64,000 nt of DNA from Rhodospirillales bacterium (GCA_016185145.1 JACPOB010000183.1:1-64000), one strand, 5' to 3'. Shown: positions 1 through 64,000, counted from the stretch's first letter. The notes: generated from the sequence alone by a model not told the origin. Made by a program: numbers and translations.

Positions 1-436
1 ACGCTGTCGCTTCACTCTTCGACCCATTCCTCACTGTGCCAAAGTCCGGCCGAGCGCCAAGCGCATCGAACCCGCTATCCACAACTCTTTCCCGCGTTAT
101 GATCGCCCCAGATCATCCACTCGATTCCCTGAAGACCCAAAAAGCAAAAGGGAGCGATTGAGCTCCTGATCTTTGAGGCGCTGGTGGAAATGGACAAACT
201 GCGCAAACGGATCTAGGCGCTATGCAATTCCAAGTGCTTCTCTAGCCGCGAGAGCCGCCGCTTTCGACCAACGCAGGGCCATTTGTGAGTAGGGTAGGCG
301 CCGCTCCCTCCCATAGAAGTACAAGAACACGTGGCCGATGTTCGCATCAGGGCTGCTTCGTCCTGCCGCCAGCCACTGCAAGTACCCATCACGGGCATGA
401 GGCTCTAACGCGCTGTAGGATGGGTAGTAGGAAACA
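1..436. other. No supportable gene
   Basis: Short open frames exist on both strands, but none shows a ribosome binding site plus recognisable protein. A 27-codon plus-strand frame ending near 216 (ending EMDKLRKRI) could be the tail of a decayed gene. It has a stop just upstream and no start. Confidence 0.5.
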
Positions 437-1444
437 CTAGGTGCCAGCCCTCTTGGATCGCTGACCGAGAGGGTGGGATTGATGAGGCAATTGTGACCCC
501 GCCCCCATCTTGACGATCAAGTTCCTTGCCAACGTAAAGCAGGCCGCCTTGACTTTGGTGCCCGTTAGATCGTGCCCCCAGTGGTGGTGTAACTGTCGGT
601 AGCAAGGCCGCGAGCGAGCGCGCTTTCCAAGAGCGCCGTAGCGAGGGAGCGGGCTTGCGGCGGTCGTCGGCCACAGCTCGCCGAGTGCCTTCCAAAAGCC
701 GAGCGCGCCATCGGCGACGGCCAGCGCGGGTGGTGCGGCCAAGCGTCGCCTCTTCAGATCGAGCAGCAGCTCGCGCCAGTCCTGCGCACTCTCGCGCGCA
801 CCGTCGGTGAAGCCGATCAGCTCCTTCCTGCCTTCCGGCGTCGCGCCGATCAGCACGAGAATGCACTGCTTCTCTTCGTCGAGCCGTGCCTGCAGGTAGA
901 TGCCATCCGCCCAGACGTAGACGTAGCGCCGGGCCGACAGGTCGCGCTTGCGCCAGCGCTGGTGCTCGTCGCTCCACGTCTCCTTCAGGCGCGAGATCGT
1001 CGATGCCGACAACCCCGGCGCATCCTTGCCAAGCAGGGCCGCCAGCGCCTCCTGGAAGTCGCCGGTCGACAGGCCACGCAGGTAGAGTATCGGCAGCAGC
1101 ACATCGAGGCTCTTGGTCCGCCGGGCGTACCGCGGCAGCAACGCCGAGCTGAAGCGGATGCGCTCGGGATCGCTGGAGGCCGCGCCCCGATCGCGAACCC
1201 GAGGCTGGTGAACGGCCAGCGGCCCCAGGCCGGTCAGGATCTCGCGCCCCGGCAGATGGCCGTGACGCACGATGCGAGCACGGCCGTCCTCCGTCTCGAG
1301 ATCGGTGTGGCGCCCCAGGAAGGCTGCCACCTCGGCCTCGACGGCTTGTGCCAACAAGGCCCGCGCCCCGTTGCGCAGCACCTCGGTCAGCGGGTCCTCG
1401 AACGACCCTGGTTGCATGAGCTTGATAACGGTATCGTCGGTCAT
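437..1444 (-). pseudogene. IS256-family (Mutator) transposase, 3'-truncated
   Basis: Remnant of a DDE transposase of the IS256/Mutator family, which cuts and pastes its own element. From the start MTDDTVIKL the protein has the family N-terminal region and the catalytic-core motifs WADGIYLQAR (first Asp) and VADGALGFWKAL (second Asp). At about position 664 the homology stops after ELWPTT. The usual continuation (CWVHK, then the helical insertion and a C-terminal NPIEST-type segment with the catalytic Glu) is absent. The last ~75 codons are unrelated sequence read through in frame. The enzyme should therefore be inactive. The start at 1444 is chosen over an upstream ATG at 1492 because family proteins begin here. 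Terminal inverted repeats could not be identified with confidence. Confidence 0.85.
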
Positions 1445-1689
1445 GGCGTATCGCTCCTTCGGTGGAGAAGTGGAGGCGTCGAACACCTCCACGATACGCC
1501 GCCTGAACCCAGGCCGCCGTCACCAAGATTCGGCTATAGCTCCAGCGCCAGATCAGGTTGAATTGGTGGGGCGGCCCCTTGTGGCCGACCTTGTTCTGAT
1601 TCGGATTACGAGCCGGTCGGTGACGTGGTGAGGTGCCCCGCTGGCAAATTATTCACAGTCTCGGCCTTCCGGTTTTCGCGGAAAGATAA

Positions 1690-2433
1690 TTAGTTTGGGG
1701 GTCTCTTTGTACCGAGCACTGCCGCTACTATGTCCGCCACCCCGTATTCCGCAATTCTGTCGCCGGGTTGGTAATCGATATACCGGCCACCGACTGGGAA
1801 ACTAAAGCTCGATTGGGCAACCTTGAGGAGCTCTCTATCCAAAATCGTCTTGCCAGCCCAAGTGAACTTTTCAAACCCATCTCGCCCAAAAATCAGCGCG
1901 ACGCTAGTGACAACAGGCTTCCCGTGTTCACCTGCTGCCTCAATTGCCCAACGCACCGTATTTGTGGAGCGGTCAAGGTTGGGAGGCTCCAACCAGCCAA
2001 CAATATGGATTCCCGGCAGCCCAGACCGTCGTCTCATCGTATTGTCCGCTTCAGCATTTTCAGTAACGAATTTGAGCGCGGCATCGAGATCGAGGGCGCC
2101 CCAATCATCGAGCCTGACATACCCCGGGCTGAGTTTCTGGAAGAAGACGATTTCCCCAGTTCGTGGATCAAAGAGCGCGGCCTCGACATCCGAAGGCGCG
2201 CTGGCGCCGGTGGACATCGTCAAAGCTCGCCGAGCATCGACACCGACAAGTTGCTTGACCGTCCTGGGCGCGCTCAACGTGCCCCCTGACACGGGAAGCG
2301 TCAGCGTCTCTCCATCTCTCCATTGAAGCCTATTGGTCGCACCAAATCGTTCGACATCATCTTCAGGAATCTTGGCAGCGGCAACTGAACCCAGGACCAA
2401 GAGGGCAAATCCAACGACAAGTAAGATTTTCAT
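1690..2433 (-). CDS. DUF2167 family exported/membrane-associated protein
   Basis: The 247-aa protein begins MKILLVVGFALLVLGSVAAA, a clear Sec signal peptide, which fixes the start at 2433 although the frame stays open upstream. The mature part matches DUF2167: a GLPGIHIVGWLEPP segment followed by an NTVRWAIE strand, a KPVVTSVALIFGRDG strand, and GDRIAEYGVADIVAAVLGTK near the end. Family members usually continue into one or two C-terminal membrane helices. Here the protein stops right after the GDRIAEYG segment, so it may be truncated or naturally soluble in the periplasm. Its function is unknown. It stands alone between IS debris and the porin, with no operon partner. Confidence 0.8.
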   Translation of the reverse strand: MKILLVVGFALLVLGSVAAAKIPEDDVERFGATNRLQWRDGETLTLPVSGGTLSAPRTVKQLVGVDARRALTMSTGASAPSDVEAALFDPRTGEIVFFQKLSPGYVRLDDWGALDLDAALKFVTENAEADNTMRRRSGLPGIHIVGWLEPPNLDRSTNTVRWAIEAAGEHGKPVVTSVALIFGRDGFEKFTWAGKTILDRELLKVAQSSFSFPVGGRYIDYQPGDRIAEYGVADIVAAVLGTKRPPN

Positions 2434-2982
2434 CGGACGTCTCCCGGGAGAGCACGGCACTTCACGGTATTGAAAGGATGCCAGTACGAGAACGCGGCTA
2501 CAACTACTCTCGATGGCATCCGCCCTCAATTCGGGCTTCGAACAGAACACTAGCAGCCCAAGCAGCGAGTGCATTGTGTTTGCCGACGGATAGACCCGGC
2601 GCTCCAGAATGTGATCCTGATCACTTTGGTAATGAACCCGGGCCAAGACGCTACGGCAGCCGGTCGCCTGCTGGAGGATAGCGGCACAGTTTGCCACCTC
2701 CTCCTCTGGCGCTCGGCCCATCGAGTTGGCCGTAGAGGCCCCTCAGCTTCATTGACAGCTTGTGCGTCTCTCCTTGTGCGTCCTCACCCAGTTGTGAAGA
2801 CGGTCTACAGGCGCTGCTTCGGCTTCTGGCTGTAATCCTGGGCTCCCATAAAACTGCAACAAAGCGTCGCGACATTGCGCCTCGGCGGACTACCTCACGC
2901 GTGCGGGGCGGGCCATGATATGGCGAAGATAATGAAAAGCATCGAACTTTGGGGATTCGGCGACGTCGCAGGCAGCCTCGCG
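2434..2982. other. Intergenic region between divergent genes; no gene seen
   Basis: About 550 bases separate the divergently transcribed DUF2167 gene and the porin gene. Open frames on both strands here lack homology-like features or a ribosome binding site. The region presumably carries both promoters, but no convincing -35/-10 pair stands out. Confidence 0.45.
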
Positions 2983-4959
2983 ATGCGAGATATGGCGCGC
3001 ACTGCAACACTGGTCGCCGCGCTACTGGCGCCCGTGCCGGCATTGGCCACCGATCCGGCCAGTCCCCGCTCAGGTTTTTATGCTGGCGGCAACGTCGGCT
3101 ATGGTTTCGGCAACGCCGCGGCGACCTTGAGCGATCCGACCGGGGTCGCGTCGGCCGGGGGCACCACGGTGTACGGCATGTTGTTCGGCGGCGTGCAGGC
3201 CGGGTATCAGCAGTATCTGCCGTCGCGCTGGATGCTCGGTCTCGAGGCCGATCTGGCGTTTCCTGACTTCATAGACCTCTCGCGCGTCGTGTCCTATCGG
3301 GTGGCCAGCACGGGAACAGCAAACGAGCAGCTTGAATATGTTGGAACCCTGCGCGGGCGCTTGGGCTATTCGATGGGTGGCTGGACGCCCTTCGTCACCG
3401 GCGGCTTCGCGTGGGCCAGCACGCGCTATTCGCGCACCGACTTGGCCACCGGCAATGAGGATGCTGCGTCCGGCCAACTGCGCACCGGCTATGCGGTGGG
3501 TGGCGGCGTCGACTATGCCATGCGCGGCCGTTGGTCGGCGCGAGCCGAATATCTCTACACGAACCTCGGTCTCACGGGGTACCCGTTCGCATCATCGCCC
3601 GCGCGCTACGATTCGCGATACGATCTTCAGCGCTTCCGGGTCGGGCTCAACTATCACTTCGGCGGCAACGATGGCGAGGCAAGGAAAGACGTTGCTGGCG
3701 ACGACCGCGGCAGGGGAAACTGGGAGATCCACGGCCAGACGACTTTCATTTTCCAAGGATATCCGCCGATCCGTTCACCGTACCAGGGCACTAACAGCCT
3801 GCCGGGCGCTGGCCAGTCGCGTGAAACCTGGACCGTGTCGGCCTATCTCGGCGTGCGGCTCTGGCAGGCTGCGGAACTTTACTACAATCCCGAGCTGTTG
3901 CAGGGCTTCGGCGTCGCCGGCACAGTCGGCGCCGGCGGCTATCCCCAGGGCGAGGCGCAGAAATCGAACTTCCCCTTTTTTCAGTACAGTACCTCGCGGC
4001 TGTTCCTGCGCCAGGAAATCGGGCTGGGCGGCGATCGTGAGAAGATCGAGGGCGAGTACGGCCAGCTTTCGGGTGAAAAAGATATCTCGCGGCTGACCTT
4101 CCAGGTCGGCAGGTTCGCTGTGCACGACTTCTTTGACACCAACCGCTATGCCCAGGATCCGCGCACGGATTTCCTCAATTGGTCGATCTGGGCTGCCGGT
4201 GCCTTCGACTATCCGGCCGACAAAATCGGCTTGACCTACGGCGTCACGGCCGAATTGAATCAGCCGAATTGGACTTTGCTTGCCGGCTATTTCCTGGTCG
4301 GCAACGCGCCTAACTCCGCAGTCTTCGACATGAACCTGTTCACGCGCGGCGGTTATGTCGGCGAATTGGAGCTGCGCTTCAGTCCCTACAACCGTCCCGG
4401 CGCGGCGCGGCTCGGCACGTGGCTCACCAGCACCTTCGCTGGCTCGTATAACGAGGCCGTGGCGCTTGCTGCCATGAATCCGGGTCTCTCGGCAAACGAC
4501 ACAATTGCCCAGACCCGCAAGGGCCGCATCAAGTACGGCTACTACCTCAACCTCGAACAGGAAATCACCGACGATATCGGCATCTTCGCGCGCTGGAGCT
4601 GGAACAACGGGCTGACCGAGATCAATGCCTTTACCGACATCGATGCCGGCCTGTCGGGCGGCGTGTCGGTCAAGGGAACGCCGTGGGGCCGCACCAACGA
4701 CAAAGTCGGCCTGGCCGGCGCATTCAACATGTTGACGCCCGAACACCGCAACTATCTCGCAGCTGGCGGCCTCGGCATCCTTGTCGGTGACGGTCAGATC
4801 AAATATGCGCCGGAAAGAGTCATTGAAGCCTACTACGCGTTCAATGTCATCAAAGGCTTCACCGCGACGGCCGACTACCAGCTCATCGTCAATCCCGGCT
4901 ACAACGCCGCCCGCGGCCCGGCGCACTTCTTCAGTGGACGATTGAGGGCGAATTTCTGA
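2983..4959 (+). CDS. Outer-membrane protein: Omp25-like barrel fused to OprB-like carbohydrate porin
   Basis: The 658-aa product starts at MRDMARTATLVAALL, a signal peptide ending near PALATDP, so 2983 is preferred to the upstream ATG at 2875. Residues ~25-230 form an OmpA/Omp25-type small beta-barrel (FYAGGNVGYGFG, GVQAGYQQ, LGLEADLAF, GTLRGRLGYS, ending in FRVGLNYHFGG, a classic barrel C-terminus). A short linker leads into residues ~245-658, an OprB-type porin domain (WEIHGQTTFIFQGYPP, LRQEIGLGG, LTFQVGRFAVHDFFD) ending in Phe (GRLRANF), the usual BAM recognition signal. OprB-type porins pass sugars across the outer membrane. The two-barrel arrangement occurs in rhizobial relatives, but each barrel alone would be a complete porin. 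It is monocistronic, with IS debris directly downstream. Confidence 0.88.
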   Translation: MRDMARTATLVAALLAPVPALATDPASPRSGFYAGGNVGYGFGNAAATLSDPTGVASAGGTTVYGMLFGGVQAGYQQYLPSRWMLGLEADLAFPDFIDLSRVVSYRVASTGTANEQLEYVGTLRGRLGYSMGGWTPFVTGGFAWASTRYSRTDLATGNEDAASGQLRTGYAVGGGVDYAMRGRWSARAEYLYTNLGLTGYPFASSPARYDSRYDLQRFRVGLNYHFGGNDGEARKDVAGDDRGRGNWEIHGQTTFIFQGYPPIRSPYQGTNSLPGAGQSRETWTVSAYLGVRLWQAAELYYNPELLQGFGVAGTVGAGGYPQGEAQKSNFPFFQYSTSRLFLRQEIGLGGDREKIEGEYGQLSGEKDISRLTFQVGRFAVHDFFDTNRYAQDPRTDFLNWSIWAAGAFDYPADKIGLTYGVTAELNQPNWTLLAGYFLVGNAPNSAVFDMNLFTRGGYVGELELRFSPYNRPGAARLGTWLTSTFAGSYNEAVALAAMNPGLSANDTIAQTRKGRIKYGYYLNLEQEITDDIGIFARWSWNNGLTEINAFTDIDAGLSGGVSVKGTPWGRTNDKVGLAGAFNMLTPEHRNYLAAGGLGILVGDGQIKYAPERVIEAYYAFNVIKGFTATADYQLIVNPGYNAARGPAHFFSGRLRANF

Positions 4960-4964
4960 CACTG

Positions 4965-5077
4965 CTACCGGTGTACCGGCCCCAAAGTGAGACAGGGAAA
5001 GTGTCGACAGTTTCTCGTAGAGAGGAGCTGTGATGAAGAAGAAGCATCGGTATTTCACTGTCGAGGAGAAGCTCGCG
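4965..5077 (+). mobile_element. Left end and first 15 codons of an IS3-like element
   Basis: A short terminal-repeat-like stretch (TGTACCGGCCCC at about 4971, then AAAGTGAGACAGG) precedes an AGGAG ribosome binding site and ATG at 5033. The frame reads MKKKHRYFTVEEKLA, the typical start of an IS3-type OrfA. Homology stops at about 5077, where reverse-strand IS630 sequence begins. Only the end of the element survives. Family assignment rests on 15 codons and is tentative. Confidence 0.5.
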
Positions 5078-6075
5078 GCCTCGAGCGTATGGCGGTCTTC
5101 AATGCGGCGGTCGAGGCACTGGCTGCGCAGCACTCCGATCTCGATCTCGACCATGTTGAGCCAGCTGGCGTGCTTTGGGGTGTAGTGGAACTCCAGGCGA
5201 CGCAGGATGCGATGCGCCTCGGGCGCGGGGAAGGCCTCGTAGAGGGCGCCCGGCGAGTGGGTCGACAGATTGTCCTGTACCACCCGGATGCAGTCGGCGT
5301 CGGGATAATGGACGTCGACGAGATCGCGCATGCATTGGGCGTAGTCTTCGGCTGCCTGCCGATCGGTGACCTTGACGGTGCGCCAGGGGCGGTGGGCATC
5401 GAGGAAGACGAACAGGTTGGCCGTGCCGTTGCGGCGGTACTCGCAGTCGTAGCGTTTGAGCTGGCCCGGTCGGGCCGCGATGGGCTGACGGACCTCACCG
5501 ATTAGCTGGACCGGGCTCTCATCGAAGCACACTACCGGCCGCTTGGCATGGGGCGCCTCGGCATAGAGGTCGAGCACGTCCTCCATGCGGGCCACGTAAG
5601 TGCCATCGACCTTGGGAATGCACCACATGTCCCTGCGCCGCGGCTTGAGGTCGTTTTCGGCCAGCCGCCGGCGCACCGTCTCGCGCGACAGCTCGCCATG
5701 CTCGGTCAGCTTGACCATCTCGCCGGCCAGCAATTCCAGGGTCCAGCGGGCACGGCCGGCCGGTGGTTTGGAGCAGGCGGTCGCCACCAGCAGCGCCTCC
5801 TCCTTGCCGCTCAGCTTGCGCTCAGCACCAGGGCGCGGCTCTTCGCTCAGCGCCGCCTCCAGGTTGCCCAGCACCAAGCGCCGCTTGGTGCGGTACACCG
5901 TCGAGCCGCCCACCCCGACACTGCGGGCGATCTCCTCGTCGCCGGCGCCCGCATCGGTCGCCAGCAGGATCTGCGCCTGCTTCAGCTTGCGCACCGCATG
6001 CTTGCCGCCGCTCAGGAGCGCTGCGAGCTCGGCGCGTTCGGCTTGGCTCAGTTCGACCCGATACCGTACATTCAT
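5078..6075 (-). pseudogene. IS630-family transposase, C-terminally truncated
   Basis: DDE transposase of the IS630/Tc1-mariner group. It starts MNVRYRVELSQAERAEL, with an N-terminal helix-turn-helix (residues ~25-70, GDEEIARSVGVGGSTVYR). The DDE residues are visible: VVCFDES (~184), RVVQDNLSTH (~268) and WLNMVEIEIG (~310-313). Recognisable sequence ends at residue ~334 (DRRIEDRHTLEA). The family normally continues another ~25 residues to an FT-x-K-A-R end. After that point the open frame only reads antisense through the IS3-like fragment and the porin gene, so the long frame is not one protein. The triad is intact, but the missing tail and the lost right end make mobility unlikely. Confidence 0.88.
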
Positions 6076-6113
6076 TCTGATTTCCTCAAGGGTAAGACCA
6101 GACGAATCGAACG

Positions 6114-6428
6114 ATGAGTCAGAAATCAGGCAGCGCCCACAGCACAGGCGCCCATAGCTTCACTGACAAACAGGGCCAGTATCTCGCCTTCATTCACGCC
6201 TATACGCTCGTGATTGGCCGACCGCGCGCCGAGGCCGACATGCAACGCCACTTCCAGGTCACCCCACCTTCGGTCCACCAGTTGGCGCTAAACCTCGAGC
6301 GCGCGGGACTGATCCGACGTCGACCCGGCATCGCGCGCAGCATCGAACTGCTCGTCGAGCCCGAAGACTTGCCTCAACTGAGATCAAGTGCCGACCAAAT
6401 CGTCAAATCCTCTGTGCAGAGGTACTAG
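6114..6428 (+). CDS. LexA/MarR-like winged-helix DNA-binding protein
   Basis: The 104-aa protein is essentially one winged helix-turn-helix domain. TDKQGQYLAFIHAYTLVIGR resembles the LexA N-terminal helix, EADMQRHFQVTPPSVHQLAL is the recognition region, and LERAGLIRRRPGIARSIELL is the wing. There is no LexA peptidase domain. It is divergent from the IS630 remnant, with only 38 bases between the two starts. Close relatives are often found beside transposases, so it may be a passenger or a regulator of the element. Its target is unknown. Confidence 0.75.
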   Translation: MSQKSGSAHSTGAHSFTDKQGQYLAFIHAYTLVIGRPRAEADMQRHFQVTPPSVHQLALNLERAGLIRRRPGIARSIELLVEPEDLPQLRSSADQIVKSSVQRY

Positions 6429-6840
6429 AGTGCTATGGCGTAGACGTAGTGCCCATCATCATCTGGCGCGGCCCGCCATCAGGTGTTTGAACTATCGCAA
6501 AAGTCACGTCGTCGGTTTTCCACCGATGGCGCAGAATCGAGCAGCAACACGCTGGCTCGCCGGTGCCGATGCTGGCGTTGACCGGCCGCGTGCCGCCGCT
6601 GTCGACCGGGAACCGCCAGACCAAGAGCCGAGAAAAGGCTACAGCGCCTCGCGAAATTGATCGAATTGATGCGATACCCGCAGTTGCCGAGCGCTGTGGC
6701 GCAAAACCTGGGCAGGTAAAATAGAGGGCGTCAGGTGAGCGGCGCGCCGTTGACATGCTGTAATCGGATCGTCACGACTAGCACGCTTGTGAGTCGGCAA
6801 TTGAAGGATGCAGGATGAAGCCCGAGTGGCTGGTCGCGGC
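6429..6840. other. No supportable gene; presumed left prophage/IS boundary
   Basis: A minus-strand frame of 107 codons (6433-6756) is open but shows no ribosome binding site or family resemblance. Base use is mixed. No tRNA or obvious direct repeat that could be an attachment site was found. Confidence 0.4.
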
Positions 6841-7959
6841 ATGAACGCCGTCAAAAGGTTTCTGAGACGCGCAGACCCTAAGCCCCCGTCTCCCTCCTAT
6901 GCTATTCAGGTGCGGCCGCTTGAGCCAATCGCCACACCGATGGGTGAGCCCAAGGATATTGCCCAGGTGATGGCGACGCCCGTCTACGCTGAGGTGGTGC
7001 GGTACTTCTCCAACTATCCTGGCCGCTCGCTCATGAGCGACCATTCGCGAGCCGTGCTTTACAGCTTAGTGCGTCTCCTGCGGCCGAATCTTGTAGCCGA
7101 GATTGGTACGCTCTACGCCGGCACTACCGAAGTCTTTGCCCGCGCCCTGTGGCAGAACGGCGAAGGCGTCGTGCACAGCGCCGACCCCTACGGCGCCGAA
7201 CGCTGCTCCGCCGTTATCGCGCAATGGCCGGCCGAATTGCAGCGTCATGTGCAATACCATGCGAAAAGTTCGATGGATTTCTTTTCACGCATGGTGCTGG
7301 AAAGCAAGAAATTTGGCCTGCTTTTGATCGACGGCAACCACGACTACGAATATGCCCTGTTCGACCTGCAGATGGCGGCTCGACTGGTCACCCCAGGTGG
7401 CATTGTAGTGATGGACAACGCCGAGCAGACTGGACCCTTCCGCGCTTCGCGCGTGTTTCTCGATGCCAATCCGGCCTGGCGCGAGATTGGCAGTGCGATC
7501 GCCGATTACGATCCGCTGAAACCATTCAACCGGGCACGCGCCTCGCTGCCTGACACTTCGTTCCTATTGCTGCAGGCGCCCGCCAGTCTGTCAATCGGCG
7601 CAGGCCCGCATTCCTGGGGTCAGGACTGGATCACAGTTCCGAAGGTTGACGGCCTCCACTTCGACATCGTGACGCCGTGCCGGGGTACCTTGTTCTATCA
7701 AGTACAACTCCGCGGCTTCGCCAACGGCAACCGCTGGATCAGCGAGGACCGTCTCGAGGGCCAACTGCGATTGGACGTTGAGCAGGCCGGTAAACAGACC
7801 GAGCTCCGCTTCGACCGCACGATGATGGTCACCGCGCCAACGGAATACCAGGACACACTCTTCACCCTCGAACTCGACCTGTCGTGGCAAGCCGATCCCG
7901 GCACGCCGCCGCTGGCCCTTGCAAGGCTTCCCGTGCACTGGGCAGTTGACAAGCGATAG
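6841..7959 (+). CDS. Class I SAM-dependent methyltransferase (Methyltransf_24-like)
   Basis: 372 aa from the ATG at 6841 (an in-frame ATG lies 33 bases upstream). Residues ~60-215 form a Rossmann methyltransferase: LVAEIGTLYAGTTEVFARAL (SAM-binding loop, E-x-G), VVHSADPYG (acidic end of strand 2), FGLLLIDGNHDYEYALFDL (the post-II strand typical of the Methyltransf_24/cephalosporin-hydroxylase-like group) and VTPGGIVVMDN. The C-terminal ~130 residues form a beta-rich domain I cannot name. The substrate is unknown; relatives modify sugars or small molecules. It ends 6 bases from the end of the prophage tail-fibre gene, so it may be a conversion gene carried by the prophage. That link is positional only. 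Confidence 0.8.
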   Translation: MNAVKRFLRRADPKPPSPSYAIQVRPLEPIATPMGEPKDIAQVMATPVYAEVVRYFSNYPGRSLMSDHSRAVLYSLVRLLRPNLVAEIGTLYAGTTEVFARALWQNGEGVVHSADPYGAERCSAVIAQWPAELQRHVQYHAKSSMDFFSRMVLESKKFGLLLIDGNHDYEYALFDLQMAARLVTPGGIVVMDNAEQTGPFRASRVFLDANPAWREIGSAIADYDPLKPFNRARASLPDTSFLLLQAPASLSIGAGPHSWGQDWITVPKVDGLHFDIVTPCRGTLFYQVQLRGFANGNRWISEDRLEGQLRLDVEQAGKQTELRFDRTMMVTAPTEYQDTLFTLELDLSWQADPGTPPLALARLPVHWAVDKR

Positions 7960-7964
7960 CCTGC

Positions 7965-8885
7965 CTAAGTGCGGATGATTTTGCTCCCGACAAGTGTGGG
8001 CTGAACGACAGAGAAAGCGCCAGTAGAACCGCCGCCACTCATCGAGCCGCCTAGGCTGCCACTGACGGTCACATTATGGACGTGACTCCAGTCGCTGGCC
8101 TGTCCTTGACCGCCGCCTTGCGCATTTCCTTGTCCGCTCACTGGAGCCGTGGTGCCGCCAGACAGTGTACCGCTCACAGATCCGCTCACTGACACACTCA
8201 CTCCGGCAGCGTTGGTAGTGCCGCCAAGTTTCTGCGCCAATGAGCCTCCGAGCGGCCCGCCGATACTGGCATCGACATAGCCGCGACTGTCCGGGAGGTT
8301 GAAGGTCGTGCTGCCGTCGCCCGCCCCGTAGGTGTTGCCGAGCGCGGCGAAGAGCGCGGGGTACTGGGTGCGGCTGATGGCGCTGCCGTCCTCGAACAGC
8401 CAGCCGGCCGGCGTAGAGGGGCTGCGGTTGACCTGCGATGTGCCGGTCGGGATCGCCTGGACCGAATCGGCGACGCGGAAGACGCCCGAGGAGGCGTGAT
8501 AGATCAGTCGCAGGATCGATCCTGCGGCGCACCAGTTCGGTGGCAGCTGGTACCAGGTCCCATTGTAGAAATGGCGGATGGGAATCGCGCCAAGGCCGTT
8601 CACATTGAACGTCGCGCCGGCGCCGGGAGCGACATGGAACTCGACCATGAAGCTCATGCCGTCGACCAGGGCGCCCGGCGCCACGCTGTAGCTGAGCGTG
8701 TAGGCCGTGCTTGAGCCGCCGGTGGTCTTGGGGATCGACCAGACAGCGAAGCGCTTCATTGCGCCCTGGTGGGCTCGCAGGACGTTGTTCACGCCCGAGG
8801 GCGCCATGCCTTCCGGAGCACCATCCGGCGCCGCCGCGTTGTTGGCGTTGTCGTCTTCGTTCCAGTTGCTGGCGTAGATGTCCAT
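7965..8885 (-). CDS. Phage tail collar-domain fibre protein
   Basis: The 306-aa protein begins MDIYASNWNEDDNANNAAAP, an N-terminal peptide common to phage fibres that dock on the tail, followed by GMAPSGVNNVLRA. Residues ~155-205 are a Tail Collar domain (PF07484 type: GWLFEDGSAISRTQYPALFA, YGAGDGSTTFNLPDSRG). The C-terminus is a Ser/Gly-rich repeat (SVSGSVSGTLSGG, SGSLGGSMSGG), probably a trimeric shaft or tip. It likely contacts the host surface. It is the last gene of the late operon, 36 bases after the Rz1-like gene. A second collar protein is encoded at 15071-15853. Confidence 0.88.
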   Translation of the reverse strand: MDIYASNWNEDDNANNAAAPDGAPEGMAPSGVNNVLRAHQGAMKRFAVWSIPKTTGGSSTAYTLSYSVAPGALVDGMSFMVEFHVAPGAGATFNVNGLGAIPIRHFYNGTWYQLPPNWCAAGSILRLIYHASSGVFRVADSVQAIPTGTSQVNRSPSTPAGWLFEDGSAISRTQYPALFAALGNTYGAGDGSTTFNLPDSRGYVDASIGGPLGGSLAQKLGGTTNAAGVSVSVSGSVSGTLSGGTTAPVSGQGNAQGGGQGQASDWSHVHNVTVSGSLGGSMSGGGSTGAFSVVQPTLVGSKIIRT

Positions 8886-8921
8886 CGTCCCTGTCCTCTA
8901 CCTACTAGGTTATGCGTGGGG

Positions 8922-9146
8922 CTATTCGGCGCCGCGGCAAGCCCGCGCCTGGTCGCGCAGCCGGCCGTAGTCCGGCATCATCGTGCCCCGCACCATGCCG
9001 TCGCGTGGCAGAGCCGACAGTTCGTCGGCCGCCCGCCGCTGCTGCTCGGCGGAGTACTCGACCTCGCGCGGGCAAGCGCTAGAAGGAGCTGTCGCGCAGC
9101 CGGCGGTCGACGTCGTCAGGAGTGCGAGGGCCATGAGCGTCCGCAT
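8922..9146 (-). CDS. Outer-membrane spanin (Rz1-like lipoprotein)
   Basis: 74 aa starting MRTLMALALLTTSTAGCATAP: a lipoprotein signal with a TAGC lipobox-like site, then a short hydrophilic tail with Pro (CPREVEYSAEQQ). The start lies inside the preceding i-spanin frame, so the two genes overlap by 68 bases in different frames. This is the embedded Rz/Rz1 layout. The product is expected on the inner face of the outer membrane, where it joins the i-spanin to fuse the two membranes at the end of lysis. The call rests on lipobox, size and position, since spanins share little sequence. Confidence 0.72.
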   Translation of the reverse strand: MRTLMALALLTTSTAGCATAPSSACPREVEYSAEQQRRAADELSALPRDGMVRGTMMPDYGRLRDQARACRGAE

Positions 9147-9297
9147 CGGTGATGCTCCGTTGGGTTTCGATGGTCTTGCCGAGCTGGTCGACGCGAGCGG
9201 CATTGCCGCCGGCAGATCGACCCTCGAAGTAGATCGTCGCGGCGCCGGCCAGGACGGCGGCACAGGCGCCGGCAACCAGCCACAGCTTGAGCGTCAT
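9079..9297 (-). CDS. Inner-membrane spanin (Rz-like)
   Basis: 72 aa from the ATG at 9297, which overlaps the endolysin stop (ATGA). The N-terminal membrane helix (LWLVAGACAAVLAGAATIYF) is followed by a short polar, helix-prone region (AARVDQLGKTIETQRSI), a typical i-spanin layout although very short. Together with the overlapping lipoprotein gene it would form the spanin complex that spans the periplasm. A longer upstream reading of the same frame is antisense-like and rejected. Confidence 0.7.
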   Translation of the reverse strand: MTLKLWLVAGACAAVLAGAATIYFEGRSAGGNAARVDQLGKTIETQRSITDADAHGPRTPDDVDRRLRDSSF

Positions 9298-10025
9298 GTG
9301 CTCAGTACCTCCCCGCGCCGGCGCTTCTGGATGTAGCGCCAGAGCATGTAGGCGCCGGCCGCCAGAGCGATGATCGACAGGGCCGCGCCGCCGAGCTGCA
9401 TGACGCTCTTCAGCGACGCGCCCGTCGTGGCGATTGAATTCAGCACCGGCGTGACCTGATCGGCCACCGACGCGGCGCCGGCCGCGACCGTCACGCCGCC
9501 GGCGATGACGGTCTTGCTTGTGGCTGCGGTCGGCGGCAGCGCCACCGCCTGCGGCATGGCCTTCACGGGAGGCGCGTCCTCTGTCAGGTAGAATGCCGTC
9601 TCGGCTGCGCGCCGGCGCGTCAGCCCAGCCATCTCCTGCAGTCGGCCGTTGACCATGGCCTTGTTCCACATGCCGAAGGCGCGCGCCGCGCCCTGCCGAT
9701 CGCCCTGACGGTGCAGCCGCAGCACGGTCGAGCCCTTGAAGCCCGCGATACCGACGTTGAAGGCCAGCGACACCATGGCGTCGAATTCATGCCAGGTCGC
9801 CTCGCAGGCGCCCAAGGCGTCCGCGACGGCGTTGCCATAGCTGACCAGGTCAGCCGCCAGCAGGCTATCCGCGTGGGCCGCGGTGATCTTGTCGCCCGGC
9901 TGGACGCCATCGGTGTGACCGTAGCCGATCGTCCACTTCCCGGCTGGACAGAGATAGGCCATCAGCGACAGGCCCTCGAACTGCTGGATGAGGGCGCGGC
10001 CCTCGGCGCTGACTTCGCGTGTCAT
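9294..10025 (-). CDS. Phage endolysin, GH24 lysozyme with C-terminal membrane anchor
   Basis: 243 aa. The T4/P22-type muramidase domain covers residues ~5-150. The catalytic array E17-x8-C26-x5-T32 is visible in QFEGLSLMAYLCPAGKWT, followed by IGYGHTDGV; the E-8aa-C-5aa-T form is used by phage lysozymes. It cleaves the NAM-NAG bond of peptidoglycan. After an Ala/Pro linker there is a hydrophobic segment near the C-terminus (LGGAALSIIALAAGAYMLW) followed by YIQKRRRGE, which looks like a membrane anchor with a positive cytoplasmic tail. The ATG at 10025 is preferred to the adjacent ATG at 10028 because AGGAGG then lies six bases upstream. It is coupled to the genes on either side. Confidence 0.9.
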   Translation of the reverse strand: MTREVSAEGRALIQQFEGLSLMAYLCPAGKWTIGYGHTDGVQPGDKITAAHADSLLAADLVSYGNAVADALGACEATWHEFDAMVSLAFNVGIAGFKGSTVLRLHRQGDRQGAARAFGMWNKAMVNGRLQEMAGLTRRRAAETAFYLTEDAPPVKAMPQAVALPPTAATSKTVIAGGVTVAAGAASVADQVTPVLNSIATTGASLKSVMQLGGAALSIIALAAGAYMLWRYIQKRRRGEVLST

Positions 10026-10321
10026 CATCTGCCTCCTGTTGGCGCTACCTGCCACAGACGCCGCTGCAGCTCTTCGATTTGTTGGTCCTGCCGGTCGTTG
10101 CGGCGGTCGTGCGTGTCGAGCCGCAAGGCGTGCGCATTGGAGCGCCCCTCGCTGGTGCTGCTGAGCGTGGTCACCTGGATCTGCAACGCCTCGAGCTTGG
10201 CCGCCATCTTGTCGATCTGGTCGAGTTGACGCCACGACAGGGCAGTGATCAGCGCCAGGCCGATCGTCACCAGCCAGCGATAGGCTTGCGTACCCTTGGT
10301 GCCGTTGGCGGCGTCGCTCAT
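10025..10321 (-). CDS. Small phage membrane protein with coiled coil, possible holin-like
   Basis: 98 aa: a polar N-terminus (MSDAANGTKGTQAYR), one membrane helix (WLVTIGLALITALSW, residues ~16-31), then a long charged helix with heptad character (QLDQIDKMAAKLEALQIQV, RQDQQIEELQRRLWQV). The stop overlaps the endolysin start. The position just before the endolysin fits a holin or a lysis regulator, but the long cytoplasmic or periplasmic coiled coil is not diagnostic. Function is inferred from place only. Confidence 0.6.
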   Translation of the reverse strand: MSDAANGTKGTQAYRWLVTIGLALITALSWRQLDQIDKMAAKLEALQIQVTTLSSTSEGRSNAHALRLDTHDRRNDRQDQQIEELQRRLWQVAPTGGR

Positions 10322-10323
10322 GG

Positions 10324-10494
10324 CTACTCCTTCGGCTCCTTGGCCTTCAGGTGCTCACGCTGTCTCGGCGTCAGCACGGCCTCGAGCTCGGCGATGCGAG
10401 CGTCCTTCGCGGCGACCTGCTCGACCAGCTCGGCGATCGTCAGGGCGTCCTGACCGATACGCTGGCCGAGGAACGCGGCGCCCTTGCCGCTCAT
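10324..10494 (-). CDS. 56-aa coiled-coil phage protein
   Basis: A short frame starting MSGKGAAFLGQRIGQDALT and ending LKAKEPKE. The middle (TIAELVEQVAAKDARIAELE) is a regular heptad helix. Its ATG overlaps the stop of the upstream 66-aa gene (ATGA), and its stop is 2 bases before the next ATG. The tight coupling and non-random composition argue that it is real. Function unknown. Confidence 0.65.
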   Translation of the reverse strand: MSGKGAAFLGQRIGQDALTIAELVEQVAAKDARIAELEAVLTPRQREHLKAKEPKE

Positions 10495-10691
10495 GGCGCG
10501 CGCTCCAAGAAGCCACCTGCCTTGGCATAGGACTCGGCAGCCATGTTCAGGACGTGCTCGATGTAATCCGCGTCCGTGGCGAACTGCGCTTCAGGGGGCA
10601 CGCCCGCGTTAATGGTCTCGCGAGCCCAGGCGATGCCTGCGAGCTTTTCGTCGCGGTTGGGCGCGGTGATGGTGAGTGAAAAGTCAGCCAT
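10491..10691 (-). CDS. 66-aa phage protein of unknown function
   Basis: MADFSLTITAPNRDEKLAGI followed by an acidic helix and ESYAKAGGFLERAP. The beta-then-helix pattern with an aromatic start resembles small proteins found next to fibre genes in many tailed phages. It is coupled (ATGA) to the 56-aa gene downstream and has an AGGAGG-like site before its start. No specific role can be given. Confidence 0.65.
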   Translation of the reverse strand: MADFSLTITAPNRDEKLAGIAWARETINAGVPPEAQFATDADYIEHVLNMAAESYAKAGGFLERAP

Positions 10692-10700
10692 GGGGTCCTC

Positions 10701-11564
10701 CTAGACAATGATCCAGTTCGCGCCGTCGCTGACGACGAGACCGGGAAGCGCGCCGCCGCCTGTCGCCGTAGCGCCTCGCGTCGTGCTGGTTAGGTCAGTG
10801 ACATAGCGGAGCGCTCCGTTTCCTTGGCCTGAGGCAGTACCCTGCGAGGCGAGAGCCATAGCGGGGAGACGAAGACGGGCGTTGATACTGTTCGCGAGGA
10901 TGGCTCCCGTGTTGTCGACGCTAAATAAACTCACGCCGCCGACCTGAGCATTGATCAAACGCTTCAGGCCCGAGCCCACGGAGGTCTCGGTAACGTCGAT
11001 GTCGAAGATCGTGTACCCGGCTCCGCCGGATCCTTGGATCGTCGCCGTGAGCTTCGCGAACTTGAGTGCAGAGGATGTCATTCCGCTGCCGCCAGACGTG
11101 ACTTCAAACAGCGAAGCGGCACTACCACCGCCACGAAGGATCGTCGTCGTACCCGAGACAGGATCGACCGTCAGCGCAGAAGCGCCTCCCATAAGACGAA
11201 CAGCGCGAGAGGTCCCCGTGCCGGCTGCCTGGTTCACAATCTCGAATGCGAGACTGTTGTAGCGCAGGGTGAGGCGGCTGTAGTTGAGCGCGTCGGTGTA
11301 CGTCTCGTAGAGGCGGAATTCCTGGCTGCTGGTACCGGCGCGCTGGGCCAGCGTATTGGCCCCATCACGGACGAGGAACAAGTCCGGCGCGCCGAACGAT
11401 CCCGACCCCCACGAATATGCACCGGAAGAGTTGAGGATGATCGAGCCGGTTGAGGAAAAGCCCAACCCAATCCCGCCGATGTTCGACGCCCCCGCGCTGA
11501 TCGTCTGACCCGCAAGGCCGGCGAGGATGGCGGCCGAGGTGACAGGCTGATTTCCGATCTGCAT
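10701..11564 (-). CDS. Phage tail fibre/appendage-like structural protein
   Basis: 287 aa, rich in Gly, Ser, Thr and Ala with short beta repeats. The segment LFLVRDGANTLAQRAGTSSQ followed by EFRLYETYTDALNYSRL is a motif seen repeatedly in phage fibres. The C-terminal part (LRYVTDLTSTTRGATATGGG then LPGLVVSDGANWIIV) is a typical fibre tip. No enzymatic motif is present. It lies among small virion genes, between the internal virion proteins and the lysis cassette. Confidence 0.7.
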   Translation of the reverse strand: MQIGNQPVTSAAILAGLAGQTISAGASNIGGIGLGFSSTGSIILNSSGAYSWGSGSFGAPDLFLVRDGANTLAQRAGTSSQEFRLYETYTDALNYSRLTLRYNSLAFEIVNQAAGTGTSRAVRLMGGASALTVDPVSGTTTILRGGGSAASLFEVTSGGSGMTSSALKFAKLTATIQGSGGAGYTIFDIDVTETSVGSGLKRLINAQVGGVSLFSVDNTGAILANSINARLRLPAMALASQGTASGQGNGALRYVTDLTSTTRGATATGGGALPGLVVSDGANWIIV

Positions 11565-11573
11565 CGCCCGCTC

Positions 11574-11867
11574 CTATCCGAAGTACCAGACATTGACCTT
11601 GGCGCTCGCCGCATCCTCGAGCACGCGAACGTCGGCGAGCGGTGTGGTCACTTCCACCGGTTGACCAACTTCGATCAGCATGTCGGCCGTCGTTGGCGTG
11701 CCGGGCGTGCCGCCGGCGAGGCTGAGCCGGATCGCCTGGCTCTCGGGCACCAGGATCGCCCAGCTCGCATTCGACGGCGCGGCCAGGCTCTTCACGGTCG
11801 ACAGCGACGTGATCTGCTCTTTGCCGCAGTAGACGGTCTTGGCGGGGGTGACGGGTGTAGTACTCAT
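11574..11867 (-). CDS. 97-aa phage structural protein, unknown function
   Basis: MSTTPVTPAKTVYCGKEQIT, then a beta-rich domain (SWAILVPESQAIRLSLAGG, VEVTTPLADVRVLEDAASAK) ending VNVWYFG. The pattern suggests a small all-beta domain, perhaps a decoration or fibre-base protein. It is 9 bases upstream of the fibre gene in the operon. No family recognised. Confidence 0.6.
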   Translation of the reverse strand: MSTTPVTPAKTVYCGKEQITSLSTVKSLAAPSNASWAILVPESQAIRLSLAGGTPGTPTTADMLIEVGQPVEVTTPLADVRVLEDAASAKVNVWYFG

Positions 11868-11877
11868 TGGCTGGCTC

Positions 11878-12040
11878 CTAGATGTTGATGTTCACGGCGT
11901 GGAGGTCGATCGGACCCGCAGCGAAGTCGCCCCCAGGGGCAATGCAGCGAATCGCGCCACTCGGCGTGTCACTGCTCGACCCACCTATGGCCGAGCTGGC
12001 ACTGTCCTTCCTCGCTCCAGTTCGCTGCGCTGATATCCAT
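11878..12040 (-). pseudogene. Small virion gene with a one-base frameshift
   Basis: ATG at 12040 gives MDISAANWSEEGQ, the same N-terminal docking-type peptide as the tail fibre (MDIYASNWNEDD), but the frame stops after 23 codons. Removing one G at about 12011 (in GAGGAAGGAC) restores a 53-aa frame, MDISAANWSEKDSASSAIGG, running on to PGGDFAAGPIDLHAVNINI and stopping at 11878, 10 bases before the next gene. The restored protein has an ordered C-terminal beta-like end. Either a real mutation or a sequencing indel. Too short for usual gene callers. Confidence 0.55.
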
Positions 12041-12078
12041 CTTGGCCCCCTTGAGATGTGCGTGCGGGTTCGCGTTCT

Positions 12079-12636
12079 TCACCGCCATTGGCGACTGGAG
12101 AGATCATCGGATCCGGGCGCGGGCTCCGGGCCAACGATCGGCCTGATCTCGCCCGTGACCGGGTTGCGCTGGTAGGCCTTCGTCGGGTCGTAGGTTGGCC
12201 CGAGGTACATGCGACCGTTGCCCTCGCCCAACGGCACCCACACATTCCCCGTCGTCACGCTCTTGAGCGGATCCATCGGTGTGGCGGCAGCCTTATCGAG
12301 GCCCTTGGCGACCGCCTCGTTCGCCGCCATGCGCATCCTGGCGCGCGCTGCCTCGTCCCATGGCCGGCGTTGCTCGAGCATCATCGCGAGGTGCGTCCGA
12401 CGCAGGCTCTGGTCTTCGGCCTGCTTCTGCATCGCGTTGCTCATCTGCAGCCCGGTCATCAGGCCCGGCGCGATCCCTGACGCCCAGCTGCGCCCGGAGG
12501 CATCGGCCTGGCTGATGCCGGCGCCAGCGCCCATGAGCAAGCTGCCCAGCATGGACCATTTGTCCGGCGATGCCGGCTGCAGCAGCAGGTAGGGATTGGT
12601 CGCCAGGGCGGCCGCGGGCTCCATCCTGTCGGCCAT
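12079..12636 (-). CDS. Putative internal virion/ejection protein, 185 aa
   Basis: Begins MADRMEPAAALATNPYLLLQ, then LGSLLMGAGAGISQADASGR and SWASGIAPGLMTGLQMSNAM, a Gly/Ala-rich amphipathic stretch often found in proteins packed inside podovirus-like heads. A charged helix (MQKQAEDQSLRRTHLAMMLE) follows. The C-terminal half carries VWVPLGEGNGRMYLGPTYDP. The ATG overlaps the stop of the upstream gene. The ejection role is inferred from composition and neighbours. Confidence 0.55.
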   Translation of the reverse strand: MADRMEPAAALATNPYLLLQPASPDKWSMLGSLLMGAGAGISQADASGRSWASGIAPGLMTGLQMSNAMQKQAEDQSLRRTHLAMMLEQRRPWDEAARARMRMAANEAVAKGLDKAAATPMDPLKSVTTGNVWVPLGEGNGRMYLGPTYDPTKAYQRNPVTGEIRPIVGPEPAPGSDDLSSRQWR

Positions 12637-12965
12637 CAGATGCCTCCCCCGATCCAGCCGCCGCGGGCGATGGCATCGGCTGGAATCGCTGGGCGTGGGG
12701 AGCCGTAGGCCATGCTCGCTGCCGGATCGCCCTTGAAGCCTGTCAGAAAGTCGGTGAGAGCATCGAGGCCAACGCCCAGTCCCGCGCCGAGCCCCGCAAC
12801 GCCATCGCCGACGTTGAAGCCCGGCGTGGGAGGCGGCGCGGACACGTTGAGACCCGGCACGGTCATCGACGGCGGCGGACGGAAGCCCGCGGTGGCAAGC
12901 TGGGCCAGCAGTTCAGGCGTGAAGGGCGCCGTGAGGCCACCGGCGCGAACATTGAATCCAGGCAT
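12636..12965 (-). CDS. 109-aa phage protein of unknown function
   Basis: Pro/Gly-rich: MPGFNVRAGGLTAPFTPELL, SMTVPGLNVSAPPPTPGFNV, a glycine-rich helix (GVAGLGAGLGVGLDALTDFL) and GGWIGGGI at the end. PGFNV/PGLNV recurs three times. The start at 12965 is chosen because it overlaps the PAPS-reductase-like stop (ATGA), and the stop overlaps the next ATG. Probably a minor virion component. Confidence 0.55.
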   Translation of the reverse strand: MPGFNVRAGGLTAPFTPELLAQLATAGFRPPPSMTVPGLNVSAPPPTPGFNVGDGVAGLGAGLGVGLDALTDFLTGFKGDPAASMAYGSPRPAIPADAIARGGWIGGGI

Positions 12966-13702
12966 CAGAGTTCTCCTTGCAGTGCGTTCCAATGGGGGGT
13001 TACTTCAGCGGCAACCGCTGCGAGTCTTGCGCGATAAGCGCCATGCAGATCGGGATGGTGCTTGCGCAGATACGCGGCGCGGCCCTCGCTCCACCAAGCC
13101 GGGCACGTCGCGCACTCCGGCGCGTTGACCCTTCGGCTGCGCTCGGGGCCGGCCCTGTGCTCGTAGATCCGGCAGATCGGCGCACCGACCTCGCGCAGGA
13201 ACTCGAACACCTGGTCGTGTGACCACTCCAGCAACGGCAGCCAGAGTTCGTAGCCCAGCGAGGTCTCGCCGCCCTCGTGCGGCAGCCGTGCGAGATCGGC
13301 CCGCTTGGTGCCACGGATCACCAGGGACACGCCATCCTCGATCATCCGTTGGTGCATCGGCACCATGAGATTGGCGGCACAGCACTCGAAGCGATCGACG
13401 ATGCGGCGCCGGCTGGCGCCGATCGCCAGGCCCATCGGCGTGCTCGTCGTCGGCACGAGGTCGCTCGGCAGGCCGACCGCTTCGGTCCATGCCTTGGCAT
13501 CCGTCTCGATACGGCGGAAGTCCGGCACCATCGCCTCGACTCTGTCGACGATCTCGCGCACCTCCGGGAGAAGGTCGCCGGTGTCGACGTGATAGAGAGC
13601 GAGGCGGTCCCAATGCGGGCGCAGCAGATACACCAGGGCAAGGCTGTCCTTGCCGCCGCTGAAGTGAAGGGCTCCGCGCCCGTGGCGATCGAGGGGGGTC
13701 AT
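12965..13702 (-). CDS. Phage PAPS-reductase-like PP-loop protein
   Basis: 245 aa of the phosphoadenosine-phosphosulfate reductase / adenine-nucleotide alpha-hydrolase superfamily. The PP-loop is exact (LHFSGGKDSLALVYLL, residues ~12-27) and binds the nucleotide phosphate. YHVDTGDLLPEV follows as in PAPS reductases. Cysteines occur in FECCAANLMVP and in APECATCPAWW, a CxxC-type pair that may bind metal or an Fe-S cluster. Host enzymes of this family reduce PAPS to sulfite; phage homologues are widespread but their substrate is not settled. It lies inside the virion operon, with 1- to 4-nt overlaps to both neighbours, so it is expressed late. The DndC route of DNA phosphorothioation is another possibility, but no Dnd partners are present. 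Confidence 0.85.
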   Translation of the reverse strand: MTPLDRHGRGALHFSGGKDSLALVYLLRPHWDRLALYHVDTGDLLPEVREIVDRVEAMVPDFRRIETDAKAWTEAVGLPSDLVPTTSTPMGLAIGASRRRIVDRFECCAANLMVPMHQRMIEDGVSLVIRGTKRADLARLPHEGGETSLGYELWLPLLEWSHDQVFEFLREVGAPICRIYEHRAGPERSRRVNAPECATCPAWWSEGRAAYLRKHHPDLHGAYRARLAAVAAEVTPHWNALQGEL

Positions 13703-14571
13703 CAGAAGAACACCAGCGCACTGCCGGCAAGGGAAGCTGCCGGGCCGATGTATTGGCCAGCGCCACCGCCTCCCCCGCCGCCAGTGGTCCAGCCCTGGGT
13801 CGTGCCGCTGCCGAGCGTCTGGCCGCCGGGAAACATGCCGAGATAGCGCTGCGCCATGCCCGTGAGGAAGTCGGGCTGGGCGTTCGCCTCGTACATGTAC
13901 CTGGCGTTCGCATCATCCCGGAGGCGCTGCGCATAGGCGTCGGCCGAACTGCCCAGACCCAGCAGTGCGCCGATGTTCTGGTAGTCCATCGCCTGGAAGC
14001 CCGGCAGCAGGCCCATCGCCATGCCCTGCTGACCGCGTTCGAACTGATAGGCCTGATTGCCCGCCTGTGTCGCGGCGCCTGCGAGATTGCGACCCAGCGA
14101 GTCCGTGGCGGACTCCACCAACTTGCCCGCCGCATTGCCGGCCTGCGGCGTCCTGCCGGCGCCCTCGAACATGCCGCCGATACCGGGAAGCACCTGCTCG
14201 TTGAACGCCTTGATGACCGGCTGCTGCGCGTAGTCGATCGCGCCCCGGAAGTATGGGTTGCCCGACAGGTCGAGGTACTTGCCGCCGATCGTGTCGGCGA
14301 TCTGCGACAGGGCCGCATTGCGTGCCGGATTGTTGCTCAGCGCGTTGGCCGCGTACTGCCAGCTTGTCGTCTCCGCCGACTGGGTGCGCTCGCTTTGCGG
14401 CGCGACGGTGCCGCCCGGATAGTAGCCGGGCGCGTCCGGATGCTCGCCCTGCCAGGCGCGAAGCTGCTCGATCTGCTTCTGCAGGTCGCCCTGGATGTAC
14501 GGATGCGGTTCCGACTTGCTCTGGTTGCTCGTGCTCTGGACCTGCATGCCCTGCGTTGGTTGACCGCCCAT
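13702..14571 (-). CDS. Putative internal virion / tail-associated protein
   Basis: 289 aa from the ATG at 14571, which has AGGAGG six bases upstream and overlaps the GNAT stop. The N-terminus is Gln/Ser-rich and disordered (GMQVQSTSNQSKSEP). The middle is alpha-helical and Ala/Gly-rich (NPARNAALSQIADTIGGKYL, EQVLPGIGGMFEGAGRTPQA, ESATDSLGRNLAGAATQAG) and the end is a poly-Gly stretch with a hydrophobic tail (GPAASLAGSALVFF). This resembles ejection or core proteins of short-tailed phages that penetrate the membrane. No enzymatic motif is seen. Confidence 0.55.
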   Translation of the reverse strand: MGGQPTQGMQVQSTSNQSKSEPHPYIQGDLQKQIEQLRAWQGEHPDAPGYYPGGTVAPQSERTQSAETTSWQYAANALSNNPARNAALSQIADTIGGKYLDLSGNPYFRGAIDYAQQPVIKAFNEQVLPGIGGMFEGAGRTPQAGNAAGKLVESATDSLGRNLAGAATQAGNQAYQFERGQQGMAMGLLPGFQAMDYQNIGALLGLGSSADAYAQRLRDDANARYMYEANAQPDFLTGMAQRYLGMFPGGQTLGSGTTQGWTTGGGGGGGAGQYIGPAASLAGSALVFF

Positions 14572-15074
14572 CAGAACCTCCTCATCCATGAAGCTTTGCC
14601 GTCAACGACGATCGGCGCGCCGCCGAACAGCCGGACGATGCGCCGCCAGCCGGCGCGGCTTTGCGTGCCCCAGACATGCGTGCAGCCGAGCGAGCGCGCC
14701 CATGGCTCGACCTCGGCCAGGAAGTCGGCGGCCCATTCGTCCATGCGCGACCCGCCGACCAGCCAGAGCCGACACCCCTTCTCGCCGATCAGCGTGATTT
14801 GCGTGGTGGCGGCAGCGATCATCTCGTCGCCGTCGAAGACGCCCCACAGCTGCGCGTCGTCCTGCAGCAGCCTTTGGATGACCTCTTCCTCGGTGCCGCC
14901 GTCCGTCCGCCTCGCGGCGCGCTCGAGCAGCGGCCATGCATGGCGCCAGATCGGCCCGACGTCGCGGAGACGGATTCCGGTGGCCATCCTCCTACGCGCC
15001 TCCGGCGCTCCGGAGGACAAGTCCTCGGGGTGCAGGGGCGCCTGCCCTGCGTAGCGTTCGCGAAGCAGGGTCAT
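14571..15074 (-). CDS. GNAT-like phage protein carrying a palindromic insert at its start
   Basis: 167 aa. The GNAT-like body (RLRDVGPIWRHAWPLLERAA, LWGVFDGDEMIAAATTQITL, RLWLVGGSRMDEWAADFLAE, RSLGCTHVWGTQSRAGWRRI) matches small acetyltransferase-fold proteins common in podovirus structural operons, whose targets are unknown. The ATG at 15074 overlaps the collar-gene stop (ATGA). Codons 2-29 are entirely the palindromic element, after which a second ATG (14987) opens the conserved MATGIRLRD. The protein may therefore have started originally at that point. AGGAGG touching the inner ATG is too close to be a good binding site, so the outer start is kept. Confidence 0.7.
   Translation of the reverse strand: MTLLRERYAGQAPLHPEDLSSGAPEARRRMATGIRLRDVGPIWRHAWPLLERAARRTDGGTEEEVIQRLLQDDAQLWGVFDGDEMIAAATTQITLIGEKGCRLWLVGGSRMDEWAADFLAEVEPWARSLGCTHVWGTQSRAGWRRIVRLFGGAPIVVDGKASWMRRF
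14988..15071 (-). repeat. Palindromic coding element, copy A
   Basis: 84 bases (28 codons). The minus-strand left arm is CCCTGCTTCGCGAACGCTAC followed by GCAGGG, itself a hairpin. The right arm is CTTGTCCTCCGGAGCG then CCGGAGGCGCGTAGGAGG. It sits exactly between the first codon of the GNAT gene and a second in-frame ATG. The right arm is shared with copies B and C. Confidence 0.65.
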
Positions 15075-15853
15075 GTGGCGATCACGTAGTTGAGGACGAT
15101 CGTCGGCTGCACGTTCTGCGATGCGCCGCCGCCGGCGTTCTGGATGCTGATGCCGGTGAAGTTGCTGCCCGTGTTCGGTGCGCCCCCGACGACGCCACTG
15201 GTGCCGAATATTCCGACGTTGGTGCCGTCACCGAATGCGGCGCGGCCCGTGTTGCCGGCATGGGGGATTTCCTGGCCGGCCGTCACGAAGTGAGCGTGGT
15301 CGAAGTTTCCATGAAGGTGGCCAGGGTCGCCGACCCCGTGAGCGTGCTGAGGCATGCGCTGGTCACCACCCGTCGCGCCGAGCGTCGCGCCATCGACGCC
15401 CGACACGCCAGCGGTGAGGCGTGTCGCCGTCGCCTCCTTGCCCGCGGGAACGCGGCCTCTCAGATCGGGCAGATTGAACGTGGTCGAGCCGTCGCCCACG
15501 CCATAGGCGGTGCCGATCGCGGCGAAGAGATCGGCATAGGTCGTGCGCGAAACCGCCTGGCCATGACAGAGCAGCCAGCCGTCGGGGGCCGTCGCGCCGG
15601 CATAGGGCATGATGCAGCCCGCCGGTACGCCGAGCAGCGTGTTGTAGTCGCGGATCAGCACGTTCACCCGCTCGGTGATCGAGCGCGTGTCGGCCGTCAC
15701 GGGCAGCGCGGGCAGGCTCACCTTCCTACGCTCCCTGACGGGAGCTTCGGAAGGCACGTATCCATCGAGACGGCGAAGGGGGACCCGTCCCCCGAAGCTC
15801 CGCAGGAGCGTAGGGGGATCATTGCGCACCTGCCGGCCGGACATCGAGGTCAT
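15071..15853 (-). CDS. Phage tail collar-domain protein with in-frame palindromic insert
   Basis: 260 aa. Residues ~13-44 are encoded by palindromic element copy B. Conserved sequence starts at about residue 45 (SLPALPVTADTRSITERVNV then LIRDYNTLLGVPAGCIMPYA). Residues ~88-135 are a Tail Collar domain (APDGWLLCHGQAVSRTTYAD, YGVGDGSTTFNLPDLRGRVP). The His/Gly-rich C-terminal region (RMPQHAHGVGDPGHLHGNFD, HAHF) is like T4 gp12-type metal-binding fibre tips, and the end SQNVQPTIVLNYVIAT is the classic collar-fibre terminus. It overlaps the 3' end of the stabilisation gene by 35 bases and the GNAT start by 4. Confidence 0.88.
   Translation of the reverse strand: MTSMSGRQVRNDPPTLLRSFGGRVPLRRLDGYVPSEAPVRERRKVSLPALPVTADTRSITERVNVLIRDYNTLLGVPAGCIMPYAGATAPDGWLLCHGQAVSRTTYADLFAAIGTAYGVGDGSTTFNLPDLRGRVPAGKEATATRLTAGVSGVDGATLGATGGDQRMPQHAHGVGDPGHLHGNFDHAHFVTAGQEIPHAGNTGRAAFGDGTNVGIFGTSGVVGGAPNTGSNFTGISIQNAGGGASQNVQPTIVLNYVIAT
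15721..15817 (-). repeat. Palindromic coding element, copy B
   Basis: About 97 bases inside the N-terminal part of the collar gene. The minus strand starts CCCCCTACGCTCCTGCGGAG with CTTCGGGGGACG, and ends CTTCCGAAGCTCCCGTCAGG with GAGCGTAGGAAGG. The outer arms are complementary and each arm contains a smaller hairpin. The reading frame stays open throughout. Confidence 0.7.
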
Positions 15854-17282
15854 CGATGCCCTGAATGTTCTGCCATGTCTCGCCCGCAGCCATGGTGGCG
15901 CGCACCCTGAAGTAACGGCCGCTGCCGTAGACCGGCGCTATGCCCGCCGGCGTGAGGCCGATGGGCGGTCCGTAACGCACGATCAGTTGCTGCTGCGTCT
16001 CGCGCGCGCCGATCGCGATCGTCGGGGATCCACCATCGATCAGCGGCCGACAGCCGCGGACGACCGACCTGGCGCCGTTGCCGGGATTGAACTCCCCCGT
16101 CTCCACGGTGGCCGCGAGCGGCGACCCGGAGAACGAGCCGCTGCGATGCGACGTATCGAAGGCGAACAGAAGCAGGGACAGCCGGCCCGTCCAATATGAC
16201 GAATCGAGCGAGTAAGGCAGCGTCTCGAGCGTGCCGAAGGGATCGAGCTGCTCCAGCGTGTAGGCCTGCTGGCTCACGCCGCCGAACACGAGCTCGCAGT
16301 CGAGGACCGCTCGGCTCCACCGCTCGGTGTGCCAATTGTAGATCAGCAGGCGGTTGGGCGTGCCGTTGTTGCCGTTCGCCGGGTAGGCGAAGACATAGAG
16401 GCCGCGCACCGGGTCGATCGCCGACGAGCTGCGGAAGTGGTTGGCCTCGTCGAACTCCGCCCAGAAGGTGCGATCGACCTTGCCGCGGCCGATCGGCGTG
16501 ATCGCCTGGCCGGCGCGCACCATGTAGAAGCCGGACTTGTGCAGGAAGAACGCCATGTCGAGCAGGGCGGCGACGCTGTTCGGAACACTGCAGCCGATAT
16601 CGTTGGCGATCTTGTCGATGCGGAAGACCACCGGCGGACCTTCGTAGGTCATGCGGCGCACGCTGGTTTCCTGGAAGATCAGGCCATACTCGCCGCCGAC
16701 CAGGCCGGTGACATTGCCGCCGTCAGGAAGGTCCTGCAGGTCGGCCTGGGTGGTGAGAGAAGGTGCCCAGGACTCGGCATTGTTCAAGCCCGACCACTGC
16801 ACGCGCTGGGGCGTGCTGCCGATCTTGCCCATCAGGACGAAGTCGCGGACCGTCGTGATGAACGTGCCCACCGGCGGCGAGCCGCCCAGCGCCGTCCAGT
16901 TGGTGCCGAGGCCGAGGTCGAACTTCTGTGGGACGTCGACGCCGTTGACGGCGAGGGCGAGCGTGCCGAATTGCGTGAAGCGCCACAGATTGTCGCCGCC
17001 CGGCGCGTACGGCCCGCCCGAGGTGCGCGACACGTCATTCCAGGACGTGCCCGACAGCAGGTAGAGCTTGCTGGCGTCGCCGGCGAACATCCTGGTGGCG
17101 CCGGCGGTGCTGCGGAACCACGCCGCACCCTGGGCGCGCGAAGCGAGCGGGTCGGATACGCCCGACAGCTCGTTGAGCGGCCGGTAGCTCTCCTCGGCCG
17201 GCACGACGTTCAGCGCCTCGCGCGCCCATTGACCGAGCGCGGGCATGTCGGGGCGCCATTCGGCGAAGGGAACTATCGACAT
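15819..17282 (-). CDS. Phage head/tail stabilisation protein (packaged-DNA stabilisation, P22 gp10-like)
   Basis: 487 aa from the ATG at 17282, which overlaps the stop of the ART-like gene. It is a beta-propeller-like protein with repeated short blades: GATRMFAGDASKLYLLSGTS, WRFTQFGTLALAVNGVDVPQ, FDLGLGTNWTALGGSPPVG, TTVRDFVLMGKIGSTPQRVQ, GLIFQETSVRRMTYEGPP, FFLHKSGFYMVRAGQAITPI. These blades match the short-tailed-phage proteins that plug the portal or form the tail hub. Size and order (after the adaptor, before fibres) fit. The exact homologue (gp4- or gp10-type) cannot be decided by eye. Confidence 0.7.
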   Translation of the reverse strand: MSIVPFAEWRPDMPALGQWAREALNVVPAEESYRPLNELSGVSDPLASRAQGAAWFRSTAGATRMFAGDASKLYLLSGTSWNDVSRTSGGPYAPGGDNLWRFTQFGTLALAVNGVDVPQKFDLGLGTNWTALGGSPPVGTFITTVRDFVLMGKIGSTPQRVQWSGLNNAESWAPSLTTQADLQDLPDGGNVTGLVGGEYGLIFQETSVRRMTYEGPPVVFRIDKIANDIGCSVPNSVAALLDMAFFLHKSGFYMVRAGQAITPIGRGKVDRTFWAEFDEANHFRSSSAIDPVRGLYVFAYPANGNNGTPNRLLIYNWHTERWSRAVLDCELVFGGVSQQAYTLEQLDPFGTLETLPYSLDSSYWTGRLSLLLFAFDTSHRSGSFSGSPLAATVETGEFNPGNGARSVVRGCRPLIDGGSPTIAIGARETQQQLIVRYGPPIGLTPAGIAPVYGSGRYFRVRATMAAGETWQNIQGIDDLDVRPAGAQ

Positions 17283-18391
17283 CAGTACACCATGTCCTTC
17301 GCCGTATCGAAGCGGATGCGGTACGGAGTACGGGCTGGCCAATTCGGCTCGGCCGGCTTGGAACGGAAGGGCCGATAGGATGCGCCGTTCGGCCAAGCGG
17401 ACCGTGTGTCGCCGTTCAGCGGATTGGGCTCTGCCTCGACGCGGAATCCCGGCGCAGGTGCAACTCCGGGTAGCGCAACACCAGCCATGAGATCGCTGCT
17501 ATCGCGCTTGGCCGGGTCGAAGCGGGCGAAGATCGAGCGCAATTGGTTGGGATGCTTTAAGACCCAAGCATTCTCGCCCAATTGGCCGGTAACTATGTTA
17601 GGATAGTTTTGGAACTGCAGGGCGTCGTAGCCTCGCTGAAAGGCATTCCGAATTGTCTCAGCAATGGAAATATCTAGAAGAGGGTCTCCAGCGCGTCGCG
17701 GATCGATATGGACTGGTGCGGCACGGTCCGCCCGAAAGAAGAGCGGCAGGATATTTTGGCCTGCTATACGTCCCGGAGGGGCAGCCATGTCGGCGTGAAC
17801 TCCTGCCACTTGGGGATTCTCTGCCGCCCACACCCCCTCCCGCGCCGCCCATGCGTTGGTTGCGCGAGTTTCTGGAGTCAGAGAGAAGCCGGGAACGATC
17901 GGTCGATTCGTCCCGTGATAAAGGGGAAGATCGGTCCTGAAGCCCATCGCGCGAGCGCGCGTCAAGCGAGTAGCCGCATCCATCGCCAAACCGCCGACCG
18001 TATCGATTGGCACGTCGACCTTCCGACCACCAGCTGCCAGTGCACCCCGCGGCGTCGCGGCCATACCTGCACCGACCGAGCCTGACAGGAAGGAACCAAG
18101 TGCCTCGGGCGTAAGCGTCCCCGTATCCTGTGCGCTGAGTAGATCCAGCCAGCCCCGTAGCCCCTCCCGGAAGACCTGCGGCAAGCTCCATTGCGGATCA
18201 GCCCCGCGATCGAGCCAGGATGCCGACCCAATGCGATTGGTGGTCAAGGGCAGCCAAGCGTTGACGGCCAGCCCACGTTCGTTCCCAAGGCCCGGATCGA
18301 TGCCATATTGCCGATCGGCATGCTTGGCGATCGCGTCGTAGTAAGGTGCCAGTGGTTTGCCCGTCAGGAAGTCTTGCCTTGGACCGCTCAC
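17282..18391 (-). CDS. Phage polyvalent-type protein with ADP-ribosyltransferase-like domain
   Basis: 369 aa. Residues ~150-300 look like the ART domain found in phage polyvalent proteins: LPLYHGTNRPIVPGF (H159 of the YHGT motif), GVWAAENPQVAGVHAD (the usual 'aYft..p..A..YA' strand-helix), GYDALQFQNYP, then GENAWVLKHPNQLRSIFARF with DPAKRDSSDLMAG, the characteristic C-terminal signature. The N-terminal ~140 residues resemble virion-protein linker sequence (AKHADRQYGIDPGLGNERGL). ARTs move ADP-ribose from NAD to proteins or nucleic acids. Injected phage ARTs such as T4 Alt modify host targets at infection. The gene is visibly more AT-rich than its neighbours but is coupled to both by 4-nt overlaps, which suggests a transferred cargo slot in the late operon. 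The catalytic Glu is probably E273, but this is not certain. Confidence 0.75.
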   Translation of the reverse strand: MSGPRQDFLTGKPLAPYYDAIAKHADRQYGIDPGLGNERGLAVNAWLPLTTNRIGSASWLDRGADPQWSLPQVFREGLRGWLDLLSAQDTGTLTPEALGSFLSGSVGAGMAATPRGALAAGGRKVDVPIDTVGGLAMDAATRLTRARAMGFRTDLPLYHGTNRPIVPGFSLTPETRATNAWAAREGVWAAENPQVAGVHADMAAPPGRIAGQNILPLFFRADRAAPVHIDPRRAGDPLLDISIAETIRNAFQRGYDALQFQNYPNIVTGQLGENAWVLKHPNQLRSIFARFDPAKRDSSDLMAGVALPGVAPAPGFRVEAEPNPLNGDTRSAWPNGASYRPFRSKPAEPNWPARTPYRIRFDTAKDMVY

Positions 18392-19056
18392 GGCATCCTC
18401 CCTGCCCGCACGCGGATCACCGGCACGCTCGAGGCCGTGATGCGCTGGCTCCGCGCGTTCAGGCCCGCGACGGAGGCGTTGTAGAGTTGCAGGTAGCGCT
18501 GCGCCTCGGTCTCGCCCTGGGTGAAGATCGCCGCCTCGACCAGGCAGCCGTAGAGATAGACGTCGGGATAGCTCACCAGGATGTCGTTGACGGTCGAACC
18601 CGCCGGCGTCGCGAGCTTGCGGTAGTAGCGCAGCGTCGCCGTGCCGCTCGACGGCGCGTCGAGCAAACGGAAGTTCGTGCCAGACACGGCGATCAGCCGC
18701 GTGCCGCCCAGGCTCTGTGAGCCGTAGCCGTCGAGCGTGCGCTGGCTCACGATGTCGAGCGGCGCATTGAGCGAATTGTTATAGGCCGAGATCAGTTCGA
18801 GGAAGCCAGCCGGCTGGGCCACGGTCCCGGACGTCAGCGCGAAGGCCGCATCGACGGTCTCCATCTCGGGGATGCGCAATGGATCCGAGCGCAGGGGGCT
18901 CGACGGCTCGTCGACGGCGACGCCGTAGTACATGCGCCGCTCGCAGTTCAGCAGGAAGTCGTCGAAGCGGCCATCGAGCAGCGCATCGCCGGTGCGCGCC
19001 AACCAGGCGAGCATCCCCGCCTTCAGTCCCGCGTAGGTGGTGATCTGCACCGACAT
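18388..19056 (-). CDS. Phage adaptor (head-tail connector, SU10-type)
   Basis: 222 aa from MSVQITTYAGLKAGMLAWLA. This opening, the DGRFDDFLLNCERRM helix and the later LRYYRKLATPAG, DILVSYPDVYLYGCLVEAA and RYLQLYNASVAGLNARSQR helices match the adaptor family that binds beneath the portal in SU10-like and other podoviruses. It starts within the upstream gene's stop. An upstream extension of the frame is Arg-rich out-of-frame sequence and is rejected. Confidence 0.78.
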   Translation of the reverse strand: MSVQITTYAGLKAGMLAWLARTGDALLDGRFDDFLLNCERRMYYGVAVDEPSSPLRSDPLRIPEMETVDAAFALTSGTVAQPAGFLELISAYNNSLNAPLDIVSQRTLDGYGSQSLGGTRLIAVSGTNFRLLDAPSSGTATLRYYRKLATPAGSTVNDILVSYPDVYLYGCLVEAAIFTQGETEAQRYLQLYNASVAGLNARSQRITASSVPVIRVRAGRMP

Positions 19057-19379
19057 CAGACCACGCCTCCGTCGGTGCGCAGCCAGCGCCAGTCGGCGCT
19101 GTTCAGCAGCTCGTCGACCTTGTCCTGGTGATCGGGGTTCCAGTAATCGACGCCGAGCTCTTTGCGCCACTTGGCGATGACGATCAGCGGGATGCGCGCC
19201 ACCATGCGGACGTCGCGCTCGCCGTTGTAGGGATCGCAGTGATTCTGCGCCTCCTTGTTCAGGTCGAGGATGGGCGTCGCCACCTGGGACGACTTTTGCG
19301 CCCAGTTGCCCTCGCCATCTTCGAGCCACCACTGAGCAAGTCCGGTGGCGGGATCGAAGCCAAGCAATCGCTGGGACAT
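19056..19379 (-). CDS. 107-aa conserved podovirus protein
   Basis: MSQRLLGFDPATGLAQWWLE, then ATPILDLNKEAQNHCDPYNG, ERDVRMVARIPLIVIAKWRK, ELGVDYWNPDHQDKVDELLN and a final DWRWLRTDGGVV. This layout (a FDP-x-TG start, a VARIP-x-x-VI-x-KW core and a 'YRYLRT' type end) recurs beside adaptor and capsid genes in many podoviruses, without a known role. ATG at 19379 (a GTG precedes it by one codon) overlaps the stop of the 65-aa gene. Confidence 0.7.
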   Translation of the reverse strand: MSQRLLGFDPATGLAQWWLEDGEGNWAQKSSQVATPILDLNKEAQNHCDPYNGERDVRMVARIPLIVIAKWRKELGVDYWNPDHQDKVDELLNSADWRWLRTDGGVV

Positions 19380-19576
19380 CACAGGATCTCCACCTGGTCG
19401 CGATCGGACAGGAACCTGGCGAGGTCTGCCGGAACCTTGAGGCGTGCGCGCTTGTCCACTCGCGTCGTCACCTGCGCCTCAGCCCAATCGGCACGGCCGT
19501 TGCCGTGCTCGTCGAGCGGCAGATAGACGTGGTTCACGGTGACGACGATGCTCACGTCGCTGGGCTTCTTCGCCAT
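19379..19576 (-). CDS. 65-aa phage protein of unknown function
   Basis: MAKKPSDVSIVVTVNHVYLP, then ADWAEAQVTTRVDKRARLKV and DLARFLSDRDQVEIL. A small alpha/beta protein immediately downstream of the capsid gene and coupled to the 107-aa gene by ATGA. The shape (beta strands, then VPADLARFL) resembles small head-completion or capsid-associated proteins, but no function can be assigned. Confidence 0.65.
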   Translation of the reverse strand: MAKKPSDVSIVVTVNHVYLPLDEHGNGRADWAEAQVTTRVDKRARLKVPADLARFLSDRDQVEIL

Positions 19577-19638
19577 GTCCAAGCTCCTGAGAAGGTGGTG
19601 GGAGGGGCCGGATCCCCCTCCCACGGTCATGATCCGTT

Positions 19639-20589
19639 TCAGGTGAGGTCGGCGACGATGCCGTTGCCGGCCTCGTTGCGGCTCTCCAGGGTCGCTTCGC
19701 CGATGATGTGGAACTTGCGGGCGTCGCCGGTCCGGGCGAGCTCCTCCTTCTTCCACTTGCGCAGCCACAGCAGGCGCCACAGGGACGGATCGATGACTTC
19801 GATCTCGCGCCCGCGCACGAAGCGGCTGGCCATGGCGTTGAAGGTGCCGAAGTCCGAGACGTAGCGATCGACGGCGCCGATCACGGTCGCGGCCTTGCCC
19901 TTGGGTTCCTGATACTGCGTGGCGATGCCGGTGAAGGCCGAGAAGGTCTGCTTCTGCGACGCGCCCATCAGCAGGATGGTGGGCTTGCCGCCCGCAGTCC
20001 ACGCGGCACGGACCACCGTCTTCAGCAGCGTTTCGGTCGAACCGCGCTGAGTGCCGTCGGTCGGCGCCACGGTGTTGCCCGCTGTGAAGCCGCCCGAGGC
20101 GCCGCCGGCGCCACGCGACACGTTGGACGTGATCCACGATTCGAAGCCGCCGAGCTTGCGCGTCACCGCGCCGGACTGGGCGATCGAAGCCTGATTCTGG
20201 CAAACGATGGCCTCGAGATCCATCTTGACGCGGCGGCCGGCCAGGGCAGTCTGGTAGCTGACCTCGCTGTCGCGGCCCGCCTTCTTCACCGCCTCCTGGG
20301 TGTTGGAGATGGTGAAGGGCTTCTTCAGGATCTGCGTACGGTTGCCCACGCGCACCGTCGGGGTGATCGCCGCCGCGGTCGTGTCGTCGCCTTCTAGGTT
20401 GCTGTTGTTCGTATCGGCATTGCCGAGCGCGTCCAGCTGCCATTCCTCGTAGGTGGCGTCGGCGTCACCCGAGCCGATGGTGCTGATGAACGGCGTCTCG
20501 TCCTTGTTGAGGATGGTGATGATGTTGTGCAGCGATTCGCGGTTGCCCACGGCGCTGTTGCTGATGAAGGTGTTGGTCGGTGCAGCCAT
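19639..20589 (-). CDS. Major capsid protein, SU10/DUF5309 type
   Basis: 316 aa. It begins MAAPTNTFISNSAVGNRESL then NIITILNKDETPFISTIGSG, the family hallmark, followed by YEEWQLDALGNAD, RVGNRTQILKKPFTISNTQE and KAGRDSEVSYQTALAGRRVK with DLEAIVCQNQASIAQSG, then KPTILLMGASQKQTFSAFTG and VDRYVSDFGTFNAMASRFVR. The end is FHIIGEATLESRNEAGNGIV. The family adopts the HK97 fold and builds the head shell. The usual N-terminal delta domain is absent, which agrees with a separate scaffold gene upstream. It is the most diagnostic gene for the phage type. Confidence 0.9.
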   Translation of the reverse strand: MAAPTNTFISNSAVGNRESLHNIITILNKDETPFISTIGSGDADATYEEWQLDALGNADTNNSNLEGDDTTAAAITPTVRVGNRTQILKKPFTISNTQEAVKKAGRDSEVSYQTALAGRRVKMDLEAIVCQNQASIAQSGAVTRKLGGFESWITSNVSRGAGGASGGFTAGNTVAPTDGTQRGSTETLLKTVVRAAWTAGGKPTILLMGASQKQTFSAFTGIATQYQEPKGKAATVIGAVDRYVSDFGTFNAMASRFVRGREIEVIDPSLWRLLWLRKWKKEELARTGDARKFHIIGEATLESRNEAGNGIVADLT

Positions 20590-20628
20590 TGCGGTTTCCT
20601 GTAACTAGAGGTCGTTTGCGCGGTTTGG

Positions 20629-21669
20629 TTACAAACCGCTTAGGCGGATCAGCTCGGCCGCATCGGCGATCGAGGCTCCGCCACTCTTCCTGAACCGCTC
20701 GCCCACTTGCCGGGCCGCCTCGCCCTGCCGGTTGCCGGCGCGCGCTAGGGCGCTGGGTGCCGGTCCGGGGGCGACTCGGGTCGGTGTCGTCTTCGCGGTG
20801 TTGATCGCCGTCGCGGCGCCGTTCGATGACGACGTCCTGACGGTCGAAGCCTGCTTCTGGGCCTGCTCGAAGCGCATGGCGGCGAGCGCCAGCTCGATGA
20901 TCGGGGCCTCATGAATGCCGTTGATACGGTCCGGCGAGATGCCCTTGGCAGACAAGAAGCTGCCGAGGTCGCCGTAGGTCTTGGCAGCGACGTCCGGACC
21001 GAAATACTCCGGCAGCTTCTTCGCAAGCTTGGCGTGCTCGACCTGTCGGGCCTCGATGAAGGCGCGCCCGGCCCGCTCGTTGGCGATGGCGATCTCGGCT
21101 TCACCACGACGGTTTGCCTCGAGCAGCAAGGTTGCCTCATGGTCGCGCTGCTGCTTCAGCCGAGCCCATTCCGCCGGGTTGTCCGCAGCGAGCTTGTTCC
21201 AGTCGACCTGCGACCACTTGTCGGCAAAGGCCTGCTGGAAGACCGGACCGTTCTGCCGCCACCAGGCCGCCGCCTGCTCGACGACGCCAACGGCGCCCTG
21301 GGCCACGCGCAGAGACTCTTCCCGCACCTGGGCGGCCTCGCGGGTCTTCTCGTTGACGAAGGCGATGCGCTGCTGCTCGTACTTGCGCAGCATCGGCCGC
21401 AGCGCCTCGGGCACGTCCTGCCAGGCCGCCTTGTCGTCGGCATTCCAGAACTCCGGCGCTTCGTCGGCGACCGCTACCTGCGGCTCGGTCTCCATCTCGA
21501 CATCGGCTTCGGATTCGTCCGCTGGTCCGTCTTGTTCGACCTCCGGGGCCGGTTCGGGCTCGCGTTCGACGTCTTCAGCCGGACTGGCGTCGTCCAGCAG
21601 CGCCACGGCGCCGGCGACATCGATGGATTCGGGGGCGGCTTCTGACACGGTCTCAGTTTCTGCGGCCAT
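20629..21669 (-). CDS. Phage scaffolding protein
   Basis: 346 aa. The N-terminal ~75 residues are strongly acidic and disordered (SPAEDVEREPEPAPEVEQDG, DESEADVEMETEPQ). A helical middle rich in Gln and Glu follows (MLRKYEQQRIAFVNEKTREA, EWARLKQQRDHEATLLLEAN) and the C-terminus is basic (QVGERFRKSGGAS then ADAAELIRLSGL). This layout, between portal and capsid genes, is that of scaffolds that guide prohead assembly and then leave. It overlaps the 91-aa gene by 17 bases. Confidence 0.75.
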   Translation of the reverse strand: MAAETETVSEAAPESIDVAGAVALLDDASPAEDVEREPEPAPEVEQDGPADESEADVEMETEPQVAVADEAPEFWNADDKAAWQDVPEALRPMLRKYEQQRIAFVNEKTREAAQVREESLRVAQGAVGVVEQAAAWWRQNGPVFQQAFADKWSQVDWNKLAADNPAEWARLKQQRDHEATLLLEANRRGEAEIAIANERAGRAFIEARQVEHAKLAKKLPEYFGPDVAAKTYGDLGSFLSAKGISPDRINGIHEAPIIELALAAMRFEQAQKQASTVRTSSSNGAATAINTAKTTPTRVAPGPAPSALARAGNRQGEAARQVGERFRKSGGASIADAAELIRLSGL

Positions 21670-21928
21670 ACAGGCTCTCCTTCAGTTGTTCACGACGCTC
21701 CTTGAGCTGGATGTCGGCCTCGTAGTCGTCGACCAGGCTCGACAGCGCGGCTTTCACTTCGGTGGCGACGCGGGCGCGGTTGTAGGCGATCTCGCGTGTC
21801 GTCATGTCGTCGGGATCACTGGTCAGCACGCGACGCATCTCGTTGTTCACGAAGTCGTCGAACAGCCAGCCGGCATCGGCCAGCACCTCGCGCGCCCGTC
21901 GATATCTCTGTTCATTGTCGTCGGTCAT
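21653..21928 (-). CDS. 91-aa phage head-region protein
   Basis: MTDDNEQRYRRAREVLADAG, then WLFDDFVNNEMRRVLTSDPD, EIAYNRARVATEVKAALSSL and LKERREQLKESLYGRRN. All-helical and charged. It lies between portal and scaffold genes with ATGA overlap to the portal stop, as in other podovirus head modules. Perhaps a head-assembly chaperone or scaffold cofactor. Function unproven. Confidence 0.65.
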   Translation of the reverse strand: MTDDNEQRYRRAREVLADAGWLFDDFVNNEMRRVLTSDPDDMTTREIAYNRARVATEVKAALSSLVDDYEADIQLKERREQLKESLYGRRN

Positions 21929-23994
21929 GAAGGAATCCTCGGTTCTGCTTGAGCGTCGGCCTGAAGGCTCGCCTTCAAGCCCGCCTTGAAGCGCTCGATT
22001 TCCGCCCATTGCCGCACCTTGAATTCGGCGATGGCGATGTCGGCCTGGGCCTTCTCGCGCTTGATCTGCATGTCGGCCGCCGCCGCTTCGCGCAGGATCT
22101 CGATCTGTGCCTGTACGGTGAGCAGCTCCGGGCTCGGCGCCGGCTGCGCCGGCGGCTGTGCCGGCGGGGCGCCGTTCACCACCCTGTCCGCCGACTGGAA
22201 GAACAGGCCCGGCGTCTTGTAGCCCAGGATCTCGGTGAGCTTCTGGGCGCCGTTTGCGATATTCTCGGCGGTCACGAACGGGCCTTGCGCATTGCCACCC
22301 TGCAAGGCGATCAGCTTCTCCTGCAGGCTGCCGACCAGGGCGAGATGACCGATCGCCTGCTCGCGATTGCCGATGCCGACCACGTCGACCGACAAATCCA
22401 TGTCGTCGGGCCACTGGCTGGGATCGCAACTTGCGAAAGCGCCACCCACGCGCGGCCAATAGGCGACTGGCCCGGTCGCCGCGCGCTTGATGGCGCGATA
22501 GATCAGTCGATAGAGCCGCTTGATCGCGGTCTCCGCGAAGGTGCGCGCGATCAGGTCCTGGCGCTGACTGGCCGCCGACATGATACGGTCGAGGCCGCCC
22601 AGCGTCTTGTTGAGACTCTCGGCGTCGAGACCCTGATTGTAGCGGCTGACGCCGGTGCGGTTCTCGCGCACCGTGGCGAGGTGCTCGAGCGCCGACAACA
22701 CGGCGCCGCTGACATTCGGCACCTGCAGCCAGGCGACATGGTTGTCACCGGGACGGGCGCCGGGCTTGAGCCGGATCGGCGAGCCCGGCACCCAGTCGAT
22801 GAGGCTGTCGAGATTTACCTGGTCGGAGATCACCGGCCGCGGCCGATTGACGATGTAGAGATTGTCGAGAAGGCCGCGCGTCAGGACGGATCCGAGCTGC
22901 TGCAGGTCCTGCGTCTGGTCGAACAGAGACCGACCGACGATGGTGTGCGGCATCAGGATCGGCGTGGCCAGGGCGATCGAGGCGGGGCCCGACCACTCCA
23001 CGCGCTCGACGATGCGGCCTGCGGTTCCGCCACCATGGGCATACACCACGCGCAGCAGCTCCGAGATGCCGTCGCCGTCGTCGTCGGCGCGGATATAGGC
23101 CACGACCAGCCACAGCGGCCGTTCGCTATCGCCCTCCTCCGCCCGCTCGGCATCGTCGAGCACACCTTCGTTGCGCTGCGCCGCCTCGTCCGACAGGCCC
23201 TTGTCGGCGTTCAGATCATCGATCTCTTCCTGTGTCAGGCCGAGCTTGACCAGATCGGACGAGGTGACGCGCTTGATGAAGCCCAGGAACGACGCTTTGT
23301 CCTCGTCGCGTGCGACCGGGCTGAAACGGATGTCTTCGGGTGCGATGCTGTCGACCACCACCCGCTTGCGCTTGTGCGTGACGGTGATCGCTCCTCCTAC
23401 GCTTCCTGCGGAAGCTACGGAGGACAAGGCCGCCAACGTCCCCGGTAGAGCCTCGCCCTCCGAAGCCTCCGCAGGAGGCGTAGGAGGGTCCATCGTGACC
23501 TCGGCGCCCTGCGCCTGGGCTTCGGCGACGATCAGGTCAATGGCGTCCTGCGTCAGGTGCTGCACCGGCACACTGCGCTTGTCCTCGACGTCTTCGAGAT
23601 CGACCGCGACGCCGCTCAGCCGGTACATCAGGGCGTCCTTGAGCAGCGAGGAGATGACGCGGAACCCGTCGTTCTGGCGCATCAGAACATGCGGGACGTA
23701 CTCGCTTGCCTCTTTCGCCCACTTCTCCTGGCCAGGCGCCGTCGGCGCGAACTTGGCGAGGTCGTCGGAGCCGGTGAAGACACGCATCAGACCCGGCATC
23801 AGCGATTCGACCACGTCGGCGAACTCCGACGTTACGATCGAGGAGGCGCCCTCCTGCTCGTCGCCATACGGCTGGCGATCGTAGTAGGCGAGCGCCTCCT
23901 CGCGGACCGCGCTCAATGCTGCGTCCTGGAAGCCGGATGCGGCTTCCTCTTCCTTGCGCAGCAGCGCGATCAACTCTTCGTCGGAGAGCGGCAT
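21925..23994 (-). CDS. Portal protein (P22/SU10-like) with in-frame palindromic insert
   Basis: 689 aa, the size of P22-class portals. Motifs seen: LAYYDRQPYGDEQEGASSIV, TSEFADVVESLMPGLMRVFT, PHVLMRQNDGFRVISSLLKD, IDDLNADKG, PHTIVGRSLFDQTQDLQQLG, LTRGLLDNLYIVNRPRP and GVSRYNQGLDAESLNKTLGG. The 12-mer forms the DNA channel at the unique vertex and binds terminase. Residues ~170-201 are encoded by palindromic element copy C, in a loop between DIAL-type helices and the KRKRVVVDSIAPED strand. Its ATG overlaps the terminase stop by one base (TAATG). Confidence 0.88.
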   Translation of the reverse strand: MPLSDEELIALLRKEEEAASGFQDAALSAVREEALAYYDRQPYGDEQEGASSIVTSEFADVVESLMPGLMRVFTGSDDLAKFAPTAPGQEKWAKEASEYVPHVLMRQNDGFRVISSLLKDALMYRLSGVAVDLEDVEDKRSVPVQHLTQDAIDLIVAEAQAQGAEVTMDPPTPPAEASEGEALPGTLAALSSVASAGSVGGAITVTHKRKRVVVDSIAPEDIRFSPVARDEDKASFLGFIKRVTSSDLVKLGLTQEEIDDLNADKGLSDEAAQRNEGVLDDAERAEEGDSERPLWLVVAYIRADDDGDGISELLRVVYAHGGGTAGRIVERVEWSGPASIALATPILMPHTIVGRSLFDQTQDLQQLGSVLTRGLLDNLYIVNRPRPVISDQVNLDSLIDWVPGSPIRLKPGARPGDNHVAWLQVPNVSGAVLSALEHLATVRENRTGVSRYNQGLDAESLNKTLGGLDRIMSAASQRQDLIARTFAETAIKRLYRLIYRAIKRAATGPVAYWPRVGGAFASCDPSQWPDDMDLSVDVVGIGNREQAIGHLALVGSLQEKLIALQGGNAQGPFVTAENIANGAQKLTEILGYKTPGLFFQSADRVVNGAPPAQPPAQPAPSPELLTVQAQIEILREAAAADMQIKREKAQADIAIAEFKVRQWAEIERFKAGLKASLQADAQAEPRIPS
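23392..23487 (-). repeat. Palindromic coding element, copy C
   Basis: 96 bases (32 codons) inside the portal gene. Minus strand: CCTCCTACGCCTCCTGCGGA with GGCTTCGGAGGGCG at one end, and CTTGTCCTCCGTAGC with TTCCGCAGGAAGCGTAGGAGG at the other. Outer arms CCTCCTACGC / GCGTAGGAGG are exact complements. It encodes a Pro/Ala/Ser/Glu-rich flexible segment and does not break the frame. Confidence 0.75.
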
Positions 23995-25493
23995 TACACG
24001 ATCCTCCGCTTGAGGCCGTTGATCAGTTCCTCGATCCGCCGGTCATCGGCTTCGCAGCGTTGCGCCACGGGATAGGCGAAAGTCAGCGCCAGCGCGTCGC
24101 CGTCGTCGGGCGAAGCGAGTCCCCGACGGCGCATGTCCTGCTTGCGCTCGAGCTGCAGCGCGTTGGCGGTGTCGTAGCCGTACTCGACGCCTGTCAGGTC
24201 GGCGGCGAGATCGCGGTCGTCGGGCAGACAGCCGACGTTGCACCAATCCTTGAGGAAGCCCCACATCTCCGAACGCTTGTTGGCGTACAGCGCCCTGGCA
24301 TTGCCCACCGCTCCTCCGTCGGTACGATCGGCCTTGCCGCCGAAATCGACCGCGACGAGGCCTTCGCAACCGAGCTGGCTGAGACGATCGAAAACGCCCC
24401 AGCCGATACCCGTCGCATCGACGAAGATCGCGGCAGGCCTGTGCAATTCGACTTGCTCGAGCACGCGGCTGGCGACCTGCATCAGATCGGGGATGCGGAA
24501 CTTCACCGCCGGGATCGAGCGCGCGTCGAGGCCCTGACGGAACCGGATGACTGTTTGGTCACTGCCTTGACGGGCGATGTCCACGCCCATGATCAAAGGC
24601 GCCTCCGCGCCGGCCACCAGTTCGCGGGCAATCGCTGCCTCGACGCGCTCGCCGTCGATGAACTGCTGGTCGCCGGCGCGCGGGAAGACGCCGCGCACGC
24701 GCACCCGGATGAAGTCGGAATCCTCGCCATAGTCTTTCACCCACTCGGCGATCTGCGCCTTGTTGGTCATCGACACCGAGCGAGAGTCGACCTGGACCGG
24801 CTGCCAGCGATGAGCGAAGCGACCGCCGGCAAAGCATTCGCGGAAACGGCCCGCGTTGCGCGTCGGATTGCCGAACACGCACCAGAACAGTTCTGTCCTG
24901 GCGTCGGTCAGGGCGCCTTCGATGGTTTCCCAGATGCCATCCGGAATGGACGAGGCCTCGTCGAAGATGGCGAAGGCACGGCGGCCTTTGTTGTGCAGGC
25001 CGGCGATTGCCTCGATGTTGTTCTCCGACCACGTGATCGCGTCGACGCGCCAGGTCTTCTCGTGACCAGGCAGGGTCGAGGCCAGCGCCGTCGCCGAATA
25101 AGAGAACCAGCTGCGGTTGATGCAGAGCCCGTACCACTTGGCGAGTTCGGGCCAGGTCTTGGTGCGAAGCTGTCCCTCGGTGTTGGCGGTGACGATGCCG
25201 CGGGTATCGCGCACCGTCGACAGCGCCCACAGCACGATCCAGGCGACCAGCGCCGACTTGCCGACGCCGTGACCGGAAGCGACGGCAGCGCGCACCGCTT
25301 CCTCGGCGCCGATCAGGCCCTCGCCCAGCCGCTCGAGGATGTCGCGCTGCCACGGCTCAGGGCCTTCCTCGTCGGCGAGCGCCGTGCCGGGCACACCCCA
25401 CGGGAAGGCGTACATGACGTAGCCCAGGGGATCGAAGCGCAGCGCGCCGATCTCGCCGTGCAGGCGCATGTGGAACTCAGCTGCGGCGGACAT
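23994..25493 (-). CDS. Terminase large subunit (DNA-packaging ATPase/nuclease)
   Basis: 499 aa. Walker A is ASGHGVGKS (~72-80) and Walker B FAIFDEAS (~174-181) with the catalytic Glu, followed by a coupling Asn region in WCVFGNPTRN. The C-terminal nuclease begins at PLIMGVDIARQGSDQT (~300) and continues with IFVDATGIGWGVFDRL and an acidic DDGDALALTFAY near the end, an RNase H-like active site. The motor pumps DNA into the prohead through the portal and cuts concatemers. All core residues are present, so it appears functional. It overlaps the small-subunit gene by 17 bases. Confidence 0.93.
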   Translation of the reverse strand: MSAAAEFHMRLHGEIGALRFDPLGYVMYAFPWGVPGTALADEEGPEPWQRDILERLGEGLIGAEEAVRAAVASGHGVGKSALVAWIVLWALSTVRDTRGIVTANTEGQLRTKTWPELAKWYGLCINRSWFSYSATALASTLPGHEKTWRVDAITWSENNIEAIAGLHNKGRRAFAIFDEASSIPDGIWETIEGALTDARTELFWCVFGNPTRNAGRFRECFAGGRFAHRWQPVQVDSRSVSMTNKAQIAEWVKDYGEDSDFIRVRVRGVFPRAGDQQFIDGERVEAAIARELVAGAEAPLIMGVDIARQGSDQTVIRFRQGLDARSIPAVKFRIPDLMQVASRVLEQVELHRPAAIFVDATGIGWGVFDRLSQLGCEGLVAVDFGGKADRTDGGAVGNARALYANKRSEMWGFLKDWCNVGCLPDDRDLAADLTGVEYGYDTANALQLERKQDMRRRGLASPDDGDALALTFAYPVAQRCEADDRRIEELINGLKRRIV

Positions 25494-25971
25494 TCTTCAC
25501 CCTCTCTCCGGCGGCATCCAGCGAGGCCAGCATTTCCACCGGCGCCTGATGGTCGTGCTCGTTGCTTTCGCGCCACCGCTCGGGCTGGCGGCTCTTCAGC
25601 CAGAACAGGCAGGCTGCCGTGTCCGGCGGATAGTGCTCGGTGTAGGCCACCTCGAGCGCCTTGCCCTGGTGGCTGAAGATGCGCACGGCGTCGTGGCTGT
25701 AGCCCATTGCGCGACGCCACAGCCGATCGGCGACGTCGGCGTCGGCCAGCGTCCGGCCGGCGCGGACGGCGGCGGCGAACTCAGGGACGGAGCTCAGCCA
25801 CTCCTGCAGCATGGCCGGCGGCACATCGAAGAAGCGCGCCAGGTCCTGGTCGTCGGCGCCCAGCAGCAGGCAGAGCTTACGCGCCTGCTCGGCGAACTCG
25901 GCCTGGTAGGACGAGCACGGAAGGGCACGCTTGGTGCGGGCGGTTTTGGTGGAAGCGGGTGTCGTGTTCAC
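25477..25971 (-). CDS. Terminase small subunit-like DNA-binding protein
   Basis: 164 aa. SYQAEFAEQARKLCLLLGAD, then DLARFFDVPPAMLQEWLSSV (helix-turn-helix) and PEFAAAVRAGRTLADADVAD, RLWRRAMGYSHDAVRIFS and EHYPPDTAACLFWLKSRQPE then RWRESNEHDH. This is the layout of phage terminase small subunits that recognise the packaging site and hand DNA to the large subunit. It is the first gene of the late operon. The sequence upstream (25972-26406) has no gene and may hold the late promoter or pac site. Confidence 0.85.
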   Translation of the reverse strand: MNTTPASTKTARTKRALPCSSYQAEFAEQARKLCLLLGADDQDLARFFDVPPAMLQEWLSSVPEFAAAVRAGRTLADADVADRLWRRAMGYSHDAVRIFSHQGKALEVAYTEHYPPDTAACLFWLKSRQPERWRESNEHDHQAPVEMLASLDAAGERVKNVRRS

Positions 25972-26406
25972 CCGTGAATAGAAACGGAGACCTACATGAA
26001 GGAGTCAACGATACGTGCGTCATACCCATGAAGAATGTGACTCGCGATTTCTGATGGCGTTCGCCCCATTGAACCTCGAAAGCCGATGCCTCAACCACGC
26101 ATCGACCTGCCGGAATGGAGCAGACGGCCGCTTCCACCCGGTTGGTGCCCCCGCCAAGCAAAGACCCTTCGATGGCGACCATCTTGTAGATTGGCGAGCG
26201 CCGCTCGCGATTCACTTGAACAGATAGGCTTCGAGCTTTGCCCACTGAGCAATTGCCTCGCCCATAAGCGAGATCATATCGATTGGAAAGAGGAGCAGAT
26301 GGCGGCGCGAGAAAGGCCTGGTTGTAGTTTTGAGATCACCACCATCGATCCCGCTATGACGAGCTCAAGGGTGGTTTCCTCAACGAGGCCGATCTCAGGA
26401 AGCACA
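25972..26406. other. Gap between terminase and early genes; possible gene debris
   Basis: No intact gene is seen. A minus-strand frame ending near 26220 reads MISLMGEAIAQWAKLEAYLF, which looks protein-like but is cut by a stop. Neighbouring frames continue briefly without any recognisable motif. This is where replication or recombination genes would be expected in a complete prophage. Confidence 0.45.
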
Positions 26407-26853
26407 TCATAGATGTTCGGGCCTTGCGGAAGCGGATGATCGAGCTCCCCGTGAACAAGCTTCCAGCGCACGCTCGATGACTTCCCTGGCAACGGACTCG
26501 CAGTCCATCAGAGGGAGGTCGCCAACACTGGGATCATTGCGTAGGACTTCGGCTCCCGCCTCGACCATCTCGGGGGTGATCTCGATTTCATCCGGCCTAG
26601 TACGTCCTGTTGAACTCGCGAACCGCGTCACGTTCGTTGCACCAGCCCGCCATGTCTTCAACGGCGCCGTCCAGTCATTGCGTCGGCAAGGCGGCAGGGC
26701 ACCGGCGCGTCGATACTCGGCTACAGTACGCGACGTAACCCGTTTTCCGGTCTCCGCTTCGATCGACGCCGCGATCTCGTGGTCGTAATAATGGCCGGCC
26801 ATTCGCTGCAGGATTTCGCTGCAGCGGACATCCCAACTCCGCTTGGTGTTCAT
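26407..26853 (-). CDS. Early phage protein with homeodomain-like N-terminus
   Basis: 148 aa from MNTKRSWDVRCSEILQRMAG. Residues 1-50 include HYYDHEIAASIEAETGKRVT then SRTVAEYRRAGALPP, a helix-turn-helix-like unit. The C-terminal half contains EIEITPEMVEAGAEVLR and DCESVAREVIERALEACS, a motif ('I-T-x-E-M-x-x-A-G ... A-x-x-x-Y/E-x-A') seen in many small phage and proteobacterial proteins of unknown function. Its start overlaps the stop of the 55-aa gene (ATGA), in a Cro-led operon, so it is probably an early or regulatory gene. Confidence 0.65.
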   Translation of the reverse strand: MNTKRSWDVRCSEILQRMAGHYYDHEIAASIEAETGKRVTSRTVAEYRRAGALPPCRRNDWTAPLKTWRAGATNVTRFASSTGRTRPDEIEITPEMVEAGAEVLRNDPSVGDLPLMDCESVAREVIERALEACSRGARSSASARPEHL

Positions 26854-27017
26854 GGTGTGCGTCTTTCCGCCGCCGCATGGACCGTGCACGCCTGCGAGGG
26901 GCGCACCAACCAGCCGGCGCGGGCGCAACAGGCGCCCACCGAGGGGGGCCGCCGGCTGGCCTGCATCAGTCTGCGGCAGGCGGCGACGATCGCCGCCCGG
27001 GTGTGGCGTGAAGTCAT
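26850..27017 (-). CDS. 55-aa basic protein between cro and the 148-aa gene
   Basis: MTSRHTRAAIVAACRRLMQA, then CARAGWLVRPSQACTVHAAA. Basic and Cys-containing. It is joined by ATGA overlaps to both cro upstream and the 148-aa gene downstream, the strongest argument that it is translated. Composition is not distinctive and no family is recognised. Confidence 0.5.
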   Translation of the reverse strand: MTSRHTRAAIVAACRRLMQASRRPPSVGACCARAGWLVRPSQACTVHAAAERRTP

Positions 27018-27238
27018 TGGCGGTCCTCGCCGGGCTGGGGTGGCTTGCCGAACACGTCGGGGCGCAGCTCGTAACGCGTGACCTGGCCGCCAAGGGCGAT
27101 TTCGATGGGGATGCAAGCGGTCGGACCGACCCGGCCACGCCGCAGCCACTGGGCGACATGCGACTGTGTCTTGCCGATACGCCTTGCCAGGGCGGTCTGC
27201 CCGCCGGCCAGGGATACGGCCCTCAAGAGAGCTTCCAT
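27014..27238 (-). CDS. Cro/YdaS-like repressor
   Basis: 74 aa. MEALLRAVSLAGGQTALARR then IGKTQSHVAQWLRRG is a compact Cro-type helix-turn-helix, followed by GPTACIPIEIALGGQVTRYE and LRPDVFG, the signature of the YdaS/Cro_C group (putative antitoxin or Cro). It is transcribed divergently from the CI-like gene across 74 bases containing two palindromes. It probably represses the CI promoter and sets lytic development. It heads a three-gene operon. Confidence 0.85.
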   Translation of the reverse strand: MEALLRAVSLAGGQTALARRIGKTQSHVAQWLRRGRVGPTACIPIEIALGGQVTRYELRPDVFGKPPQPGEDRQ

Positions 27239-27312
27239 GACCGGGTTTTACCACACTACAGTTATTCTTGTCAAGAACCTGTGTTATCAATAACTACGCT
27301 AGCATTGCCGTC
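27239..27312. promoter_or_regulatory. Divergent cI/cro promoter-operator
   Basis: Two palindromes are visible: TTCTTG-T-CAAGAA at 27265-27277 and GTTAT-CA-ATAAC at 27283-27294. For cI a -35 TTGTCA (27268-27273) and -10 TAACTA (27291-27296) are 17 bases apart, placing the start of transcription close to the ATG at 27313 (very short leader). For cro a TTGACA is present on the other strand (27274-27269). The operators overlap both promoters, as expected for a CI/Cro switch. Confidence 0.7.
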
Positions 27313-28047
27313 ATGACAAACATCGGTGAACGGGTCAAAACGGAGCGGCGAGCCAAAGGCTGGTCGCAGGCGGAACTGGCGCGGCGCGTGACACGGGCCG
27401 GCTATTCCATCACTCAAGGCGGCATCGCCCAGATCGAGCGCCGCGGCGACACTGAGCCAAAATCGATCGTGCAGCTCGCGCAGGCGCTGCAGGTGTCGGT
27501 GACCTGGCTGCAGTCGAACCGTGGCGACAAGATGCTTGGCGTGATCGCCGGCGACGACGACGACCAGCTGTCGCTCGCCGACGGCGGCAAGCGTGGCCGA
27601 CGCGGCGGCGCGGCGGCCGCGGCCGCCGCAGCGCGCGCGATGGGCGGACGCCCGCCGTTGCAGGTATTTGCCTCGGCTCAGGGCGGCACCGAAGGCGCCA
27701 TGCTCCTGTCCAACGAGCCGGTGTCGTGGATCCCGCGCGATCCGCGTCTCGAAGGCTTGCAGGATGCCTATGGCTGCTTCGTGTCGGGCGATTCTATGGA
27801 GCCGGCCTACGAGCGCGGCAACCTGTTGCTGGTCAACCCCTCGGCTGAAGTCTCGCCGGGCGACGATTGCGTCTTCCTGCGCGAGACCGCCGACGGCTCG
27901 CGCTACGTTCTGATCAAGCGGCTGGTCCGGCGCAACGAGGCAAGCTGGACGGTCAAGCAGTACAATCCGGCCAAGACCTACACCCTGTCGCGCCGCGAAT
28001 GGCAGAAGGCGCACCTGGTGATCGGCAAGTACAACCGGGCAAGCTGA
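27313..28047 (+). CDS. CI-like repressor, HTH plus S24 peptidase domain
   Basis: 244 aa from MTNIGERVKTERRAKGWSQA. Residues ~5-65 are an HTH_3/XRE DNA-binding domain (SQAELARRVTRAGYSITQGG, IAQIERRGDTEPKSIVQLAQ). A Gly/Ala-rich hinge (RGGAAAAAAAARAMGG) leads to the S24 domain with catalytic S161 (FVSGDSMEPAYERGN) and K202 (YVLIKRLV). Such repressors keep the prophage silent and self-cleave when RecA is activated. A clear Ala-Gly scissile site is not obvious; IAG at 78-80 is a candidate. Start chosen at 27313 because the upstream codons are non-conserved and the promoter overlaps them. Confidence 0.9.
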   Translation: MTNIGERVKTERRAKGWSQAELARRVTRAGYSITQGGIAQIERRGDTEPKSIVQLAQALQVSVTWLQSNRGDKMLGVIAGDDDDQLSLADGGKRGRRGGAAAAAAAARAMGGRPPLQVFASAQGGTEGAMLLSNEPVSWIPRDPRLEGLQDAYGCFVSGDSMEPAYERGNLLLVNPSAEVSPGDDCVFLRETADGSRYVLIKRLVRRNEASWTVKQYNPAKTYTLSRREWQKAHLVIGKYNRAS

Positions 28048-28069
28048 CCTGGGGATAACTTGCACCCTC

Positions 28070-28097
28070 TTGATTAAATAACCCTGGTTATTATATA
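28070..28097 (+). promoter_or_regulatory. Promoter with CI-type operator in its spacer
   Basis: -35 TTGATT (28070-28075) and -10 TATATA (28092-28097) are 16 bases apart. The spacer holds a perfect palindrome AATAACC-CT-GGTTATT (28077-28092), whose core matches the GTTAT/ATAAC half-sites at the cI-cro operator. It drives the gene at 28121 and is probably repressed by the same CI or Cro. Confidence 0.65.
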
Positions 28098-28120
28098 GTG
28101 GCTCCATAACAGGAGCCCCT

Positions 28121-28450
28121 ATGTCCTCTGACGAAGCCCTTGCCAGCCGTACCAAGCGCCTGTCGGCCTGGCAGGCCGACCGCGCGGCCCTCCTGCAGCA
28201 GGCCGATGCCTTCGTGGTCGTGTCGTGGTGGCAGGAAAAGAGCGGCGATGGCCGCGTCGGCGACTACGAGTACGAGCACCGGCCGACGTTGAATGATGCG
28301 CTCGATACCTATCGAGACTACGAAGACGGCGAGTTCCGCCGGGCGCGCGCCGTCGGCATTTTCGCCGTCAAAGATGGCCTTCCGACCGGCGGCCGGCTCG
28401 AGGCCACGCAGATCATGCGCTTGATGCGTGAAACGCGACGGGCGACATAG
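28121..28450 (+). CDS. 109-aa prophage protein under CI-type operator
   Basis: MSSDEALASRTKRLSAWQAD, then DAFVVVSWWQEKSGDGRVGD, YEYEHRPTLNDALDTYRDYE and EFRRARAVGIFAVKDGLPTG with EATQIMRLMRETRRAT. An alpha/beta protein with a basic tail. I do not recognise the family. It has a GGAGC site before the ATG and its own operator-bearing promoter, so it is likely expressed on induction: perhaps an early or anti-host function. That is inference from regulation. Confidence 0.65.
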   Translation: MSSDEALASRTKRLSAWQADRAALLQQADAFVVVSWWQEKSGDGRVGDYEYEHRPTLNDALDTYRDYEDGEFRRARAVGIFAVKDGLPTGGRLEATQIMRLMRETRRAT

Positions 28451-28726
28451 AGCCCGGCGCGTGGGCGTCTGGCGAGACGAATCAGAGCCACTGACTCCAC
28501 CGGCCACTTTCCCCGAAGGCGCGCAACCCAATCCTTCAGTCCCGCTGTCCCGGCTTGCCGCGCCCCGAGGAAGAGTCGCCGCGACGAACACGAGGTTCTT
28601 GAAGCAAGGCACACAACAGAAAGGCGACTGACTGAAGCCGAATACCAGATGCAGTAGGGCAGATCTTATCGACAGGATTCTTTCAAAAAACCTTCAACTT
28701 TCACGGGCAAATGGCGTTCAAGTCAC

Positions 28727-29134
28727 ATGAGCACGTACGACCCGACAGGCCCCTTCACCTCCCAGGGCACCCCCCACGCGACCCTGGCGACGCTGGCCAA
28801 CCGATGCCTCATCGAGGCGCCTTCACGGGCGCTCGACGTCGAGATCTACTGCGCCATTCACGGCATCGAAGACGGCAACGACCTCGGCAGCCCGGCCCTG
28901 GTCGAGGCGCACGCCAAGGGCGACGTGCTGATCGTCGAACCGGGGCTGCACGGCTGGGTGGAGGTGCCGCCTTTCACCGAACAGCTCAAGTACGCCAAGT
29001 CGCTGCTGCCCGACGGGCTCTACACGATCTCCTCCGAGGCGCGGATCGTCTGCGCGGCCGCGCTGCACGTGCTCGCCCTCACCGAGGCGCCGCCGCTTCC
29101 CCATCTCAGCCTGCGCAGCGAGCAGTGCGGCTGA
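28727..29134 (+). CDS. Small phage-type protein (NinX/DUF2591-like layout)
   Basis: 135 aa: MSTYDPTGPFTSQGTPHATL, then CLIEAPSRALDVEIYCAIHG, VPPFTEQLKYAKSLLPDGLY and TISSEARIVCAAALHVLALT. The 'P-x-(F/Y)-T-x-x-L-x-x-A-x-x-L-x-P-x-G' segment followed by 'A-x-x-x-x-A-A-L' is common in small phage and prophage proteins of unknown function. It marks the probable right limit of the prophage. A second frame starting at 28711 is a shadow of it. Confidence 0.65.
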   Translation: MSTYDPTGPFTSQGTPHATLATLANRCLIEAPSRALDVEIYCAIHGIEDGNDLGSPALVEAHAKGDVLIVEPGLHGWVEVPPFTEQLKYAKSLLPDGLYTISSEARIVCAAALHVLALTEAPPLPHLSLRSEQCG

Positions 29135-29339
29135 GGGATCGCGATAGCCACGGCGCGACGAAGCCATCAACGCCGTAAGCCACCGGTAGCCTGCGCTCCT
29201 GGGCCGAAAGCCGTGATCAAAAGGTGACGCAGATCGTGCATGGCCGCGGGCGCGACTGCAGGGACGTGTCCGCATCCGATGGAACCGGCAACCCGCCGAC
29301 GGGCGTGCTTGTTCTCTGCACAGCAAGAAGGAGATCGCC

Positions 29340-29594
29340 ATGAAGACCATGGTCACGATCGCCGGCCTCGCAACGCTTGCCGTGCTCGGCGCCGGCTGCA
29401 CGAACGACTACAATTACAGCCGGCCCTATTACGGCTACAGCCAAGGCTACTACGCGCCGAATTACGGCTATTACGCGCCGGCACGCTACAGCTACCCACG
29501 CTACGGCTACTACAGCCCCTACTACGGCAGCGGCCCCTACTACTACGGCGGTGGGCCAGGAGTGACGTTCTCGGCGAACTTCCCGCAAGGTTGA
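29340..29594 (+). CDS. Tyrosine-rich lipoprotein
   Basis: 84 aa starting MKTMVTIAGLATLAVLGAGC, with lipobox LGAGC, so processed to a ~65-aa lipoprotein. The mature part is nearly all Tyr, Gly, Pro, Ser and Asn (YYGYSQGYYAPNYGYYAPAR, YSYPRYGYYSPYYGSG), a low-complexity chain like those found on outer membranes of Bradyrhizobium-type bacteria. No known activity. AGGAG precedes the ATG. Host gene, not phage, judging by type. Confidence 0.75.
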   Translation: MKTMVTIAGLATLAVLGAGCTNDYNYSRPYYGYSQGYYAPNYGYYAPARYSYPRYGYYSPYYGSGPYYYGGGPGVTFSANFPQG

Positions 29595-29604
29595 TCTAGC
29601 CAGA

Positions 29605-29644
29605 GCACGATGCGTCCAGGTGGAATCACCTGGACGGATCGTGC
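29605..29644. terminator. Large palindrome, likely bidirectional terminator/REP-like element
   Basis: GCACGAT-G-CGTCCAGGTG, a GAAT loop, then CACCTGGACG-G-ATCGTGC: two stem blocks of 10 and 7 pairs. It lies just after the lipoprotein stop. Similar dispersed palindromes are frequent between genes in rhizobial genomes. No T-tract follows. Confidence 0.6.
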
Positions 29645-29669
29645 CCTGTGAAACAGGCACCGCCAGTGC

Positions 29670-29721
29670 GCGGAATGTGATCGGATGGAACCGCGCGCGG
29701 TTCCATCCGATCACATTCCGC
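29670..29721. repeat. Perfect 52-bp palindrome
   Basis: The two arms, GCGGAATGTGATCGGATG and its exact complement, meet at GGAACCGCG/CGCGGTTCC with no unpaired loop. It sits between convergent genes, two bases before the stop codon of the minus-strand gene. It could terminate transcription from both sides or be a dispersed intergenic repeat. Confidence 0.7.
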
Positions 29722-29722
29722 T

Positions 29723-30163
29723 CTAGCAGCAGCCGGAGAGGGCTGCCGCCGGTCGAGCCGCAGCACGCCGGATCTCGGCCAGTTCGGCGCCGTCCGACAG
29801 CCCGACCGTCAACCAAGCGTAGGCCATCTCGGCGTCGCGAAAGACCCGCAGCGGCCGCTCGGCATTGACGATGCTCTCGAACAATCTGACCTGGTCGTAG
29901 ACCTCGTCCGAACCGGCGATAACGGCCACGCTGCCCATCGGCCCGCTGGACTCGTGGGCGCGGATGCGCGCACCAAGGACCGCCATGTCGTCGGCGCTCA
30001 AGGCCAGGCGGCTCCCCGCCATGTCGAGGACCTTGCGGTAAGACAGGGTGGCAGCCGCCATGAGCCCGTCGAGATAGCCCTCGATGTCCACCCTGCTGAG
30101 CTCGCCGGCAGCCTTCGCGGAGACCAGGCGCGCGGCGTGATTCACTCCCCACATGATCGGCAT
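29723..30163 (-). CDS. SpoIIAA/STAS-like small protein
   Basis: 146 aa from MPIMWGVNHAARLVSAKAAG, preceded by GGGAGGGG. Pattern: beta strand (ARLVSAKAAGELSRVDIEGY), LDGLMAAATLSYRKVLDMAG, SADDMAVLGARIRAH, GPMGSVAVIAGSDEVYDQVR and ERPLRVFRDAEMAYAWL. This matches a family, abundant in Bradyrhizobium-like genomes, that adopts a STAS-like fold, yet lacks the phosphorylated Ser context of classical anti-sigma antagonists. Role unknown. Start 30163 chosen over an upstream ATG because of the RBS. Confidence 0.7.
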   Translation of the reverse strand: MPIMWGVNHAARLVSAKAAGELSRVDIEGYLDGLMAAATLSYRKVLDMAGSRLALSADDMAVLGARIRAHESSGPMGSVAVIAGSDEVYDQVRLFESIVNAERPLRVFRDAEMAYAWLTVGLSDGAELAEIRRAAARPAAALSGCC

Positions 30164-30255
30164 GTGCCCCTCCCGACCGGGTCCCACTGCCCGGTCAAGG
30201 GCCGGTTATCAGAAAAGGCGCGAAGGTTCCGTGGCTTTCCAGTGACCTCTGGCGC

Positions 30256-32712
30256 TCAGGGATAGAGTGGCACCTTGGCGCGCAGCGTCATGTCGGCCGA
30301 GAAAAGGGCCAGCGGCAGCATCCCGCAGAGCAGGCCAAGCGGCGTCCGTCCGGCAGCGATCCCGGCTGGCGCGGCATCGAGCACGTTCACCGCCTCACGC
30401 GGGATGTCATCGAGGACGATCGTGGTATCCTGCCAGCCATCGGCTGCCACACGCACGTCGCCCGGCAGCAGCGGCAGGCGCAGAGCGAGACGCGGCGCCA
30501 CGATCAAGGCCCAGGCTTCCGGCCGCCGGCGGACGAAGGCGATCATGGCATCGGCCAGCGGCCCTTCGAGCCTGACCGGGCGATAGTCGCCGTCCTCGAA
30601 CAAGGGCGCGAGGCGCTGGCGCAGCGCGAGAACACGCGCGATCAGGGCCTGCTTGACGACGCCGTCGCGCCAATGCGCCGCCAGGGCGGACAGCGGTTCG
30701 GCGAGCGGGGCTCGCGCGCGACGGCGCCAATCGACCGGACGGCGGTTGTCGGGGTCGACCAGGCTCAGGTCCCAGAGCTCGGCGCCCTGGTAGAGATCGG
30801 GTACGCCCGGCACGGTCATGCGCAGCAGGCATTGCGCCAGGCCGTTGAGCGCGCCGGCCGGGGCGATGCGCTGCACCAGGGAAGCGATCTGCCGCAGCAG
30901 ATCGGGCAGCGCGGCGTCGACCACGAGCGCGCTCGTGAAATCATGCGCCGCCGCCTCGTAGGCTTCGTCGACGGCAGCCCAGTCGCTGGCGAGCTTGGCT
31001 TCGCGCAGCGCCTTCTGCTGCCAGGCGACCAGCCGCTCGGCGAAGGCGCGCCGCCCCGAGCGGTCGCCGGCGTCGAGATCGAACGGCCAGGCGCCGACGA
31101 TGGTCTGCAGCAGCAGGGCGATGTCGCCCGCGGAGGGAGCGGCATCACGGCGGAGCGGCCAGCTGGCCTCGACCCAGTCGCGCTGCAGGGCGGCCCATTC
31201 CACGGCCATGCCGCTCAGCACGGCGAGACGCGCGCGCATGTCCTCGCCCCGCTTGTGGTCGTGGGTGGCCGTGGCCAACAGCGCGCGCGGCCAATCGGTC
31301 CGGCGCACCTGCATGCGGCGATGGAAGGTAGCGGCGTCGAGAGCGAAGGTGGCGGGATCGAAGCCGACGTCGTTGCGCGACAGCAACCGGCCGTAGCGAT
31401 AGAAGCCGGTGTCCTCGACCGCCTTGGCAGCGATCGGCGCGCTGAGCTGCTGGAATCGCGCTACGGCATGGGCGCGGTCGCGCTCGCCGAAACGGCCAAG
31501 CAGCGGGTCGATCGCCCAGCGGTCGGTCGCGAGACAGGTACGGCGCGCGCCGGCAGCGGCGCGCTCGAGAACGCCGCGGTCGGCCGGCGAGAGCATGCCG
31601 TCGCGGCGATACGTGCGATAGACCGGAAAATGCGCCAGCAGCTCGCCCAGGACGCGGCGCAGCAGCGGAGGCGCCAGCTCGCCACCGGCAAAGGCCGCGG
31701 CGCAGGCGTCGAGCTGGGCGCCGAAGCTGCGCGCCAGGATCTCGCGGCGGGCGGCCTCCTCTTCGGCAGTGAAGTCGGCAGGCCGGCCGCTCAGCGCCGC
31801 CCACGCCGCGGCCAGCACGCGCTCGCCGGCCGGGTCGTGCTGCAGGGCGTTGACCTCATCCATGAAGTCGTAGCCGGTGGTGCCGTCGCAGCCCCAGTCG
31901 GCCGGCAAGGTCTCGCCGGCCAGCAGGATCTTCTCGACGACGAGATACGCGCCCGGTTTCAACCGCCCACGCAGGGTCCGGCAGTAGCCCGCGGGATCGG
32001 TGAGACCGTCGACATGGTCGATGCGCAGGCCGTCGACGATGCCCTCGGCGTGCAGGCGAAGCGGCAGCGCATGCACCGCCTCGAAGGCCTCGGGCTCCTC
32101 CATGCGCAGGCAGACCAGCTCGTTGATGTCGAAGAAGCGCCGCCAGTTGATCCGATCGCCGGCGCTGCGCCACCACGCCAGGCGCCAGTGCTGGCGCTCC
32201 AGGCCGCCCTCGACGGCGGGCAGGCGATGCGAGAAATAGACGAAGGCGTCATCGTCGCGACGGAGCTCGCCGTCAGCCAGCACCTCGTCGAGCGGGCGGC
32301 CGAGGATGGGCAGCAGGACCCTGTCGTCGGCGTCCCAGTCGATGTCGAACCAGCGGGCGAAGCGGCTGGCGCGGCCGCGGCCCAGCACGTCGGCCCACCA
32401 GGCGTTGGCCGTGTCGGCGGCCATGTGGTTGGGCACGATGTCGAGGATCAGGCCCATGCCCGCCGCGCGCAGCGCCGAGGACAGGGCCAACAGGCCCGCC
32501 TCGCCGCCCAGCTCGGGATTGACACGGGTGGGATCGACCACGTCGTAGCCGTGCTGGGAGCCCGGGCGCGCGACGGCGATGGGCGAGGCATAGAGATGGC
32601 TGACGCCCAGCCGGGCGAAATAGGGCACCAGGGACTCGGCGTCGGCGAAGGTGAAGCCGCGATGGAACTGCAGGCGCAGGGTGGCACTCGGAGTCGGGAA
32701 TGAGGGGCTCAT
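30256..32712 (-). CDS. treY: Malto-oligosyltrehalose synthase
   Basis: 818 aa GH13 enzyme that isomerises the reducing-end maltose unit of alpha-1,4-glucans into trehalose. Motifs: LILDIVPNHMAA (~88-99), DGLRIDHVDGL (nucleophile D232), YLVVEKIL (acid E260) and TATHDHKRGED (D485), the set typical of TreY with the long insertions of the family between regions. The N-terminus ATLRLQFHRGFTFADAESLV is the usual TreY start. It is the last gene of the operon. Its ATG overlaps the malQ stop (ATGA). With TreZ it forms the TreYZ route to trehalose from glucan. Confidence 0.95.
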   Translation of the reverse strand: MSPSFPTPSATLRLQFHRGFTFADAESLVPYFARLGVSHLYASPIAVARPGSQHGYDVVDPTRVNPELGGEAGLLALSSALRAAGMGLILDIVPNHMAADTANAWWADVLGRGRASRFARWFDIDWDADDRVLLPILGRPLDEVLADGELRRDDDAFVYFSHRLPAVEGGLERQHWRLAWWRSAGDRINWRRFFDINELVCLRMEEPEAFEAVHALPLRLHAEGIVDGLRIDHVDGLTDPAGYCRTLRGRLKPGAYLVVEKILLAGETLPADWGCDGTTGYDFMDEVNALQHDPAGERVLAAAWAALSGRPADFTAEEEAARREILARSFGAQLDACAAAFAGGELAPPLLRRVLGELLAHFPVYRTYRRDGMLSPADRGVLERAAAGARRTCLATDRWAIDPLLGRFGERDRAHAVARFQQLSAPIAAKAVEDTGFYRYGRLLSRNDVGFDPATFALDAATFHRRMQVRRTDWPRALLATATHDHKRGEDMRARLAVLSGMAVEWAALQRDWVEASWPLRRDAAPSAGDIALLLQTIVGAWPFDLDAGDRSGRRAFAERLVAWQQKALREAKLASDWAAVDEAYEAAAHDFTSALVVDAALPDLLRQIASLVQRIAPAGALNGLAQCLLRMTVPGVPDLYQGAELWDLSLVDPDNRRPVDWRRRARAPLAEPLSALAAHWRDGVVKQALIARVLALRQRLAPLFEDGDYRPVRLEGPLADAMIAFVRRRPEAWALIVAPRLALRLPLLPGDVRVAADGWQDTTIVLDDIPREAVNVLDAAPAGIAAGRTPLGLLCGMLPLALFSADMTLRAKVPLYP

Positions 32713-34565
32713 CGACGGTGACGGCGGATGATGTCGACACGGGCGCGTACGGCGGGCGAATCGAACACCTCACGGGCGGGCGTCTCCAGTCGCCGGCGCC
32801 AGTTGGGATGCTCGTCGATCGTGCCGGGCACGTTGGGCTGCTCGACGAGACCCAGCAGGTCTTCCAGCGGCGTTAGCATCAGCGGCGACGGCGACTGGGA
32901 AACGTAGCCCAGCGCAGCGGCGACGACGGGCGCGGGCTGGTCAACGGGCGGCATGGATCCATCGAGGCCGGCATTGCCGAAGGCTCGCCACAACCGCGCG
33001 CGGTCCCGGGTGCGCGCCTGCTCCTCGCTGGGCGCGCCGAGGCCGAGCGCGCGGCGGGTCCGGATGTCCTCGCCGCTCCACCAGCCGGCGACGGGGGGCA
33101 GGTCGTGGGTGGTGGTCATGGCGACCGCGTCGGCGCGCCAGCGCGAGGGCTTCCTGAAGTGAAGCCGTGTGCGCTCGAACCACAGCACGTCCATGCCGGC
33201 AATGCCGGCGCGGCGCAGGCGGGCGCGGAAGCCGGGCGGCACGGTGCCGAGATCCTCACCGATCACCACGGCGCGGTGGCGATGCGATTCGAGCGCCAGG
33301 AGGTTCAACAGGTCCTCCAACGGATAGGCGAGATAGGCGCCCTCGCCTGCAGGCTGGCCGCGCGGGATCAGCCACAACCGCATCAGGCCCATGATATGGT
33401 CGATGCGCACGCCGCCGGCATGGGCGAGAGCGGCGCGCAGGGTGGCGAGGAAGGGCTCGAAGCCCGCGGCCAGCAGAGCGTGTGGCGAGAAGCCGGTCAG
33501 GCCCCAGTCCTGGCCATGCGGATTGAAGGCATCGGGCGGTGCCCCGATCGACAGGCCCATCAAGAGGTCGGACCGGCGCGCCCAGGCGTGGCTGCCGGTG
33601 CGGTCCATGCCGATCGCGAGGTCGCTCAAGAGGCCGATGCGCATGCCTGCCTCCTTGGCCGCGCGCTGTGCGGCGGCGAAGGAGCGCGCGGTGATCCATT
33701 GCAGGAACAGGTGATAGCGCTCCGGGCCTGCAGCCTGCTGGGCTTCGAAGCGGGCGTGCTGGCGCAGTGTCTCGCCGCCCTCGACAATGAAGCGCTCGAA
33801 CTCGCGCAGGAGCGGCGTATCGACCTGGTCGAATTCATCGAACAGGGTGCGCAGCCGCGCGAACTTCGCGGCAGCGGCGGTGGGCCAATCGATCAAGGCC
33901 GCACCCTCCAATGCCTCGTCAGGGACGATCGTGGTGGCATCGAAGGTGGCCGACGGATCGGCGTAGAGCGGATTGAGGAACAGGCGGCTCGACGGTGAAT
34001 AAGGACCGTAGCGCGCCGGATCGTGGGGGAAGAGGCTGTGCACAGGGCTGAGCGCCACCGCGTCGGCGCCATGCCGCGCCGCGGCCTCGGCAAGCTCGCG
34101 GACGGCGCCGGCATCGCCGATGCCGCCATCACCGGCGCGGCGCAGGCCGTAGACCTGGGCCGCCACGCCCCACATGCGCTCGCCGCCGCCGATCTCCTGC
34201 AAAGTGAGGCAGCGCGACGGCGCGACCGCCAGGGTGATCTCGCGATCGGCGAAACGGAGGCGGTGATAGCCCAGCCGCCTGATGCCGGGCAGCACGCCGT
34301 CGCGCACGACGACGGACTTCGCCTTGCCTCCTTCCAGGACCAGTTCAGCCGCATGGTCGCCATCGAGGCCGGCAATCGCGATGGGCCGGCCGAGACGCGC
34401 GGTGACGAGCGGCGGCGGGACCGCTGGTGCATCGATGCCATCCAGGGCTTCCAGCAGGCGGCGCAAGGATTCGGTCCTGACCCTTTGCGGACGCCCCATG
34501 GCATCGGTCCAGTCGACAGCGAGGCCAGCCGACCGGGCGCGGGCCAGGACGGCTTCCTCGTTCAT
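32709..34565 (-). CDS. malQ: 4-alpha-glucanotransferase (amylomaltase)
   Basis: 618 aa GH77 disproportionating enzyme. Seen: MWGVAAQVYGLRRAGDGGIG (MalQ N-terminal motif), HGADAVALSPVHSLFPHDPA, RYGPYSPSSRLFLNPLYADP, GLLSDLAIGMDRTGSHAW (family nucleotide-like loop), GGVRIDHIMGLMRLWLIPRG (nucleophile D), VVIGEDLGTVPPGFRARL (acid E) and TTHDLPPVAGWW (D). It transfers glucan segments between chains and can recycle the short malto-oligosaccharides left by GlgX and TreYZ. The ATG at 34565 overlaps the treZ stop. The longer upstream open frame is Arg-rich noise. Confidence 0.93.
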   Translation of the reverse strand: MNEEAVLARARSAGLAVDWTDAMGRPQRVRTESLRRLLEALDGIDAPAVPPPLVTARLGRPIAIAGLDGDHAAELVLEGGKAKSVVVRDGVLPGIRRLGYHRLRFADREITLAVAPSRCLTLQEIGGGERMWGVAAQVYGLRRAGDGGIGDAGAVRELAEAAARHGADAVALSPVHSLFPHDPARYGPYSPSSRLFLNPLYADPSATFDATTIVPDEALEGAALIDWPTAAAAKFARLRTLFDEFDQVDTPLLREFERFIVEGGETLRQHARFEAQQAAGPERYHLFLQWITARSFAAAQRAAKEAGMRIGLLSDLAIGMDRTGSHAWARRSDLLMGLSIGAPPDAFNPHGQDWGLTGFSPHALLAAGFEPFLATLRAALAHAGGVRIDHIMGLMRLWLIPRGQPAGEGAYLAYPLEDLLNLLALESHRHRAVVIGEDLGTVPPGFRARLRRAGIAGMDVLWFERTRLHFRKPSRWRADAVAMTTTHDLPPVAGWWSGEDIRTRRALGLGAPSEEQARTRDRARLWRAFGNAGLDGSMPPVDQPAPVVAAALGYVSQSPSPLMLTPLEDLLGLVEQPNVPGTIDEHPNWRRRLETPAREVFDSPAVRARVDIIRRHRR

Positions 34566-36331
34566 CCATTGCCTCCGGCGGAGGCCTCGACGAAGGCCAC
34601 AGTTGCCGGTCCTGCCAGCTGGCCGGCGCGGACTTCCTCGCCGGCGCCGGCGCGGCTCTCGAACAGCAGATCGCCCTTGGGCGCATCGACCGCGCAGGCG
34701 GTGCGGCCGAGATTGCTGACCAACCCCAGCACGGCGCCGTTGCCGAGCCGCCAGCGCGCGGCGACGCAAGCCGGGCCAGCAGCCTTCGCCGAAATCGATC
34801 GCGCACCGGCAAGATGCGGCGTCAACGCCGCGGCGCGCAGCGCCAGCAAGCGGCCGTACAGGGCACGCCTTTCTGCGTCGTCGGCGACCGGCCGACTACT
34901 CTCGAAAGTCGCGAGCGCGTTGGGGTCGGGAATCGAGGCCGCCGACTCGCCCTCCTGGAAGCCCTTGAAGGCTGCGAACTCGCGCCGCCGTCCTTCGCGC
35001 ACTGCGCGCGCGAGGTCGCCACGATGGTCGGTGAAGTACAGGAAGGGGGTGCGGCTGGCTCCCTCCTCGCCCATGAAGATCAGCGGAATCTGCGGGCAGA
35101 GCAGCTGCAGGGCGATCGCCGCCTCGAGCGCCGCGGGATCGACACGCTCGGCCAGCCGGTCACCGAACGGCCGGTTGCCGACCTGGTCGTGGTTCTGAAG
35201 GAACAGCACGAAGGCGGTGGGGCCGAGATCGGCGCTGGGCGTGCCGCGACGCTCGCCCTTGCGATAGGCCGACGGTTCGCCCTGATAGACGAAACCCTCG
35301 CCGAGGCAACGTGCCAGGCGCTCGGCCGGCCGGTCGGCATAATCGGCATAGTAGCCGTCGGCGTCACCCGTCAGCAGGACGTGCAGGACGTGATGGGCGT
35401 CGTCGTTCCACTGAGCATCGAAGTCGCGGCGCAGATGGCCGGCTTCGTTGCCGTCGTGCTCGAGCACGAGATGGACATGGCGGCCGGGCTCAACGGTGGC
35501 ACGGACCTCGGCGGCCATCTCGTCCAGCCAGTCAGGCGCGGCAATGGCATGCACGGCGTCGAAACGCAGGCCGTCGAAGCGGTACTCCATCAGCCAGTAG
35601 AGCGCGTTCTCGATGAAGAAGCGGTGCACCTCGGGACGGCGGAAATCGATGGCGGAACCCCACGGCGTGACGACATCGGTGCGGAAGAAGCCCGGCGCAT
35701 AAGCCGCGAGGTAGTTTCCGTCGGGTCCGAAGTGGTTGTAGACGACGTCGAGGAAGATCATCAGGCCGTGGCCGTGCGCGGCATCGATCAGCGCCTTCAG
35801 CTCGTCGGGTGTGCCGTAGGCTGCGTCGGGCGCGAAAGGCAGTACGCCGTCATAGCCCCAGTTGCGCGCGCCGGGGAAGTCGTTGACCGGCATGAGCTCG
35901 ACGGCGGTGACGCCGAGCTCGGCGAGGTCGGGCAGCATCGCGGCGACACCGGCGAAGCCGCCCAAGGCGCCAGCATGCAGCTCATAGAGCACGGCATCCT
36001 GCCATCGACGACCACGCCAGGCCGGATGCCGCCAGCGGTAGGCGCGCGGATCGACGACGAGGCTGGGATCGTGGACGTCGCGGCTCTGGGCGCGCGACGC
36101 CGGATCGGGCACGACCAGTCCATCGGCCAGGCGGTAGCGATAGCGAGCGCCGGCGCCACAGGCCGCCTCGGCTTCGAACCAGCCCTCGGCATCGCGGGTC
36201 ATCGGCACGCTGCCCAGCCCATCGATGTCGACGGCTATCTGTGGCTGGCCGGGAGCCCACAGGCGAAAGCGCGTCTGGTCCGGCGCGACCAGGGTGGCGC
36301 CGAATGGCAGGTCGCGCGCGAAAGCGGCCAT
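34562..36331 (-). CDS. treZ: Malto-oligosyltrehalose trehalohydrolase
   Basis: 589 aa GH13 enzyme that cuts trehalose from maltooligosyltrehalose. N-terminal CBM48/E-set (~8-75, TRFRLWAPGQPQIAVDIDG), barrel motifs FLDVVYNHFGPDGNY (~193-207), DGLRFDAVHAI (nucleophile D258), LVLEHDGNEAGHL (E291) and FLQNHDQVGNRPFGDRL (D382), all TreZ-specific forms. It is 4 bases downstream of glgX and coupled to malQ. Works with TreY on the free ends of linear glucans. Confidence 0.95.
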   Translation of the reverse strand: MAAFARDLPFGATLVAPDQTRFRLWAPGQPQIAVDIDGLGSVPMTRDAEGWFEAEAACGAGARYRYRLADGLVVPDPASRAQSRDVHDPSLVVDPRAYRWRHPAWRGRRWQDAVLYELHAGALGGFAGVAAMLPDLAELGVTAVELMPVNDFPGARNWGYDGVLPFAPDAAYGTPDELKALIDAAHGHGLMIFLDVVYNHFGPDGNYLAAYAPGFFRTDVVTPWGSAIDFRRPEVHRFFIENALYWLMEYRFDGLRFDAVHAIAAPDWLDEMAAEVRATVEPGRHVHLVLEHDGNEAGHLRRDFDAQWNDDAHHVLHVLLTGDADGYYADYADRPAERLARCLGEGFVYQGEPSAYRKGERRGTPSADLGPTAFVLFLQNHDQVGNRPFGDRLAERVDPAALEAAIALQLLCPQIPLIFMGEEGASRTPFLYFTDHRGDLARAVREGRRREFAAFKGFQEGESAASIPDPNALATFESSRPVADDAERRALYGRLLALRAAALTPHLAGARSISAKAAGPACVAARWRLGNGAVLGLVSNLGRTACAVDAPKGDLLFESRAGAGEEVRAGQLAGPATVAFVEASAGGNG

Positions 36332-36335
36332 TGTC

Positions 36336-38438
36336 CTAGGCCTTGCGGGTGCTCAATGTCAGCACGACGCTGTGGGCGCCAACGACGATCTCCTCGATCT
36401 CGAGGTCGTTCTCCTCGGCATCGGGATTGGCGGTGTTCAGCAGCAGGCGCGTGGGCAGCCCGGGCGGCGGCAGGCGAAAGCGGTGGTCCTCGCCGGTGGC
36501 GTTGAAGAAGGCGGTAAGGATCGAGATCCCGCCGTCGTCGCGGCTGGCCCGGCGCAGCACCAGGCGATGCTCGCCGGGATTGTTCCAGGAGTCGTTGGAG
36601 ATCTGCTCGCCGGACGCGTCGAACCAGGCGATGTCGCCGATGCCGTCGACGACCTTGTCCTGCCCGTGCAGGAAGCGCGGCGCCCGCAGCACGGCATGCC
36701 GGTGACGCAGGGCGATGACGCGCCCCGTGAACGTCGTCAGCGCCTGCCCTTCGGAGCTTTCCGCCAGCTTCCAGTCGAGCCATGACGTTTCGTTGTCCTG
36801 GGCATAGGCATTGTTGTTGCCCATCTGGGAGCGGCCGAACTCGTCGCCGCCCAGCAGCATGGGTGTGCCCTGCGCCAGGAAGACCGTGGCGAGCATGGCG
36901 CGCTGCACGCGCTGGCGGGTGTCGAGGATGGCAGGATCGTCGGTTGGACCCTCGACGCCCCAATTGGCCGAAAGGTTGTCGGCGTGACCGTCCTTGTTGT
37001 CTTCGCCGTTGGCCTCGTTGTGGCGCTCGGCATAGCTCACCACGTCGGCCAGCGGAAAGCCGTCGTGGCTCGCGATGTAGTTGATGGAGGCCCAGGGCCG
37101 GCGCCCCCGCTTGTCGAAGAAGTCGGCCGAGCCGGCAAGGCGAGCGGCGAAGTCGGCGCGCTGGCCCTCGTCGCCGCGCCAGTAGCGGCGCACGCCATCG
37201 CGGAAGCGGTCGTTCCACTCGGCAAAGCCCGGCGGATGGTTGCCGAGCTGGTAGCCGCCCGGCCCGATGTCCCACGGCTCGGAGATCAGTTTTACGCGCG
37301 ACAGCACGGGATCCTGGCGGATGGCGTCGAAGAACCCCGAGCCGGGATCGAAACCGTGCCCTTCGCGGCCCAGCGTCACGCCGAGGTCGAAACGGAACCC
37401 GTCGACATGGAAGGAGGTGACCCAGTTGCGCAGCGAATCCATCACCATCTGCAACACGCGCGGCGTCGAAAGGTTCACCGTGTTGCCGGTGCCGGTATCG
37501 TTGACGCAGTGGCGCGGATTGTCGGCAACCAGGCGATAGTAGCTGGCGTTGTCGAGGCCCCGGAACGACAAGGTCGGCCCCATCTCGCTGCCCTCGGCAG
37601 TGTGGTTGTAGACGACGTCGAGGATCAGCTCGATGCCCGCCGCATGCAGTCGACGGATGGCAATGCGCATCTCGTCGGGCGTATTGTCGGACAGATAGCG
37701 CGGCTCGGGCGCGAAGAAGCCGATGCTGTTGTAGCCCCAGTAGTTGCGCAGCCCCTTTTGCAGCAGGTTGCGGTCCTGCACGAAGGCATGGATCGGCAGC
37801 AGCTCGACGGTGGTGATGCCGAGCCGCCTGAGATGATCGATGAAGCCCGGGTCGGCCAAGGCGGCAAAGGTTCCGCGCTCGTTGGACCTCAGGTCCTGGC
37901 GCAGCATGCTGAGCCCTCGCACATGGGTCTCGTAGATCACGGTATCGGACCACGGCACGTTGGGCGGCCGGTCGTCGGCCCAGTTGAAGCTGTCGTCGGT
38001 GACGACGGCCTTCAGCATGCCCGGTGCGCTGTCGCGGCGATCGAAGGACAGGTCGGCGCGCGGCGAGTTCACCCGGTAGCCGTAGAGCGCGTCCGATGGC
38101 CGCAAGTCGCCGGCGATGCGCTTGGCATAGGGATCGAGCAATAGCTTGTGATGGTTGAAGCGATGGCCGTGCTGCGGCTCGTAAGGCCCATAGGCGCGAT
38201 AGCCGTAGATCAGGCCGGCGCGCGCATTGGGCATGTAGCCGTGCCAGACCTCGTCGGTGCATTCCGGCAGGACGAAGCGTGCTATCTCGCGGCGGCCGGA
38301 GGGATCGAAGATGCAGAGCTCGATCTTGGTGGCATGGGCAGAGAACACCGCGAAGTTGGTGCCGAGGCCATCCCAGGTGGCGCCCAAGGGATAGGGCGAG
38401 CCGCCTAGCAGGCGGTCGGGCCACGCTGCCACTCTCAA
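36336..38438 (-). CDS. glgX: Glycogen debranching enzyme (isoamylase type)
   Basis: 700 aa GH13_11. N-terminal CBM48 ([20 protein letters not shown], ~16-50), then [20 protein letters not shown] (~271-290), [13 protein letters not shown] (nucleophile D351), [17 protein letters not shown] (E387) and [16 protein letters not shown] (D). [20 protein letters not shown] is a GlgX hallmark. It hydrolyses alpha-1,6 branches, giving linear chains for TreYZ and MalQ. ATGA overlap with the glgB stop. Confidence 0.95.
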
Positions 38439-40636
38439 CCCTCCGCGCGCAGCATCACCGTGGCGAGCGGCGGCAGGGTCAACAGAACGGATTGGGCCTC
38501 GCCGTGCGAGGGCTGGTCGTGGGCGACGACGGCACCGTCGTTACCGAGGTCGCTGCCGCCATAGAAGCGGGAATCGGTGTTCGCGATCTCACGCCAGCGG
38601 CCGGCGCGCGGCACACCGACGCGATAGCCATGCCGCGGCACCGGCGTCATGTTGCAGATGACCAGGATCGGGGCATCGCCTTCCCGGCCCCCATCCCGTC
38701 CTCTGCGCAGGAAGGCGAAGACGGAATTGGCGCGATCGTCGCCGATCAGCCAGCGGAAGCCTTCCGGCTCGGCGTCGCGCCGGTGCAAGGCCGGCTCGGC
38801 CGTGTAGAGCCGGTTGAGGTCACCCACCAGCCGCTGGATACCGGCATGGACGGGGTCACCGAGCAGGGCCCAGTCGATCTCGGCATCGTGGTTCCATTCG
38901 CGCGGCTGGGCGATCTCGCAGCCCATGAACAGCAGTTTCTTGCCGGGGTGGGCCCACATGAAGCCGAGATAGGCGCGCAGGTTGGCGAAGCGCTGCCAGC
39001 GGTCCCCCGGCATCTTGCCAAGCAGCGAGCCTTTGCCGTGCACGACCTCGTCGTGCGAGATCGGCAGGATGAATTTTTCCGAGAAGGCGTAGAGCAGGCC
39101 AAAGGTGATGTCGTCGTGGTGGTAGGCGCGATGGATGGGTTCGTGCTCGATGTAGCGCAGCGTGTCGTGCATCCAGCCCATGTTCCACTTGTAGGAGAAG
39201 CCGAGGCCATCGGGCTGCGCCTGGGTGACGCCGGGCCAGGCGGTCGATTCCTCGGCGACGACGATGGCGCCGGGGCAACGCTCGGCGACGACGGCATTGA
39301 GATGGCGCAGGAAGCCCACCGCTTCGAGGTTCTCGCGGCCGCCATAGATGTTGGGGATCCAGGCATCGGCCGGCCGGCTGTAGTCGCGATAGAGCATCGA
39401 GGCCACGGCATCGACCCGGAGACCGTCGACGTGATAGCGCTCTAGCCAGTGCAGCGCGCTCGCGATCAGGAAGCCCTGCACCTCGCGGCGCCCGAAATTG
39501 TAGATGTAGGTGTTCCAGTCGCGGTGGAAGCCTTCGCGCGGGTCGAGATGCTCGTAGAGCGCCGTGCCGTCGAAGCGCGCCAGGCCGTGCGGATCGGTCG
39601 GAAAATGCGCCGGCACCCAGTCGAGCAACAGGCCGATATTGTTGGCATGCAGGGCATCGACGAAGCGGGCGAAGGCCTCCGGCGGGCCGAAGCGCGCTGA
39701 CGGCGCGAAAAGCCCCAACGGCTGGTAGCCCCAGGAGCCGCCGAACGGATGCTCGGTGATGGGCAGCAACTCGACATGAGTGAATCCAAGCTCGGCGACG
39801 TAGGGGATCAGTCGATCGACGGCAATGTCCCACAGTGAACCGTGCGGCTCGCCGGACCTGAGCCACGAGCCGATATGAACCTCGTAGATCGAGAGCGGCG
39901 CCTGCGGCGCCTGACGCCCGGCTCGGCTTGCAATCCATTTGTCGTCGGACCAGCGGAACGGCCGCGGCGAGGCCACGATCGAGGCGGTGCCGGGCGCCAG
40001 TTCGGCCTGCTGCGCCACCGGATCGGCCTTGTCGGGCTGGCGCGCACCGCCCGGCCCCATGATGTCGTACTTGTAGCGCACACCCGCATCGACGCGCGGC
40101 ACGAACAGCTCCCAGATCCCGGAGGGATAGCGCAGCCGCATGGGATGACGCCGCGCATCCCACGAATTGAAATCGCCGATCACCGCCACGCGCTCGGCAT
40201 TGGGCGCCCATACGGCGAAGCGGACGCCCGGCACGCCGTCGACGGTGGCGACGTTGGCGCCCAGCGCATCAGCCAGATGGAAGTGGCGGCCCTCGTTGAA
40301 CAGATGCAAGTCGAGCTCGCCCAGGACCGGGCCAAAGGCGTAGGGATCCTCGGTCTCCTGAACCGCGGCCGGCCACTGGATGCGCAGCAGATAGGGCGAA
40401 GCGTCGGCTACGGCGCCCTCGAACAGCCCCGATTCCACCTCCGGCAAAGCGCCAAGAGACGCACGATCGGAGCGGCGCAGCACCTCGACCGACCGTGCGC
40501 CCGGCAGATAGGCACGGATGGTGCGGCCGTCAGGGCCGTCGTGCGGTCCCAGCACGCGGAAGGAATCGCGATGACGCGCGGTCATCAGTGCCTCGACCTC
40601 GCCGCGGTCGAGTTGCGGCCTGGTCATGTCGTTCAC
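38435..40636 (-). CDS. glgB: 1,4-alpha-glucan branching enzyme
   Basis: 733 aa from a GTG at 40636 that overlaps the treS stop (GTGA); an ATG three codons later is the alternative. Two N-terminal E-set domains (N1 with [20 protein letters not shown], then CBM48 [20 protein letters not shown]), the GH13_9 barrel ([41 protein letters not shown] with nucleophile D409, [12 protein letters not shown] with E462, [20 protein letters not shown]) and a C-terminal beta domain. It forms alpha-1,6 branches on the glucan made by GlgE or GlgA. Confidence 0.95.
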
Positions 40637-43600
40637 GGCTCGCTCCGCGCGAGCTTGAGCAGACGTCCGGCGATGCGCGCCAGTCCGGTGGTCGGGACAG
40701 CGAGCCAACTCGGCCGGTTGGCTGCTTCGTAGCCCACTTCGTAAGCCGCCTTCTCGAACAGGAAGAAGTCGAGCAGCCGCGCACCACCCATGTCCGGCAG
40801 GCTGGCTGCCGCCTCGCGATAGGCATCGATGAAGGCCTTTTGCGATCCCTCGCGCAACCGCGTCACCAGCCGCTCGCGCCGCCCGGGAGAGAGTCGGCTG
40901 GCCAGCACATTGTTGGGACCGATCGCCGTGGCCGCGGCGTAGTCGATCGACCGCATCAGGCCGGCGACGTCACGCAATGGGCTTGCCTTGCGACGCCGCT
41001 CCTCCAGAGGCCGCGCCGGCTCGCCTTCGAAGTCGATGATGTAGGCGTCGGCACTGGCGACCAGCACCTGGCCGAGATGGAAGTCGCCATGGATGCGCGT
41101 CATCAATGTGCCCTCGCCTTGCCTGCCGAGGCGCTGCAGCGCCTCCTGCAAGGCGTCGCGGTTGGCGAGCAACTGTGCTGCCTGAGCGCCAAGCGTTTCG
41201 TTCTCCCAGTCCTTGCGATCGGCGATGGCATCGAGGGCGCGGGTCAGAAGGCCCGATGCCCGCGTGATCCATTCCTGGACATCCTCCGACGCGGCGCGCT
41301 GCGGCGCGAAAGCCGGGTCGTCGGTCGGCTGCGCCAGCACAACGTGCATGTTGCCGAGCTGCCGGCCTATCGTGGCGGCGAAAGCATGATAGTCGCGGAT
41401 ATCGTCGACACGGGCTTCCGCCGTGGCCTCGCGGCTCGTCGTGGCGTCGAATGCGCGATTGGCCTGATTCAGAACCCAGGTCCAGGCATCACCCTGGTTG
41501 CGAATGAAGGCTTGGGCCACCGCAAGGGCGTGGCGCTTGCCATCACTATCGATGCGAGTCACCTCGCCCAGCAAGGCGGGCGCATTGGCGAAACCGCGCG
41601 AAGTGAGGTACCGGCTCATCTCCGCCTCGGGATGCTCGCCGGTCGAGACGGAACGGAAGATCTTCAGCATTACGGCATCGTCGACGATCAACGAGCTGTT
41701 CGACTGCTCGGCAGTCAGCCACATGACCTGCGCATCGGCCGGCCGGCGCAGAACCTCGAGCTTGTCGGGCATGGGCTCGAACACGATCTGGCCTTCCGTC
41801 GTATCGAGACGCTCGGCGTTGGCCAATGCCTCCAGCATGCGGCGGGCAAAGATCGGCAGTGCAAAGGCGTCGGTCAGGAGCCCGACTCGCCGGCCCCGTC
41901 GCACGCGTGCCAAGGCGAGCTGCGAGGGCAGCGCCGCCGTGGGTTCGTCGTCCCAACACATCGACAGAGGCAGCTGCCAGCGGCTGACTCCACCATCGGC
42001 CTTGACCTCGACCTCCGCCAACAGAACGTCACGATCGTCTGTGAGCCGCGCCAGATAGGCGATATGCGAGGACTGCAGCGCCTGATCCTTGGCACCGAAC
42101 CAACGACGCTTCTGCAGGTAGGGCGGCAGGGCTTCACGCTCCAGGACCGGGGCGGCGGCCTCCAGCGCCTGATCGAGCCGACTGCGCAACACGACCGTAA
42201 CGTAGTCCGGCAGCGGTTCGGGGGCGGGCGTGTGCCAGGACGGCGCCTCGGTCTCCGTCGTCAGGATGAACCAGTAGAAGCCGTAGGGCGGCAGGGTGAG
42301 CAGATAGGTGAGCTGACCGATCGGCGGGAACAGCGAGCCACCGTTCAGTTCGACCGGCACGCGACCGGCGAACTCGGAGAGGTCGAGCTCGACCGCCTGG
42401 GGCGCGCGCGAGACGTTGGCGACACAGAGGATCACCTCGCCATTGAGCTCACGCAAATAGGCCAGGACTTTTCGGTTTTTGGGATAGAGGAAGCGTAACG
42501 AGCCGCGTCCGAAGGCGGCGTGCATGCGGCGAATAACGAGCGTGCGCCTTGTCCAGTGAAGCAGCGAATGGGCGTCGCGAGTCTGGGCTTCGGCATTGAT
42601 GATCTCGTAGCCATAGAGCGCATCCATGATGACGGGCAGCGCCAGCGCCGCCGGATCCGCACGCGAGAAGCCGCCGTTGCGGTCGGGCGACCACTGCATT
42701 GGCGTACGAACCCCGTCGCGATCGCCCAGCCGGATGTTGTCGCCCATGCCGAGCTCGTCGCCATAGTAGATGACCGGTGTGCCGGGCATGGAGAACAGCA
42801 GGAAGTTCATCAGCTCGATACGGCGGCGGTCACGCTCGAGCAGTGGCGCGAGCCGGCGCCTGATGCCGAGATTGAGCCGGGCGCGCCGGTCGGTCGCATA
42901 GGTCTGCCAGAGATAGTCGCGCTCGGAGTCCGTCACCATCTCGAGCGTCAGCTCGTCGTGATTGCGCAGGAAGATCGCCCATTGGCAGGTCTCGGGGATC
43001 TGCGGCGTCTGGCGCATGATGTCGGTGATGGGGAAACGGTCCTCGCGGGCCAGCGCCATGTACATGCGCGGCATCAGCGGGAAGTGGAAGGCCATGTGGC
43101 ATTCGTCGCCGTTGCCGAAATACTCCTTGGTGTCCTCCGGCCACTGGTTGGCCTCGGCCAACAGCATGCGCCCTGGATAATGAGTATCGATCTCGGCCCG
43201 GATGCGGCGCAGCACGTCGTGGGTCTCGGGCAGGTTCTCGTTGATGGTGCCTTCGCGCTCCACGAGGTACGGCACCGCGTCCAGCCGCAGCCCGTCGACG
43301 CCGAGGTCGAGCCAGAAGCGCATGACGCCAAGCACTGCATCCATGACAGCCGGATTGTCGAAGTTGAGGTCGGGCTGGTGGGCGTAGAAGCGGTGCCAGT
43401 AGTACGCGTTGGCGGCGGGATCCCAGGTCCAGTTCGAGCGCTGGGTGTCGAGGAAGATGATGCGCGTGCCGGCGTATTTCTGGTCGTTGTCCGACCAGAC
43501 GTAGAAGTCACGCTCGGGCGAACCGGGCGGCGCCAGGCGGGCACGCTGGAACCAGGCATGCTGGTCCGAGGTGTGGTTGATGACAAGTTCGGTGATGACG

Positions 43601-43920
43601 CGTATGCCGCGGCGATGGGCTTCGTCGATGAAGCGCTTGGCGTCGTCGAGCGTGCCGTATTCGGGGTGGACGGCGGTGTACTCGGCGATGTCGTAGCCGT
43701 CGTCCAATCGCGGCGACGGATAGAACGGCAACAGCCACAGCGTATTGACGCCGAGCTCGGCGATATAGTCGAGCTTGGAGATCAGGCCGGGGAAGTCGCC
43801 GATGCCGTCATTGTCCGAATCGAAGAACGACTTGATGTGAAGCTGGTAGATGATCGCGTCCTTGTACCAGAGCGCATCCTGCGCAACGGGTAGCTGGGCA
43901 GCGGCCAGCGGCGCGTTCAC
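40633..43920 (-). CDS. treS: Trehalose synthase fused to maltokinase
   Basis: 1095 aa from a GTG at 43920 overlapping the glgE stop (GTGA). Residues ~15-550 are TreS (GH13_16): [57 protein letters not shown] (nucleophile D214), [17 protein letters not shown] (E256) and [13 protein letters not shown] (D322). Residues ~575-1095 are a Pep2/Mak maltokinase ([20 protein letters not shown]; kinase active site [20 protein letters not shown] then [20 protein letters not shown] and [14 protein letters not shown]). The fusion turns trehalose to maltose and then to maltose-1-phosphate, the donor for GlgE. Such fusions are known in proteobacteria and actinobacteria. Confidence 0.95.
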
Positions 43921-46900
43921 GGCCGGCCTCCCGTCGGCGCGATTCGCCAGATCGCGAACGGCAGATCGGCCGGATCGAGCCGGACGCGCTGCACCTTGCC
44001 TTGCCAGACGAACCGGTTGTTGCGCATGAGGTCCTCGACTTCGACGGCGCCATTGTCGGGCAGCTTCCACTCCCACAACGGCACTTCGAACAAGGCTTCC
44101 TGCGCGGAGTGGGGATCGAGGCTGACGGCGACCAGGATCATCTCCGCACCATCCGGCGACGGCTTGCCGTAGACCAGGACCTGGTCGTTGAAGACGTTGT
44201 AGAAGCGCACGCCGAGATGGCTGTGCAGCGCGGGATGCAGACGGCGCAGGCGATTGAGAGCGGTGATCTCGGCCACGATGTTGCCGCGCGCATTGAAGTC
44301 GCGCTGCCGCACCTCGTACTTCTCCGAATCGAGATATTCCTCGCGGCCCGGCAGAGCCGCCGCTTCGCAGAGCTCGAAGCCGGAATAGACGCCCCACAGG
44401 CCTGACAAGGTCGCGGCCAGGGCGGCGCGGATCAGGAAGCCGCCACGGCCCGAGCTCTGCAGGTAGTAGGGATTGATGTCGGGTGTGTTGACGAAGAAAT
44501 GCGGCCGGTAATAGTCGGCCACGTCCGTCGTGGTGAGCTCGCGCAGATAGTCGGCGATCTCGCCCTTGGTGTTGCGCCAGGTGAAGTAGGTGTACGACTG
44601 CGAGAAGCCGATCTTGGCCAGGCGATACATCATGGCGGGGCGCGTAAAAGCCTCGGCCAGGAAGATCACGTCGGGATGCCGGCCGCGGATATCGGCGATC
44701 ATCCACTCCCAGAATGGCAGCGGCTTGGTATGCGGATTGTCGACGCGGAAGATCCGCACGCCTTCATCCGCCCAGTGCTGCACGACATCGCGCAACGCCA
44801 GCCACAGCTCGGGCATCGCGCCTTCGGCGTAGAAGTCGACGTTGACGATGTCCTCGTACTTCTTGGGCGGATTCTCGGCGAAACGGATCGAACCGTCGGC
44901 ACGGCGGCGGAACCATTCGGGATGCTGGCGAAGCCAGGGATGATCGGGCGAGCACTGGATGGCGAAGTCGAGCGCGATCTCCAGGCCGTGCTCGCGGGCA
45001 GCGGCGACCAGCCGTCGGAAGTCCTCCGGCGTGCCCAGAGCCGCGTGGATCGCGTCGTGACCGCCATCGCTGGCGCCGATCGCATAGGGGCTGCCCGGGT
45101 CGTCCGGTGCTGCCTTCAGCGAATTGTTGCGGCCCTTGCGATTGGTCGTGCCGATGGGATGGATGGGCGGGAAATAGAGGACGTCGAACCCCATGTCGCG
45201 AACCCGCGGCAGATGGGCGACGACGTCGTCGAAGGTGCCCAGTGAGCGTGGGAAGAGTTCATACCAGCTCGCGAACTCCGCCTGCGGCCGCTCGACCTCG
45301 ACGGCGATCTCGGGATGCCGGCAAGGCAAGTGGCGGACCTCGCTCGCTGCGACCAGGTGATGGGTTTCCACGGCCGTCAACAGCCGCACCGCGCCGACGG
45401 CATCGGCGCGCTCCGCCCGGTCGGCAAGCTCGCCCAGCCCCAACCGGCGCAGATGGGTGACGGCATCGGCGATGTCGACGGCGACATCGACGCCGGCATG
45501 GCTCTTGACCTCGAGGGCATGGCTCAAGCTGCCAAATTCGTCACGCCAGGCTTCGATGGTAAAAAAATGTCGGCCGACCCGCCGCGGCATCATGTTGCCG
45601 CGCCAACGGTCGTTGCCGAGCGGCGTCATCGCCGAACGCCGCCATTCCGATTCGCCGGCTCCGCGCCAAAGCAGCTCCGCGGCCAGGACGTCGTGGCCGT
45701 CGGCGAAAATGTCGGCCTCCACCGTAATAGGCCGGCCGATGGTCCGGCGGACTGCGAAGCCCCGCGCCTGGGGACCGACACGATCGATCACCACGGGGGA
45801 GCGCGCCGTCGCGACGCTGGCCGAGAGCGATTTGCCTTTTTTTATCGGATCGACGGCGGCGACCTCGGCCATCAGCACTTCGCCGGGCTGCAGGCGATCG
45901 GGCATCGTCCCGCCGTCGAGCAGGCGAGGTTCACCCAGCATGGCGCCAGCCGCTGGATCGAGCGGATCCAGGCTCACCGGCACGGCCTGCTCCCGGGTCG
46001 GATCGTTGTTGATCAGAACGACAAGACCGTGTTGCGCCTGTCGTGGATCGACGGCATCGAGGCGTGCCAGCGCCGTTACCGCCGACGATGATCCGGTCAA
46101 GCGGCGAACGGATTTCGTCACCCTACGGCGACGTTCGAGGTCCGTTGCCGCCTGTCGGACCTCGTCTTCGATGCCAGCGGCAACCCCTTCCGGCAGGAAC
46201 AGGCCGTCGGTCGTGGCAACAGCCAGCTGCAGCGCATGACGGCGCGTCGCGCGATCGACCGGCTGGCCGCGTGCTTCCGCCACCACACCGATGGTCGGCG
46301 CAATACGGGCCAGCGAATCGAGCTCCTCGACGTACCAGGCTGCGTTCCCGTCCCACCATGCCGTGGAGGCGAAGACGCCGTCGAGTCCCGCACCCGCCAA
46401 CTCGCTGTGCCGCGACCAGGCCAGGCCAGGTGTCCAAGCCCACAGGGCGCAGGCGGCCTCGCGGCGGGTCGCTGCAACAATCGCACGCAAGGCGCCGGCT
46501 GGCAGAAGACCGAGACCCTGAAGACGGAAGGCCGCTGCTCCGGCATTCGCCAATCGCACAAGGTGCGAAGCCCACCATGGCGCGATGCGATCGGCGTCCG
46601 GCCGCACTGTAACGGCGTGGCCGAGCGAACCGTCGAGGCGCGGATCGATGACGTCGCTGTTGTATCGGCGCTCGAACAGGTCGCCAGCTTGTTGGGCGCT
46701 GGCACCGTCGAACGCCAGCCGGTCAAGCACGACATCGAGGCAAAGGGCGAGGCCATGCTGTCCGCACAGCACGGCTACCTCGTGGACCGCTTCTTCGATC
46801 GAGCCGCCATTCCCGAGGTCGGGGTTCGGCTTGGCCAGATCGGCGACCAGCAACGGATCGTTGCGGCGGGTCAGGAAGGGATTGAGGCAAACGTCGCCAA

Positions 46901-47051
46901 GACCCAGGTCGGCCGCCCGGGCGAGCCGTTGGGGCCAATCATTGCCTTGGAAATCATCGAGATAGCAGATACGGGGCGGCTGCGATTGCAGACGCCCACG
47001 CGCCTCCCCTACCGCGGCCGATTCGGCCGTGGACTTCAAGCACCTGCCCAT
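43917..47051 (-). CDS. glgE: Maltose-1-phosphate maltosyltransferase with N-terminal barrel-like extension
   Basis: 1044 aa. Residues ~415-1044 are GlgE (GH13_3): ITVEADIFADGHDVLAAELL (E-set), SWYELFPRSLGTFDDVVAHL, FDVLYFPPIHPIGTTNRKGR, IALDFAIQCSPDHPWLRQHP, GVRIFRVDNPHTKPLPFWEW (nucleophile D771), VIFLAEAFTRPAMMYRLAKI (E800) and HFFVNTPDINPYYLQ (D858). It extends alpha-1,4-glucan by maltosyl units from maltose-1-P. Residues ~25-400 are an extra barrel-like domain: RICYLDDFQGNDWPQRLARA, ALCLDVVLDRLAFDG, and AAAFRLQGLGLLPAGALRAI, where Q178 stands at the place of the GH13 nucleophile. It is the first gene of the operon. Confidence 0.93.
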   Translation of the reverse strand: MGRCLKSTAESAAVGEARGRLQSQPPRICYLDDFQGNDWPQRLARAADLGLGDVCLNPFLTRRNDPLLVADLAKPNPDLGNGGSIEEAVHEVAVLCGQHGLALCLDVVLDRLAFDGASAQQAGDLFERRYNSDVIDPRLDGSLGHAVTVRPDADRIAPWWASHLVRLANAGAAAFRLQGLGLLPAGALRAIVAATRREAACALWAWTPGLAWSRHSELAGAGLDGVFASTAWWDGNAAWYVEELDSLARIAPTIGVVAEARGQPVDRATRRHALQLAVATTDGLFLPEGVAAGIEDEVRQAATDLERRRRVTKSVRRLTGSSSAVTALARLDAVDPRQAQHGLVVLINNDPTREQAVPVSLDPLDPAAGAMLGEPRLLDGGTMPDRLQPGEVLMAEVAAVDPIKKGKSLSASVATARSPVVIDRVGPQARGFAVRRTIGRPITVEADIFADGHDVLAAELLWRGAGESEWRRSAMTPLGNDRWRGNMMPRRVGRHFFTIEAWRDEFGSLSHALEVKSHAGVDVAVDIADAVTHLRRLGLGELADRAERADAVGAVRLLTAVETHHLVAASEVRHLPCRHPEIAVEVERPQAEFASWYELFPRSLGTFDDVVAHLPRVRDMGFDVLYFPPIHPIGTTNRKGRNNSLKAAPDDPGSPYAIGASDGGHDAIHAALGTPEDFRRLVAAAREHGLEIALDFAIQCSPDHPWLRQHPEWFRRRADGSIRFAENPPKKYEDIVNVDFYAEGAMPELWLALRDVVQHWADEGVRIFRVDNPHTKPLPFWEWMIADIRGRHPDVIFLAEAFTRPAMMYRLAKIGFSQSYTYFTWRNTKGEIADYLRELTTTDVADYYRPHFFVNTPDINPYYLQSSGRGGFLIRAALAATLSGLWGVYSGFELCEAAALPGREEYLDSEKYEVRQRDFNARGNIVAEITALNRLRRLHPALHSHLGVRFYNVFNDQVLVYGKPSPDGAEMILVAVSLDPHSAQEALFEVPLWEWKLPDNGAVEVEDLMRNNRFVWQGKVQRVRLDPADLPFAIWRIAPTGGRP

Positions 47052-47348
47052 GGATTAGAAACCGCTGAGCCCGCCATAGGTTGCGAGAGCGGGACCGGAT
47101 TTCAGGGATTCATCCGACGATTTGATAACTCGCGGGCCGGTCGCCACTCCGGCTGGCCATGCTGTTGCTACCTACGCACCGTGAGGTCCATGGCCGCTGC
47201 TTCCGGATTTCCGCTCCTTGGGGTCTCCCCTCTTCGGCTCCCGTGCGTTTAGCTGCGTGTCTGCATTCCACGCCGCCGCGGGTGTTCAATAATGTTACAT
47301 GCCGTCAGCGACCTGCCTACGTAGAAATCCCCAGGTCAGAGGCCCGGC
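47052..47348. promoter_or_regulatory. Upstream region of the glgE operon; no gene
   Basis: 297 bases between glgE (reading left) and the end of the HlyD-like gene. It should hold the glg/tre operon promoter. A TAACAT/CATTAT-rich patch near 47290-47305 on the minus strand could be a -10, but no clear -35 and no general-stress EcfG-type GGAAC...CGTT pair was found. Confidence 0.4.
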
Positions 47349-48329
47349 TCAGAGGAAAGTGACGCGCGCCTCGCGCCCAAGCATCTCGGGAAAAGTCACG
47401 CCGTCGTCGGCCTGGATCTCGACCTCGATCTGACGGACGTTGGCGACGCCGAGATCGGCTTCGCTGCGCTTCTCACGCTTCACGGTCATGGGGTCGATGG
47501 CGATCTTGCCCCTGTACACGGTCGGGCTGCCGCGGAAGGTCACCTCGACCGGTGTACCCTCCTTCAGGCGGGGCAGATGCAGTTCGTCGACCGTCGCGAA
47601 GACGCGCAGCTGCTTCATGTCGACGACCTTGGCGATGCCCAGGCCCGACGCCATCTCGCCCTCGCGTGAATTGATCTGGGTGACGACGCCGTCGATGGGC
47701 GCGCGGACCAGAGCCTCTTCACGCGCGCCTATCGCCTGATCGAGCGCCGCCTTCAGCCTGACGATATCGATCTCATTCTGGTCGAGATCGATTGCCAGCT
47801 TCCGTTTGGCCAGTTCAAGGCTGGCGCGCTGGGCGGTGAGGTTCTGCTCAGCCAGCCACACTTCAAGTTCCTTTTCCTCGGGCGGCCTGCCGGAACGGCC
47901 GCGCAGCATGGTCGCCAGCCGATCGTTTTCGATCGCCGATTTCAGGGCGTCTTCCTGGAGCTGGATATCGACAAGTCGGGTGCCCTTCAAGACGGCGTCG
48001 CGAATGCGCTCAGCCTTCAGAAGGTTGTTCTCGGCGATCTTCACGCCGACCTCGGCCGTGGAATAATTGGCCATCACCGCTATGATGTCACCGCGCTTGA
48101 CGGCCTGCCCGTCCTTGATGCGCAGTTCCTTCAGGACCATGCCGCCATTGGGATCGTTGGCGATCATGACCGTGCCGGCTGGAGCTTCGGTATAGCCGCG
48201 CGCGATCAGGGGGCCGCTGGGCTGCAGCGCCGATGTCGTGCCATTGGCGGTCTGCTGGCTGTTGGCAATCCATGCCGCAACCACGGCGATGGCTACCACC
48301 GCGACCGTCCCGGTCATGATCCGTTTCAT
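47349..48329 (-). CDS. HlyD/DevB-like membrane-fusion (adaptor) protein, orphan
   Basis: 326 aa from MKRIMTGTVAVVAIAVVAAW, an N-terminal membrane anchor. Layout: first lipoyl half (GGMVLKELRIKDGQAVKRGD then IIAVMANYS), alpha-helical hairpin (ENNLLKAERIRDAV to LRGRSGRPPEEKELEVWLAE and LDQAIGAREEAL), second lipoyl half (VRAPIDGVVTQINSREGEMA) and a beta barrel (LRVFATVDELHLPRLKEGTP, VEVTFRGSPTVYRGKI). Such adaptors link an inner-membrane ABC or RND pump to an outer-membrane channel. No pump or TolC gene lies next to it, so its partner must be elsewhere. Start 48329 chosen over an ATG 18 bases upstream. Confidence 0.82.
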   Translation of the reverse strand: MKRIMTGTVAVVAIAVVAAWIANSQQTANGTTSALQPSGPLIARGYTEAPAGTVMIANDPNGGMVLKELRIKDGQAVKRGDIIAVMANYSTAEVGVKIAENNLLKAERIRDAVLKGTRLVDIQLQEDALKSAIENDRLATMLRGRSGRPPEEKELEVWLAEQNLTAQRASLELAKRKLAIDLDQNEIDIVRLKAALDQAIGAREEALVRAPIDGVVTQINSREGEMASGLGIAKVVDMKQLRVFATVDELHLPRLKEGTPVEVTFRGSPTVYRGKIAIDPMTVKREKRSEADLGVANVRQIEVEIQADDGVTFPEMLGREARVTFL

Positions 48330-48556
48330 CGTTCCGCTCTCAGCCACTACCCGCCGCCCCGTTCAGCGCGTTTCGCCAGGGCAACATTTGCGCAAAAAAT
48401 GATTATCTTTCAATGGGGTCAAGCCCCAATTCGCCACCAATATGATGGCCTATTGTGGCCAAATTCGACTATCCGGCCGGCCCCTTGTCAGCGTCCACTG
48501 TCAGCGTCCGCGCTCTGACGGCCGTCCGCGAGCCTATGACGCAGGGTCATGCCCCG

Positions 48557-49057
48557 CTATTTGGTCGCTTTGTCGAAGGCGAGGCCGAAGCCCATCAACG
48601 GCACGTCGATGTTGATTGCCCGCTTGTTGGGATCCTGGAGCGTGATCTTGAGGGTCGTGCCATTCCGCAGCGACGCCAGGAACTGGTCCTTCAGGGGAAT
48701 CGAGACGATGCAGCCGGCATTGGTACAGGTCTGAACCGGCAGGCGTTCCACCGCGCCGTTGTCGACCTTGAGCTGGACCGGCTCGGTCAGGCTGATACCC
48801 AGGGGAAGCTGGATGGTCAGGCTCGGCGCCCTGGTCTCGGGCGCGATGCGCGCCGTGAGCTGCGCGACGAGCTGCTTGTCCTCGCGGTTGATCATCTGCT
48901 GAACGGCACGGCAGTCCAGGACCTTGCCGTCGCTGGTGCACTCGACCCGCCAGCCGGAGACGGGAGCATCCTGAGCCGATGCCGGCATCGTCGCGACAAG
49001 TCCAGCGACGAGTGACGCGTAAAGCGCCAGAACGCGAGGGCGGCTGCCTGATATCAT
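48557..49057 (-). CDS. IalB-family (invasion-associated locus B) protein
   Basis: 166 aa with signal peptide (MISGSRPRVLALYASLVAGL ending near ASAQDA). The mature part shows the IalB pattern: WRVECTSDGKVLDCRAVQQM, a basic MINREDKQLVAQLTARI, LTIQLPLGISLTEPVQLKVD, LPVQTCTNAGCIVSIPLKDQ and LKITLQDPNKRAINIDVPLM then GFGLAFDKATK. Two Cys pairs probably form disulfides. IalB was named in Bartonella for erythrocyte invasion, but homologues are common in free-living alphaproteobacteria with unknown periplasmic roles. 66 bases after the cyclase gene. Confidence 0.88.
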   Translation of the reverse strand: MISGSRPRVLALYASLVAGLVATMPASAQDAPVSGWRVECTSDGKVLDCRAVQQMINREDKQLVAQLTARIAPETRAPSLTIQLPLGISLTEPVQLKVDNGAVERLPVQTCTNAGCIVSIPLKDQFLASLRNGTTLKITLQDPNKRAINIDVPLMGFGLAFDKATK

Positions 49058-49123
49058 CCTATTGGGTTCCTCCCTTGGACGCGATAATCGCGAACTTCCG
49101 GCGGGATGCAAGGGCCGTGGGAG

Positions 49124-51244
49124 CTACATCTTCAACAGCCATGCTTCGACGTCGCCCTTGCCCTTGACCTCGATCTCGCCGCGCGACTCGAACGTGAACT
49201 GGTCCTTCAGCACCTCATAGACCGGGCGCGTCACCTGGATCATGTCCGGCACGCCACCCGATTCCATACGGCTCGCCAGGTTCACCGTATCTCCCCACAA
49301 ATCGTAGATGTACTTGCTTTTGCCGATGACGCCGGCCACGACCGGTCCGCTGTTGATGCCGACCCTGAGCTTCATCGAGACCCTGTATTCCAATGCGTGT
49401 TCGCGGGTGATGTGCACCATGCGGATCGCCATGCGCACCATGCGCGCGGCATGATCGGGCACCGCCATCGGCAGACCGCATACGGCCATGTAGGCATCGC
49501 CGACCGTCTTGATCTTCTCGATGCCGAGTTCACGGGCAGCCTCGTCGAAGCGGCTGAACAGGCCGTTCAGAAGCGTCACGACCTCGGCCGGCGGCATCTC
49601 CGACGACATGGCGGTGAAGCCGACCAGATCGGCAAATGCCACCGTAACCTCGGCGAAACCGTCGGCGATGCCTTTTTCACCGCCGCGCAGGCGGTTGGCG
49701 ATCGGTGCCGGCAGGACGTTCAGCAGCAGTTCTTCGTTTTCGCGGTTCTTGCTTTCGATAAGGACGTTCTTCTCGCTGATCTCGTCGACCATCCCGTTGA
49801 AGGCCGCGCAAAGCTGACCAATCTCATCACGCGTGCGTACCGGCACATGGGCATTGTGGTCGCCGGCGGCGAAGCGGCGCACGCCGGCCGTGAGTTCCCG
49901 CAATGGCCCCAACAGCGAACGCGAGAGCCAGGCGCCCGTCACCAGCACCACGATCAACGCCACGCCGCCCACGATCATCAGGTCACGTTCGAGACGGCGG
50001 ACCGGAGCAAAGGCCTCGGAGGAGTCGATCTTGACGATCAGCGCCCATTTGACGCCCGAGATCTGCACCGGCCCCCATGACGCCAAGGTCGGGATGCCGC
50101 GATAGCCGATGATCTCGCCGGTGCCTTCGACACCGCCCAGGGCGGCGCGGCTGCCCCGGGTTTCGACCTTCTGTTGCAGGACGGGCGTGCCGTAGCGGCG
50201 AATGTCCTCGATGTCCTCGTCGGATGTCTGGCCGCCCTTCAACTCCTTGAAATAGACGTCGCGATTCTCGAAGAACATGCGTGGGCTCGAGCGGACCAGA
50301 AAGTCGGGTCCCACCAGATAGGCCTCACCGGTTGTGCCGAAGCCCTCATGCTGCCATCGCTTGCCGCCGGTGACGATATTGTCGATCTCGTCGATCGAGA
50401 GCTGGGCCACCAGCACGCCGATGACCACCCCCTGGTCGATGACGGGCGCGGCCATGAATGCTTGCGGCGCGCCAGTCGCCGGCATGTAGTCGGAAAAATC
50501 CTCCAGGCAGGTCATCGACGGGTCGGGCGTCTGGGCACAACGGGCCACCGCGACGGCCAGATTGGACCGGCGGTAGGGACCGGCCCTCAACGAGGTGCCG
50601 AACTCGGGCTCTTTCTCGACCGTATAAATGATCCGGCCGGTCCGCGGATCGACCAGCAGCAGGTCGGCAAAGTTCAGCGTCGCGGCCGCAGTGCGCAGCA
50701 GCGGATGATAGAGTGCGTGCAGCTTGGCATAGTTCCCCTCACCCGCCTGGTCGACGAGCTTTCGCCGTTCCTTGGGATGCGGGTTGTCGACGATATACCA
50801 GTCCTGGAGGAAGTATGGTGCCGACCCGATCGGCAGGAACTCCTGCATCGGCGTATTGGGGCCGAGCAGGCGTCGCACCATGGGCATGTAGTCGGCTTCG
50901 TACCAGTTGACGACGGTTTGGCGTACGTCTGCGGGTACCGGCCGGGCGTCCAGTTCGTCGACGGCTTCGCGGAAACCGCGCATGGCGTCGACCACCATCT
51001 TCGACGCCGAGAGCAGGCGCAGGTCGGCGCGGATGGTCCGGAAATAGATCGTGACCTGATGCGCCTTGCTCTCGCGGGTCGCCGTGAGCTGATTGAAGAT
51101 CGTCTGCTCGAGCGCTTCGCGCGCCCTGACGTAACCCAGGCTGCCGGTGATCAGCACTGCGACGGCGCCCAGCAGGATCAGGACGGCGAACAGTTTCGCC
51201 GCCAGACCCCAGCGCGTCGGTTGAACGGCCGTCGCGTCGGCCAT
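49124..51244 (-). CDS. dCache-HAMP class III adenylate cyclase
   Basis: 706 aa receptor cyclase. TM1 (~16-38), a large periplasmic dCache sensor (~45-410, with LPIGSAPYFLQDWYIVDNPH, LLLVDPRTGRIIYTVEKEPE, GEAYLVGPDFLVRSSPRMFF), TM2 (~422-440), HAMP (~440-493), a short signalling helix (ESKNRENEELLLNVLPAPIA) and a cyclase domain (~530-706). Metal-binding D539 (VTVAFADLVGFTAMS) and D583 (KIKTVGDAYMAVCGLP) are present, as are GINSGPVVAGVIG and YIYDLWGDTVNLASRMES with N655 and R659. Lys in KIKT and Asp in YDLWGD point to ATP rather than GTP. The ligand is unknown. Confidence 0.9.
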   Translation of the reverse strand: MADATAVQPTRWGLAAKLFAVLILLGAVAVLITGSLGYVRAREALEQTIFNQLTATRESKAHQVTIYFRTIRADLRLLSASKMVVDAMRGFREAVDELDARPVPADVRQTVVNWYEADYMPMVRRLLGPNTPMQEFLPIGSAPYFLQDWYIVDNPHPKERRKLVDQAGEGNYAKLHALYHPLLRTAAATLNFADLLLVDPRTGRIIYTVEKEPEFGTSLRAGPYRRSNLAVAVARCAQTPDPSMTCLEDFSDYMPATGAPQAFMAAPVIDQGVVIGVLVAQLSIDEIDNIVTGGKRWQHEGFGTTGEAYLVGPDFLVRSSPRMFFENRDVYFKELKGGQTSDEDIEDIRRYGTPVLQQKVETRGSRAALGGVEGTGEIIGYRGIPTLASWGPVQISGVKWALIVKIDSSEAFAPVRRLERDLMIVGGVALIVVLVTGAWLSRSLLGPLRELTAGVRRFAAGDHNAHVPVRTRDEIGQLCAAFNGMVDEISEKNVLIESKNRENEELLLNVLPAPIANRLRGGEKGIADGFAEVTVAFADLVGFTAMSSEMPPAEVVTLLNGLFSRFDEAARELGIEKIKTVGDAYMAVCGLPMAVPDHAARMVRMAIRMVHITREHALEYRVSMKLRVGINSGPVVAGVIGKSKYIYDLWGDTVNLASRMESGGVPDMIQVTRPVYEVLKDQFTFESRGEIEVKGKGDVEAWLLKM

Positions 51245-51253
51245 GACGTAGTG

Positions 51254-51997
51254 TCAGCTCTTCTTTTGCGTATAGGCGCCGCCGGAATTGGCGGCCCGCA
51301 CCTCCGCCGCCGTACGCGCCTTGCGCAGGAGCACAAGGCGGCGCGCCTCGTCATCGAGCATGGCGCGGGCGTTCTTGACGACCGCCTCCGCATGCCCCGG
51401 CGGGAACTTCACCGCGCCGTTCTCGTCCATGTGGATGAGCTCGCCCGGCGCCACGTCCATCCCGCCGATCGAGACCGGGACGTTCACCGCCTGCACCGCC
51501 ATCTCGCCGTGGCCCGCCGTAACGCCGCCCAGCAGGAGCTGGAAGCGAAGCTTGCGGATGGCGTCGATATCGCGCGATGGGCCATTGGAGATCATGCCGA
51601 CGCAGCCTACGGCCATCATCGAGCTGACCATCATCTCACCCGCCAGGCCCGCCTTGTTGTGCAGCTCCGGCGGCCATTTCTGCTGGATCACCAGGATCGT
51701 CGGCTTCTTCATGGCGTCGAGTGCATCGACGACGTCCATGAACGACAGCCGACCCGCGAAGTTGGGATCGGGCAGGCCGTAGACGCAGGTCACGGCGTAG
51801 CCGACGATCGGCCCCATCTCGGGATAGAGGCAGCGGATGGTGCTGTCGCTGTACCAGTTCTCGGTCCACGGATTGTAGAGGCCCAGGCACAAGGGATTCT
51901 TGGGATAGGTCGCCACCACGTTGGTGATAGTGGGCGTGTCGATCTTGCGCAGCTCGGCGAAGATGTCGTCGGATAGAGTCATGGGCGTATCGGGCAT
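51254..51997 (-). CDS. RraA/HMG-CHA aldolase-like family protein
   Basis: 247 aa from MPDTPMTLSDDIFAELRKID. Core RraA features: MGPIVGYAVTCVYG, SFMDVVDALDAMKKPTILVI, AGLAGEMMVSSMMAVGCVGM, ISNGPSRDIDAIRKLRFQLL and IHMDENGAVKFPPGHAEAVV. Family members range from RNase E regulators to class II aldolases for 4-hydroxy-4-methyl-2-oxoglutarate; the D in SRDIDAIRKL (R-D motif) is kept, so aldolase or lyase activity is possible. The true substrate is unclear. 9 bases upstream of the cyclase gene, hence probably co-transcribed. Confidence 0.8.
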   Translation of the reverse strand: MPDTPMTLSDDIFAELRKIDTPTITNVVATYPKNPLCLGLYNPWTENWYSDSTIRCLYPEMGPIVGYAVTCVYGLPDPNFAGRLSFMDVVDALDAMKKPTILVIQQKWPPELHNKAGLAGEMMVSSMMAVGCVGMISNGPSRDIDAIRKLRFQLLLGGVTAGHGEMAVQAVNVPVSIGGMDVAPGELIHMDENGAVKFPPGHAEAVVKNARAMLDDEARRLVLLRKARTAAEVRAANSGGAYTQKKS

Positions 51998-52064
51998 GGA
52001 GTGCTTCCCCTGTGGTCGAAGTGCCGTTCTTGCGCGAATGGAGCCGGCCGGCAAGGGCCTGCGC

Positions 52065-53153
52065 TCACGGAACGAAAACCATGAAGGCAAAGACCGCGAA
52101 CAGCACCAGATGGACGAAGCCCGGCAGGATGTTGGTGCGGCCGCCGCCGAAGGTCACGAGGCTGACGGCGAAGGTCAGCACGAGAAGGACGGTATCGTGC
52201 ATGTCGACGCCGAGCTCGAGCGGCTGATGCAAGGCAATCGCGAGCAGCGATACAGCGGGAATAGTGAGACCGATCGTGGCGAGCGAAGAGCCGAGGGCGA
52301 GATTGAGGCTCTTCTGCAGTTCGTTGCGCCGGGCGGCGCGCAAGGCGGCAACCGTCTCGGGTAACAACACCAGCAGCGCCACCAGGAGACCTACGGCCTC
52401 GGTCGGTGCGCCGATCGCCTCGACCGCCGTCTCGATCGACCCGGCAACACCCTTGGCAAGCAGCACGACAGCCACCAGCCCGCCCAACAACAGCACGACG
52501 CTTTCCCACAGCTGACGTTGGCCGGGCGGCACGTGATCGCCCGAAGCGCCCCCGAGGTCGGACAAGAAGTAGTCGCGGTGGCGCACGGTCTGCACGTAGA
52601 GGAAAACGCCGTACAGGATGATCGTCACCAGGCTGACGAAGGCGAGTTGCGACGTGGTGTAGAACGGTCCAGGGACGCTGGTCGTCCAGGTCGGCAGGAT
52701 CAGCGTCAGGGTCGCAAGCGGCATCAGAACCACAAGGTAGGCGCTGGCGCCGGGCAGGCGGAAGCCCAGTTCGCCGTAACGCAGGCCACCCAGAATCAGG
52801 CAGAGGCCGACGACTCCGTTGCACACGAGCATGATCACCGAGAAGACCGTCTCGCGCGCCAACGTCGGCTTTCCCTCACCTGCCAGCATGATCGAAAGGA
52901 TGAGCGCGACCTCGATCACGGTTACGGCGACGGTCAGGACAAGCGTGCCGTAGGGCTCGCCGGTCCTGTGGGCGATGATGTCGGCGTGCCAGACACAGGC
53001 GAACACCACGCCCATCAGCACGAGCACCCCCAGCACAGGTAGCGCCAGGCCCAGCGCTGCGGCGTAGTTTGCGAGCGCGGACAGGACAAAGGCCGCCGCA
53101 AGGCCTGTCAGCGGCACGATCCGCCACACCAACACCCGATAACGGCTTGCCAT
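52065..53153 (-). CDS. Ca2+/H+ antiporter (ChaA/CAX family)
   Basis: 362-aa polytopic membrane protein, about 10-11 helices, two related halves. The first alpha-repeat is VAVTVIEVALILSIMLAGEG with the conserved Glu; the second is LLVALLVLLPETVAALRAAR then LQKSLNLALGSSLATIGLTI. ETVFSVIMLVCNGVVGLCLI follows the first repeat as in ChaA. It exchanges Ca2+ (possibly Na+ or K+) for protons across the inner membrane. Start at 53153; the much longer open frame upstream is antisense to the RND adaptor. 67 bases upstream of the RraA-like gene and likely in the same operon. Confidence 0.88.
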   Translation of the reverse strand: MASRYRVLVWRIVPLTGLAAAFVLSALANYAAALGLALPVLGVLVLMGVVFACVWHADIIAHRTGEPYGTLVLTVAVTVIEVALILSIMLAGEGKPTLARETVFSVIMLVCNGVVGLCLILGGLRYGELGFRLPGASAYLVVLMPLATLTLILPTWTTSVPGPFYTTSQLAFVSLVTIILYGVFLYVQTVRHRDYFLSDLGGASGDHVPPGQRQLWESVVLLLGGLVAVVLLAKGVAGSIETAVEAIGAPTEAVGLLVALLVLLPETVAALRAARRNELQKSLNLALGSSLATIGLTIPAVSLLAIALHQPLELGVDMHDTVLLVLTFAVSLVTFGGGRTNILPGFVHLVLFAVFAFMVFVP

Positions 53154-53396
53154 TGCGCTGCCCCGCTCTCGCACAAGAACTGAATATGGCACGACATTCG
53201 CGAGCTTTGCGAGAGAGGCGAAGCCGACCTCCGCGGTTCGAGTGACACGCTCGCGCAATTGGTCGTGATCATCTGCGGCAATTCGGCATCCTACGGCGAA
53301 TTCCCAGGCACGACGGACGGCCCGCTGCGTACAGCCACGTAGTCGCCACAAAAGCGGATGCACTTTGAGTGGTCTCCGTCGATGGAGCTTGCGCGC

Positions 53397-54566
53397 ATGA
53401 ACAAGGGCACTTTGTCCAAGATTGGGGCGGTCGGCCTGGTGGCCGGCCTGATCGTCTCGGGCTGGTTCATCGTCTCCGAAATGGGCCGAGACCGGGCGCG
53501 CGCGGCGTCGGCGCAGGTGCCTCCGGTTCCGGTCGTGACGGACCTCGCCGCCACCAAGGACATGCCGGTGCTGGTGCGCGGCATCGGGACCGTCCAGGCA
53601 TACGAAACCGTCGCCGTGAAGACCCGCGTCGACGGTCAGATCGTCAAAGTTGCCTTCACCGAAGGCCAGTACGTCAAGGCGGGTGATCTTCTGTTCGGGA
53701 TCGACCGTGCGCCGTACCAGGCCGCCCTCGATCACGCCAACGCCGCCAAGCAGCGCGACGAGGCCCAGCTCGCCGGCGCCAAGCTCGATCTCGAACGCTA
53801 CGGCAAGCTGATCGGCCAAGGCTACCAGTCGCGCCAGAGCTTCGACCAGCAGCAGGCCACCGTCGCCGCACTGACGGCGACCGTCGCGCTCGATCAGGCG
53901 ACCATCGATACCGCCAAGGTCAATCTCGACTACACCGAGATCCGCGCACCGATCGATGGACGCACGGGCCAGCGCCTGGTCGATGTCGGCAACGTCCTGG
54001 CTGCAAACCAGCCGGTGCCGCTGGTCAACATTACGCAGATCAAGCCGATCTTCGTGAACTTCACCGTGCCGCAGGACGTCGCGGACTCGATCCGGCATGC
54101 GCAGGCCGCGGCCCCGCTCACGGTCATGGCCTTTGCCCCCGACGACAAGACGCAGCTGTCTCAGGGGAAGCTCACCCTGATCGACAATCAGATCGACGCG
54201 GCAACGGGGACGTTGCGCCTCAAAGCCACGTTCGAGAATGCCGACGAGCGGCTATGGCCGGGCGAGTTCGTCAACGTGCGCCTGGTGATCGACGTGCGCG
54301 TCGGCGCCGTCACAGTTCCCGAGCGCGCGATCATGCAGGGTCCCGAGGGCTACTACGCCTACACGGTGAACCCGGACAATACCGTTCAACGCCACTCCGT
54401 CGAGGTCGCCAGCATGCAGGACGGCGTCGCCGTCATCGCTCACGGACTCGCCAGCGGCGACAAGGTGGTGGTCGACGGCCAATACCGGCTCTCCGAAGGT
54501 TCTCGGGTGAAGACCGACACGGTGCCACCCGCAGGACAGGCGGCGGCCGCAGGCAAAGACGGCTGA
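53397..54566 (+). CDS. RND efflux periplasmic adaptor (MdtA/MexE-like)
   Basis: 389 aa from MNKGTLSKIGAVGLVAGLIV. Adaptor layout: lipoyl half (VAVKTRVDGQIVKVAFTEGQ then YVKAGDLLFGID), short helical hairpin (ALDHANAAKQRDEAQLAGAK, LIGQGYQSRQSFDQQQATVA), second lipoyl half (YTEIRAPIDGRTGQRLVDVG), beta barrel (IKPIFVNFTVPQDVADSIRH, LKATFENADERLWPGEFVNV) and membrane-proximal domain (VPERAIMQGPEGYYAYTV). It couples the RND pump directly downstream (6-base gap) to an outer-membrane channel. No TolC-like gene is in this window. Confidence 0.92.
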   Translation: MNKGTLSKIGAVGLVAGLIVSGWFIVSEMGRDRARAASAQVPPVPVVTDLAATKDMPVLVRGIGTVQAYETVAVKTRVDGQIVKVAFTEGQYVKAGDLLFGIDRAPYQAALDHANAAKQRDEAQLAGAKLDLERYGKLIGQGYQSRQSFDQQQATVAALTATVALDQATIDTAKVNLDYTEIRAPIDGRTGQRLVDVGNVLAANQPVPLVNITQIKPIFVNFTVPQDVADSIRHAQAAAPLTVMAFAPDDKTQLSQGKLTLIDNQIDAATGTLRLKATFENADERLWPGEFVNVRLVIDVRVGAVTVPERAIMQGPEGYYAYTVNPDNTVQRHSVEVASMQDGVAVIAHGLASGDKVVVDGQYRLSEGSRVKTDTVPPAGQAAAAGKDG

Positions 54567-54572
54567 ACGGTC

Positions 54573-57500
54573 ATGAACATCTCCGAGACTTACATCCGCC
54601 GGCCGATCGCCACCTCGCTGATGATGCTGGGACTGCTGGTGTTCGGCGCGGCGACCTACAATCTGCTGCCCGTCGCGGCGCTGCCCAATGTCGACTTCCC
54701 GACCATCACCGTGTCGGCGACCCTGCCCGGCGCCAGCCCTGAAACCATGGCCTCTTCAGTCGCGACGCCGCTCGAGCAGCAGTTCGCCGCCATTCCGGGC
54801 CTCGCCTCGATGAATTCGACCAGCGGCCTCGGCACCACGTCGATCACGCTGCAGTTCGATCTCGGCCGCAGCATCGACGGAGCCGCGACCGACGTGCAGA
54901 CCGCGATCAATGCGGCAAGCGGCCTGCTGCCCAAGGACCTGCCGAATCCGCCGACCTACCGCAAGGTGAACCCGGCCGATCGCGCCATCCTGATCTACGC
55001 GGTCTCCTCCGACGCGCTGCCGATCTACAAGGTCGACGACTACGCCTACACCATCCTGGCGCAGAAGATCTCGGCGGTGGCCGGCGTGTCGCAAGTGCTC
55101 GTCGCCGGCCAACAGGACTTCGCGGTACGCGTCCAGGCCAATCCGGCGGCGCTCGCCGCCCACGGCATCGGCTTGGAAGAGGTGCGCAATGCCCTCTCCA
55201 GCGCCACCATCAACCAGGCCAAGGGCAATCTCGAGAACGAGCATCGGTCGATCACCATCGATACCAACGACCAGCTCTTCCATGCCGCGGGCTACCGCAA
55301 CATCATTGTCGCCTATCGCAACGGCGCACCGGTCAAGCTGCAGGACGTGGCCAACGTCGTCGATGCCACCAAGGCGCCCCGCACCGGCGCCTGGTACGGC
55401 GGCAAGCGCAGCGAGCTCCTTCTGATCTTCCGCCAACCTGGCGCCAACACCGTCGAGGTCGTCGACCAGATCAAGTCCATGATGCCGCGGCTGCTCGCCT
55501 CGGTGCCGCCGACCGTACGTGTCGATCTGGTGTCGGATCGATCGCAGTCGATTCGCGACTCGGTGATCGACGTCGAGTTCACCCTGGTCCTCACGGTCGG
55601 CCTGGTGGTGATGGTGATCTTCATCTTCCTTCGCCACTTGTGGGCCACGATCATTCCGTCGATCACCGTGCCGTTGGCGCTGGTGGGCACGTTCGGCGTC
55701 ATGTACGTGGCAGGCTACAGCATCGACAATCTCAGCCTCATGGGCCTCACCATCGCGGTGGGCTTCGTCGTCGACGATGCGATCGTCATGATCGAGAACA
55801 TCGTACGCTACATCGAGGAGGGTGAGCGACCGTTCGATGCGGCGTTGAAGGGGGCCGGCCAGATCGGCTTCACCATCGTGTCGATCACCTTCTCGCTGAT
55901 CGCAGTGTTCATCCCGCTGCTGTTCATGGGCGGCATCGTCGGACGGCTGTTCCGCGAATTCGCCGTCACCGTCACCGTGGCCGTGGTCATGTCGGCCTTC
56001 GTATCGCTCACCCTGACACCGGTCATGTGCGCGCGCTTCCTGAAGCGGCAGACCGGCCACAAGCGCGGGCGGCTCGACCAGATGTGCGAGGACGCCTTCG
56101 AGGCATCGGTGCGCTTCTACGATCGGGGCCTGCAGTGGGTGTTGCGCCACCAGTTCGTCACGCTGATGTCGACGATCGTGCTGATCTTCGTCACCGGATA
56201 CCTCTACGTCGTGATCCCCAAAGGCTTCTTTCCCGAACAGGATACCGGCTTCATCTTCGGACAGGCCGAGGCACGCCAGGACATCTCCTTCGCCGCCATG
56301 GCCGAGCTGCAGAACAGGCTCTCGGCGATCATCCAGAAGGATCCCGGCGTGTCGGGCGTCGTGGGCTTCGTCGGCTCCACCGGCGGCAACTCGGCCGAGA
56401 ATACCGCCCGCATGTTCATCCAGCTGAAGCCATTCGGCGAGCGCACCGCCTCGGCCCAGCAGATCATCCAGCGGCTGCGCCCCAAGGTGGCCGAGGTGCC
56501 CGGGGTGAAATACTTCATGCAGGCCGGCCAGGACATCAATGTCGGCGGCCGGCTTGCCAAGACCGAGTTCCAGTACACGCTCACATCCACTGACAGCGAG
56601 GAGCTGAACCACTGGGCGCCGATCATCGAGCAGGCCATGGCCAAGCTGCCCGAGCTGCAGGACGTGACGTCGGACCAGCAGGTCGCCTCGCCGCATCTCG
56701 CCATCGACATCGACCGCGACAGCGCCTCGCGGCTCGGCCTGTCGCTCGCCCAGATCGACCAGACGCTGTACGACGCCTTCGGCCAACGTCAGGTGGCGAC
56801 CATCTACGCGTCGAGCACACAGTACAAGGTCGTGCTGGAGGTGCTGCCGTCCTTCCAGTCCGACCCGGCGGCACTGTCGCGCGTCTATGTCACCGGCGCG
56901 AACGGGGCGCAGGTGCCGATCAGCACGGTGGCGAAGTTCAGCAACAAGATCGCGCCGCTCACCATCAACCATCAGGGGCAGTTCCCGGCGGTCACCATAT
57001 CGTTCAACCTGGCGCCCGGCGTCGCGCTCGGCGACGCGGTGCAGCGCATCCGGCAGGTGCAGGCCGACCTCAAGACACCGGTCACGCTCGACGGCTCCTT
57101 CCAGGGCACGGCGCAAGCCTTCCAATCGTCGCTCAGCTCCACGCCCCTGCTGATCGCGGCCGCCATCCTCGCCGTCTACATCGTGCTCGGCATGCTGTAC
57201 GAATCGTACATCCATCCCATTACGATCCTGTCCGCCCTGCCGTCGGCCGGCGTCGGCGCGCTCCTGACGCTGATGCTTTTCCATTACGATCTCAGCGTCA
57301 TTGCCCTGATCGGCATCATCCTGCTGATCGGCATCGTCAAGAAGAACGCCATCATGATGATCGACTTCGCGCTCGTGGCCGAGCGCGAACAGGGCAAGCC
57401 TCCGTTGCAGGCGATCCACGAAGCCTGCCTGCTGCGCTTCCGGCCGATCATGATGACCACATTCGCCGCGATCGGCGGCGGCCTGCCGCTGGCCATCGGT

Positions 57501-57725
57501 CAGGGGGCGGGCTCGGAGCTGCGCCGGCCGCTGGGCATTGCGATCGTCGGCGGCCTGCTCGTGTCGCAGTGGCTCACGCTCTACACCACGCCGGTCGTCT
57601 ACCTGTACCTCGATCGCTTCCAGCACTGGCTCGCCGGCAAGCGCCGCCGGCCTGCCGGGCAGATCCCGGCGGCGGTGCCGCACGCGCCACCGGATATCGA
57701 TTCCGGCGCGCACGCCGCGGACTAG
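54573..57725 (+). CDS. RND family multidrug efflux permease (MdtB/AcrB-like)
   Basis: 1050 aa. It begins NISETYIRRPIATSLMMLGL, typical of MdtB/MdtC-type pumps, and has 12 expected helices with two large periplasmic loops. Proton-relay Asp pair in AVGFVVDDAIVMIENIV (~D401-D402), GLLLIGIVKKNAIMMIDFAL-type motif in helix 10 and a FRPIMMTTFAAIGGGLPLAI motif late in the protein. Exports hydrophobic compounds with proton antiport. Single permease (not an MdtBC pair), so a homotrimer. Typical HAE-1 family. Confidence 0.94.
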   Translation: MNISETYIRRPIATSLMMLGLLVFGAATYNLLPVAALPNVDFPTITVSATLPGASPETMASSVATPLEQQFAAIPGLASMNSTSGLGTTSITLQFDLGRSIDGAATDVQTAINAASGLLPKDLPNPPTYRKVNPADRAILIYAVSSDALPIYKVDDYAYTILAQKISAVAGVSQVLVAGQQDFAVRVQANPAALAAHGIGLEEVRNALSSATINQAKGNLENEHRSITIDTNDQLFHAAGYRNIIVAYRNGAPVKLQDVANVVDATKAPRTGAWYGGKRSELLLIFRQPGANTVEVVDQIKSMMPRLLASVPPTVRVDLVSDRSQSIRDSVIDVEFTLVLTVGLVVMVIFIFLRHLWATIIPSITVPLALVGTFGVMYVAGYSIDNLSLMGLTIAVGFVVDDAIVMIENIVRYIEEGERPFDAALKGAGQIGFTIVSITFSLIAVFIPLLFMGGIVGRLFREFAVTVTVAVVMSAFVSLTLTPVMCARFLKRQTGHKRGRLDQMCEDAFEASVRFYDRGLQWVLRHQFVTLMSTIVLIFVTGYLYVVIPKGFFPEQDTGFIFGQAEARQDISFAAMAELQNRLSAIIQKDPGVSGVVGFVGSTGGNSAENTARMFIQLKPFGERTASAQQIIQRLRPKVAEVPGVKYFMQAGQDINVGGRLAKTEFQYTLTSTDSEELNHWAPIIEQAMAKLPELQDVTSDQQVASPHLAIDIDRDSASRLGLSLAQIDQTLYDAFGQRQVATIYASSTQYKVVLEVLPSFQSDPAALSRVYVTGANGAQVPISTVAKFSNKIAPLTINHQGQFPAVTISFNLAPGVALGDAVQRIRQVQADLKTPVTLDGSFQGTAQAFQSSLSSTPLLIAAAILAVYIVLGMLYESYIHPITILSALPSAGVGALLTLMLFHYDLSVIALIGIILLIGIVKKNAIMMIDFALVAEREQGKPPLQAIHEACLLRFRPIMMTTFAAIGGGLPLAIGQGAGSELRRPLGIAIVGGLLVSQWLTLYTTPVVYLYLDRFQHWLAGKRRRPAGQIPAAVPHAPPDIDSGAHAAD

Positions 57726-57732
57726 AAAGCAC

Positions 57733-57993
57733 ATGTCGAGCCGTCACGAGCAGGATGAGTATCTCGAGCAGGACGAAGCCGAGCGCGACAGCACAGGCCG
57801 CCGCAACAGCCTGATCGCGCTCGTCGTGTTGGCGATGCTCGTCGCCGCCGGCCTCGTGCTGGTGGATCGGCTGTCGTCGGTGTCGGCTCTTCAGGATTGC
57901 CTGATGAGCCGCGCCACGAATTGCGCGAGCGTCAGTCCGCTGCCGTCGGCCGCGCCCGCGGGCCTGGACGCCGGGCCTTCCACCACTCGCTGA
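57733..57993 (+). CDS. Small single-pass membrane protein
   Basis: 86 aa, starting 7 bases after the pump gene: MSSRHEQDEYLEQDEAERDS, a membrane helix (LIALVVLAMLVAAGLVLVDR) and a periplasmic LQDCLMSRATNC motif, followed by a low-complexity tail. The LQDC-x-x-S-x-x-TNC element is a recurring feature of short membrane proteins in rhizobia-like genomes. Its last 62 bases overlap, tail to tail, the 3' end of livM, so either the tail is real or the C-terminus is only loosely conserved. Confidence 0.7.
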   Translation: MSSRHEQDEYLEQDEAERDSTGRRNSLIALVVLAMLVAAGLVLVDRLSSVSALQDCLMSRATNCASVSPLPSAAPAGLDAGPSTTR

Positions 57994-58894
57994 GCTCGCC
58001 CACCACGCCCTTGCGGAAGGCCATGACGATCACCACGAAGATCAGGCCCTGGATCACCAGCACGAACTCGCCCATCGCGGCGAGATAGTTCTGCATGGTG
58101 ATGATGATGAAGGCGCCGATCACCGGGCCGATGATGGTGCCGAGCCCGCCGACAAGCGCCATCAGCACGACCTCGCCCGACATGGCCGCACTGACATCGG
58201 TGAGCGTTGCGAACTGCAGCACCAGCGCCTTGGTGGCGCCGGCCAGCCCGGCCAGGGCGGCCGAGAGCACGAAGGCCAGCAACTTGTAGCGGTCGGCCTC
58301 GTAGCCCAGCGACAGGGCGCGCTGCTCGTTGTCGCGGATCGCCTTCAGCACCTGGCCGAACGGCGAATGGATGAAACGGTAGATGGCGCCGTAGCCGAAC
58401 AGGAAGATCGCCAGGACGACGTAATAGAGGACGCGATCGTCCTTGGTCGGGATCAGGCCCCCCAGCAGCGGCTTGCGGACGATGCCCTGCAGGCCGTCTT
58501 CGCCGTGAGTGAACGGCGCCTGGATGCAGAAGAAGTAGACCATCTGCGCGAAGGCGAGCGTGATCATGGCGAAATAGATGCCCTGGCGACGGATCGCCAG
58601 CGCGCCGGTGACCAGCCCCAGCAGCGCCGCACCGCCGACGCCGGCCAGCAGGCCGAGTTCGGGCGGCATGTCCCATGCCTTCACGACATGGCCGTAGAAG
58701 TAGCCCGCCATGCCGAAGAACATGGCGTGGCCGAAGCTCATCAGGCCGGCATAGCCCAGCAACAGGTTGAAGGCGCAGGCGAACAGCGCGAAGCACAGCG
58801 CCGTCATCAGGAACACCGGATAGGCGATCCACGGCGCGGCCAGCGCCAGCACGGCGATGACGATGGTGGCGACCAAGCGCTGATTGCCGTTCAT
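57932..58894 (-). CDS. livM: Branched-chain amino acid-type ABC permease LivM
   Basis: 320 aa. Helical permease with YPVFLMTALCFALFACAFNL, LLLGYAGLMSFGHAMFFGMA (LivM/H hallmark), IRRQGIYFAMITLAFAQMVY and a cytoplasmic EAD-type loop (RYKLLAFVLSAALAGLAGAT), ending with SWYEWWKARRPG-like hydrophilic tail (LSEWWKARRPGPRARPTAAD). It forms the membrane channel with LivH. The ATG at 58894 overlaps the livH stop (ATGA). Many such HAAT systems carry aromatic acids, amides or urea rather than leucine. Confidence 0.93.
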   Translation of the reverse strand: MNGNQRLVATIVIAVLALAAPWIAYPVFLMTALCFALFACAFNLLLGYAGLMSFGHAMFFGMAGYFYGHVVKAWDMPPELGLLAGVGGAALLGLVTGALAIRRQGIYFAMITLAFAQMVYFFCIQAPFTHGEDGLQGIVRKPLLGGLIPTKDDRVLYYVVLAIFLFGYGAIYRFIHSPFGQVLKAIRDNEQRALSLGYEADRYKLLAFVLSAALAGLAGATKALVLQFATLTDVSAAMSGEVVLMALVGGLGTIIGPVIGAFIIITMQNYLAAMGEFVLVIQGLIFVVIVMAFRKGVVGELSEWWKARRPGPRARPTAAD

Positions 58895-59772
58895 TTTGTC
58901 TGTCCAAACAGGCCGGCCGGCTTGACCAGCAGCACCAGCGCCATGACCACGAAGATCACGGTATTGGAGGCCGGCGGATAGAACACCTTGGTCAGGCCCT
59001 CGATCAGGCCGAGGCCGAACCCGGTGACGATCGAGCCCATGATCGAGCCCATGCCGCCGATCACCACGACGGCGAACACCACCAGCACCAGGTTGGTGCC
59101 CATCAGGGCCGAGACCTGCTGGATGGGCGCCGCCAGCACGCCCGCCAACGCCGCGAGGCCGACGCCGAGGCCGTAGGTCAGCGTGATCAGGCGCGGCACG
59201 TTGATGCCGAAGGCGCGGACCAGGGTCGGATTCTCGGTCGCCGCGCGCAGGTAGGCGCCGAGCTTGGTGCGCTCGATGCCGTACCAGGTGGCGAGGCAGA
59301 TCACGAGAGCCGCCACCACGACGAAGCCGCGATAGGTCGGCAGGAACATGAAGCCGAGATTGTAGCCGCCGGGAATCGGGTTGGGGTAAGGCGCACCGGA
59401 GGAGCCCCACTTCCATTGGAACAGGCCCTCGATCACCAGGGCGAGACCGAAGGTCAGCAGGAAGCCGTAGAGATGGTCGAGATGATAGATGCGCTTCAGC
59501 AGCAGGCGCTCCAGCACGACGCCGAACAGGCCGACGACGATCGGCGCCAGCACCAGCGCGGCCCAGAACGGTATGTCGAGGATCGTGAGCATCAGCCAGG
59601 CAGCGAACGCGCCCATCATGTACTGCGCGCCGTGCGTGAAGTTGATCACATTCAGCATGCCGAAGATGACGGCGAGCCCCAGGCTCAGCATGGCGTAGAA
59701 AGCGCCGTTGATCAGGCCGAGCAGGAGCTGGCCGAACAGGGCCTGGGGCGGGATTCCGATGAGCTCGAACAT
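58891..59772 (-). CDS. livH: Branched-chain amino acid-type ABC permease LivH
   Basis: 293 aa from MFELIGIPPQALFGQLLLGL. Hallmarks: NGAFYAMLSLGLAVIFGMLN then VINFTHGAQYMMGAFAAW, RTKLGAYLRAATENPTLVRA (EAA-type coupling loop) and GGMGSIMGSIVTGFGLGLIE. Pairs with LivM. It is 4 bases from livF and coupled to livM; gene order livG-livF-livH-livM. Confidence 0.93.
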   Translation of the reverse strand: MFELIGIPPQALFGQLLLGLINGAFYAMLSLGLAVIFGMLNVINFTHGAQYMMGAFAAWLMLTILDIPFWAALVLAPIVVGLFGVVLERLLLKRIYHLDHLYGFLLTFGLALVIEGLFQWKWGSSGAPYPNPIPGGYNLGFMFLPTYRGFVVVAALVICLATWYGIERTKLGAYLRAATENPTLVRAFGINVPRLITLTYGLGVGLAALAGVLAAPIQQVSALMGTNLVLVVFAVVVIGGMGSIMGSIVTGFGLGLIEGLTKVFYPPASNTVIFVVMALVLLVKPAGLFGQTK

Positions 59773-59776
59773 GGCG

Positions 59777-60473
<697 letters not shown>

Positions 60474-60481
<8 letters not shown>

Positions 60482-61232
60482 GGCCCGTCCCGACATAGGC
60501 TTCGACGACCGCGGGGTCCCTGGACACCGTCGCGTAAGGCCCTTCCGCAAGCACCTCGCCGCGCGCCAACACGGTGATGGTGTCGGAGAGGTCGGCGACG
60601 ACGGACATGTTGTGCTCGACCATGAGTACGGTGCGATCGCGGGCGACAGTGCGGATGAGCGCGGCGATGCGCTTGATGTCTTCCTGGCCGAGACCGGCCA
60701 TCGGCTCGTCGAGCAGCATCATCTCGGGCTCGAGCGCGAGCGTGGTGGCGATCTCCAGGGCGCGCTTGCGGCCATAAGGCAGCTCGACCGCCGGCAGTTC
60801 GGCGAAGGCTTCGAGGCCGACCGCCGTCACCAGTTCCATGGCGCGACCGTCGAGCTGGCTCAGCACCCTTTCGCTACGCCAGAAGAAGAAGGAGTTTCTA
60901 AGCTTACGCTGTAGAGCGACACGAACATTCTCGCGTACCGAAAGATGCGGAAAGACCGCCGATATCTGGAAGGAGCGCGCCAGCCCCATGCGCGCGATCG
61001 CCGCAGGCGAGCTGCCGGTGATGTTGCGCCCGTTGAAGTGAATCTGGCCCCCGGTCGGAGTCAGAAAGTGCGTAAGCAGGTTGAAGCACGTCGTCTTGCC
61101 GGCACCATTCGGCCCGATCAGGGCGTGAATTGTGCCGCGTCGCACGTGCAGATTGACGTTCTTGACGGCGACGAAGCCCTTGAACTCCTTCGTCAGTCCT
61201 TCCGCCTTGAGAATTACTTCTTCTTTGGCCAT
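60474..61232 (-). CDS. livG: ABC transporter ATP-binding protein LivG
   Basis: 252 aa. Walker A GPNGAGKTT, MGLARSFQISAVFPHLSVRE (LivG Q-loop), signature-type LPYGRKRALEIA, Walker B MMLLDEPMAGL and H-loop LMVEHNM. First gene of the minus-strand uptake operon. It is divergent from the binding-protein gene at 61393 across 160 bases that must hold both promoters. The KLRNSFFFWRSERV stretch is a LivG insertion. Confidence 0.94.
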
Positions 61233-61392
61233 CCCGCCTCCCTGCGGTGTGGCGAATTAATCGAAGGTTGGCGTCGCTGTCCAGCACTGCGCCCGCCTCC
61301 GCCCGCTGGCGCCCCCACTGGCGCCCTCTTCGCGCGGCCGCTAGATATCGGGCGCACCACGGGGAGTAGAACCGTTTTGGGAGGACAAGCGT

Positions 61393-62628
61393 ATGAGAGT
61401 TGGTAAATCTGTTCGATATGTCGGCGCGGCCGTTGCCGCCGCCGGTTTGACCGCCTTGGGAATGGTCGCAATCGCCCAGGCCCAGGCGCCGGCACCGCTC
61501 AAGATCGGTGTCATGGAAGGATTTTCGGGCGTCTACGGCGACCTCACCGCCGGTGAAGTCGAAGCCATGCAGATGGCGGTCGAGGATGCCACCAAGGAGA
61601 CAGGCGGCAAGGTGCTCGGCCGCACGGTCGAGATCCTGTCGGCCGACCATCAGACCAAGCCCGATGTCGGCGCCCAGATCGCGCGGCGCTGGTACGACGT
61701 CGACGGCGTCAAGATGATCACCGGCCTCGGCACCTCCTCGGTGGCGCTGGCGGTGCGCAAGATCGCCCAGGAGAAAGGCCTCATCGACATCAATACGGGT
61801 GCTGCCTCGGCCGACCTCACCGGCCCGGCCTGCTCGGAGACCGGCGCGCACTGGGTGTACGACACCTACGCCTTGGCGCACGTGACGGGCGAGGCCATGG
61901 TGAAGGCGGGCGGCGACTCCTGGTACTTCCTCACGGCCGACTACGCTTTCGGCCATGCGCTCGAGCGCGATGTCACTGAAGTCGTGAAGGCAGCCGGCGG
62001 CAAGGTGCTGGGCAGCGTCCGGCATCCGCTCAGCACGCAGGACTTCTCGTCCTTCCTGCTGCAGGCCCAGGCTTCGAAGGCCAAGGTGATCGGCCTCGCC
62101 AACGCCGGCCAGGACACGATCAACTCGATCAAGCAGGCAGGCGAGTTCGGCATCACCAAGGCAGGCCAGAAGCTCGCGGGCCTGCTCGTCTTCGCGACCG
62201 ACGTTCAGTCGCTCACCCTGCCGGTGGCCCAAGGCCTGGTGCTCACCGAGTCGTTCTACTGGGACCTGAACGACGAGACTCGCGCCTGGACCAAGCGCTA
62301 CCGCGCCAAGAAGGACAAGTTGCCCAGCATGTTGACGGTCGGCGTCTACAGCTCGACCTTGCACTACCTGAAGGCCGTGCAGGCCGCCGGCACCGACGAC
62401 GCCAAGGCGGTGATGGCCAAGATGCGCGAGATCCCGGTCAACGACGTCATGACCAAGAACGGTAAGCTGCGCGAGGACGGCCGGCTGGTGCGCGACATGT
62501 ACCTGTTCGAGGTGAAGTCGCCGGCCGAATCCAAGAGCAAGGACGACATCTACAAGCTGATCGCCACGGTGCCGGGCGACCAGGCCTACCGTCCGCTCAA
62601 GGACGGCAAGTGCCCGTTCGTGAAGTAG
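61393..62628 (+). CDS. Periplasmic binding protein of a HAAT-type ABC transporter, paralogue 1
   Basis: 411 aa, with signal peptide (MRVGKSVRYVGAAVAAAGLT ending AQAQA). Type I fold (Peripla_BP_6): APLKIGVMEGFSGVYGDLTA, ILSADHQTKPDVGAQIARRW, MITGLGTSSVALAVRKIAQE, WYFLTADYAFGHALERDVTE, KVIGLANAGQDTINSIKQAG and SFYWDLNDETRAWTKRY. Good RBS (GGGAGGA). The class usually binds amino acids, aromatic acids or short amides; the DINTGAASADLTG pocket does not decide which. It is divergent from livGFHM and very likely its receptor. A terminator follows. Confidence 0.92.
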   Translation: MRVGKSVRYVGAAVAAAGLTALGMVAIAQAQAPAPLKIGVMEGFSGVYGDLTAGEVEAMQMAVEDATKETGGKVLGRTVEILSADHQTKPDVGAQIARRWYDVDGVKMITGLGTSSVALAVRKIAQEKGLIDINTGAASADLTGPACSETGAHWVYDTYALAHVTGEAMVKAGGDSWYFLTADYAFGHALERDVTEVVKAAGGKVLGSVRHPLSTQDFSSFLLQAQASKAKVIGLANAGQDTINSIKQAGEFGITKAGQKLAGLLVFATDVQSLTLPVAQGLVLTESFYWDLNDETRAWTKRYRAKKDKLPSMLTVGVYSSTLHYLKAVQAAGTDDAKAVMAKMREIPVNDVMTKNGKLREDGRLVRDMYLFEVKSPAESKSKDDIYKLIATVPGDQAYRPLKDGKCPFVK

Positions 62629-62650
62629 CGAATTCACAGGATCGACGGGG

Positions 62651-62680
62651 AAAAGGGCGCCTTCGGGCGCCCTTTTCTTT
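62651..62680 (+). terminator. Rho-independent terminator
   Basis: AAAAGGGCGCC, a TTCG loop, GGCGCCCTTTT, then CTTT. Eleven-pair stem with a T-rich tail, 22 bases after the first binding-protein gene. A similar AGGGCGCCTT begins just before the end of the window, downstream of the second paralogue. Confidence 0.9.
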
Positions 62681-62736
62681 GGCCACCGGTCGGCTAGATT
62701 TGCACGGCAGGGGCACAAATGCGGGAGGCGAATCCT

Positions 62737-63963
62737 ATGGCATCCAGAAAATCGTTTCGTCGTGCCGGCGCGGCCGCTTCGGTGGTCGGCCTGGCCGTTG
62801 CGGGCCTCGTGGCCATGGCGCAGGCTCAAACGCAACAGGGGCCGCTCAAGATCGGCATCACCGAAGGCTTTTCCGGCGTCTATGCCGACCTGAACCTCGG
62901 CGAGGTCGAGGCCGCGCAGATGGCGATCGACGATTTCGGCGGCAAGGTGCTCGGCCGCCCGATCGAGCTCCTGTCGGCCGACCATCAGACCAAGCCCGAT
63001 GTCGGCGCCCAGATCGCGCGTCGCTGGTACGACGTCGACGGCGTCAGCATGATCACCGGCATCGGCACCTCGTCGGTGGCGCTGGCCGTGCGCAAGATTG
63101 CCCAGGAAAAGGGCAAGATCGACATCAACACCGGCGCCGCCTCGGCCGACCTGACCGGCCCGGCCTGCTCGGAGACCGGCGCGCACTGGGTCTACGACAC
63201 CTACGCGCTCGCCAAGGTGACCGGCGGCGCCATCGTCAAGGGCGGCGGCGATTCCTGGTACTTCCTCACGGCCGACTACGCTTTCGGCCATGCGCTGGAG
63301 CGCGACGTGACGGCCGTGGTGCAGGCCGCCGGCGGCAAGGTGCTGGGTGGCGTCAGGCATCCGCTCTCGACGCAGGACTTCTCGTCCTTCCTGCTGCAGG
63401 CCCAGGCCTCCAAGGCCAAGATCATCGGGCTGGCCAATGCCGGCCAGGACACGATCAACTCGATCAAGCAGGCGGGCGAGTTCGGCATCGTCAAGGGCGG
63501 CCAGCGTCTGGCCGGCCTCCTGGTCTTCTCGACCGACGTGAATTCGCTCACCCTGCCGGTGGCGCAGGGCCTGGTGCTCACCGAGGCGTTCTATTGGGAC
63601 ATGAACGACGAGACCCGTGCCTGGACCAAGCGCTTCCGCGCCAAGCGCGACAAGATCCCGAGCATGCTGACGGCCGGCGCCTACAGCGCGACCCTGCACT
63701 ACCTGAAGGCGGTGCAGGCCGCCGGCACCGACGAGGCCAAGGCGGTGATGGCCAAGATGCGCGAGATCCCGGTCAACGACGTCATGACAAAGAACGGCAA
63801 GCTGCGCGAGGACGGCCGGCTGGTGCGCGACATGTACCTCTTCCAGGTGAAGTCGCCGCAGGAGTCCAAGAGCAAGGACGACATTTATAAGCTGCTGGCC
63901 ACCGTGCCGGGCGACGAGGCCTACCGGCCGCTCAAGGACGGGAAGTGCCCGTACATAAAGTAA
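62737..63963 (+). CDS. Periplasmic binding protein of a HAAT-type ABC transporter, paralogue 2
   Basis: 408 aa from MASRKSFRRAGAAASVVGLA; the ATG at 62737 is chosen because GGGAGG lies 9 bases upstream, and the signal peptide reads through to AQAQTQQ. It matches paralogue 1 along its whole length: ILSADHQ-type core (ELLSADHQTKPDVGAQIARR), DINTGAASADLTGPACSETG, WYFLTADYAFGHALERDVTA and AKIIGLANAGQDTINSIKQA. Differences cluster near the N-terminus (DLNLGEVEAAQMAIDDFGGK, six residues shorter) and at scattered positions. It may recognise a related ligand for the same permease, or be a backup copy. Confidence 0.92.
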   Translation: MASRKSFRRAGAAASVVGLAVAGLVAMAQAQTQQGPLKIGITEGFSGVYADLNLGEVEAAQMAIDDFGGKVLGRPIELLSADHQTKPDVGAQIARRWYDVDGVSMITGIGTSSVALAVRKIAQEKGKIDINTGAASADLTGPACSETGAHWVYDTYALAKVTGGAIVKGGGDSWYFLTADYAFGHALERDVTAVVQAAGGKVLGGVRHPLSTQDFSSFLLQAQASKAKIIGLANAGQDTINSIKQAGEFGIVKGGQRLAGLLVFSTDVNSLTLPVAQGLVLTEAFYWDMNDETRAWTKRFRAKRDKIPSMLTAGAYSATLHYLKAVQAAGTDEAKAVMAKMREIPVNDVMTKNGKLREDGRLVRDMYLFQVKSPQESKSKDDIYKLLATVPGDEAYRPLKDGKCPYIK

Positions 63964-64000
63964 TCGACTTGATCATCTGACGAACGAGAGAGGGCGCCTT

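Follow-up and report, generated by a model that had tools for sequence, protein, structure and literature searches.

The window analysed here is a stretch of 64,000 nucleotides from a Rhodospirillales bacterium (GCA_016185145.1 JACPOB010000183.1:1-64000), the assembly of which comprises 7.77 Mb in 201 contigs and is estimated to be 92% complete and 7.6% contaminated; from its nearest relatives, we infer that the genome is a Reyranella. The genes form a podovirus-like head operon, with a terminase, portal, scaffold, major head protein, virion structural protein, and tail collar. Palindromes that the original prediction had placed at 14988-15071, 15721-15817, and 23392-23487 are present there and are called elements A, B, and C; their having the same orientation as the genes, also claimed, is meaningless for a palindrome. 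The features are as follows.

14571..15074, minus strand: GNAT-like gene, with its core from 14987 and a possible element-coded N-terminal extension
14988..15070, minus strand: element A, insert at the overlap of the collar stop and the GNAT start; model matches at 14983-15023 and 15039-15074 (weak)
15071..15074, minus strand: ATGA (TCAT on the plus strand), holding the collar stop TGA and the probable original GNAT ATG
15071..15721, minus strand: tail collar gene (PF07484), the true start of which is the GTG after element B
15718..15721, minus strand: second ATGA duplicate, GTGA in the window (TCAC on the plus strand), at the collar gene start; ATGA in three other prophages
15722..15818, minus strand: element B, palindromic insert that separates the genes for the virion structural protein and the tail collar
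15819..15822, minus strand: first ATGA duplicate (TCAT on the plus strand), stop of the upstream structural gene
15819..17396, minus strand: virion structural protein gene (phrog_3287), upstream of site B
20629..21669, minus strand: head scaffolding gene, element-free in the window; in related prophages, in-frame elements lie in two of its linkers
21925..23994, minus strand: portal gene (SU10_portal PF23899, phrog_1216), with element C in its hypervariable linker
23392..23487, minus strand: element C, a 96-bp near-perfect palindrome read in frame as portal linker

The core of the GNAT-like gene had no Pfam or PHROG match, and a search of viral contigs found no relatives of it. Elsewhere in the prophage, an ORF with an LYHGTNRPI motif (17282-18391, minus strand) separates two structural genes that, in loci L119, L155, and L196, stand no more than 40 bp apart; it may be a cargo gene. 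An 83-nt repeat, 73% identical between 8290-8372 and 15465-15547, suggests that a second collar-like tail gene may stand ~7 kb from the first. The 245-aa ORF at 12965-13702 (minus strand) is, by appearance, of the PAPS-reductase/ATP-pyrophosphatase type.

A dispersed family of paired hairpins

The unit of the family is a half-element, CCNCC-TWC-GC-N-loop-GC-TWC-GGNGG or its reverse complement, which forms a 10-bp hairpin with a 3x3 internal loop. The usual full copy consists of two inverted half-elements (~31 bp each) facing each other round a variable centre; like MITEs, the elements are short, have terminal inverted repeats, and lack a transposase gene. A covariance model of the half-unit detects A, B, and C in the window, with main matches at E 5e-8 to 1e-12. 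Element C folds strongly (-80.8 kcal/mol, z -10.8) and B is an imperfect palindrome (z -3.7), while A as a whole folds weakly (z -1.7): it has the left module of the family only, and in the right half another hairpin, CCTGCGTAGC..GCGAAGCAGGG, takes the place of GCGTAGGAGG. The outer arms CCTCCTACGC/GCGTAGGAGG, proposed as common to all three, are complete in C, approximate in B, and half present in A. Standard pairs fill 98.7% of the paired cells in an alignment of 117 distinct halves, drawn mostly from four element-rich Reyranella genomes with a few from others, and 106 double changes were counted against 24.6 in shuffles, a contrast that is still large given that the alignment, because it was built by the covariance model, leans towards structure. 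Sliding the strands abolishes the covariation signal.

The genome-wide covariance search called for by the original prediction found further copies: among the matches listed, at least 24 half-units at E < 1e-5 in the window's own genome, at no fewer than about 15-17 sites. Three sites fall in 8.5 kb of the window versus at least about 17 in 7.77 Mb (Poisson p near 1e-6), an enrichment in the prophage. Spread within the genus is patchy: 16 of 65 Reyranella genomes have a match at 1e-4, and most have none. Six are rich, with at least 17-45 half-units (G000, G012 [= R. soli], G014, G020, G056, and G065). The portal type is found in all six, and no rich genome is among the 57 genomes without it (Fisher 3e-7), an association confounded by descent because the rich genomes look closely related by nrdJ identity. 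Elsewhere in the class, related units occur, again patchily, in 12 of 289 genomes at 1e-6, the window's own genome counted, and a core-motif scan of viral contigs matched one contig.

Most copies are intergenic, and those in frame in unrelated protein genes are a minority. Lengths, proposed as a test, are multiples of three in 7 of 29 copies, with no overall excess. As our codon-usage frame caller separates sense and antisense poorly in this high-GC DNA, genic and intergenic calls at named sites rest on comparison with homologues. Orthologous sites hold differing internal sequences, and recombination or gene conversion must therefore also be at work. Among chromosomal sites, different internal modules were seen at L110, L137, and G000:C40:1034-1128 and at L124, L145, and L161, suggesting module exchange or gene conversion. 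At L112-L115, L121, L126, L138, and L150, CTAG-class elements lie amid another dispersed palindrome, CTCTCCCCC(G)-CTAG-GGGGAGAG. At L117 (G014:C58), elements lie between tandem paralogous genes for ABC substrate-binding proteins, one of them at the stop codon of the first gene.

Insertion at stop and start codons

Comparison with relatives that lack the insert, another check that had been suggested, was informative: sites of the A and B type were once empty and show an ATGA duplication, and at C the relatives have a variable linker. Site B is empty in prophage loci L196 (GCGCAATGAGCC) and L197 (GCGCAATGATGC), where a single ATGA holds both the structural stop and the collar start; the empty site is also given as CAATGAGCC and CAATGATGC, respectively. 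Four prophages, including that of the window, have an element at this site, flanked at each end by ATGA, one copy of which is GTGA in the window. Insert lengths of 101, 131, 79, and 71 bp include no multiple of three, and consequently element B is intergenic and the long frame through it is due to chance. The claim that the insertions are in frame and keep the frames open fails for B; it is true of C and plausible for A.

Sites A and D show the same pattern as B. The collar gene ends in ...ACATGA, and the GNAT gene probably once started at the ATG within it; the CAT at 14985-14987, on the other side of element A, is the duplicate start. ATGA flanks the site-A insert on both sides in the G020 prophage, and L197, which has a different gene upstream, has an insert-free GNAT start (GTGATCGCCACC). 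The placement originally given to A, exactly between codon 1 of the GNAT gene and a second ATG, was near right, but insertion at a stop/start overlap is a better interpretation than insertion inside a gene. The left ATG of element A opens a frame of 29 codons running into GNAT, and each of the four prophages examined keeps the corresponding frame open, over 45, 78, 87, or 102 nt, always a multiple of three; one of the four is L196, which has no clear element at site A. This is suggestive of translation of element A as an N-terminal extension of GNAT; it is no proof, because the four prophages are related.

In the G020 prophage, 10 kb of the same operon has about eight sites with elements: A and B, three more gene junctions, two in-frame copies in scaffold linkers, and one at the portal N-terminus. 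The three extra junctions are one ATGA overlap and two TGATG overlaps, all uninterrupted in other prophages. On the chromosome, an FAD oxidoreductase gene (C185:115.7 kb) is interrupted at codons 3-4 by a copy of 90 bp. An empty-site query, in which a single CTAG joined the two flanks, had full or partial matches in 62 of 65 genomes. The site is empty in 30 relatives, which read GATGGCCGCTAGCGAG or close variants (uninterrupted ATG GCC GCT AGC GAG), and, among the loci read, filled only in G000 and G014, as CTAG-86 bp-CTAG (+90 bp). The TAG doubles as the stop of an overlapping upstream gene, and the downstream frame is kept (+30 codons) in both genomes despite several substitutions.

Across the family, at 35 of 144 element ends, some of them one orthologous site counted in different genomes, an ORF with coding-like codon usage stops no more than 2 nt from the stem, in 33 cases at offset 0 or -1. 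Positions drawn at random from these loci gave a mean of 1.2 and a maximum of 6 in 300 trials. TAG, TGA, or TAA stands before 56 of 145 ends, for which the consensus is YNRY|CCTCCTWCGC. Compared with empty sites, the 4-bp target duplications are CTAG on the chromosome and ATGA at stop/start overlaps in prophages. Because empty sites already have TAG and TGA, the target itself includes the stop codon, which is not merely supplied by the element. Many full copies, C among them, have no clean 4-bp direct repeat, a point against the explanation preferred below.

Related hairpin units abut tRNA 3' ends in several alphaproteobacterial families (L162-L167 [G039], L277, L278, L279, L283, and L286; also L082 and L078 in the window's own genome). 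At L278, the 13-bp 3' end of a tRNA-Pro (TCACTCCGACCAT) is found on both sides of the element, a duplication that misfits a simple 4-bp rule and counts against the explanation preferred below.

Copies in frame and the portal linker

Every genic copy that was verified sits either in a variable linker or at the start of a gene. In all homologous Reyranella portals, the linker at site C is highly variable in length and sequence: the window and G020 have the element there, G056 has a half and a fragment, and G014 has a single hairpin, while the residues in the remaining portals are unrelated. In the closest portal (G004, 87% identical), the linker is equally long but has no element. Element C, which had been thought to add 32 flexible residues to the portal, consequently replaced or overwrote the linker, and no clean target duplication is definable for it. 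The clean in-frame cases are nrdJ, the FAD oxidoreductase, and the phage scaffold. In nrdJ, on the chromosome, one hairpin (G000) or a full element (G056) lies in a linker rich in Pro and Ala, where the other genomes compared have unrelated sequence. The scaffold copies of G020 lie in variable linkers, and one is shared by the R. soli prophage.

Mobility and relation to known repeats

The evidence supports A, B, and C as members of a dispersed mobile family, some copies of which lie in frame in unrelated proteins. On sequence grounds, we think it likely that the element is a non-autonomous MITE-like palindrome, built of two inverted hairpin modules round a variable centre, that inserts at a short target with a 4-bp duplication. 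The target contains stop codons (TAG in CTAG, TGA in ATGA), and for that reason many copies lie exactly after a gene. At an ATGA overlap, the duplication supplies the stop of the upstream gene and the start of the downstream gene, so that neither is broken. Coding copies occur where the frame is kept and the protein is tolerant, whether in variable linkers (portal, scaffold, NrdJ) or in first codons. In the window, A and B are stop/start-overlap insertions and C fills the portal linker. Movement would occur in trans by a DDE-type transposase with a CTAG/ATGA-type target, although none of 30 DDE_Tnp_1 (PF01609) loci in the six element-rich genomes has the element's ends, and no transposase ORF is evident between the paired single halves that stand 2 kb apart at L132. 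Harmless positions would owe something to target sequence and something to selection, which would have to purge harmful copies, and prophages would help to spread the element. Tentatively, we extend this to the possibility that the element prefers stop codons and stop/start overlaps as targets, so that both genes are repaired by the duplication it makes, and that prophage morphogenesis operons, which are rich in such overlaps and in variable linkers, are its main reservoir and its vehicle between strains.

An unlikely alternative is that the element belongs to a REP/BIME family, comparable to the GTAG or CGTC repeats, and is mobilised by a RAYT (Y1 tyrosine) transposase. Hairpin units with internal mismatches, inverted dimers, proximity to stop codons, and occasional copies within ORFs are typical of REPs (PMC3733652), and RAYT-type (PF01797) genes occur in 19 of 31 genomes searched. 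However, such genes are also present in element-free genomes, no examined RAYT locus is flanked by the element, its ends have no GTAG or CGTC tag, and 4-bp target duplications were observed here at empty sites. To our knowledge, target duplication is not expected of Y1 transposition. That the copies are functional 3'-end structures (terminators, mRNA stabilisers, or translation insulators) kept by selection and not mobile is improbable: most relatives lack the element at the same sites, empty sites are exact, some copies are in frame inside proteins, there is no T-run, and an Rfam search with the element gave no family match. What such a role would explain is the strong hairpins, the copies right after stop codons, and the adjoining tRNA 3' ends in other families, and the element may have a regulatory side-effect.

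We give almost no credence to true kinship with Rickettsia palindromic elements (RPEs), vertical or horizontal. Both are ~100-bp palindromes with open frames, repeated genome-wide, with some copies in frame in unrelated proteins, and to this extent the predicted Rickettsia-like spread into coding DNA holds. However, the sequence appears to differ, most copies of the element are intergenic and often stop-codon phased, they sit in prophage structural genes, and the CGTC tags of RPE-4 and RPE-6 (PMC3733652) are absent. The target duplication of RPEs is listed as unknown (PMC2229807), whereas that of the element is shown here. CTAG-type bacterial MITEs are similar in being non-coding, with terminal inverted repeats and a 4-bp duplication, and CTAG is the target of the 86-92-bp class. 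The CTAG duplication is also like that of IS5, the target of which is 4 bp with the consensus CA/TAG/A (PMC11677980). Here, however, each end of the element is itself a hairpin, ATGA overlaps serve as targets, and no parent IS was found among the DDE_Tnp_1 loci examined. By description, the element can also be set beside Bru-RS, the 103-105-bp palindromic intergenic repeats of Brucella, another alphaproteobacterium (PMC2267715). Because most copies are intergenic and many directly follow stop codons, its behaviour is closer to REPs and MITEs than to the gene-filling elements of Rickettsia.

REPs within ORFs and REP ends that supply TAG stops have been reported (PMC3733652), and in-frame fusions of MITEs and RPEs are well described (PMC2229807, PMC10969869); the general kind is therefore already known. 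Our literature search found no paper connecting Reyranella with such repeats. As far as the searched literature shows, what is new is this family, how densely it populates a prophage morphogenesis operon, and the evidence from empty sites that it duplicates 4 bp at stop/start overlaps. A mobile palindromic family in an alphaproteobacterium other than Rickettsia, within a podovirus-like structural operon, had been predicted and was found. RPEs have lacked a clear insertion mechanism, and a comparable system is now available outside Rickettsia; with many genomes, exact empty sites, and defined duplications, the non-lethal entry of selfish palindromes into genes can be studied directly. The element shows a route into overlapping genes without breaking either one, and it provides portal, scaffold, and ribonucleotide reductase proteins with new linker sequence.
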